A DNA stretch of 38,860 bases, taken from Methanobacteriota archaeon. GTDB lineage: Archaea; Thermoplasmatota; Poseidoniia; Poseidoniales; Poseidoniaceae. Location: the NCBI GenBank assembly GCA_018662825.1, contig JABJFI010000087.1:1-38860 (forward strand), read 5' to 3'. Position 1 is the first letter of the stretch. Every line of letters starts with the position of its first letter. This document shows positions 1 to 38,860 of the stretch, piece by piece. The position numbers and the translations under genes are program-made. Below the pieces are notes generated by a model, which was not told where the DNA came from, did not search any database, and was given only the letters and a program-made list of their open reading frames with translations.

Positions 1-157
1 GAGATGCTACGTATTCAATAATCTCATTTTTCAATCGATTTAATCGTGCTTGTTTCTGAACGCCGTTTCCTTTCATTGTTATCATATTCATTATGTTTGA
101 ACAGATATAACAAAACGGCGTGGGAATGCCATGGGGTCCCCGATTTAAACATTAAAA

Positions 158-985
158 TCAACAGATATCAAGGATATCGGTCCATTTTTTCGAGGAGCCG
201 CGACGGAACATATTTTCATGAAAATCACGCTGGCTAATATGAACACATCGCGCCAAACGCCCCCGATTATCATAACAACCATATTGGGCATGAATTGGAA
301 CCATCACCTGTTTCAAATCTATTTGTGGTCCATTGAACACAGGTTCTTGAATCTGAACAGTTTCCATACTCCCATCCCAAACGACATCGTCGGCAGTTGG
401 CGGCAAAAGTGCTTCTGGTTCAAAATGCAACAAACCTTCCGCAGGCTTAACTGGCTTCCATGTACCTTTTCGCCCTTGGTCCAGCCAAGCAACCATCTTC
501 TTCATTTGGTCAATTGTAGCCAGTGCAAGATGTGATCTTTCCCACCAACCAACCGTTCGAGCCAATGTGATATGATGCACCCCTGGAGTGATTTCTCGAC
601 TATCGAGTCCGTCAGCATATGTCCTACATAAGCCTGAAAGACGTACTGTGTAAATTGGTAAAGGGCCCATCCCAATATCTTGCAACCGGTAGGGATTGGC
701 TAATTCGCCTAATAGAAGAAAGGGCCGACGTTCTTGCATTGAAGCGGCACCATGTTCAGCAAGAAGTTCTTCAACAGTCCCCGATTCACTCGAAAAAAGT
801 CCACAATATGATTGGAGATTTTGACCTGCAAGAATCTCATCATTCTCTTGAGATGGGAATTGAAGTGGCATTACTTCACTTGAACAAAAAAACACCGCTT
901 CTTGAGGTAAAGAGACAGGCGAGTTTGAGGGAGTATATGGCCAAAGCCTTGGCGAACTACCCGTCATATCCATGCCTCCATGCAC
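158..985 (-). CDS. hypothetical protein, 275 aa
   Basis: Long ORF directly downstream (19-nt gap) and co-directional with the zinc-ribbon ORF 1005-1475; competing + strand ORFs look like low-complexity antisense. No family recognised. Confidence 0.55.
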   Translation of the reverse strand: MHGGMDMTGSSPRLWPYTPSNSPVSLPQEAVFFCSSEVMPLQFPSQENDEILAGQNLQSYCGLFSSESGTVEELLAEHGAASMQERRPFLLLGELANPYRLQDIGMGPLPIYTVRLSGLCRTYADGLDSREITPGVHHITLARTVGWWERSHLALATIDQMKKMVAWLDQGRKGTWKPVKPAEGLLHFEPEALLPPTADDVVWDGSMETVQIQEPVFNGPQIDLKQVMVPIHAQYGCYDNRGRLARCVHISQRDFHENMFRRGSSKKWTDILDIC

Positions 986-1004
986 TTGTTCATCAATTCA
1001 ACGC

Positions 1005-1475
1005 TCAAGCGTCGAACACAGTTTCTTGCAAACATTGCGGGCAAGTGACTTTGATTGGCCGAACATCCGGAATTCCAAGGGCGACTCCACAACCTGGGCA
1101 AATAATGGCTTGAGCGACAGCAGCCCGCCGCTGTGCCGCTTCTTGAGAGGGGTCATATTCAAACCGAAAATTCGATTTATCCAGCATTGTAGCCGTTGCT
1201 GGAAGAGTTGCCGCTTCTTTGACATCTGGAATAAAATGGGCAGTTGCAGTGCCGGAGGGGTCGTATTCTTCAGATGAAGGCGAATAGTTTTGAGATGGCT
1301 GTGTGGTAGAATTGAGCACTTCCATGAGTTCTGCTTCTGTAATGCCGTATTGTTTTGTCACGCGGTCAATTTCAAGCATTTGGTCATAGCCAGAAAGCGT
1401 TCGTAATGCTGAGAGTTCGTGTTCCGGAACATCTGCCATGACCTTCTCATGAACTTCTGTGTTTTGAGTGTTCAC
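1005..1475 (-). CDS. small protein with C-terminal zinc ribbon
   Basis: C-terminus IICPGCGVALGIPDVRPIKVTCPQCLQETVFDA has two CPxC knuckles; helical N-terminal half. Confidence 0.65.
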   Translation of the reverse strand: MNTQNTEVHEKVMADVPEHELSALRTLSGYDQMLEIDRVTKQYGITEAELMEVLNSTTQPSQNYSPSSEEYDPSGTATAHFIPDVKEAATLPATATMLDKSNFRFEYDPSQEAAQRRAAVAQAIICPGCGVALGIPDVRPIKVTCPQCLQETVFDA

Positions 1476-1502
1476 TTATATTGAGTCGACTGGTTTTGCC
1501 GG

Positions 1503-2081
1503 ATGCCGGAAAGCAAAGACTCGGATGTGGAAGACAACATGTGGTCGAAACCCTTGAAAGGAAAGCGCGTTCGCCGGCGCAATGAAGGAGTGTCAAAGAT
1601 GGGCCAATCCAAACAACGAAAATTTACCCGAGAAGTTTTGTCGCAAATGTCTGCATCCGAACGTTCAGCTACCGCACGTTCGCTCACATGTGGAGAAACA
1701 ATGACCCAGCCTCATTGGATTTGGGAAGACAGTTCCATGGTTGAAGTCATCGAGAATTTGACGGAAAACAATTGGGACCACATTTTTGTCATCAATGGCG
1801 AGGGCGCCCCCCAAGGACGAATTCACGCCGTGGATGTTCTGAAAATAATCGCTCGCAAAACGGTCAATCGAGACATTGCTTGGATGCACGTCATCCCTGC
1901 TCAACAACTCGTGAACCAACCACCAATTACTGTAACTGAATCGACCTCTTTGCTAAAAGCAGGTGCTTTGATGCTCGCCCATGACCTAAATCAAATCGGC
2001 GTTGTTGACCGAAATGGCGCCTTGATTGGAGTCGTTGGACACAACACAATGGCTCGAAAGATGCCTAAGTTTATTCTCTGA
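1503..2081 (+). CDS. CBS-domain-pair protein (start may be 1599, MGQSKQRKF)
   Basis: Two CBS-like halves: ETMTQPHWIWEDSSMVEVIENLTENNWDHIFVINGEGAPQGRIHAVDVLK and QPPITVTESTSLLKAGALMLAHDLNQIGVVDRNGALIGVVGHNTM. Confidence 0.85.
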   Translation: MPESKDSDVEDNMWSKPLKGKRVRRRNEGVSKMGQSKQRKFTREVLSQMSASERSATARSLTCGETMTQPHWIWEDSSMVEVIENLTENNWDHIFVINGEGAPQGRIHAVDVLKIIARKTVNRDIAWMHVIPAQQLVNQPPITVTESTSLLKAGALMLAHDLNQIGVVDRNGALIGVVGHNTMARKMPKFIL

Positions 2082-2083
2082 AA

Positions 2084-3205
2084 TCAGATGCCCCAGTAGC
2101 GTTCAGTTTGTGCTTGACGAGTTCTTAGTGAACGTACAATGGTCATAGCCATCCATAACACAACAATCCATATCATTGGAGATTGGAGGTCGTTGATAAT
2201 TTCTGGAACACTAAACTCATAGGATTCTCCACGCAAAACACGAGTAGATACGACCAATGCAGTATCTACGAATGAATATACCACCATGGCAAAGATACCA
2301 AGAATGAGTAAACGGCCAGAGAACGACCCTCGTTTGAGTCGCAACAACATGAAGCCTGCTGTTGAAGTCAAGAAGGCGATAACAATCCAAGCAAGTGCGG
2401 AATGCACCACTTCTAGCCACACAACAGATTTAGCGACAGTAGTAGTTATGTGAATATTGTATTCTCTATACCCTTCTGCAACAGCAAAAATAGCACTGAA
2501 TACCGTGGCAGTCCACAAAAGGGATGAGAACATTGCTGCATCAGCATTGTCCCGCATTTCTTGAATCACTTTATTGACGGTTGCTTCAATTCCAGCGCCT
2601 TTGCTTAGCAAATATAGGCCTGTTACTAGAGGCAAACCACCGATTACGACTCCGCCAATTTCGTTTGGTAACATTATACCAAGTCCGAAAAGTGCTAAAA
2701 CCAGGCCAACGGGAATCATAATTTTTGAACGCCATTTGGGGTCTTCGAGCGCCTTGACGATGTAGTAATAGGTACCTTCGATACCTTTCGATTGTTTGAC
2801 AATTATTTTCTCGACATGGTCAATTCGCACTTGTGATTGAAGTATCGGGAGAACCGACTCATCCTCTGCTCCGTCGGTTACAAGAATTGCTTTATCTGGT
2901 TGGAATGCTGCCACCACTTCTTCTAATTGAGCAGCAACAGCGCGGTCTGAACGAATTCCAACCTTTTCGTCACCAGTTAGAATAGCAATCTCCACTTCTT
3001 CTTCTTCTGAATTATTTTCAGCTAAATTGTCGTGTTGCGAAAGCGCCCCAAGAATAGCATTGGTATCACTTTCTTCAGGGTCAGCAATGCCAAGTTTAAG
3101 GGCGGCAGCCATAACTTGACGACGCCCGACAACCGGCCCACGAATGCCAGTTTTCACACCGAGATCATTATCTCGGTCGACAGTTAAAACAAGCGTTCGA
3201 GTCAT
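2084..3205 (-). CDS. DUF373-family archaeal membrane protein
   Basis: N-terminus MTRTLVLTVDRDNDLGVKTGIRGPVVGRRQVMAAALKLGIADPEESDTNAILGAL is typical of DUF373; several hydrophobic C-terminal segments. Confidence 0.8.
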   Translation of the reverse strand: MTRTLVLTVDRDNDLGVKTGIRGPVVGRRQVMAAALKLGIADPEESDTNAILGALSQHDNLAENNSEEEEVEIAILTGDEKVGIRSDRAVAAQLEEVVAAFQPDKAILVTDGAEDESVLPILQSQVRIDHVEKIIVKQSKGIEGTYYYIVKALEDPKWRSKIMIPVGLVLALFGLGIMLPNEIGGVVIGGLPLVTGLYLLSKGAGIEATVNKVIQEMRDNADAAMFSSLLWTATVFSAIFAVAEGYREYNIHITTTVAKSVVWLEVVHSALAWIVIAFLTSTAGFMLLRLKRGSFSGRLLILGIFAMVVYSFVDTALVVSTRVLRGESYEFSVPEIINDLQSPMIWIVVLWMAMTIVRSLRTRQAQTERYWGI

Positions 3206-3272
3206 TGCAAATCACCGGTGGTTGTAGGAACCTAAGAACCCACCTGTTTCAAAGTCTTCGCGCGAATGCCCA

Positions 3273-4523
3273 TTATTCTGTGGAATCGGGTTGTTTTCCC
3301 TCAATCTCATCTTGAGTTGCAACCAGTGCTAACGCTTCCGCCTCTGCTCGCTGATTCTTCGCTTTCCAACGTTGCGTGGCGCGGATGTATTTGAGCGGAT
3401 GGTCAAGCCATGGCTGGTCACACAATCGGTCATCGCCAGGTAGAACAGGGCAATTGTGGTTGACTTTGAGTTTACCACAGCCCGATGGAGTGTACCCGTG
3501 CTGATACACATGATCAACTTGGTACGTAGTGGTGCTTTCACTGAAATCGGGAGCGCCCCGGAAGAAACCGACACAGGACTCCTTTGGCAACGCTAATGTG
3601 GCTGCCATTGAGGCAAGAAATAATCTTCCAAAGTGATTCAAATTCACGCCATTCGCTAATTCAGCTACTGCCTTTCTCATACAAGGGGGCCAATCATTTT
3701 CATCCGCACCAACCAAGGAAATTGCTTCTGATGCCTTGGTCGCCATAAGATTTCGAACCATTCCAACAGGTTCAGCAAGCCGAATTGCCAAATCCATGGT
3801 AATTTCTCCCATTTTTTCCAAAGCCTCGGCCTCGACACCAGACTTTATTCGTTCACGCAATAACCGTGAAAGTTTTGCCGATGAACCGTATTGCGGTTCT
3901 TCGAATAAGGTAACCCACCCCTCGTGTACATCACAATTGGGTAGCCTCCACCGTGAACCTGTAATCTTTGGACAAATCTCGATAAAATCACTCAGTCCAA
4001 TTTTCCACAACGGCCCAGATTGAGAGCGTCGCCTCTGTTGAAGGGCGCCACCATAATGTGCGGGCGACTCAGATGCTAAAGGCGTAGCGCGGTGCTCAAC
4101 TTGTTGGATATCTGAAATGTAGGTTCGAGCAATAATGTCGAGATTTTTATGATCTTTGATGAGTATTTGTTCTGCACGTGCCGCTTCAGCCTGAGCCCAG
4201 CGCGCAATGAGCCGTTCATCTTCCGAGGCGCATACAACTAAGCGCGCATAATAGAAAGAAAACGCTTCAATAATTCGCCCCTCTTCAGTGAATAAATCCC
4301 CACCAACAACTTCGACACCTTCTTTGGATTGTATTGAATCAATCAGGCGTATTCGGGCACGAGAGCGCGCCTTTTCCATCCAAGAACCATCCAATAATTC
4401 ATCCAAATCGATATTGTGTTCAACCGCCATACCCCTTATCCAATCACCTGCTTGAGGAAGGAATGGGTAGCGGGCAAACGTCACCTCGTCGTCCAGTACC
4501 GGAAGGGAACTTGGGACGGGCAT
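3273..4523 (-). CDS. priL: DNA primase large subunit PriL
   Basis: C-terminal Fe-S region: four Cys in KESCVGFFRGAP...PSGCGKLKVNHNCPV...RLC, followed by HPLKYIRATQRWKAK. Confidence 0.85.
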   Translation of the reverse strand: MPVPSSLPVLDDEVTFARYPFLPQAGDWIRGMAVEHNIDLDELLDGSWMEKARSRARIRLIDSIQSKEGVEVVGGDLFTEEGRIIEAFSFYYARLVVCASEDERLIARWAQAEAARAEQILIKDHKNLDIIARTYISDIQQVEHRATPLASESPAHYGGALQQRRRSQSGPLWKIGLSDFIEICPKITGSRWRLPNCDVHEGWVTLFEEPQYGSSAKLSRLLRERIKSGVEAEALEKMGEITMDLAIRLAEPVGMVRNLMATKASEAISLVGADENDWPPCMRKAVAELANGVNLNHFGRLFLASMAATLALPKESCVGFFRGAPDFSESTTTYQVDHVYQHGYTPSGCGKLKVNHNCPVLPGDDRLCDQPWLDHPLKYIRATQRWKAKNQRAEAEALALVATQDEIEGKQPDSTE

Positions 4524-4572
4524 GGTATGCCTATGCGCGCCAACTGCATAAGAACTTCAACCAAAGTAACGG

Positions 4573-5322
4573 ATGGTTCATGTGCAGGCGTCCAACCGCC
4601 AAAACATGCATGATGCTCCAACACTGAATGCATTCCACATCCAAAACGAGGTGCGACAATCATTTGGTTGGTCTGAAGCCGACGACGCCGAAAGTGCAAT
4701 CCAACTACAAAATCACCTCGAAGAGCATGAAGATTGGTCACCTGCAAATCGAGAAAAGGCCTTTGAGCGGGTGAAAAAACAACTCTTGAATGCTGAACGT
4801 GTTGTTGTCATAGGGGCTGCAGTCGAGGAGAATGAAATCAAACACTTCAATCAATCTGGGGACGTATTTATTGCAGCAGATGGCGCAGTAGGCGCTGTTG
4901 AAAATTATTCTCAACTTGCATGTATTGTTTCAGATCTTGATGGCGGTGCATATCTAGATGCTGCAGCCAGCAAGGGGCAGACAATCATCGTTCATGCCCA
5001 TGGAGATAATCTCTTACAATGGAAAAAAACGCTTGCTGTGTGGGAACAGTATCCTTCTGTACCGTCACTTATTCTATCTCACCAAGTCACCAAAGCGATA
5101 TCAGGAATGTATAATTTCGGTGGATTCACTGATGGAGACAGGGCTCTTTGTTTCGCTCTTTCCTTGGGCGTTTCACCTGAGAGAATCCAGTTGATTGGGT
5201 TTTCAATAAATCGTATTGGCCAATGGTCTGGCATCACAAATGTCGATAATAAACTTCAAAAATTAGTATGGATGGAACGAATTGTTTCAGAATTAAAATT
5301 TGGCCACTTCATTAAGAAATAA
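4573..5322 (+). CDS. mptE: MptE-like 6-hydroxymethyl-dihydropterin pyrophosphokinase (DUF115); start may be 4609
   Basis: VVVIGAAVEENEIKHFNQSGDVFIAADGAVGAVENYSQLACIVSDLDGGAY...IIVHAHGDN...GFTDGDRALCFALSLGVSPERIQLIGFS matches the archaeal MptE/DUF115 pattern. Confidence 0.75.
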   Translation: MVHVQASNRQNMHDAPTLNAFHIQNEVRQSFGWSEADDAESAIQLQNHLEEHEDWSPANREKAFERVKKQLLNAERVVVIGAAVEENEIKHFNQSGDVFIAADGAVGAVENYSQLACIVSDLDGGAYLDAAASKGQTIIVHAHGDNLLQWKKTLAVWEQYPSVPSLILSHQVTKAISGMYNFGGFTDGDRALCFALSLGVSPERIQLIGFSINRIGQWSGITNVDNKLQKLVWMERIVSELKFGHFIKK

Positions 5323-5350
5323 AACACACTACTAAAAAAAACAAAGGAAA

Positions 5351-5986
5351 TTGAATATCATGGAGCGTAGAAAACTGAATTTGATACTGTGGCCCATCGC
5401 CCTTATCCTCCTAAATTCCCTTTGGTTTGGAGTTTCAGATAATGCCGCACCACACGAGATTAATGATTATGAACATGCAATTGAAGAACGCACCATAACC
5501 CTAGCGGGAGTTTTTGGCCAAGACAAACCGATGCCTTCTGTGTTTGAAGTTGAATTCAAAGGCCTTTCAGTCGACGAGGGAGCAGTCGAATGGAAAATCT
5601 TTGACGATAAAGATAGAATTGTAGCTCAATGGGCAGGAGAATTAAATGATAAAGACGCTGGATGGGAGGGGGAATTAGAGCCAGGCGAATATCGATTCCA
5701 AACGACGACGGACCAAGGCATTATTACGAAACAAACACTGTATATCCAACCATTCGGCCCCTATGTTTTTGAGGGCCACCTCACCCTTTCTGTGATGCTT
5801 GTAATTATGGCATTCGGGGAAACACTTGTTCGTAAAAAAGGCGGCGAATATTTGTCCAAAAAGAACACAATGAACGCCCAAGTTACAGAAAAAGCACCCT
5901 TTTCTCAAAAGAAATATGGTATGCCTGAATACGACGACCTTCCTAGTGAAGATGACCCTTGGAGAACGCCAAAAGGTCTGCAATAA
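5351..5986 (+). CDS. hypothetical membrane protein, two TM segments flanking an extracytoplasmic beta-rich domain
   Basis: ORF with hydrophobic N-terminal segment LILWPIALILLNSLWFGV and second TM HLTLSVMLVIMAFGETLV; likely start 5360. Confidence 0.65.
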   Translation: MNIMERRKLNLILWPIALILLNSLWFGVSDNAAPHEINDYEHAIEERTITLAGVFGQDKPMPSVFEVEFKGLSVDEGAVEWKIFDDKDRIVAQWAGELNDKDAGWEGELEPGEYRFQTTTDQGIITKQTLYIQPFGPYVFEGHLTLSVMLVIMAFGETLVRKKGGEYLSKKNTMNAQVTEKAPFSQKKYGMPEYDDLPSEDDPWRTPKGLQ

Positions 5987-6091
5987 ATTGGTTGAGAAAA
6001 GAAATAGTTCTTCAGTTCAGCAAGAGTTTGAATATAGAAACGAACTGAAACGCGAGTGAAAAACAATCACATTCAAGTTGACTTGGCGAAT

Positions 6092-7582
6092 TCAAACCTT
6101 GAGGTTTGCTTGTCGAGCCATCAACACAATATTCATGCTGTGTTCCAGCATTGCTGCATTTGCCCATGCTTGGTCTAGGTCAGCGCCAACAGCGTAAGCG
6201 CCCATTCCGCGAATCACGACACAACGCATACTTCCTTGTTTGAGCGCTTCCAAAACCTGGCCCAAGAAATTCTCAGGATTATCTTCATCGGGATCGACAA
6301 TAATGACCTTGCCAATTTGCTCTTTTCCGGTAACATCGATAGGTTGTAGAAGTACCAAGTCCTTTTCACTACTTACAGCAGTTGTAGCCGCACCATGCGA
6401 ATGAATGACAGCAGCAGGGCCGCCAGTTACCATACTGACAGAAGCAAGAATTACTTCCATGATTCTCCAGTCCGAAGGAGCACCGCGCGGAGGATTTGCC
6501 TGTCCGAGCAATCCTGCACACAATCCACGCTCATCAAGCCGAGGAAGCATGGTTCGATTGCGTGTAGCAATCATAATCCCAAGATTTTCAGGATGAAGCA
6601 TTGCGATGGTGCCCATTGTAGCTCGAATGAGTTGTTCACGGTCGAGTTGCCGAGCAAGTCGAGCAAAATCACTGACAAGATAGGCTCCGATGACAATATC
6701 TTCGATCACTGCAGGAGGCATTGGTGGCGTTTCAAGTTCTTCAATTACTTCAGCAGCGCCCGCCATGGATTGGCGCAAACGTTCTACTTCAGCACTGAGG
6801 CGAGCAATTTCTTGTTCCGCAAGAAGTTCTTGTTCTGATTGTAGCGGCAGGTTCTCTTCAACAGGTTCTTTTTCTGCTGCAGGAGGTTCTTCCTCACCCT
6901 TCGGTTGTTCAGTTTCTTCAACTGCTTCTTCAGGTTCAGCGTCCGTAGATTTCTCTTCTTCTGCTGCAGGAGGTTCCTCCTCACCCTTCGGTTGTTCAGT
7001 TTCTTCAACTGCTTCTTCAGGTTCTTCCTCCTCAGATTTTTCTTCTTCTACTTCTTCGGTATTCTCTTCTTCAGCCGATTCTTCTATTGAATCAGATGGA
7101 GTTTCAGAATCGTCTTCAGCAGGTGCTTTCGATGGAGGCCCCGATGGTGGACCTGACGGTGGACCCGACGGAGGGCCTGACGGTGGACCGGACGGAGGGC
7201 CGGATGGAGGGCCGGACGGCCCTGTTGGCGCAGGCGCATCATCTTGTGATTCAGAAGCAGGGTCTTCGGACGGAGGACCAGACGGAGGACTAGACGGAGG
7301 GCCAGATGGAGGACCTGATGGAGGACCTGATGGAGGGCCGGACGGCCCTGTTGGCGCAGTATCATCTTCCTTTTCAGAATCTACGGCTTCTTCAGAAATT
7401 TCTTCTTCGACTTCTTCCTCTAAGGCAGGTTCCTCAACTGCTTCGACGGTTTCAACAACCTCTTCTTCAGGGGCTTTCTGTAGCTCACCTAAGCCTCCAA
7501 AAGCGGCATCAAGAAGGTTTCCAACTTGAGCATCCTTTTGCTCTTCTTTTGTTTGTTCAGCAGATGTTTTTTTTCCCGCCAC
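6092..7582 (-). CDS. class II aldolase/adducin-fold protein with acidic and (GPPS)n repeat N-terminal region
   Basis: C-terminal ~200 aa: LIRATMGTIAMLHPENLGIMIATRNRTMLPRL...AAVIHSHGAATTAVS...CVVIRGMGAYAVGADLDQAWANAAMLEHSMNIVLMARQ. N-terminal ~250 aa is low complexity. Confidence 0.8.
   Translation of the reverse strand: MAGKKTSAEQTKEEQKDAQVGNLLDAAFGGLGELQKAPEEEVVETVEAVEEPALEEEVEEEISEEAVDSEKEDDTAPTGPSGPPSGPPSGPPSGPPSSPPSGPPSEDPASESQDDAPAPTGPSGPPSGPPSGPPSGPPSGPPSGPPSGPPSKAPAEDDSETPSDSIEESAEEENTEEVEEEKSEEEEPEEAVEETEQPKGEEEPPAAEEEKSTDAEPEEAVEETEQPKGEEEPPAAEKEPVEENLPLQSEQELLAEQEIARLSAEVERLRQSMAGAAEVIEELETPPMPPAVIEDIVIGAYLVSDFARLARQLDREQLIRATMGTIAMLHPENLGIMIATRNRTMLPRLDERGLCAGLLGQANPPRGAPSDWRIMEVILASVSMVTGGPAAVIHSHGAATTAVSSEKDLVLLQPIDVTGKEQIGKVIIVDPDEDNPENFLGQVLEALKQGSMRCVVIRGMGAYAVGADLDQAWANAAMLEHSMNIVLMARQANLKV
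6873..7024. repeat. two ~65-bp near-identical direct repeats (6873-6937 and 6960-7024, offset 87 bp = 29 codons) encoding an acidic PEEAVEETEQPKGEEEPPAAE unit
   Basis: tctgctgcaggaggttc(t/c)tcctcacccttcggttgttcagtttcttcaactgcttcttcaggttc occurs twice. Confidence 0.85.
7130..7231. repeat. 12-bp in-frame tandem repeat (GPPS units), block 1
   Basis: gatggaggcccc/gatggtggacct/gacggtggaccc/gacggagggcct... repeated; encodes (GPPS)n on the minus strand. Confidence 0.9.
7267..7357. repeat. 12-bp in-frame tandem repeat (GPPS units), block 2
   Basis: ggacggaggaccagacggaggactagacggagggccagatggaggacctgatgg...; both blocks end with identical ggagggccggacggccctgttggcgca. Confidence 0.9.
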
Positions 7583-7615
7583 AGATAACGCCCCACACAG
7601 GCCACACGGCGCGGC

Positions 7616-7622
7616 TTAAATA
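7616..7622 (+). promoter_or_regulatory. putative TATA box for tRNA-Asp
   Basis: ttaaata about 29 nt upstream of the mature tRNA 5' end at 7651, as expected for an archaeal promoter. Confidence 0.5.
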
Positions 7623-7650
7623 GCGGTTGCGTAACGGAGGACTTGCTTAG

Positions 7651-7722
7651 GCCCGCTTGGTGTAGAGGTTATCATGCAGGATTGTCATTCCTGCGACCCG
7701 AGTTCAATTCTCGGAGTGGGCG
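7651..7722 (+). tRNA. tRNA-Asp (anticodon GTC)
   Basis: Acceptor GCCCGCT/AGTGGGC, anticodon stem CAGGA-TTGTCAT-TCCTG with GTC, T arm CCGAG-TTCAATT-CTCGG; CCA not encoded. Confidence 0.93.
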
Positions 7723-7859
7723 CCTACTTCTTCATTCCAAGAGATTTGAAATACCGTCATATTCCCATGTTTTTGGGTAGGGTCTTTACTTTTCATCCAA
7801 TTCATAGTTCTTGGGTTCTTTATATGGAGTTGAATTAACCAATTTGCTGAAGTGATATT

Positions 7860-8294
7860 ATGAGTGAAAAAACATACACCGTAGAAATAGCAGATGCCAC
7901 TGGACACAGCGTTGTCGAGATGACCAAGACCGACCTAATTGACCAGGCCTCAAAGAGCCAAGGCAGTTGGATTTTTGTTGACAACCGCATGGTTGCAGCA
8001 GACGAACTTGCGAACACAGACTTCGATGCCGCACAGCACATCCGCATGGTTCCAGCCCTTCAAGCAGGCAAAGGACCGAGCGAAGAAACAACCTATACCG
8101 TTGAAATCGCAGATGCCACTGGACACAGCGTTGTCGAGATGACAAAGAACGAAATCGTAGAACAAGCCAAGCAACAATCAGGTTCTTGGGTATTTGTCGA
8201 CAACTGTATGGTTGCCACAGATGCTCTTGCAAACACCGATTTGAGCCAAGCCCAACACATCCGTATGGTTCCAGCACTACTTGCTGGCCAGTAA
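7860..8294 (+). CDS. tandem-repeat small protein, two ~73-aa ubiquitin/beta-grasp-like units
   Basis: TYTVEIADATGHSVVEMTK...GSW(I/V)FVDN.MVA.D.LANTD...AQHIRMVPAL.AG occurs twice at about 73% identity (49/67 by hand count). TATA-like tttatat at 7819-7825. Confidence 0.85.
   Translation: MSEKTYTVEIADATGHSVVEMTKTDLIDQASKSQGSWIFVDNRMVAADELANTDFDAAQHIRMVPALQAGKGPSEETTYTVEIADATGHSVVEMTKNEIVEQAKQQSGSWVFVDNCMVATDALANTDLSQAQHIRMVPALLAGQ
7891..8143. repeat. 34-bp perfect direct repeat (7891-7924 and 8110-8143; 219-bp spacing = 73 codons)
   Basis: cagatgccactggacacagcgttgtcgagatgac identical in both copies. Confidence 0.95.
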
Positions 8295-8379
8295 CCCGTT
8301 TTCAACGTCTGAACGCCACCGCCCTCAAGGGACACCTTCAAGAAAGGGTGGCGGGTCGCGTGGAATGGAGTCGAATACT

Positions 8380-8529
8380 ATGGTTGAACTCGTTGATTAC
8401 AAATGCGCCATCTGCGGAAACCTTGAATCGTTCCACCGTGAACGCAACGGAATCAGTTGCAAAGCGTGTGGTTCTCGAATATTCATGAAGTTGCGCCGAC
8501 AAGGCAACAAAACGATCAAAGCCGAGTGA
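8380..8529 (+). CDS. rpoP: DNA-directed RNA polymerase subunit P (RpoP/Rpb12)
   Basis: MVELVDYKCAICGNLESFHRERNGISCKACGSRIFMKLRRQGNKTIKAE: CxxC + (I)xCxxCGSRIFxKxR signature. Confidence 0.85.
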   Translation: MVELVDYKCAICGNLESFHRERNGISCKACGSRIFMKLRRQGNKTIKAE

Positions 8530-8587
8530 TTTCACTCAATTGACTCCCGCGCAGGGTTGAAAGACCTCTGGCAATAAGAGTGATTGT

Positions 8588-9733
8588 ATGTCATCTTGGC
8601 TCGCAGAGAAAGCACCTCTTATGTTTGAGGATTTATTGCTTCCAAAAGCAGTACGGGCCAACCTCCAGCACACTTCACTTCAAGCAAATCCACCTCATCT
8701 TCTCCTTTCAGGCCCCGCAGGAACGGGAAAAACTGCAGTATGGCGGCTCTTGGCGCGCCAAGTGCTTGGCCCCACATGGGAGGCACGAACACATATCCTT
8801 CAAGCACGTGATTTGTCGCGAACATCAGGAGCTATGGCAAAATTCGAAGAATTCCTCCGTCCCGAAGGAAGCGGTTCAGATGACACGCTCGCCGGCCGCA
8901 CAAGTCTCGATGCATTTGACCACACATTTTCTTCATCCACCGCCAATACTCCGCCGCCCGCAGGTCAAGAATGCAACTATGATTCTAATGAAAGGGCCCC
9001 TGTTTCACGATTAATCGTCATAGAGGATGCGGATTACCTCGGTACGATACGCCAATCCTATTTGCGAAGAATGATGGAAGTCAGCAGTGGTAGTGCACGT
9101 TTCATTTTCACCGCTCATACACCGTCTCGTATCATTGAGGCATTACGGAGCAGAACACAGCACGTCCGTCTCCCAATAATCCCCCGTTCTGAAATAGAAC
9201 GCCGCCTCCATGAAATTGTCGAAGAAGAAAACATCACGCCCGTGCGGGGCATTCTTGGCGACATCTCCCATGTTTCGGCAGGAAATCTTCGGAAAGCAAT
9301 TTTCATCACCGAAATCCTTGCACTGCGCATGCTTCTTGATGACCGCAAAAATTTGCAAAACCTCTTGGCTGCAACATCCTTGAGAGAAGTTCAACATGTT
9401 CTTGAAGAAGCATTGCGCAACCGAGTGCATGATTGGAGATGGGAAAAAGAAGGGAACAAGAACAAACGAGTTCTCAAAGGTGCAATGGGTGTTTTAGACC
9501 AGGTCATGGCAGAAAATAGTCTTGAAGCCGAAGACATTGTGACTCATTTCCATCATGTCTTGACCGAGGGAAGGTTGCATCTTAGTGAAGAAGTTCTTTC
9601 AGAAATCCTTCTCTCCCTATCTGTTTGTGATGTTGCGTTGCATAGATCGATGCAAGGCCGGATTGAATTAGAGAGATTTCTGTTCCAAGTTGCAGAAATC
9701 GGGCAAAGGATGGACATTGCGAAAGCGTCATGA
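8588..9733 (+). CDS. divergent replication factor C small-subunit-like AAA+ ATPase
   Basis: Walker A GPAGTGKTA, modified Walker B LIVIEDAD, sensor-1 region FIFTAHTPSRIIEALRSRTQH, sensor-2 GNLRKAI. Confidence 0.8.
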   Translation: MSSWLAEKAPLMFEDLLLPKAVRANLQHTSLQANPPHLLLSGPAGTGKTAVWRLLARQVLGPTWEARTHILQARDLSRTSGAMAKFEEFLRPEGSGSDDTLAGRTSLDAFDHTFSSSTANTPPPAGQECNYDSNERAPVSRLIVIEDADYLGTIRQSYLRRMMEVSSGSARFIFTAHTPSRIIEALRSRTQHVRLPIIPRSEIERRLHEIVEEENITPVRGILGDISHVSAGNLRKAIFITEILALRMLLDDRKNLQNLLAATSLREVQHVLEEALRNRVHDWRWEKEGNKNKRVLKGAMGVLDQVMAENSLEAEDIVTHFHHVLTEGRLHLSEEVLSEILLSLSVCDVALHRSMQGRIELERFLFQVAEIGQRMDIAKAS

Positions 9734-9755
9734 AACCCCTTCGACAGGACCGGTT

Positions 9756-9829
9756 GGGCGTGTAGCATAGCTGGATAATGCATTGGCCTCCTAAGCCGAA
9801 GATCCCGGGTTCAAATCCTGGTGCGCCCG
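9756..9829 (+). tRNA. tRNA-Arg (anticodon CCT)
   Basis: Acceptor GGGCGTG/TGCGCCC, anticodon stem TTGGC-CTCCTAA-GCCGA with CCT, T arm CCGGG-TTCAAAT-CCTGG; CCA not encoded. Confidence 0.9.
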
Positions 9830-9903
9830 TAGAATCATCAGTTTTTGAGAGAAGTCAAAGGCAAGAGCCAAAGTAAGAGAGGCTTTGTCTTGGCACGAGC
9901 ATC

Positions 9904-11427
9904 ATGGTTGTCGACGGGAGCGGAGCGGGAGGTTCAGACGCGTATATACCTCTCCCAGACCCATATGGTGAAGGTTTTGAATACTCAGAAGACCCGATTG
10001 AAAACACACGTAAACAATGGTTCACGCTTGAACGCCGCCGTCTTAGGGCAGGACGAATTGCCCGCACCCCTTTCCTGATGATTTTGCGAACCTTAAGTGG
10101 TTTTTTCCTTGCAACCTTTGCATTTGCAAGCGTCATATATTCACCAATTATTGAGTCTGCCGATGGACTCATTTTCATGCTTATCCCCTTCGCCATTATT
10201 GCAGCTGGTCCAACTATTATCGCTGGAGAATCAGCATGGCAAGCCATGCAAGCACGAATTTCTTTGAGGGAACAAGGAGGAGTCCATGGCGGGAAGAAAC
10301 ATGCTTTGCGAGCCAAACCGGGCATGGACCGCATCATCGAAAGTCTCAGCGACCAACGCCGGAACAACGTTGTACTTTTGTTACTCTCGACATTAACAGT
10401 TACGCTAATCATCCTTGCATCAGCAGTCACATCCAATTCCTTGGCATGGAACCTCGCTCTTTTGGTTGCCATGACGCTTGGCATTGCCCAATCATTCCAT
10501 GGAATTTTCTCATATGGATTCATCCGTCAACTTGGAGACCCATTTCCCTCTCTCGTATTTCATGCACCGACTCATCATCCAACACAACTCGGCAGCGTCT
10601 TGGGTGATTTACTGGTCGCCCACCTTGACCCGGATTTATTTTTAGAATGGGAAGTCTGGCAGAAACAGTTCAAGAAAGCGCTGATTCCAGGCCACATTAC
10701 AAAACAGGCACTTGAACGACTCCTCTACATTTTACACCTCCATTCGGAGCAAGAAGTAGATACGAAAATGGCGTTTACTGAATTGAAATCATTCATCAAC
10801 GAAAATCGATTCGAAGCCCTTCTCCTCGATGAAGAAGCTAGATTCAACTGGCGTACAATTCAACGTCTAATCGCTCATTCAAGAGGCTGGCAACCCGAAG
10901 GGTTTCTTCTCCTTGACCGTTTACAAAACGACCTTCTTGCTGGAACACCACCTATGCTTCGGGCTGAATGGAGAATGGATGTGGCTTTGGCTGAAAATTG
11001 TTATGAAGGTGCGGGCAATCTGTTTATTGTCTTGAATAATCAAACATTTGAATCCCGGCATGTGCGAGTTGAAGTGTTAACGCCGAATGGTGAACCTGAA
11101 ACCCGTGACCACAGATTTGAATTGAGCGCATGTCCGCCACCTCAAAGCGCAGTGCTCCTTTCACATCCGACAGACGAAGATGCTTTGGATTGGATGCCAC
11201 GTTACCTTGAACGCGGTGTTGTCCTCTGGATAGGAGTGGCATGGCCAAGAAATTTCAACGGCCCTGCGGATGTTCAAGTTATACTCCGTGACGATGATGG
11301 TATTGTACTTGAATCCCAAGTGATTAGAACAATGATTCAACGGGCGACAGGGAATCAAATATCCCAAAGAATTAGAAAATTAGAAGCGGCTCGTAAACAT
11401 GGAGAGTTAGCATTACCGAACCTCTAG
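9904..11427 (+). CDS. hypothetical multi-TM membrane protein, 507 aa, with soluble C-terminal region
   Basis: Long ORF; hydrophobic segments FLMILRTLSGFFLATFAFASVIY, LIFMLIPFAIIAAGPTII, VVLLLLSTLTVTLIILASAV, LAWNLALLVAMTLGIA. Confidence 0.75.
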   Translation: MVVDGSGAGGSDAYIPLPDPYGEGFEYSEDPIENTRKQWFTLERRRLRAGRIARTPFLMILRTLSGFFLATFAFASVIYSPIIESADGLIFMLIPFAIIAAGPTIIAGESAWQAMQARISLREQGGVHGGKKHALRAKPGMDRIIESLSDQRRNNVVLLLLSTLTVTLIILASAVTSNSLAWNLALLVAMTLGIAQSFHGIFSYGFIRQLGDPFPSLVFHAPTHHPTQLGSVLGDLLVAHLDPDLFLEWEVWQKQFKKALIPGHITKQALERLLYILHLHSEQEVDTKMAFTELKSFINENRFEALLLDEEARFNWRTIQRLIAHSRGWQPEGFLLLDRLQNDLLAGTPPMLRAEWRMDVALAENCYEGAGNLFIVLNNQTFESRHVRVEVLTPNGEPETRDHRFELSACPPPQSAVLLSHPTDEDALDWMPRYLERGVVLWIGVAWPRNFNGPADVQVILRDDDGIVLESQVIRTMIQRATGNQISQRIRKLEAARKHGELALPNL

Positions 11428-11440
11428 TTATTAGATAAAA

Positions 11441-11474
11441 AACGCCGTTTGGGTTGTTTGCCGCCTACGGCGTT
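11441..11474. repeat. inverted repeat aacgccgt...acggcgtt (8-bp arms, 18-nt loop)
   Basis: 11441-11448 and 11467-11474 are reverse complements, between the 9904 CDS stop and the likely flavoprotein start at 11511. Confidence 0.6.
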
Positions 11475-11510
11475 CCATGTAAATTTGGAGGTCGCTCAAG
11501 CGCGTTGCTT

Positions 11511-13175
11511 ATGGATGGGGGGCACTTGGGACAAATTACCGGATGTGAGACCTTGGAAGCATGGGATGTCATCATACTAGGCGATGGGCCAGCAGCCCTC
11601 CGTTCAGCATCAGAGGCTGCAAAGCAAGGCGCTACAACCCTAGTGCTTTCTGTTAATGCCCTTGGCAGTACTACACATTTCGCTCAAGACGGTCTTGCAG
11701 CACCTCTACAAGAATCAAATAATCGCAATCACCGTGAAGACACGATTCGAGCAGGTGTGTTCCTAAACGATCAGGACATCGTCGCTTCACGTTCTGCAGA
11801 TGCAAGTCGCCAAGTCGACCTACTCGAGCGATGGGGAGTTAATTTTCGCCGAGATGCTCATGGAATTCCTTTGGTTCGAAAAGCCCCTGGTCATGGAATG
11901 GCACGAAATGCAGATGCAGGAGATGCTACCGGCCGTGAAATACAACAGGTACTCGAAGAACAATGCATGCGCCATGGTGTTATTCGCCGAGGCGACCACC
12001 TCCCACTTTCTCTCATACATACCAATCAATCTGTCAGCGGAATTACGGTGGTAGATTTGGTAAATGGCCGAATAGTGGCTTTGCAAGCAAAGGCCATCAT
12101 TCTTGCAGATGGAGGGTTTGAAGGTGCATTCAGCCACGGTGCAGTAGGGCTCGGTCTTGACCTAGCGTTCCGCGCAGGAGTTCCATTGAGAGACATGGAA
12201 TTTATTGCTAACAGCCCTCTTGGTCTCAAAGATACCAACATGGTTTTGCCAGTCGGTCTTCTCCATGATGGCGCAACATTGCATGAAGCAAGCGGAGCAG
12301 ATTTAGAATTCGGCGAGGGGGGCCTAGATGCTATTTGCCAATCTGTGGCAAACGCATCACAACCTGTTCTTGACGCTCGAAATATGGATGCCTCTTCCAC
12401 ATGGTGGAGTGCACTTTTCCGAAGCGTCCAACAACGAACAGGCATCGATATGACTCGACAAACCGTTGCCCTTGAAATCCGTCCTTATTCGACACTTGGG
12501 GGAATAACGGTTGATGAAAAGGGACGAGCGATTCTTTCGACATGGTCCCGATGGTTTACAGGATTGTATGCCGCTGGCGATGCGGCCTGTTCCGGATTCC
12601 ATGGTGCCGATATTTTACCAGGTAACCACATGCTCGACGCCATACTTGGCGGTGCAGCTGCTGGTGCTGAAGCGGGTAAATGGGTTAAGCACCGTCAATT
12701 CTCAAATGCACAAGCAGCACATGAGGCTGAGCAAGCCGCACAGGCAGACCACGCCGCAGTTTCCGAACATTCTGAAGAAGGCGTTGTCCGTGTCGGTAAT
12801 GTTGTTTCAAAAGTCCGAGACGCAGTTCAAAATGCCCTCGGGTTCAATCGTAATGCAGCAGGTCTCGAATCAGCAATCGAATCATTGGAATCTGCCAGTA
12901 TTCTTGCTGAATCAATACACGTTGATCAATCGTCTTTGATTGCTAATACAAATCTCGTCGAAATCGCTCGCGTGCAAGCATCCGCTCGTCTTGCTCGTGC
13001 TTCTGCACAAGCAGCACTTGCCCGAAATGAATCTCGTGGATGTCATCATCGCAGCGATTTCACAGATTCAAACGATGAGCACCTCCATCACTACACTGTG
13101 AATCAGAAAGGTGAAGTCAAGACTTTGGCCCTTCGTAAGAGTAAGACTGGAAATTGGATTTTGCCCCCGCAATAA
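11511..13175 (+). CDS. SdhA/FrdA/aspartate oxidase-superfamily flavoprotein (track start 11454 TTG; ATG at 11511 preferred)
   Basis: DVIILGDGPAALRSASEAAKQGATTLVLS dinucleotide fold, GSTTHFAQDGLAAPL, STLGGITVDEKGRAI...GLYAAGDAACSGFHGADILPGNHMLDAILGGAAAG. Confidence 0.8.
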   Translation: MDGGHLGQITGCETLEAWDVIILGDGPAALRSASEAAKQGATTLVLSVNALGSTTHFAQDGLAAPLQESNNRNHREDTIRAGVFLNDQDIVASRSADASRQVDLLERWGVNFRRDAHGIPLVRKAPGHGMARNADAGDATGREIQQVLEEQCMRHGVIRRGDHLPLSLIHTNQSVSGITVVDLVNGRIVALQAKAIILADGGFEGAFSHGAVGLGLDLAFRAGVPLRDMEFIANSPLGLKDTNMVLPVGLLHDGATLHEASGADLEFGEGGLDAICQSVANASQPVLDARNMDASSTWWSALFRSVQQRTGIDMTRQTVALEIRPYSTLGGITVDEKGRAILSTWSRWFTGLYAAGDAACSGFHGADILPGNHMLDAILGGAAAGAEAGKWVKHRQFSNAQAAHEAEQAAQADHAAVSEHSEEGVVRVGNVVSKVRDAVQNALGFNRNAAGLESAIESLESASILAESIHVDQSSLIANTNLVEIARVQASARLARASAQAALARNESRGCHHRSDFTDSNDEHLHHYTVNQKGEVKTLALRKSKTGNWILPPQ

Positions 13176-13232
13176 TTAGAAATCATCGAAAATCCGGTGA
13201 ACTACTGAAAAGGGAAACCATGTGGCGAGGTT

Positions 13233-13673
13233 ATGGCCGAGCCAACATTGTTCGACCGAATTTTGGATAAAACCATTCCATCACATAAGGTTGCTGAAGG
13301 CGAATATTGGTACGCTTTCTTGGATATTTTCCCGCGTCGAGAAGGCCATACATTGGTCATCCCAAAGCAAAGTGTTCGCCGTCTTTCAGAACTTTCACAA
13401 TCAATGAGGGAGGCGTTGTTTAACGGCGTAGTAGAAGTACAACAAATTCTCTCCACCCATTTTGAAACTGAAGATTTTACCGTTTGCATTCATGATGGAC
13501 CGCTTGCCGGCCAAGAAGTACCTCATGTACATGTGCATGTCATTCCTCGTAACGCTGAAGATGGCGGCTCAACATTGCAAGCAATGTGGCCACACGCCCC
13601 TCCATTAGGCGGCGATGTAGATCACGAATCCTTGGGTTCTCTTTCTACTCAACTTCAAGAGGTGAAACAATGA
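13233..13673 (+). CDS. HIT-family hydrolase
   Basis: HIT motif HVHVHVIPR; N-terminal TLFDRILDKTIPSHKVAEGEYWYAFLDIFPRREGHTLVIPK. Confidence 0.92.
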   Translation: MAEPTLFDRILDKTIPSHKVAEGEYWYAFLDIFPRREGHTLVIPKQSVRRLSELSQSMREALFNGVVEVQQILSTHFETEDFTVCIHDGPLAGQEVPHVHVHVIPRNAEDGGSTLQAMWPHAPPLGGDVDHESLGSLSTQLQEVKQ

Positions 13674-15292
13674 GCAATTCTTCAAATCCACCTAATACCG
13701 ACCATCGCGGCGAAGACCTTCCCACACTTTCAAAGTCAGCAAAAAATATGCGGATGGATAAATTATTATCGACTCCAATTCCCTCATTCGAAGGCGATAC
13801 CCCTGGCTCCTTTTTCTGGTCCCATGTTGCTTTTTGGATTGCACGGCGCATTCTTGCAGTTCAGTTCCGAACAAGTGAAGTGACAGGCGTTGATACTCTC
13901 CCCCTAGAACGTGGAAATCTTTGCTGTGCATGGCACACTAACGGTCTCATCGACCCGCTACAGATAGTCCTTAAACACCCCAATAATTTTCTCATGGGTG
14001 GCCGCCATGATTTGGTTACACGCCCATTGCTCGGTTGGTGGACACGGAAATTAGCAGTGCAACCTGTGGTTCGTAAAGCCGAACTCTTGAGAGGCGGTTG
14101 TACAGAGGAAGAGGCTATACATTTGAATGGCCGTTCGCTTATGATGCTGGCGACAGGAATTTCAGCAGGTTTTGGGTGTGTTCTTTTCCCAGAGGGCACA
14201 AGCCATAACGAATCCTCATTGCTCCGGTTCAGAACAGGACCATTCCGAACTGTTTTTGCCGCTGCAGCGATTGCCAAAGCCAACGATCAACCCATTCCTG
14301 CCGTCATCCCACTCGGTTTGCATTTCAGAAGGCGCGATCATTTCCGAACTGATGTGTGGGTTGAATATGATGCACCTCATTACATCCAAGAAGATGAAAT
14401 TCCAAATGAACTTGTTCAAGCTGTTGCGAAAGGCAATTGGGTTGAGCCTGCGGCAGAAAATGTCTTCGCTCTTCGTGATGCTTTGCGTATCAAAATGGGC
14501 CCACTCACACCAAATACGCGAGATTGGGATGAATACCATGCCCTTCACCTGTTGGGGCATGTTGAGGCTCGTAGAGCCAGCCAACCACTACTTTCATGGA
14601 GAAAAGAAGTCGAGGCTGCACGTGTATTTCGTACTTTACTTCAACCAAAACTTCCAGATGAAAAAATAGTTGAAAATTCAGAACTTCCGGAGATTACGCA
14701 TCCCGTTTTCATGCCAGCCAAAGCAGTAGCAGGATTGCTTCAAAACAATCATCTCGATGGACGGGATTTGAATAATTCAGGAACAGATTTACGCAGATTT
14801 AATCCGGTTCGTGGATTGACAAAATTGATTCGACTACCTCTACTGGTAGCTATGTTACCATTGTTTTTGTTTTGCTTCCTGCCACAACTTGCTGTAGGAC
14901 GATTGCTTGGAGATTCAACCGATGAAGGCGTAGATGCCCGGACCTCGTATCATTTCCTTGCCGCGATGTTTGGCTCTCTAATGTTTTGGCCATTTATGGC
15001 CCTCGGGATAATGGGGATTGAAAGCATGTACCATAGTTCAGTAGAATCCATACTTGGATTCGATTGGTACCTGTTGTTCGGTACAACCTCTCTACACCAG
15101 ATTTTGGCCATGGTGGTCTTTTACCTCTCTCTTTTCCCTTGCTTTTGGTTCAGTGGCCGGACCTCGGCTTTGTTTTGGGACGATTGGTGCGATTTCAAAC
15201 AAACAATACGTCGTTTGAGGTTCAATGCTACAAATCGTCAAAACCTTCGCGGGGCACTAAAAATCCTTAACGAAGAAATGGACAAATTGTGA
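13670..15292 (+). CDS. PlsC-like glycerolipid acyltransferase with C-terminal TM segments
   Basis: CAWHTNGLIDPLQI acyltransferase block I, VLFPEGTSHNES block III, AVIPLGLHF; start ATG 13670 overlaps the HIT stop (ATGA). Confidence 0.8.
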   Translation: MSNSSNPPNTDHRGEDLPTLSKSAKNMRMDKLLSTPIPSFEGDTPGSFFWSHVAFWIARRILAVQFRTSEVTGVDTLPLERGNLCCAWHTNGLIDPLQIVLKHPNNFLMGGRHDLVTRPLLGWWTRKLAVQPVVRKAELLRGGCTEEEAIHLNGRSLMMLATGISAGFGCVLFPEGTSHNESSLLRFRTGPFRTVFAAAAIAKANDQPIPAVIPLGLHFRRRDHFRTDVWVEYDAPHYIQEDEIPNELVQAVAKGNWVEPAAENVFALRDALRIKMGPLTPNTRDWDEYHALHLLGHVEARRASQPLLSWRKEVEAARVFRTLLQPKLPDEKIVENSELPEITHPVFMPAKAVAGLLQNNHLDGRDLNNSGTDLRRFNPVRGLTKLIRLPLLVAMLPLFLFCFLPQLAVGRLLGDSTDEGVDARTSYHFLAAMFGSLMFWPFMALGIMGIESMYHSSVESILGFDWYLLFGTTSLHQILAMVVFYLSLFPCFWFSGRTSALFWDDWCDFKQTIRRLRFNATNRQNLRGALKILNEEMDKL

Positions 15293-15340
15293 TATATCCT
15301 TGAGGGTGCTATTCAAACGAGAGGAGTGTTTACGATTACC

Positions 15341-15988
15341 ATGTCGGGTAAAGATGCGATGCTTAAAGTCCGTCAATGGATTGAACAAGAACGCCTTGTA
15401 GTGAAAGAGCAAAAAGATCCTCGAGCAGAAATGCACTTACTCATACGCTATCCACAAGGGCCGCAAGGCCATATGTTTGCAGTCGTAATACCGAAAGGGC
15501 GCGACTTAGTCGCCGTTTCGAGCATGACTCGTGTTGATGAAGGACAACAAAAAGAGATGTCCACCCACATGAAAGAAGACAAAGAAGCATGGTTGGAATG
15601 GATTCATGACGTACGCCTTCAATTGATTCGAACAAGTGTTGATTGGGGCATACACATGGGCCATGAAGGAGACCAAAAAGTGGGCCCCCTTCAAGCGTTC
15701 AATGTGAGCCTCCCACTTTGGTTTGACGGCCTCACAAAGAATGAATTCATGCATACGCTTCGAAAACTATGGCTTGCAAAACTTGGAATAATTCACGAAA
15801 TTAAATTCACACACGGGCCAGGAATTGGAAAGCCAGGTCCTGTTGATGATTGGGTGAAGGCAAAACGAGAGGGAAAGCAACCTCCTTCAAGTTCAAATGA
15901 AGGTTCTGACCAATCAACTCATCATGAAATAGAATTCGATGAAAAAATGTCTTTTGGCTCCGGATTCGACCCTTCTGAATGGGCATAA
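15341..15988 (+). CDS. DUF2299-like archaeal protein
   Basis: MLKVRQWIEQERLVVKEQKDPRAEMHLLIRYPQGPQGHMFAVVIPKGRDLVAVSS; family assignment from memory only. Confidence 0.6.
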   Translation: MSGKDAMLKVRQWIEQERLVVKEQKDPRAEMHLLIRYPQGPQGHMFAVVIPKGRDLVAVSSMTRVDEGQQKEMSTHMKEDKEAWLEWIHDVRLQLIRTSVDWGIHMGHEGDQKVGPLQAFNVSLPLWFDGLTKNEFMHTLRKLWLAKLGIIHEIKFTHGPGIGKPGPVDDWVKAKREGKQPPSSSNEGSDQSTHHEIEFDEKMSFGSGFDPSEWA

Positions 15989-16097
15989 GCGGCCAAGTCA
16001 GGCTTTTGAAGGCCCACTAAAAAAAATGACTTGAATGGGTCGCGGTTAAGTAGCATGAAAGTCTGCTTTTTTTCAGTCTAACCTTGGATGTGTATTT

Positions 16098-19000
16098 ATG
16101 AGTCAAAAAATTAAATCAGTCAGCCTTGTATCAATTATGTTGCTTTCCGTCCTCTCGACGTTGTTTTTAGCAACTCTAACTGCCACAGCAAATACCGTTG
16201 TTATTACCGAAGCGATACAGATTGTTGATGGTGGAACCTCCTCCGATACGCAAACAGCAGTCGGCTCCGACAGTGAAGGAAATGTTCACGTTGTTTGGGC
16301 CCGAAATAACCTCCACCTCTACTATTCCATGCTTTCACCACGTGGTGAAACATTGATTGATACCACCCAAATCACTAACCCAGGACTTCACAAGATTTGG
16401 CACCCTGACATGGTTGTCGATGAAAACGACAAAATCCACATTGTTTGGGCCGATAAATCCGCTCAACACAAAATCGTCTATACCGTTCTCAACCCATGGA
16501 AGGCTGCAATGGATGGTTCGGCTTCCGACGACACAACACTTTCTGCAATAAACGACCACGTTGTTTCAAGCCGTGCTCAAAACCGAGATTGGCCAGCAAT
16601 CGATATTGATAGCCAAGGTGGAGTCCACATTGCTTGGGAAGATTCCTATGACGAATTGGGCCGTTTCTTTAACCAACCTCAAATCTATTACACCATGCTT
16701 GTACCAGATGTTAGCACAGGTTCAGTCATCACCAACTTCGATGATACATTGCTCACACCAATCATTGGTCACAAGGGCCACCCCGACATCGTCGTCGATG
16801 CGAACGATTACGTTCAAATCGCTTGGGACGATACACGTGGCGGTAAGGTTGAATTAAACTTCATCGTCGATACATCGGGTTCGATGTATTCTGAATGGGC
16901 AGATATCTGCACTGTTGTTTACGGCGGAAACTTTGCTTCAGGTGGTTATTTCCAAGGTATTAAGCCAATGCTTGAAACTGCAAACATGACCGTTTACGAA
17001 ACAATTTACGGACTAGGAAACACACTTCCTGGTGCGGCAAGCTCAGGAAACTGTGCCGGATACAATCAGAATTCTGGTCCTCGAACCACACCTCTCGGAC
17101 AATTCCCGGGAGATGATTCAGGTGGAATTCGTAAGTTGCCGGGTACTGTTTACAATGGCAACACATATTCTGGATACTCTGGTGAAGACTGGGGCCCGGG
17201 TAGTAACTGGGCTTGCTTGTCTTGGAAAGACGCAACTGGCAACGTCCCAGGCAACCCTCCAACTCAAGACGACCACCGTTGGAACCCAAATGCAACAAAG
17301 ATTGTTATTCCTGTTTCCGATGAAGGGCCAAAAGATGGTGACCCATCTCAACAATCAGATGATTTGACATCAATTGAAGAGGCTCACGACAACTGTATCA
17401 ATGCAGGTGTTATCCCGGTCGGTCTTTACGGACAAGGATACGGTGGCGCTGGAAACATCCAATCCCACTTTATGGATCTCGTTCAATGCCCTAACAGCGT
17501 TGTTTCGACCTCAACCCGAAACTGTCCAGGCAATACACTACGCAGTTCCGATGCTGGCGGTCAAGCATATGAATTCCCATCCGGCTCCGGCGGCACCAAT
17601 GCAATGGCCCTATTGGTCGAAGCAATGGTTTACATCTCAACTAACAATTCTCGTGAAATTTACATGTCGGTTCTTGACCCCTATGGTAAGATGAATAACG
17701 ACCCTGGATGGGTGCCTGGTGCTACTGGACACTCCATCATTGGCGGGGCATATGCCGAGGATACAGGTGCTGGCGCAGACGGGCATCTTGTTGTTGTCAA
17801 TGACACACGCGTAACTATCGACGACGCTTACTCATTCCACCCATCTATTGGCGTCGATATGCAAGGAAACACACACATCGCTTGGATGGATGGCCGAAAC
17901 TATGGTTTCGAAAAGGGCGTCAACTACGAAGTTTTCTACACTAAACTGCGCTTGCAAGGAGCAGGTGCTTGGGATGGTGCAGACCAAGGACTTTCCACTT
18001 ATGCAATTAAGAAAATCCAAGACACACCAATTTCTACTGTTGAAGGAAACTCCGGACTTCCGGGTAATCGCCCATACGGTGGCAACTCAGTCTTCCCTGC
18101 ACTACTTACCGATGACCAAAACAACATCCACATTGCTTGGGTTGATTCAGCAAATGCAACAGCGGATGAAGAGATTCTCTACACTCGCTTGAATTCAACT
18201 GACCTCACAGGACCAGGCCTTACTGCATTGGACCCTTGGGAAGCAGTACCTGTAACATCTTGGGCAAGTAACAAACTTGGTCCAAATTCTGGTAGTCAAC
18301 CAAGCATAGGTATGCCTCCAGCGTTCTCCAATGATTTGGGTAGCGGTGCGCATATTGCTTGGTCAGATACCAATAAGTGTAGTGAAGAAGCCAACAATAA
18401 TAGGTTCACTATCTGTTATTCACACGTTCTTACAGGTCAAGTTGATGTTGAATTCCAAGACGGAGAAACATTCTATCACGTGATTGAACCAGGCCAGCAA
18501 ACCATCTACAATATGTCGATGAACAACTCGACACCAGGTCCTAAAGACCTCGTTGCAGATACATTTGGCCTCAACATTTCAGGAGTTCCTCAAAACTGGA
18601 CTGCAACACTATTCTTTGCAGATAATCACACGACTATTATGCCAGATACACCAATCTTCCTCGAAGGTGGCGAAGATATTCGCTTCTACATGCGTGTCCG
18701 TGCTCCATCGGTCTATCAGGCGGAAGCAGATCAAATAGCTGATATTTCGGTGACGGCAAAATCGTACAAAGACCCAGCAATTCAATCCGACTTGGTCACC
18801 CGTACTCTCATGGACGTTGTACATGGAATAAATCTCGACACATCTCACAGCATGGCAGATGTTGAACAAGGGCAAACTGCAATTTTCTCGATTACGATAA
18901 CCAATACAGGCAACGTTAATGACCGCTTCATCTTCTGGGACCCTTATACTTTGGAAGGGCAGCAAGAGTGGCTACTACCGTTTAATTGGGCTGTTAACTT

Positions 19001-21212
19001 CCCAACCAGTGTTGAGCTAGACCCAGGGCAATCAGTGACGAAGAACCTTGAAGTTCTCGTTCCAACATCTGAAGACCCCGGTGCCTTCGTGATTTATCTC
19101 AAAGGTTGGTCGGAAGGTGAACCAATCAAGTCCATAGAGAAGGGTACTTATGATGTTCTCGAACTTGGAGTATTTGTGTCAATACGTTCTACAGGAAATA
19201 TTGTAATGGATATCTGGGACCTTAGCGAAATGGTTGACCCCGGAGACTGTGTAATTTACGAAATCAACGTTACCAAGAATTTCGATTCTGGAAGTTTGGT
19301 TTTCGTCACACCCGGCGCCCCAGAAGCCAAGCCAGACAACATTTCAATGGATGCATGGCGCACTGACAATTGGGTAATGAACCTAGACTTTTCCAATGCC
19401 CCAGGAGGCAACTGGAACAACCAGGATTTTGAGCGACTGGAGGATATCAGTAAGCCAAGAGATTGGACGATTCCTCCCACTGCTGATTACATCAAATACA
19501 AAGTCGGTGTACAAGTATGTGCCCCAACAGGAGCATCCGCAGGACTTGGTCCAGCAGTTATTGTGAAAGCATATCTTGAAGGATACCCTCGTATTTCAGC
19601 TTCAAAGATTCTTTCGACCAATGTGAATCACGTGTTCTCTTTGCATGCAGATGCAGACATTGATGACGATGATAAAATGACGCTCAACGGTCAAGAAGTT
19701 CTGCCTGTTAACCCAGGTCAGCAAATCATTTTGCCGACAACGGTAACCAATCATGGAAATGGCCCTGATCGCTTTGATTATCGACTCGCACGAGTCACTG
19801 ACCCATCGGGCGTCGATGTTCTTTGGGATATTGAAATACCTCGTGAAACACTCAAGGAATTATCTAGAGATACTAACCAAATTTTCGATATTACTATGAA
19901 TATTCCAGATCAAGTTGAAGCAGGAGTTTACATGGTTGTCTTCCAAACTTTCTCTGAAGAATCATACCCTGATGCAAGCGGCCGTCTTACACGTCTGCGA
20001 TTTACACAATTAATTCCAGTCTATGTGCAGGAATTCTATGATATGCAAATCAGCATGGATTCAACGGTGGACAATGCAATCAAAACTTCAGCACCAGGAC
20101 GTATTGTCCGGTTTGAATTGAACATTACCAACAATGGAAACGTCCCTGATTGGCCAACCCTCAACAATCACACTGCGAACCGAGATGGTGAATCATTGAT
20201 TTGGACTGAGTTGCCTGGAATGGGCACACTCGACGGCTGGTCTGTTGAATGGCGATTGGTGAAACAAATTGGAACTGATTTGACAACCGAAGAGCAATGT
20301 GAAACCGTTGCCTCACTTGAAACCGTTACAGGAGAAGAAGACGCTGCAATTGATCCTGCAGTTGTCTTTGCTGATTTGAGCGACCGTTGTGTCTATCTTG
20401 AATCCGATGACAGGTATTTTATGCCGAAGATGGAACCTTATTCCACCTATCCAGTTGTTGCTATTGTTAAGGTTGCACCATCTGCTAAACTCGATACCCG
20501 AAGTATTGGTCTGAAGGTCGTATCTAAGATGGGTAACATGCTCGAAGGTGGCGACCATGATGATTCACCATCATGGGCTGATGAATTCCTCGACAGCAAT
20601 GAATTCATTGTTACACTACGCTTGCGTGCTCCAAACTTGATCATTGCAGATGTGAGTGTTTCTGACGATACAGGCGATGTTGATACAACCATCCCAATTC
20701 GTGTCATTCTTCGAAACGATGGAAATACACATGCAACCGACATTGAAATCGTTTTGTGTGAATATCCAGATGCTTCTGATACAGACACGATTAACGAAAT
20801 CAAATCAAACGGTTGTGATGATGAAAGTATAGTCATGCGCCAAGTTATCGGCGCACTTCTTGCACCAGATGATTCTGAAGATTACAAGGAAATTGAATTG
20901 GTTCTCCTTTACCCTGTCTCTGCAGGTAGTCACGGCATCTATGTTGTCGTCGACCCGTCAAATGAAATCGTTGAAACACAAGAAAGTGACAATATCAAAC
21001 CTGTTGAAAAGGAATTGAAATCAAGCGGTGGTATGCTGGATGTTGCCGGAGAAGTGATTGGTAAGACCGCTCTTCCATTCGCTGTAATTCTGTTGACCTT
21101 TGCTCTGTTTGGAGTTGTTTACCTCGTTGGACGTGGACGACGCCAAGATGTCTTAGACCGTAAGGCTGAGCAATCGTCTTTGGTATCCGTCTTGGCTGGA
21201 AACGACCTTTGA
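16098..21212 (+). CDS. giant secreted/cell-surface protein: signal peptide, beta-propeller-like repeats, VWA insertion, Ig-like/CARDB repeats, C-terminal TM
   Basis: N-terminal signal peptide; repeated V-D-x..HIAW.D motifs; NFIVDTSGSM MIDAS; repeated PGQ...N.GN...D Ig-like units; C-terminal FAVILLTFALFGVVYLVGRGRRQD. Confidence 0.88.
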   Translation: MSQKIKSVSLVSIMLLSVLSTLFLATLTATANTVVITEAIQIVDGGTSSDTQTAVGSDSEGNVHVVWARNNLHLYYSMLSPRGETLIDTTQITNPGLHKIWHPDMVVDENDKIHIVWADKSAQHKIVYTVLNPWKAAMDGSASDDTTLSAINDHVVSSRAQNRDWPAIDIDSQGGVHIAWEDSYDELGRFFNQPQIYYTMLVPDVSTGSVITNFDDTLLTPIIGHKGHPDIVVDANDYVQIAWDDTRGGKVELNFIVDTSGSMYSEWADICTVVYGGNFASGGYFQGIKPMLETANMTVYETIYGLGNTLPGAASSGNCAGYNQNSGPRTTPLGQFPGDDSGGIRKLPGTVYNGNTYSGYSGEDWGPGSNWACLSWKDATGNVPGNPPTQDDHRWNPNATKIVIPVSDEGPKDGDPSQQSDDLTSIEEAHDNCINAGVIPVGLYGQGYGGAGNIQSHFMDLVQCPNSVVSTSTRNCPGNTLRSSDAGGQAYEFPSGSGGTNAMALLVEAMVYISTNNSREIYMSVLDPYGKMNNDPGWVPGATGHSIIGGAYAEDTGAGADGHLVVVNDTRVTIDDAYSFHPSIGVDMQGNTHIAWMDGRNYGFEKGVNYEVFYTKLRLQGAGAWDGADQGLSTYAIKKIQDTPISTVEGNSGLPGNRPYGGNSVFPALLTDDQNNIHIAWVDSANATADEEILYTRLNSTDLTGPGLTALDPWEAVPVTSWASNKLGPNSGSQPSIGMPPAFSNDLGSGAHIAWSDTNKCSEEANNNRFTICYSHVLTGQVDVEFQDGETFYHVIEPGQQTIYNMSMNNSTPGPKDLVADTFGLNISGVPQNWTATLFFADNHTTIMPDTPIFLEGGEDIRFYMRVRAPSVYQAEADQIADISVTAKSYKDPAIQSDLVTRTLMDVVHGINLDTSHSMADVEQGQTAIFSITITNTGNVNDRFIFWDPYTLEGQQEWLLPFNWAVNFPTSVELDPGQSVTKNLEVLVPTSEDPGAFVIYLKGWSEGEPIKSIEKGTYDVLELGVFVSIRSTGNIVMDIWDLSEMVDPGDCVIYEINVTKNFDSGSLVFVTPGAPEAKPDNISMDAWRTDNWVMNLDFSNAPGGNWNNQDFERLEDISKPRDWTIPPTADYIKYKVGVQVCAPTGASAGLGPAVIVKAYLEGYPRISASKILSTNVNHVFSLHADADIDDDDKMTLNGQEVLPVNPGQQIILPTTVTNHGNGPDRFDYRLARVTDPSGVDVLWDIEIPRETLKELSRDTNQIFDITMNIPDQVEAGVYMVVFQTFSEESYPDASGRLTRLRFTQLIPVYVQEFYDMQISMDSTVDNAIKTSAPGRIVRFELNITNNGNVPDWPTLNNHTANRDGESLIWTELPGMGTLDGWSVEWRLVKQIGTDLTTEEQCETVASLETVTGEEDAAIDPAVVFADLSDRCVYLESDDRYFMPKMEPYSTYPVVAIVKVAPSAKLDTRSIGLKVVSKMGNMLEGGDHDDSPSWADEFLDSNEFIVTLRLRAPNLIIADVSVSDDTGDVDTTIPIRVILRNDGNTHATDIEIVLCEYPDASDTDTINEIKSNGCDDESIVMRQVIGALLAPDDSEDYKEIELVLLYPVSAGSHGIYVVVDPSNEIVETQESDNIKPVEKELKSSGGMLDVAGEVIGKTALPFAVILLTFALFGVVYLVGRGRRQDVLDRKAEQSSLVSVLAGNDL

Positions 21213-21224
21213 TTCAGTGAACAC

Positions 21225-21989
21225 TCACAAATTCTTACGGGGTAGTGAGCCGAGCCAGAACCTAAGGTTTGAGTTGTTTGGAACAGCGACAATTTGTCCT
21301 GCTCGTTCCGACAGTTGACGTTCGAGCCTATTTCGAACTTCATCGAGTAAGGTTGCCATTTCAGTTTGTCCCAATTGTAACTCTCTGCGCAAATCGGTGA
21401 GATCTAATTTTCGCTCCGGAGCCTCGATAAGACTGTGAACCATTGTCCGTTGTTCATAGTGTTCAAAATCAGAATCAACCCCGGCAGAGATACGATTTCT
21501 AATATGCTGATGCAAGGCAATGACTGCGTCCCTTTGGGCATCAATATCTTCAAGAATTCCATTGAGATGTTGAATATGGGCCATACCTTCTCCAACAGAT
21601 ATTTTCTTGCGTCCACTCACGGATTGAACCACAGTTTCAGTTGCATTTGGTAATCTCTTAGAAAGACGCATGGGCCCTCCAGCAGGTAGACTACGTTGCT
21701 CACAAAGAAACAAATCGGGCCCCAAATCGATTCGGAGTGAAATCGATTGTTGAACACTGTATATCGTGCGTGGCGGGCCGCCCTTTTCACTTGCCACCTT
21801 CATTTTTGTTACGAAATTACCTCGCTCTAATTCGCGTAAATGTTTGACAATTGCTTGCTGACTCACATCGAGTAAATCGGCGAGCTGCATGGGGTAGTGC
21901 GGTTCACGAACCAATCGTTCGAGAATCTGACGGCGTAACTTGTTTTGAAGCAAGGTTAGGGCGGTATCAATATCTTCCACACTGCTCAA
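21225..21989 (-). CDS. winged-HTH (ArsR-like) transcriptional regulator
   Basis: LLQNKLRRQILERLVREPHYPMQLADLLDVSQQAIVKHLRELERGNFVTKMKVASEKGGPPRTIYSV. Confidence 0.82.
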   Translation of the reverse strand: MSSVEDIDTALTLLQNKLRRQILERLVREPHYPMQLADLLDVSQQAIVKHLRELERGNFVTKMKVASEKGGPPRTIYSVQQSISLRIDLGPDLFLCEQRSLPAGGPMRLSKRLPNATETVVQSVSGRKKISVGEGMAHIQHLNGILEDIDAQRDAVIALHQHIRNRISAGVDSDFEHYEQRTMVHSLIEAPERKLDLTDLRRELQLGQTEMATLLDEVRNRLERQLSERAGQIVAVPNNSNLRFWLGSLPRKNL

Positions 21990-22105
21990 CTCGGAGTTAC
22001 CTAGACATAGGCACTCTTTGAAGGCGTCGCTTCAATCAAACTCACTAAACAACACTTGAAGACCAAGTCATGAAGGCTGAGATTGATAATCGAACATGCA
22101 TAATC

Positions 22106-23140
22106 TCACATATCGTCCCAAACAGCCCAGTCTCCAGATTCGGATTTTGGCTCCTTTGACTGAACCGATTTTCGCTGCACTGGCCTATTTGGTGTCACAC
22201 TCGTTCCATTGTCTCCACTATCCCAATCTGAAATTTCTTCAGTATTTACGACGGTTTTCTTCCCTACTTGTCGTACCACTTTTGGAGTATCGGCAAAGGG
22301 GTCTTCAACCTCTTGTATTCTTTCAGGGGTATCACCTCGCATAAAGGCATAAACTTGTTCGGTAGTCAAGAGAGTTCCTTGCATGACATCTTTTGAGCCA
22401 TCGACAAAGCCATCGTCACGTTCTATGCCCTCTTCGGGTAATTGAGCACCGGCATTTTGGTGAAGGGTGCTGTTAGAGTCTTTTAACGCAGCCATTAAAT
22501 CATCTTGGTTGTCAAATGATTGAAGCAACACTCCATCGTTATCAACAACTCTGAAGGTGCCATGAATCGCTTTGCTCCGTGCCGAATAGGCGAGAATCCC
22601 TGCAATAGGGAGAAAGAGAAATCCAAGACAACAGATGCCGAATCCAAATATAATTCCACTCGATTCATTAATACTTGGCGGCCAAGTCGAATCAGTGTGT
22701 ATCAACCAAACCGTTTGCCCTTCACATGTATCTTTAACACATGAACTTGAAGCCATCATTTCACCACTTTCTTCTGCAACCCATTGCTCTTGAATAGTGA
22801 ATGCCTCACCATCGGATGCCATAGGATTCCAATCTGAAAAGCATGATTTTGGAGCGAGGTCTTCGCTTGCAGCAGCAGACCCAACAATTGGTGTTAACGT
22901 GACTTCGAGGTCAGTCCCGCTTTCCAAAACTACAGCCATATAGCAATTTTTTTCTTCAACATCAAAAGTAGCCGAACCTTCTCCTTTTATTTCTGCGATT
23001 GAAATTTCTCTTGGATCAAATATGGAATCGATTGTTTCACTTTGGGAGTTTAGAAGAATCATTCCAGTAACAAGGAACAGGACTCCCAATATTGCTAATC
23101 TTGCGACCCAGGGGGAGCGCTTTTTCATTCCCTCGGCCAT
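22106..23140 (-). CDS. hypothetical membrane protein, 344 aa
   Basis: Two TM segments (LAILGVLFLVTGMILLN; GIIFGFGICCLGFLFLPIAGILAY) with acidic cytoplasmic tail. Confidence 0.7.
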   Translation of the reverse strand: MAEGMKKRSPWVARLAILGVLFLVTGMILLNSQSETIDSIFDPREISIAEIKGEGSATFDVEEKNCYMAVVLESGTDLEVTLTPIVGSAAASEDLAPKSCFSDWNPMASDGEAFTIQEQWVAEESGEMMASSSCVKDTCEGQTVWLIHTDSTWPPSINESSGIIFGFGICCLGFLFLPIAGILAYSARSKAIHGTFRVVDNDGVLLQSFDNQDDLMAALKDSNSTLHQNAGAQLPEEGIERDDGFVDGSKDVMQGTLLTTEQVYAFMRGDTPERIQEVEDPFADTPKVVRQVGKKTVVNTEEISDWDSGDNGTSVTPNRPVQRKSVQSKEPKSESGDWAVWDDM

Positions 23141-23182
23141 GGTCTTGCCTCATCCATCATCCTCAATGAATCCTTGCGAGCC

Positions 23183-24283
23183 TTAAGCTAGTCCTAATTC
23201 AGCTAATTTTTCGGGCAAGTAGGTTTCAGTAACGAAGTCCAAACCGTACTTTGCCAAGGATTGTTGTTCCGCTTTCTTTCCAAGTTCCAACATCATATTG
23301 ATTTGTTCTTGCCACCAACTGTCGGCAAACCGAGGGTCTGAAAGTTCGGCATTCAATGCTTCAATATCTTTCTTCGACAAATCATCATTAGGTAAATCAT
23401 ATGCGACAATATCATCTGCAGTAATGCCGAGATAGGTGGCAGATGGAGTGGCAAGATATTCAGAAATATGGGCCGTTTTAATCGCACCATAAGCAATTGA
23501 AGCAAAAATACGGAACGACCACGGGTCACCGTCGAGGAACACAACAACAGGCAAATCCCATTCCTCACTCATCCGTTTCATAATACGTCGAGTTGAACGA
23601 GCAGGTTGCCCTTTGAGATGCAATAGCCCACATCGATATTCTTCATCAAATCCATTTTCAATCAAACGGTCGAACATACCACCAGTTTCAATCGCCATAA
23701 TGAAGTCAATATCGTGCTCAAGCAATTCTATTTTTTCGAGTTCGACATTGTAGGGTACACCGTATCCCGAATCTCCAACATCGTCTCGCGCATTGATTCG
23801 CATCCACTCGCCGCGACGATTACGTTCGCGCAATGTCAAGTTTCCAATCATCCTAGCGCCGTCTTCTTCAGGACGTAATTTGAAATCTTCACGCAAACAT
23901 TTTGTTACAATTTCTAAATCTTCAGCAAGATTATTTGAATCATTTTGACTTCCAAATTTGCCCATCCCCCATCCCTCGGAAATATAGTACATTTCTCTCA
24001 GGGTGGAAGACTTTCCAGCATCCAGCATTTCTTCAATGAATTCAACAACGTGTAATGCCCGAAGCAATTGTTTGGCTGAGCCAAGGCTGGTTGCATCACG
24101 AACAGATTGTTTTTTTCCATATTTGTAAACACCGAGTTTTTTATCAAAACCAATGTTATTTTTGGTCCTAACTGGAAGCGTCATTGTAGGAGGCTCGCCC
24201 TTGACGATTCGGTCATACATTTCTGCAACTACTTCATGCATGGCTGCCTTAGTTTCTTCTGGTGTGCGCATACGAGACATCAA
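23183..24283 (-). CDS. top6A: DNA topoisomerase VI subunit A
   Basis: [24 protein letters not shown] (catalytic Tyr region), [53 protein letters not shown] Toprim region. Confidence 0.93.
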
Positions 24284-26421
24284 ACATCACCTCCAAACAA
24301 GGTTCGTTGGCCATCTGGAGGGCTAACAGAAGGTTCAACCTTTTCTTCAATAGCCTCAGACTTTTGTTCTGCAGGTTCGGTAGAAGTTTCGACCACTTCT
24401 GAATAATCCTCGGGGGATGCGATACCACTTTCCTTCAATAATTGTTCTTGGCGGCGAATTTCTTCAAGGAATTTCTCATCCATTTTTGTAGCCCCGATAA
24501 CATCTTGAGAGCCACGGAATAATACCTCAGTTTCCGTCCAATCACCGCGTTCTAATCCGCTTAAACTGTATGAGATAGTTATCTTTTCACCAGGTTGTAA
24601 CGAATCGAGTTTCCAGGCCCATACACCAAGTGCTTCCTTCCGCCCTCCAGTATCATTGTTTTCCATCGTCGCCCCAGACTTTTCAGGCCATGTGGCAAGA
24701 AGTGTGTAGGCTCGAACCCGGCTTGTATAATTGAACAAAACAATTTCGACATCGATATTCTTGGTTTCTTTATTCCATTCAGTCGTTGATTCTGAAATAA
24801 CAGCAGACATGATTTTGGTAATTGAGCCTGAGAGCTCCGGCACTGGGCGTTCAAGAATTTGTGCTGATTTTTCAGCAATAGCGGGTAAGATATCATTGAT
24901 AAGTTCGAATTTTTCCTTGGTCTTTGCCATTTTCTTCTTCTTTTCCAAATGCTTTCGTAAGCCACGCCCCATCTCAAGCATTGCCTTTCTCGCCTCTTCC
25001 ATCACTTCTGCATTATCGGCCAAGGCTTCTTTTGCTTCAGAAGTAAATTGAACATTAGTACTCGCAAGATGAACTAAGATTGCCGCAGGGCCTTTTGGAA
25101 CACCTTTCCCGCCGGCCTGATCTAATCCGTATTGTCGCCAATCAACACTTTCAATGGCTTTGGTGAGTAAACAGCCACCTTGTTGATACATTAGCGGCAC
25201 TCGGTTTGCAAAACGCAAGATTTCAACCGGTTTATCACCGGGCATACCGCCGCCAAAAATCAGACCAACTTCAACTTGGAATGGATTACCTTGTGTAACA
25301 CTGGGAACACGAGTAAGTGTTGTAATAAAGCGAGAATCAATGGTTTTTGATAGACCTTTTTTTATCAGTAATTCTTCGATTGGAGACAGACAATTTGTTG
25401 GAGGCTTGAGTAACTTCACAGGTAATGCATTGAATAACCGTTCTCCTTGGAAGGCTTCTAGAAGCGCACGAATATCATCGCCCTTGATGCTCTTCATTTT
25501 CCTAGTACCTTCGATTTCAGATGCTTGACACAATTCTTTGCGAGCACGATTGGTCACGCCAGAGAAATTATTGAGTAAAAAATGATTCAAATTCAGATCT
25601 TTTGATTCAGATACCATGCGTTGTAATTGACCCAATTCTATGCCGTGGGGATGTGGTTTGATGCTTTCGACCTTTGTTGGTAATCGTTCGGTTACACGAG
25701 TCCAGTGATGTTTTTCCCCTTCAGGGTCAATAAAAATAATCTCGGCATGCGGGTTAACGATGCTCGTCATACGAAGATATTGCCAAACACTTTGTCGGCC
25801 TTTCTGATACTTTGCTTTCATTTGAGCAGTAACTTCTGTACCGTGTTCCTTGCCAGTGCCATCTTCATTGTACCAAATCTCGCGCCCTGCATTCGATTTT
25901 GTTGCTTTGTTTTTACGAGTGTCCAGTCCTATATCCACAAAGGCAGCCGTAGGTTCAGTGGCAATTTTTGAGCGAACATGTGTCGTTTTACCGGTGGTTA
26001 ATTGGCAATACATCACAACCCCGGTAATTCCGATTCCTTGCTGGCCACGAGATTGACGAATCGCGTGGAAACGCGAACCAAAGAGAAGTTGTCCAAAGAC
26101 CTTCTCGATGCTCTTCTGTGGTATTCCTGGGCCGTTATCTTCAACGACCAATTTGACGATATCTTTCTTGGTATCGAGTTTAGTAATATGAATACGAATT
26201 GTGGGGAGTATTCGGGCCTCTTCACAAGCATCCAGTGCATTATCAACTGCTTCTTTTACTGCTGTAATGAGCGAACGTGCAAGGGAATCAAAACCTAGAA
26301 AATGCTTGTTTTTCTCAAAAAACTCAGATATTGCAACTTGTTTTTGATTTGATGCGAGTTTTTGTGCGATGCCAGCCATGGGTATTCCTCCGACAAAGGT
26401 CCTCCTCTGTCCGAATGACAT
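24280..26421 (-). CDS. top6B: DNA topoisomerase VI subunit B (start may be 26379)
   Basis: GHKL ATPase: AVKEAVDNALDACEEARILP, VEDNGPGIPQKSIEKVFGQLLFGSRFHAIRQSRGQQGIGITGVVMY; 4-nt overlap with top6A. Confidence 0.95.
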   Translation of the reverse strand: MSFGQRRTFVGGIPMAGIAQKLASNQKQVAISEFFEKNKHFLGFDSLARSLITAVKEAVDNALDACEEARILPTIRIHITKLDTKKDIVKLVVEDNGPGIPQKSIEKVFGQLLFGSRFHAIRQSRGQQGIGITGVVMYCQLTTGKTTHVRSKIATEPTAAFVDIGLDTRKNKATKSNAGREIWYNEDGTGKEHGTEVTAQMKAKYQKGRQSVWQYLRMTSIVNPHAEIIFIDPEGEKHHWTRVTERLPTKVESIKPHPHGIELGQLQRMVSESKDLNLNHFLLNNFSGVTNRARKELCQASEIEGTRKMKSIKGDDIRALLEAFQGERLFNALPVKLLKPPTNCLSPIEELLIKKGLSKTIDSRFITTLTRVPSVTQGNPFQVEVGLIFGGGMPGDKPVEILRFANRVPLMYQQGGCLLTKAIESVDWRQYGLDQAGGKGVPKGPAAILVHLASTNVQFTSEAKEALADNAEVMEEARKAMLEMGRGLRKHLEKKKKMAKTKEKFELINDILPAIAEKSAQILERPVPELSGSITKIMSAVISESTTEWNKETKNIDVEIVLFNYTSRVRAYTLLATWPEKSGATMENNDTGGRKEALGVWAWKLDSLQPGEKITISYSLSGLERGDWTETEVLFRGSQDVIGATKMDEKFLEEIRRQEQLLKESGIASPEDYSEVVETSTEPAEQKSEAIEEKVEPSVSPPDGQRTLFGGDV

Positions 26422-26523
26422 CGGGCCTATGTGGTAAGCAACCTTGTCGGCCGACGGTTTTTAATGTCTAATACCGAACATTATCAACGACCTTCTTTTC
26501 AGAATGATTCACACACGTCCAAA

Positions 26524-28512
26524 TTAATTGAACAATGAATCATTCCATGAGACTATGGTTCCCATGAATGCTGAAGCAGCAACGGTTAATGGGCTTGCTA
26601 GGTATAGTTTACCCGGCCCAGAACGTCCTTGGAAATTCCGATTTATTGCCGAAACTGTAACTTGTTCCGGAGTAATCGATACGCCCGGTCCTGCACCAAT
26701 ACAAGCACCACACCCAGGGTCGATGAGTTTGACACCAACCCTCGAAAACAAATCATGCCAACCCTGCTTTACTGCCAAGTCTTTGACAATACCAGAGCCG
26801 TATTGAATGTAGAAATCCACTCCTTCTTTGACGACCAAACCAGCATCTTCAGCGGCTTGGCACACTAGTGCATAATAGGCCACATCGTCGGCTTTTCCAG
26901 CAGTGCATGACCCGCCATATGCAATATTGATAGCAACCTCTCCGATATCAGCAATATTTGCGCCATTTGTTGGGTCACTTGGAATCCCTTTGTCAGGGTC
27001 TCCAGGATGAGCGACCATGGGTTGAATTTGAGACATATCAATGATATGTACGCCACCATGGTATTCGGCCCCTTCATCGGCTTGGACCGAGAGGCTTCTT
27101 TGCGTATCTCTATCTAGGTGAGGTTGTGATTGAATCATCCATTCAAACAGCAAGTCATCGGCTTCACAGATTCCAGTTCGACCCGAACATTCTGTAGCCA
27201 TGTTGCACAAAGTCGCCCGTTCATCGATAGAGAGACTTGCTAAACCATCACCTCCAAATTCCATGCTCCGATTCAAAGTCAATTCCTCACGTGCATGGTC
27301 GGCAAGGATGTAAAGGATGACGTCTTTAGCAGTACATCCAGGTGCGAGCATGCCCTTTAATTCAAATCGAATTGATTCTGGAACTTTGACGAAGGTAAAT
27401 CCAGAGCTTACCAAATTTGCGTATTCGGTTGCACCAACGCCCCATGTAAGGGCATTTGAAGCGCCACCCATGCAAGTATGCGAATCGGTGGCTTGGATGA
27501 AGTCGCCAACTTCGATGAATTCTTCACGAGCGACTTGATGACAGATTCCAGGCGAGACGCCATCTTTGGCAGAATAGTCTCGAACCGAGGTATGCTTTTG
27601 GAATTCAATTTGTAAATCTCGTAATGTTTGGACTTTATCCATATATTGGACAAACTTTGGATTGTGATGGGCATACAGCAAATGGTCCTCAAAAACAGCA
27701 AATTTACTCGGGTTTGGTAAGAAATAGTCTTCACCATATTCATTTTGAAGGAAAGTGTGGACTTGAGCAGTTGTGAATTCATGAGAGTATCCACCTTGAA
27801 CTTCGGCGATAACGGGGTCGCCCGGTTTTACACACTGCCTCTCATCTTGTCCAACAAGATTTCGGGCAATGATTTTCTCAGCCATAGTCATTGGACGTGA
27901 AGGGGTGTCAATCGAAGGAAGTACAATCTCTTTTGATTTGAGTGCTTTCGCAAATGCAAACAAACCACCTTTTTCAAGAATAATTTGTGTTACTTCATCA
28001 TAACGCGTTGTGAATTCTTCAAGAGCGATACTTTCGCCATTTTGCAACCGTTCAAGCATCGCATGGTCGCCCATTAGCTGGCCGAGATTGATGTTATTTT
28101 GCTGATGAATAGGAGCAAAGGAAGCAGCAATCACAATATTGATTCCAGCCCATCGTTCACATTGGGGTGCAGTTTCTCGAGACGACCCAGTACCTTTTCG
28201 TTGTCCGGAAACAATTACTTCAAAATTGCCGTTTTTCAATGCGTTTTCATTGAATACTCGAATGCCATCATGCATCAAACCAGCATAAGCATTTTTTGCA
28301 ATCTCAACAGGGTCGTGATCAAAACAAACCCATGCAGGAGTCATAACATCGGTGTTAATGTCATCAAGTAAGTCATCAATGGCCAAATCCTCCATTTTCA
28401 AATTGAGGCCATGGTACAATTGTTGTTTGATAAGATCAAGATCCTTGGTAAGGAAGAGAACCCTTTTTTCAGGATCGAGGGTGATTTTTGCCGGCGGCCA
28501 GTCCTCTCTCAT
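26524..28512 (-). CDS. aconitase/isopropylmalate-isomerase superfamily hydro-lyase, swivel domain first
   Basis: N-terminal GQRKGTGSSRETAP swivel motif; then DSHTCMGGASNALTWGVGATEYA, TECSGRTG, YGGSCTAGKADD, DPGCGACIGAGPG, SAINRNFQGRSG. Confidence 0.88.
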   Translation of the reverse strand: MREDWPPAKITLDPEKRVLFLTKDLDLIKQQLYHGLNLKMEDLAIDDLLDDINTDVMTPAWVCFDHDPVEIAKNAYAGLMHDGIRVFNENALKNGNFEVIVSGQRKGTGSSRETAPQCERWAGINIVIAASFAPIHQQNNINLGQLMGDHAMLERLQNGESIALEEFTTRYDEVTQIILEKGGLFAFAKALKSKEIVLPSIDTPSRPMTMAEKIIARNLVGQDERQCVKPGDPVIAEVQGGYSHEFTTAQVHTFLQNEYGEDYFLPNPSKFAVFEDHLLYAHHNPKFVQYMDKVQTLRDLQIEFQKHTSVRDYSAKDGVSPGICHQVAREEFIEVGDFIQATDSHTCMGGASNALTWGVGATEYANLVSSGFTFVKVPESIRFELKGMLAPGCTAKDVILYILADHAREELTLNRSMEFGGDGLASLSIDERATLCNMATECSGRTGICEADDLLFEWMIQSQPHLDRDTQRSLSVQADEGAEYHGGVHIIDMSQIQPMVAHPGDPDKGIPSDPTNGANIADIGEVAINIAYGGSCTAGKADDVAYYALVCQAAEDAGLVVKEGVDFYIQYGSGIVKDLAVKQGWHDLFSRVGVKLIDPGCGACIGAGPGVSITPEQVTVSAINRNFQGRSGPGKLYLASPLTVAASAFMGTIVSWNDSLFN

Positions 28513-28644
28513 GTCCCCCCCCCAACCCTTTCAAGCGTTCAGTGTTCATAACCGGTTCGGGAAAATCCCTTGGACAAAAAATCAATAATTATGGGAAAAA
28601 CATATATTTTACAAGCCACAAGTTTAAGACTAAAGTTAATTAGA

Positions 28645-28652
28645 TTTAAATA
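28645..28652 (+). promoter_or_regulatory. putative TATA box upstream of tfb
   Basis: tttaaata in ttagatttaaatatgg, about 85 nt before the tfb start. Confidence 0.45.
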
Positions 28653-28733
28653 TGGTTGGATGTCGGAATATAATAAGGTTCCCTAATGAGTTGAGCGATG
28701 ATGCTCGGCAAGGGTGAGAAATGAGGAATATAT

Positions 28734-29660
28734 ATGGACGAACAACAAGTAGAAGATATCGTAAAATGCAGTGACTGTGGAAGTCGAAATTTAACCCGTG
28801 ACGAAACTCGTGGTGAAGTCATCTGTGATGACTGTGGATTGGTGTTGGAAGACAACGTAATCGACCAAGGTGCTGAATGGCGTGTATTCTCGCCAGAACA
28901 AGGCGACCAACGCGCTCGAACCGGTGCTCCAATGACTGTCATGCTCCACGACAAAGGTCTCTCGACAGATATCGATTGGCAAAACAAAGATTACTCTGGT
29001 AAAACTATTAATTCACGTTATAGATCACAATTCTACCGTATGCGTAAGTGGCAAAAGAGAAGCAGAGTTTCCAACGCTACAGAAAGAAATTTGGCTATGG
29101 CTTTGGCCGAACTTGACCGTATGGCTAGCCGCTTAGAATTGCCTAAATCTGTTCGTGAAGCAGCAGCAGTCAATTACAAGAAAGCAGTCGATAAGAGACT
29201 TATTCGTGGCCGTTCTATCGAAGGGGTCGCAGCAGCGTCCCTTTACGCGGCTTGTCGCCAATGTGGTGTGCCCCGAACTCTTGATGAAATTGGTCAAGCA
29301 TCGCGTACAGGACGAAAAGAAATTGGTAGAACTTACCGTTTTATGGTCCGTGAACTTAAAATGAAGATCATGCCAACAGGTCCAGAAGATTACATTTCTC
29401 GATTCTGTTCTGGACTTGGATTGGATGCTGAAGTAGAAGCAAAAGCATACGAACTGATCAAAGCAGCTCAAGAGAAGGAATTGACCAGTGGTCGTGGACC
29501 TACCGGAATTGCCGCCTCTATCATTTACATCGCTTCGGTTTTGTGCGGAAAGCGTAGAACTCAACGTGAAGTTGCTGAAGTTGCAGGTGTCACTGAAGTC
29601 ACTATTCGTAACCGCTACAAGGAATTGATTCAAAACCTCAACATCGAACTTGATATTTGA
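28734..29660 (+). CDS. tfb: transcription initiation factor TFB
   Basis: Zinc ribbon [43 protein letters not shown] plus two cyclin repeats ([36 protein letters not shown]). Confidence 0.96.
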
Positions 29661-29693
29661 TTTGAGGACCTGTTGAAACCTTGAGGTCTCATC

Positions 29694-31178
29694 ATGGGTA
29701 AAGAGCGTACTAAGTTGTCTGAAAGCATCTTTGAGGCAGTTGCGACAGGAATGGTTGAAGCCTTGGAACGCGGCACACTTGCATGGCCCTTGCCACAACC
29801 TCCCATGATGGATCCCGATTTCCCACCGATACAGCCTATTTCTCCAAACTCAGTTATCGAACAAGGCCTTGGAATCTTACAAATGGACCGGGCAATGTTT
29901 GAATCAAACCTCAATACGGTTGTCGATTTGATTGTACCCCACCGAATGAATCTAAGTGATGATCCATTTGCTGTTCATCAAAAATGGCTTCACCGACGTG
30001 TTGACAAAGTAGCTGAACGACTTCTCTTTACTATTGCAACCGATTGGTTGGCTCAAGCTTTTGACCAATCCGCTCCAAACACAGACCGTTGGTGGCTTGC
30101 CATATCATTGATTAACGGATTATCCACAACCCCTTACGGTCAAGCAGTGCACCAAGGATACCATCTTGTCGAATCTATTGCTCTAGCAGAGCGCCCAGGA
30201 ACATGGCATACACAACCAGATACCGGCCCTCATCAATTGGAGTGGAATCCTCATGCGGTTATTCCTCGTAATTCAGGAGTAGTAGCACACGACGCGGGAG
30301 TTGAAGCAGCCCGATGGTTAATTGAAAAATTGGAAAATGATATCCTTGAACGCCGCCTTTTGGTTATGGAATGGGCACGACTACTTATTCAACGACCTAA
30401 CTTAGTCGAACCCCTTGGGCTCGAAACACTTCTTCTTCGTCGAGCAGCAGACCCTGAAGCAGAAGTGGCAGCTAGGGTTACTCTTTGCCTTGCAAAAGCG
30501 ATTGAACATAATCGTGACTCGGGCCTTGAATTAGCAAAACGACTCCACCAGCGTGATGAAACTCTTGTCAAACGAGGAATGGCGGATGTGCTAACACGAA
30601 TGTTCCGTCGCCTTGAGTGGGATGCTGTTCCGTTTTTGGATGATATGCTTGGTGACCAAGACGAAGGCGTTCTCGCCGCAGCAAGTTCAACTGTTGGCGA
30701 CTTAAGATTCCTTGACTCGGAATTATGGGCCGATACAATGGCCAAATTAGCGCACCACCCACTCCCTATTGTTCGTCGTAATCTAGTTCCTTTTTTGCGT
30801 GATTATATCGAGCAATACCCCGAAGATGAACGCCACCTTCTTCCTCTTCTATGGCAAGATGGTGATGAGGTGGTCCGCTCTCGAATGCGTGAATTATTGA
30901 TGCGAATGGAAGAAGTTTCCCCGGACCATTTTGCTGCCCGTCTCCAAGATTTCAAACAACAAGATTGCTCGCTTGAACCGCTATGGGCCTCATTCAATCA
31001 CCGCCGCCCAGAACGAAGTCAACAATGGCAATCTTGGTTTGCTGGCGAAGGGGAACAGCCGACAGCCCCCAAAATCCGCCCAGTTCTTCAAAGCGACATG
31101 GATGATTCAGGAGATTTGCCATCTGTGAAAGATGCGTATGAACTCTTAGACCAAGAACTCGGTTTTATTGATGATTAA
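29694..31178 (+). CDS. HEAT-repeat-like protein
   Basis: C-terminal half has repeated helical pairs (RRAADPEAEVAARVTLCLAKAI; LGDQDEGVLAAASSTVGDL; HHPLPIVRRNLVPFLRDYI; DGDEVVRSRMRELLMRM). Confidence 0.65.
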   Translation: MGKERTKLSESIFEAVATGMVEALERGTLAWPLPQPPMMDPDFPPIQPISPNSVIEQGLGILQMDRAMFESNLNTVVDLIVPHRMNLSDDPFAVHQKWLHRRVDKVAERLLFTIATDWLAQAFDQSAPNTDRWWLAISLINGLSTTPYGQAVHQGYHLVESIALAERPGTWHTQPDTGPHQLEWNPHAVIPRNSGVVAHDAGVEAARWLIEKLENDILERRLLVMEWARLLIQRPNLVEPLGLETLLLRRAADPEAEVAARVTLCLAKAIEHNRDSGLELAKRLHQRDETLVKRGMADVLTRMFRRLEWDAVPFLDDMLGDQDEGVLAAASSTVGDLRFLDSELWADTMAKLAHHPLPIVRRNLVPFLRDYIEQYPEDERHLLPLLWQDGDEVVRSRMRELLMRMEEVSPDHFAARLQDFKQQDCSLEPLWASFNHRRPERSQQWQSWFAGEGEQPTAPKIRPVLQSDMDDSGDLPSVKDAYELLDQELGFIDD

Positions 31179-31180
31179 CA

Positions 31181-31603
31181 TCACTCTTCTTCAGATAAAG
31201 GTGCCAATGGGCCTACTGTAACGAGCCCTACATAGAAGGCATTCAATATAACCAAACTTCCAATTAATGTGATAATCATTCCCGAAGGCTCAGGCATCCA
31301 TCCTGTAATTTCGAACCATGTTGTAACTTTGACAAAGAGCAAACACCCCAGTCCAAATACCAATACATCTCTCCATGTTTCTTTAGGAGATGCCCACAAT
31401 TCTATTGTTGGCGCGACTCCTTTTCGGTCAAAAGCCCATCGAAACCAAGCCAAATAAAGGCATAACAATCCAACTAGGCCAAGCATACCTCTCGAGAACG
31501 AACGAGAGTCCCAAGGTCCTTCAGGAGTAATATCGACAAAGGATTGACCAATCAAAAGAATGCCCATGACGGCAAATCCACGCCACTCAAGAGTTCTCCC
31601 CAT
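31181..31603 (-). CDS. small multi-TM membrane protein (track start 31657)
   Basis: MGRTLEWRGFAVMGILLIGQSFVDI...; ~4 hydrophobic segments. Confidence 0.6.
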   Translation of the reverse strand: MGRTLEWRGFAVMGILLIGQSFVDITPEGPWDSRSFSRGMLGLVGLLCLYLAWFRWAFDRKGVAPTIELWASPKETWRDVLVFGLGCLLFVKVTTWFEITGWMPEPSGMIITLIGSLVILNAFYVGLVTVGPLAPLSEEE

Positions 31604-31655
31604 ATCCCTAGGCAGAGGGGCGACGCTTGAAAGCCTACGCCATCCAGCAGGTCTC

Positions 31656-32522
31656 ATGGCGGCGGTTCAAGATGCCTTACTAGTTGCTGGGGGCCTTGGT
31701 ACTCGAATGCTGCCAACCAGCGCCTCAGTGGCGAAAGAAGCACTTCCATTGGTCGATGTCCCAGCACTCATCCATCTAGCGCGTGAAGCAGTTGCTGCTG
31801 GAGTACAACGCCTTCACATCATCTCCTCTCCAAGAAAAGATTTGAACGCCTTACTTGGCGACCATGCATGGCTTCAAGAAAAGCGACCGGATTTAGACCC
31901 TCAACTATTGTCGCCGTTTGCTGATGTCGAAGTTCACCTCCACATTCAACATCAACCGCTTGGACTCGGCAACGCTATCGAATGTGCCTTAGATGATATC
32001 GAAGGGCCATTTTTGGTGTTACTTGGCGACAATATTTTGCTTGATGAACACACCTCACCTAAAGGGTTTAAACCTTCAAAAGCGAGCATGAAATTAGTAG
32101 AAAATTTCGAAAAGAATGGACTTCCTTGCGTAGGTTTATTGGCGGTAAAACAGGAAGAAGTCTCCAATTACGGTGTTGTTCGACAAGAAGGGGAACGAAT
32201 TCTTGAAATCTGTGAGAAACCTACTCCGGAAAAGGCTCCATCAAATCTTGTACTATGTGGGCGTTATTTGTTTACTTCCGACACAAAAAATTTGTTGCAA
32301 CAATATGATGTAGAAACATATGGGGAACTTCAGTCGATTGCTATTCAGCAACATTGGATGAATAATGAAGGACTCCTTGGTGTTGAACTTACTAATTTTC
32401 AATGGTATGACTCTGGCAAACCTTTGCCATGGCTCCAAGCACAGGTTGACCACGCATTACGTCGTAATGACCTCTCACCCACTTTCAGAGTATGGCTTCA
32501 AGAGCGCCTTGACCAAATCTAG
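31656..32522 (+). CDS. galU: nucleotidyltransferase, UTP-glucose-1-phosphate uridylyltransferase-like
   Basis: DALLVAGGLGTRMLPTSASVAKEALPLVDVPALIHLAREAVAAGV...VLLGDNILLDE...SNYGVVR. Confidence 0.82.
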   Translation: MAAVQDALLVAGGLGTRMLPTSASVAKEALPLVDVPALIHLAREAVAAGVQRLHIISSPRKDLNALLGDHAWLQEKRPDLDPQLLSPFADVEVHLHIQHQPLGLGNAIECALDDIEGPFLVLLGDNILLDEHTSPKGFKPSKASMKLVENFEKNGLPCVGLLAVKQEEVSNYGVVRQEGERILEICEKPTPEKAPSNLVLCGRYLFTSDTKNLLQQYDVETYGELQSIAIQQHWMNNEGLLGVELTNFQWYDSGKPLPWLQAQVDHALRRNDLSPTFRVWLQERLDQI

Positions 32523-33064
32523 CGTTGGCCAGGTTTCCAAAAAGAAAGTGGAATTGGAATTTCGCCTTGCGCTTTTCGAAGAGCTAAGTGATCAGCACGC
32601 TCATTCCAACGGTGCCCACGATGGGCTTTGACATGCTCCCAAGAAAGTGTTCTTAATTCAGAAACCGCATCCCAAAGGGCTTGAACATGAGCGACTAATT
32701 CACGGTTTGCTTTGGCTTTCCAAGCACCACATGCTAGATTTCCTGCATATTGTGAATCCGCCCGAATGATAGCAGCATCAGCCCCGCCTTCGACCAAGAG
32801 CCAACGAAGAGCAGCCGCAAAGCCGGAGAGTTCGGCGGTGTTGTTTGAACCTACAGTTGCCCCAATATAATTCTCATTTGCTTCATCAGTCACAACGATA
32901 TCAGCAAATTCTTCGTGAAGTTCTCCACTACCCCTACCTAAACCGGTGTCGCCAGTGACCACTACAACCGCCCATGCAGCCGGCGTATTTTCATCGACGT
33001 TTTGGTTGCCAAGACAAGAACCATCCACATAGAGGCTCCATCTGTGTTCTGACACGCCGGTCAC
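32519..33064 (-). CDS. rnhA: ribonuclease HI
   Basis: LYVDGSCLGNQ, GSNNTAELSGFAAALRWL, IRADSQYAGNLACGAWKAKANREL, WEHVKAHRGHRWNERADHLA. Confidence 0.92.
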   Translation of the reverse strand: MTGVSEHRWSLYVDGSCLGNQNVDENTPAAWAVVVVTGDTGLGRGSGELHEEFADIVVTDEANENYIGATVGSNNTAELSGFAAALRWLLVEGGADAAIIRADSQYAGNLACGAWKAKANRELVAHVQALWDAVSELRTLSWEHVKAHRGHRWNERADHLALRKAQGEIPIPLSFWKPGQR

Positions 33065-33444
33065 TCGCCAATCTCTACTTTGTAACCTGCAGCATCCATC
33101 AATGATGAAACAGCATCAGGGTCTTCCAAGACCATTCGAACAATCCAACCATCGCCATAAGGAGATGTATTCATGAGTTCAGGAGTATCTTCGAGTGAAT
33201 CATTGACTGCGGTTATTTCACCAGCAAATGGAGCAAAAATCGGGGAAGCCGATTTCACTGATTCTACAATGGCAAATTCATCCATTTCACCAAGAACTTC
33301 GCCTTCAGCAGGGAGTTCAATGTAAACAATATCGGTCAAAGCATGCTGTGCATGGTCGGTAATTCCAATGATAACTTCGTCCCCTTCTACGCGCAACCAT
33401 TCATGTTCTTTGGTATAGTACTGTCCATCTGGAATATCGCTCAT
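33061..33444 (-). CDS. gcvH: glycine cleavage system H protein (track start 33585)
   Basis: MSDIPDGQYYTKEHEWLRVEGDEVIIGITDHAQHALTDIVYIELPAEGE...FAIVESVKSASPIFAPFAGEITAVN; lipoyl-Lys in ESVKSAS. Confidence 0.95.
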   Translation of the reverse strand: MSDIPDGQYYTKEHEWLRVEGDEVIIGITDHAQHALTDIVYIELPAEGEVLGEMDEFAIVESVKSASPIFAPFAGEITAVNDSLEDTPELMNTSPYGDGWIVRMVLEDPDAVSSLMDAAGYKVEIGE

Positions 33445-33660
33445 CTTGTTCGTCTCCGATTTGTCGAAGCATCGGTATTTGATGAAGCCACCGCCTCGGA
33501 TGTTTCTTGTCACCGTCACTTTCTCGTCAATATTGAATGGTTGAATATATTCAAGCACTGAATAAAACCCCTTATTCATCCCCATACGCGTCGCGGTTCT
33601 TATTAGCAGAAGAAGTTCGCTTCAGAATGAAGTCAAGCGACTTCAAGGGATGGGACCCTC

Positions 33661-34017
33661 ATGAGTAGAGCATTTAGAGAAGGCGTTGCGAAAAACAAGA
33701 GAATTCATGCTCCGATTCGTCGAAGAAACTGGAGCCCAGTTCGTGACCTTCAAGGTTTGAAATCCAGAACACAAACGATTGGTTCACAAATGGGCCCATT
33801 GGTTGAAATTCCGGCAATGGTTCGTATTGAAAATGAACATTGGATATTCGAGCGAATAGAAGAGGGCGTCTTGTACAACCTTACACATAAACTGATTCTT
33901 CATGACGCTGAAGGCGAGAAGGTCATAGGTGGTACCACTGACATGCGAACTGCAATCAAAGTTGCACAATGCATGGCTGAAAAAGAAAATCGAATCATTA
34001 TGATTCAACCGATTTGA
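33661..34017 (+). CDS. conserved-looking hypothetical protein, 118 aa
   Basis: Clean ORF in a gap with basic N-terminus; no family recognised. Confidence 0.6.
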   Translation: MSRAFREGVAKNKRIHAPIRRRNWSPVRDLQGLKSRTQTIGSQMGPLVEIPAMVRIENEHWIFERIEEGVLYNLTHKLILHDAEGEKVIGGTTDMRTAIKVAQCMAEKENRIIMIQPI

Positions 34018-34025
34018 ATTAAGAT

Positions 34026-34217
34026 TCAAAACAGGTCAAGAATCCACGAAACAACGCCTTGGTTGACGAGGTAGAAGAATGTCCCAAGTCCAATACACGC
34101 TGCGTAGACTTGGAAAGGAGTAATCTTCCAAGCATCTTCTGATTCTTCATCAAAATATCGAATAAGACCTGCAGCCTGTTGGATACCGCTGCCATCGGAT
34201 TTCTTCTTTGAAGCCAT
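34026..34217 (-). CDS. secG: preprotein translocase subunit SecG/Sec61-beta
   Basis: MASKKKSDGSGIQQAAGLIRYFDEESEDAWKITPFQVYAACIGLGTFFYLVNQ matches archaeal Sec61-beta (AGLIRYFDEE + single TM). Confidence 0.85.
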   Translation of the reverse strand: MASKKKSDGSGIQQAAGLIRYFDEESEDAWKITPFQVYAACIGLGTFFYLVNQGVVSWILDLF

Positions 34218-34273
34218 GTGGACCAATCTCTGCGAGTTGCCACCCCTTTATCAACGCGACGCGGCACAACAAA

Positions 34274-35143
34274 CTACTCTTCTTCATGATTTGAAGTCAA
34301 ATCAACGAATGAAATCTCTTCATCAATGGACTCTTGGTCAAGGATTTTCCCCTGTGGAGTTTCATACAAATTCTCTGTTGAATGCACAGCGCTACCTTCA
34401 GGGTCTGCCTCAATGAAGTATGCTTCTGCCCGAGCGATAGCACGCTCAAAACCAGGAGCATTTCCGTCGGCAAGGGCACCTTTCGCCACCTCTAGATCAT
34501 ATTGAGCACTTTCAATAGACCTCTTCGCTTGTTCGGCAGTCCAATTCTTAGAATCACTCGTGCTCTTGATGCGCTTTTGAACAACTTTACCTTGTTCTTC
34601 AACCATGAATATTTGCTCATCGAATATCGAACGTGCAGTCTCAATAGCCCCCTTCCATGCCAGTTCATTCGTTTTGAGAGATACTCCCCCATCTTGTTTT
34701 GAGAGGTATTTCAAAGCAGAAGAGGAATGGAAAAACTCCCATGGCCGATGCCCGAGTGAGGCAGATAGGTCGAATAAGAGCCGAGCGTAAGATTCAGGCG
34801 AACCCTTGAGTTCGATTCGGTTGAGATAGCCTGAATTGAATAATCCTAAACCCCAATAAGAATCTGAAGAAATTATGAGTTGAAGCCCCCCACTCTGAGT
34901 TTTGAAAGTCCATTTTTGTTCATTAAATTTCGGTGGTTTGGAGAAGTGAGGAGTTTCAGGGTGGTCTAAATAGGCTAATGTATTGGTCGCAACATCCCCA
35001 AGGTACACAACTTTACTCGGTAGACGAAAGGATTTCGGCCTTAGATAATTAGTATCGTTTTCAACGCGGTGATTGGCTTTTGCATGGCCAACCTGTGCAT
35101 AGACAACCAGTACGCTCTCGCCCCCCCGGTTGCCCATGTTCAC
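34274..35143 (-). CDS. hypothetical protein, 289 aa
   Basis: Long ORF with coherent composition and acidic C-terminus; no family recognised. Confidence 0.6.
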   Translation of the reverse strand: MNMGNRGGESVLVVYAQVGHAKANHRVENDTNYLRPKSFRLPSKVVYLGDVATNTLAYLDHPETPHFSKPPKFNEQKWTFKTQSGGLQLIISSDSYWGLGLFNSGYLNRIELKGSPESYARLLFDLSASLGHRPWEFFHSSSALKYLSKQDGGVSLKTNELAWKGAIETARSIFDEQIFMVEEQGKVVQKRIKSTSDSKNWTAEQAKRSIESAQYDLEVAKGALADGNAPGFERAIARAEAYFIEADPEGSAVHSTENLYETPQGKILDQESIDEEISFVDLTSNHEEE

Positions 35144-35238
35144 CGGGTTTCTTCTAACCTCATCAATTCAACCCCTCTTGAAAATGAGTCGAGAGAAGAA
35201 TTGATGTGATGCACCGGTATGGGGTGGTTGGTGGGCCT

Positions 35239-35808
35239 ATGGCTTCAAAGGGCAATTCAAAAATCGACGCGTTAACTGCACTTCCAGGAATTGGAGCTGC
35301 GACAGCAAAAAAATTAATCAGTGCTAAAATAGATACAGTGTCTAAAATAGCGTCTGCAGGTTCCAAAAAACTCCAAGATGCAGGCCTCAGTGCCGCAGTT
35401 GCAAAGAAAATTGGTGCCGCTGCAAAGACTGCTGACAAAGCCTCAAAGTCCGCCAAAAAGGCTGCGACCAAAGCCAAGACAGCAACCAAGTCCACCGCCA
35501 AGAAATCAACAGCAGCGGCTAAAAAGGCAGCAGCAAAAACGACGTCGGCTTCTAAAAAAGCAGCATCTAAGGCCAAGACAGCAACCAAGTCCACCGCCAA
35601 GAAAACCACTGCCGCCGCAAAAAAAGCAGCATCTAAAACCAAATCAGCAGCAAAGAAAGTGTCACAAAAGGCTTCCAAAGCAAAGAAGACCGCAGTTTCT
35701 AAGGCCAAACAAACCGTCAAATCTTCGAAGTCGACCGATGGCCGAAAAGGCTCTACACTCCGTGTTCCACGTAGTGTAACCGATATGCCATGGTTCAAGA
35801 AAAAGTGA
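35239..35808 (+). CDS. helix-hairpin-helix protein with long Lys/Ala-rich histone-H1-like tail
   Basis: IDALTALPGIGAATAKKLISAKIDTVSKIA (HhH) followed by ~120 aa of AKKAATKAKTATKSTAKK-type repeats; ends RVPRSVTDMPWFKKK. Track start 35206. Confidence 0.85.
   Translation: MASKGNSKIDALTALPGIGAATAKKLISAKIDTVSKIASAGSKKLQDAGLSAAVAKKIGAAAKTADKASKSAKKAATKAKTATKSTAKKSTAAAKKAAAKTTSASKKAASKAKTATKSTAKKTTAAAKKAASKTKSAAKKVSQKASKAKKTAVSKAKQTVKSSKSTDGRKGSTLRVPRSVTDMPWFKKK
35473..35604. repeat. 33-bp perfect direct repeat within the Lys/Ala-rich tail (35473-35505 and 35572-35604)
   Basis: gccaagacagcaaccaagtccaccgccaagaaa occurs twice, 99-bp offset. Confidence 0.93.
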
Positions 35809-35865
35809 ATCGAGATTCCGCAATAATGCGTTAGCATTGAATACCGTCGTGGCACACAACCTTTC

Positions 35866-36048
35866 ATGCCCCGACGGAAATACGGCCGGTTGAGAAAAAC
35901 CGTCGAAACACCGTCAAAAGAAAATTGTTCACGTTGTCGTTCAGGCAAACATTGTCCGATTGAAGGTCATAGTGGGCAAGAAATAACTCCGCATCGCGAA
36001 TGGAGCGGCCCCCCATCTGTCAAGAAACGAAAACAAAAGCGCACGTAA
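35866..36048 (+). CDS. small basic Cys-rich protein, 60 aa
   Basis: CSRCRSGKHCPIEGH possible zinc knuckle, basic ends; stop abuts the xerA stop. Confidence 0.45.
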   Translation: MPRRKYGRLRKTVETPSKENCSRCRSGKHCPIEGHSGQEITPHREWSGPPSVKKRKQKRT

Positions 36049-37146
36049 TCATTCAATGCCTATCGAACTGGTTGAAGGTGTAGTTTCAACGAGCTCATCA
36101 TCACTGTTCGTATTTGCTGCCGCAGCAGCCTCGAGCGTTTCCCGCGTAGCCTGAGCACGATGGTATACTTCGCGTAATGTTTGGTCTGAGATTTCCAGAT
36201 ACACTCGTGTTGTGGCAATGCTTGAATGGCCAAGAAGACGTTGAATTGTCACTAAATCTGCACCGCGTTCTAACAAACCCGTAGCAAAATTATGCCGTAA
36301 CACATGCGGCGTTAATTTCCCCTTCGGGAGGCCAGCCTCTCGAGCTAGAGAATCCATCAACCGCTGAACTCCACGAGGCTGTAGTCGACGCCCTGCTGAA
36401 TTCAATAGGAACGCAAAATCATCATCTCTGACCCGTGCTTCGCGAATTGGAATCCATGCATGAATGCGCTCAAGCGTTCTGCGAGTGAACAACACCAAAC
36501 GGTCTTTGTCCCCTTTCCCACCATAGACCCGAGCAGAACCATCTTCTAGATCGATATCATTTCTGTCAAGATTGCACACTTCACTCACCCGTAAACCTGT
36601 GTCAAGCATCATTGTTACGACAATCGAAGCAACCGGATTTTCACTTTTGGCTGAGGCATCCAAAACCATTGTCATTTCTCTTCGATTTAAAGTCCGAGGA
36701 AGCCGCTTTCCTGTTCGAGCTCGTACCAAATGGTCCGGCCAGCGATGACCAAGCCATTTGAGTAAATGACGTGCAGCAGCAAGGCGCGCATTGTAAGTGG
36801 TTGGACGCAAATCGGACAATCCATGTGTCCACCGGTCAATTCTCCCGTTAAGTGGCTCCATCCGTTCAGCCAATTCGTATACAGTCATTTTCTGATAATC
36901 TGACTCACTCAGAACATTTTCGTCAAGTAGGGTCGTTTCGATTAAAGCGCGTAATCCACTTGCATAGGATTTTTGCGTATTCAAGGATTTATTTTCCGCC
37001 TTCAATGTCTGCATATAACAATCGAGCCAAGGCAAATTTTGCATGTGGCTGAGACGCGGTGGAAGCGTGACTGAGGCATCATTTAGCCGTAGTTGGCTCG
37101 GCCTCAAAGCCTTGCGATTTCGCTCCTCTCTTCTCCGCGTATTCAT
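36049..37146 (-). CDS. xerA: tyrosine recombinase, XerA/XerC-like
   Basis: Core SAM-like domain; catalytic motifs DTGLRVSEVCNL, HVLRHNFATGLLERGADLVTIQRLLGHSSIATTRVYLEI. Confidence 0.9.
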   Translation of the reverse strand: MNTRRREERNRKALRPSQLRLNDASVTLPPRLSHMQNLPWLDCYMQTLKAENKSLNTQKSYASGLRALIETTLLDENVLSESDYQKMTVYELAERMEPLNGRIDRWTHGLSDLRPTTYNARLAAARHLLKWLGHRWPDHLVRARTGKRLPRTLNRREMTMVLDASAKSENPVASIVVTMMLDTGLRVSEVCNLDRNDIDLEDGSARVYGGKGDKDRLVLFTRRTLERIHAWIPIREARVRDDDFAFLLNSAGRRLQPRGVQRLMDSLAREAGLPKGKLTPHVLRHNFATGLLERGADLVTIQRLLGHSSIATTRVYLEISDQTLREVYHRAQATRETLEAAAAANTNSDDELVETTPSTSSIGIE

Positions 37147-37161
37147 TGGCGTTCACCGCCT

Positions 37162-37176
37162 CCCGCCTAGGGCGGG
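37162..37176. repeat. short GC-rich hairpin cccgcc-tag-ggcggg
   Basis: Perfect 6-bp inverted repeat in the xerA/rimK intergenic region. Confidence 0.5.
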
Positions 37177-37289
37177 TGTGCATCCCGTGCTCCGTAGAGC
37201 AGAAGAGAAGAATACGGACTACCATATCAAACCACCGCGCGTTTACCCGAACGAGCAATCGAGATTTAGGCCTTCGGCTTGACACCGAG

Positions 37290-38543
37290 TTAAGCATTGG
37301 TTTCTTCAGATGAGGGGACATCAAAGGCTTTCTGTGGCACATCAAGCATTGCTTGTCGCAGTGAAGCCCTCAATTCGGTGAGTTCTCCATAGCAGATCAA
37401 CACATCCTCATATCGCAATTGTAGTTCATTGCTCGGATTCCACAGTAAACTGTTATCGCGAGAAAGAGCAAAGACAGGAATATCAATCTTTGATTTGAAT
37501 AAACTCGCCAGTGGCTGTCCAACAAGAATTGGATGATTTCGAATTTGAAGTGAAAGAACTCCTGCCCCAGGAACCGTTCGAAGCAATTGGTCGAGGTCTA
37601 CTTCTGAGAAAGCAGTTTCACTAGTGACATAATCGATAATCTCTCCAGCAACGTTGACGCCACTCGCTTTCTCGATTCCTTCGAGACCGGGAGACGAATT
37701 CACTTCGAGAACCAAAGGACCGTTCTTTGCTTCAAGTAAATCAACACCAGCAACATGTAGGCCAAGAACTCGAGCCGCCCGGCAAGCCGCCTCTTCGAAT
37801 TCTTTTGGCAAATCAACATTTTCAACCGTGCCATTGAGGTGGTAATTACTTCTAAATTCTCTTCCACGGGCCCGACGACGCATACTTGCAACGACACGGT
37901 CGCCGACTACCAAAGCCCGAATATCCGTTCCATGAGATTCTGCAATGTATTCTTGAATCAAGATTGAACGCCCAGTGAGTAATAATCCTTGAACAAGGTT
38001 GCGCGCTTCTCGGATGGTGTGCCGCAAAAACACACCTTGCCCTTGTGTACCTTGGGTGACTTTGATGACAACGGGTAGGCCACCAACAAAGTCAACTGCG
38101 GTTTCAACATCAATAATATCTCGAACATAAGTTGTTCGAGGAACTGGGATTCTGTTTCGGGCAAGAATTTGAGAAGCGTGAAGTTTATCTCGACTTTTGA
38201 GAATTCCTGCTCCAGTATTCGCAGTCCAAATTCCTAATTGCTCTAAATGTCGGAGTACGGCTACGCCGTGTTTGGTAATTGAATGCCCGATACGCGGAAT
38301 AACAGCATCATAATTGAACGGTTCACCGTTATGAAGAATGTCAATTCTTCCATCTGCAACGAATAATGAGAACTTCATTGGGTCTGCCACATAGGGTTTA
38401 AGCCCACGTTTTTTTGCCTCTTCGACTAACCTTCTAGTGCTGTAGAGGCGGGGACCTCTTGAAAGGATGGCAATTCGGAGGTCCACATCATTCGCAACCC
38501 CCCCATCGCGATTCACACTAGACTCCTCCATGAGTGTCGACAT
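37290..38543 (-). CDS. rimK: RimK-family ATP-grasp ligase with C-terminal TrkA_C-like domain (true start possibly GTG 38486)
   Basis: LRIAILSRGPRLYSTRRLVEEAKKRG, GLPVVIKVTQGTQGQGVFL, ILIQEYIAESHGTDIRALVVGDRVVASMRRRA, GVDLLEAKNGPLVLEVNSSPGLEGIE; C-term GVLSLQIRNHPILVGQPLASLF...PVFALSRDNSLLWNPSNELQLRYEDVLICYGELTEL. Confidence 0.88.
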   Translation of the reverse strand: MSTLMEESSVNRDGGVANDVDLRIAILSRGPRLYSTRRLVEEAKKRGLKPYVADPMKFSLFVADGRIDILHNGEPFNYDAVIPRIGHSITKHGVAVLRHLEQLGIWTANTGAGILKSRDKLHASQILARNRIPVPRTTYVRDIIDVETAVDFVGGLPVVIKVTQGTQGQGVFLRHTIREARNLVQGLLLTGRSILIQEYIAESHGTDIRALVVGDRVVASMRRRARGREFRSNYHLNGTVENVDLPKEFEEAACRAARVLGLHVAGVDLLEAKNGPLVLEVNSSPGLEGIEKASGVNVAGEIIDYVTSETAFSEVDLDQLLRTVPGAGVLSLQIRNHPILVGQPLASLFKSKIDIPVFALSRDNSLLWNPSNELQLRYEDVLICYGELTELRASLRQAMLDVPQKAFDVPSSEETNA

Positions 38544-38585
38544 TCCGCCGCGCCTTTCAAGTGCTCGCTTGAAATCGGGGTAAAC

Positions 38586-38860
38586 ATGACCGAAGAGGGC
38601 GCAGTCGCAGCGAGTGAAGAAATTCCCGTCGATGATGACCATGATGAAGTGGTTGAAATCCTTACTTTGGAACAACGTCAAGAAGAACTTGTGAAATCAC
38701 GATGGAATGTTTTTCTGTGGCTCGGTGTAGCGGTTTTGATGTTTACTTTTGCACTATTCCCAATGCCATTTAGTGCTGATTCAGAAGGGTTGTCAAATTC
38801 TGCACAGAAAGATATTGGGTTAGTATGGGGCCCATCTTTGCCAGGCGATGATTTGTTTGA
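38586..38860 (+). CDS. partial membrane protein, runs off the window
   Basis: MTEEGAVAASEEIPVDDDHDEVVEILTLEQRQEELVKSRWNVFLWLGVAVLMFTFALFPMPFSADSEG... open to the window end. Confidence 0.6.
   Translation, partial: MTEEGAVAASEEIPVDDDHDEVVEILTLEQRQEELVKSRWNVFLWLGVAVLMFTFALFPMPFSADSEGLSNSAQKDIGLVWGPSLPGDDLF

Follow-up and report, generated by a model that had tools for sequence, protein, structure and literature searches.

Prokaryotic systems which combine a ubiquitin-like protein (Ubl) with E1, E2 and JAB proteins are already known. The bacterial type 6d operons of Iyer et al. (2006) encode a Ubl, a JAB, an E1, an E2 and an alpha-helical protein, and in type 6e one to three Ubl repeats per protein are accompanied by E1 and JAB (PMC1779556). 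In Caldiarchaeum subterraneum a JAMM protease trims the tail of the Ubl precursor (PMC5654768, PMC6043591). CsRpn11 trims the ubiquitin precursor in this organism but leaves linear human di-ubiquitin uncut (PMC6043591). For marine group II archaea, a 2014 survey of one genome reported only UCH peptidase and RING genes (PMC4327156). Here we analysed a stretch of 38,860 nucleotides (the window) from an abundant, uncultured marine group II archaeon, assigned by named relatives to Ca. Poseidoniales/Poseidoniaceae. It encodes a tandem Ubl. Because the family is accompanied by E1, E2-like and JAMM genes of its own, viruses included, it probably serves as the tag in a ubiquitin-like protein-tagging system not yet described. 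The best reading of this system is an undescribed variant of the prokaryotic Ubl-E1-E2-JAB systems.

The open reading frame of the tandem Ubl, spotted in an earlier note made from the DNA letters, is real. Its translation of 144 aa has no internal stop, homologues were detected in 28 of 60 related genomes (E≤1), and the position before rpoP is kept across the genus, three-unit relatives included. The downstream neighbour was correctly named RpoP (PF03604, 24.9 bits at a Pfam cut-off of 24). The two units are copies of one domain, as had been stated; 50 of 69 residues are identical (72%; the earlier hand count was about 73%), as are 72% of the bases. The longest DNA run common to both units is 35 bp, i.e. 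the identical segment was seen rightly and its length, given as 34 bp, was not quite correct. Translation bore out the unit ends AGK and AGQ, and after Gly143 only one residue (Q) follows. The counterparts of the GPSEET linker in relatives are short and variable. A TATA-like TTTATATGG makes it plausible that the gene has its own candidate promoter. A scan for bacterial (sigma-70) promoters found nothing, which says little because the host is an archaeon. Between the Ubl gene and rpoP an element (GGACAnnTTnAAGAAAGnGTG...GTCG) was present in nine of nine aligned loci; it had no match in Rfam and is possibly a leader of rpoP.

Table 1. Features of the tandem Ubl locus (positions in the window).
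Feature	Position	Strand	Basis
Tandem ubiquitin-like protein, 144 aa, two head-to-tail units	7860–8294	+	Translation, homologues, model, ubiquitin profile match
Ubl unit 1, end ...MVPALQAG/K; terminal Gly70 at 8067–8069	7866–8072	+	Alignment A2, 40 units
GPSEET, short inter-unit linker	8073–8090	+	Translation and comparison with relatives
Ubl unit 2, end ...MVPALLAG/Q-stop; terminal Gly143 at 8286–8288	8085–8291	+	Alignment, model, homologue tails
35-bp stretch, identical copy at 8109–8143 in unit 2	7890–7924	+	DNA comparison of units
TATA-like TTTATATGG, about 33 nt upstream of ATG; candidate archaeal promoter	7819–7827	+	Read by eye
Conserved intergenic element between Ubl gene and rpoP	8329–8360	+	Nine-locus alignment
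RpoP, RNA polymerase 7-kDa subunit, conserved downstream neighbour	8380–8529	+	Pfam PF03604 and synteny
tRNA-Asp, upstream of Ubl gene	7651–7724		tRNA call

The fold of the units was examined with an alignment of 40 units (A2), in which three residues are invariant: the terminal Gly, one Gly in the first hairpin and one Trp that precedes the third strand. AlphaFold2 run on A2 (pLDDT 86, pTM 0.74) predicted strands at 5-12, 15-22, 37-40, 43-45 and 61-64 and helices at 23-32 and 47-50. This β-β-α-β-β-short helix-β succession is the order of ubiquitin. Foldseek against the PDB retrieved mostly ubiquitin-like domains (SUMO, Get5, ubiquilin, Caldiarchaeum CsUb) with modest scores (E about 0.01-0.09, all above 0.009; TM 0.38-0.58). 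When the family profile was run against 177,635 PDB sequences, about 20 of the 23 matches were ubiquitin entries, the small E-values stemming from tandem ubiquitin chains and a single ubiquitin reaching E of about 0.8. The profile alignment put the terminal G-G of the family on the G-G of ubiquitin and coincided with the hand alignment of IFVDNRMV...PALQAG to ubiquitin IFAGKQLE...LRLRGG in the earlier note. With this profile ubiquitin scored above 2000 of 2000 of its own shuffles; in hhalign the family matched ubiquitin at E 0.0035 with a probability of only 9%. The predicted strand order, the weak Foldseek matches and the PDB profile search support the suggestion that the window units would have a ubiquitin-like beta-grasp fold. 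No family of the curated Pfam, NCBIfam and PADLOC collections was above cut-off for the window protein. The multiubiquitin profile PF14452, which the earlier note had put up for comparison, matched neither the window protein nor its own genome. DUF936, CssAB, Polyoma_coat2 and T9SS DNase came up below cut-off, partially and inconsistently among members, and were dismissed as chance matches. Lambda_tail_I was the commonest weak match, seen in 7 of 40 members at a best E of 0.005; it is a hint only. Lambda_tail_I is itself a Ubl family (PMC1779556).

The proposed survey of homologues disclosed one to four repeats, mostly with GG followed by a tail. Of the 54 complete cellular homologues, 14 are single-unit proteins, and 30 contain two units, nine three and one four. 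Most relatives end their units with P-x-L-V-G-G; A-G ends occur in the window clade and two others. The last Gly is invariant in the family, and in all 54 complete cellular homologues it is trailed by 1 to 19 further residues at the protein end. Therefore, no cellular homologue ends on Gly. This layout is that of ubiquitin precursors which need a protease. Among distinct viral homologues, 13 of 43 carry the terminal G-G at the exact protein end. The caution of the earlier note concerning conjugation stands: with AGK and AGQ the window units are devoid of the C-terminal Gly-Gly, and because they end with AG, conjugation may have been lost in the window clade.

Operons and fusions tie the Ubl to E1 and JAMM proteins. 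In the first two relatives of the same genus a single-unit Ubl, a ThiF-type E1 and a JAMM-motif protein are encoded directly in a row, and two more relatives have the same arrangement. Other arrangements are a Ubl beside an E1-JAMM fusion and a small helical protein, or a row of AAA, E2-like, Ubl, E2-like, E1 and JAMM. Most telling is the genome G154, in which one ORF of 424 aa is a Ubl-Ubl-E1 fusion, followed by JAMM. In the window genome the Ubl, E1 and E2-like genes are unlinked. A search of this genome, as the earlier note had advised, identified a dedicated E1 and a JAMM on contig C100: the E1, a JAMM of 183 aa and a helical-looking protein of 79 aa lie head to tail with 4-nt overlaps. 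This E1 is 46% identical to an operonic E1, scores over the PF00899 cut-off and belongs to the ThiF/MoeB superfamily. The E1-JAMM-helical order recurs in most genus members examined and in a second family; in a one-contig genome (G074) it runs on into an E2-like gene. Catalytic residues are conserved. In 24 JAMM sequences E60, H98, H100, S108 and D111 are invariant, corresponding to Glu plus H-x-H-x7-S-x2-D (with x6 spacing in five sequences), and in the E1 alignment GxGGIG, Asp residues and Cys155 are invariant. In two Ubl cassettes the AAA ATPase is closest to proteasome-activating nucleotidases, which hints that proteins bearing the tag may be unfolded.

A conserved I-C-I/L motif in proteins encoded beside the Ubl exposed an E2-like family. 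The window genome has three such genes (on contigs C87, C99 and C120), and the Cys is invariant in 29 sequences. AlphaFold2 modelled the domain encoded on C87 with a pLDDT of 84.5. In Foldseek, ubiquitin-conjugating enzymes accounted for almost all of its top 50 PDB matches, at weak scores (E at least 0.09, TM 0.2-0.42). With the family profile UBE2D2 was not above its shuffles, and hhalign gave E 0.09. Because homology was not obtained at the sequence level, the prediction that the three proteins are E2-like draws on the modelled fold and the Cys position only.

The tie is also apparent from co-occurrence. Of 296 genomes of the phylum, 39 contain the Ubl, 42 the E1, 44 the JAMM and 45 the E2-like protein, and 36 contain all four. 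Kinship and the inclusion of genomes from outside the order inflate the raw Fisher values of about 1e-39. Among the 60 nearest genomes, 23 have both Ubl and E1, 29 have neither and eight are mixed (17, 22 and 4, respectively, in those at least 80% complete). Upon shuffling within genera the observed Ubl/E1 overlap was reached in 18 of 100,000 cases, the observed Ubl/E2-like overlap never. In the second family, six genomes have both Ubl and E1 and 18 have neither. Four genomes (G001, G009, G023, G210) possess E1, JAMM and E2-like genes without a detectable Ubl. In such Ubl-negative, E1-positive genomes the gene may be gone through incompleteness or divergence.

How does this set compare with the described systems? 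With type 6d/PRTRC it shares a small Ubl with a conserved C-terminal Gly, a stand-alone JAB, a ThiF-type E1, an E2-like protein with Cys and a small extra protein, and PRTRC_ThiF was among the best named models for the E1. However, the host is an archaeon, the E1 reached 50.2 bits with PRTRC_ThiF (TIGR03736), far below the cut-off of 144.75, and the window Ubl matched none of the PRTRC models. In addition, the Ubl is tandem and often unlinked, and the E2-like family is not in Pfam. Type 6e/Multi_ubiq has Ubl repeats in one protein plus E1 and JAB in common with our set, yet there is no PF14452 match and the E2-like Cys is kept here, whereas it is absent from the E2-fold protein of 6e. Judged by its sequences, the system is formally a member of neither PRTRC nor Multi_ubiq. 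The Caldiarchaeum subterraneum operon (PMC5654768, PMC6043591) similarly encodes an archaeal Ubl precursor with a C-terminal tail, E1, E2 and JAMM; it is eukaryote-like with a RING E3 and Rpn11, whereas here the E1 is ThiF/PRTRC-like, the precursor consists of repeats and the JAMM matched no curated model. The SAMP/UbaA/JAMM system of haloarchaea also comprises an archaeal beta-grasp modifier, a ThiF-type E1 and JAMM, but the UbaA model scored far below its cut-off. The SAMP system is not known to include an E2, and SAMPs are single-domain proteins. Eukaryotic polyubiquitin genes equally have head-to-tail, Gly-ended units with one or more extra residues at the end; the units here are diverged (72%) and have spacers between them, and no orthology is claimed. 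The anti-phage Ubl systems of PADLOC-DB yielded nothing for Ubl, JAMM or E2-like protein and generic partial similarity for the E1 only (E1-E2 model, 5.5e-11).

Viral relatives were found as well. An IMG/VR scan with the E1 alignment returned 237 relatives; when viral contigs were scanned with just one protein as query, the accessory Ubl or E1, no relatives came up. By their markers, the best 80 of the 237 fall into 68 contigs of archaeal type (TFB-like, Cpn60, ATP-dependent ligase) and 12 of phage type (sigma factor, PolA), without overlap. E1 and JAMM are present on all 68 archaeal-type contigs among these 80, and in 51 of the 68 the fetched stretch also includes Ubl and E2, which completes the Ubl-E2-E1-JAMM set. 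With the cellular family the viral Ubls give matches as good as E 1e-21. The archaeal-type contigs, assigned by markers only, fit magrovirus-like genomes; magroviruses are viruses of marine group II (PMC10768690). A passage of PMC8276007 lists the MoeB/ThiF gene among the commonest auxiliary genes of archaeal viruses and is silent on the other cassette genes. In INPHARED phages no Ubl match and only four, distant E1s were detected. The 12 phage-type contigs, L165 included, contain E2-like, Ubl and E1 genes. In L165 the Ubl ends exactly with SLVGG, and a Prok-JAB (PF14464 over cut-off) is located between Ubl and E1. In the host genus, accessory Ubl cassettes at four loci (L036, L037, L038, L039) adjoin a T7-like single-subunit RNA polymerase (in L038 with PF00940 at 3.8e-46; in L037 as a C-terminal piece) and are also beside several zinc-ribbon plus E2-like proteins. 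They therefore resemble a virus or plasmid of a kind other than the magrovirus type.

We consider it likely that the window gene encodes a polyubiquitin-like precursor which is cut, activated and E2-transferred by a dedicated E1/JAMM/E2-like pathway. The JAMM from contig C100 would cut the precursor after the terminal Gly of each unit, just as CsRpn11 trims the precursor of Caldiarchaeum. The adjacent E1 would adenylate the exposed Gly and take the unit as a thioester, probably on the invariant Cys155; one of the three E2-like proteins would pass it on to target proteins, from which the JAMM might later remove it. We infer that the units are cleaved, activated, transferred as thioesters and conjugated to targets, because the parts are those of a known chemistry. 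The same parts could work differently: the Ubl might be activated by the E1 and serve as a sulfur carrier or as a SAMP/Urm1-type modifier with no true E2 step, the E2-like proteins being binders. An E1 of the ThiF/MoeB superfamily would suit this, and a passage in PMC2948915 describes archaeal Ubls of the SAMP kind as functionally versatile. We regard it as unlikely since the genome has a separate MoeB-like E1 (406-aa ORF, PF00899 1.8e-80) and the dedicated E1 travels with a JAMM and Cys-bearing E2-like proteins. Nor is a polyubiquitin-like repeat layout known as a typical trait of sulfur carriers.

Less probable still is a retired or re-purposed tandem Ubl in the window clade, a stable binding module never cut or conjugated. 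Its AG ends, the continued fusion of the units and a gene unlinked from E1 and JAMM would agree with this, but the AG clade conserves the last Gly plus a tail residue, its genomes mostly retain E1, JAMM and E2-like genes, and, unusual as an AG end is, in UFM1 and ATG12 a single terminal Gly suffices. Finally, missing curated Pfam/NCBIfam matches and modest TM values might be taken to mean that the domain is not a ubiquitin-like beta-grasp and that its link to E1 and JAMM reflects shared mobile-element history. The Ubl-Ubl-E1 fusion, ubiquitin as the best profile match and the within-genus co-occurrence make this very improbable.

If the Ubl precursor is indeed processed and conjugated, archaea would have a ubiquitin-like system that differs from the eukaryote-like one known in Caldiarchaeum, with a polyubiquitin-style gene in a prokaryote whose repeats vary in number from one to four. 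A wider picture is offered tentatively; it might hold, yet we would sooner doubt than assert it. Marine group II archaea would have a complete Ubl conjugation pathway that starts from a polyubiquitin-like precursor and, because their viruses carry a rival Ubl-E1-E2-JAMM copy, protein tagging would be a control point contested between archaea and viruses, possibly feeding a proteasome-type AAA unfoldase. Such a system may also account for the frequency of MoeB/ThiF in archaeal viruses noted in the above passage of PMC8276007.

Two more ThiF-type E1 genes were noticed in the window genome (C66:942-2510, L082; C8:36-2339, L081). Each adjoins a CDC48-like AAA ATPase, and the C66 E1 has 522 aa including an N-terminal part of about 220 aa. 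Possibly these belong to another Ubl or E1-AAA system. In the window itself, a neighbouring ORF on the minus strand (6092-7582) contains two blocks of tandem GPPSGPPS repeats (7084-7365); they are located in an acidic N-terminal half which is joined to an Aldolase_II-type match (PF00596, 1.1e-11).
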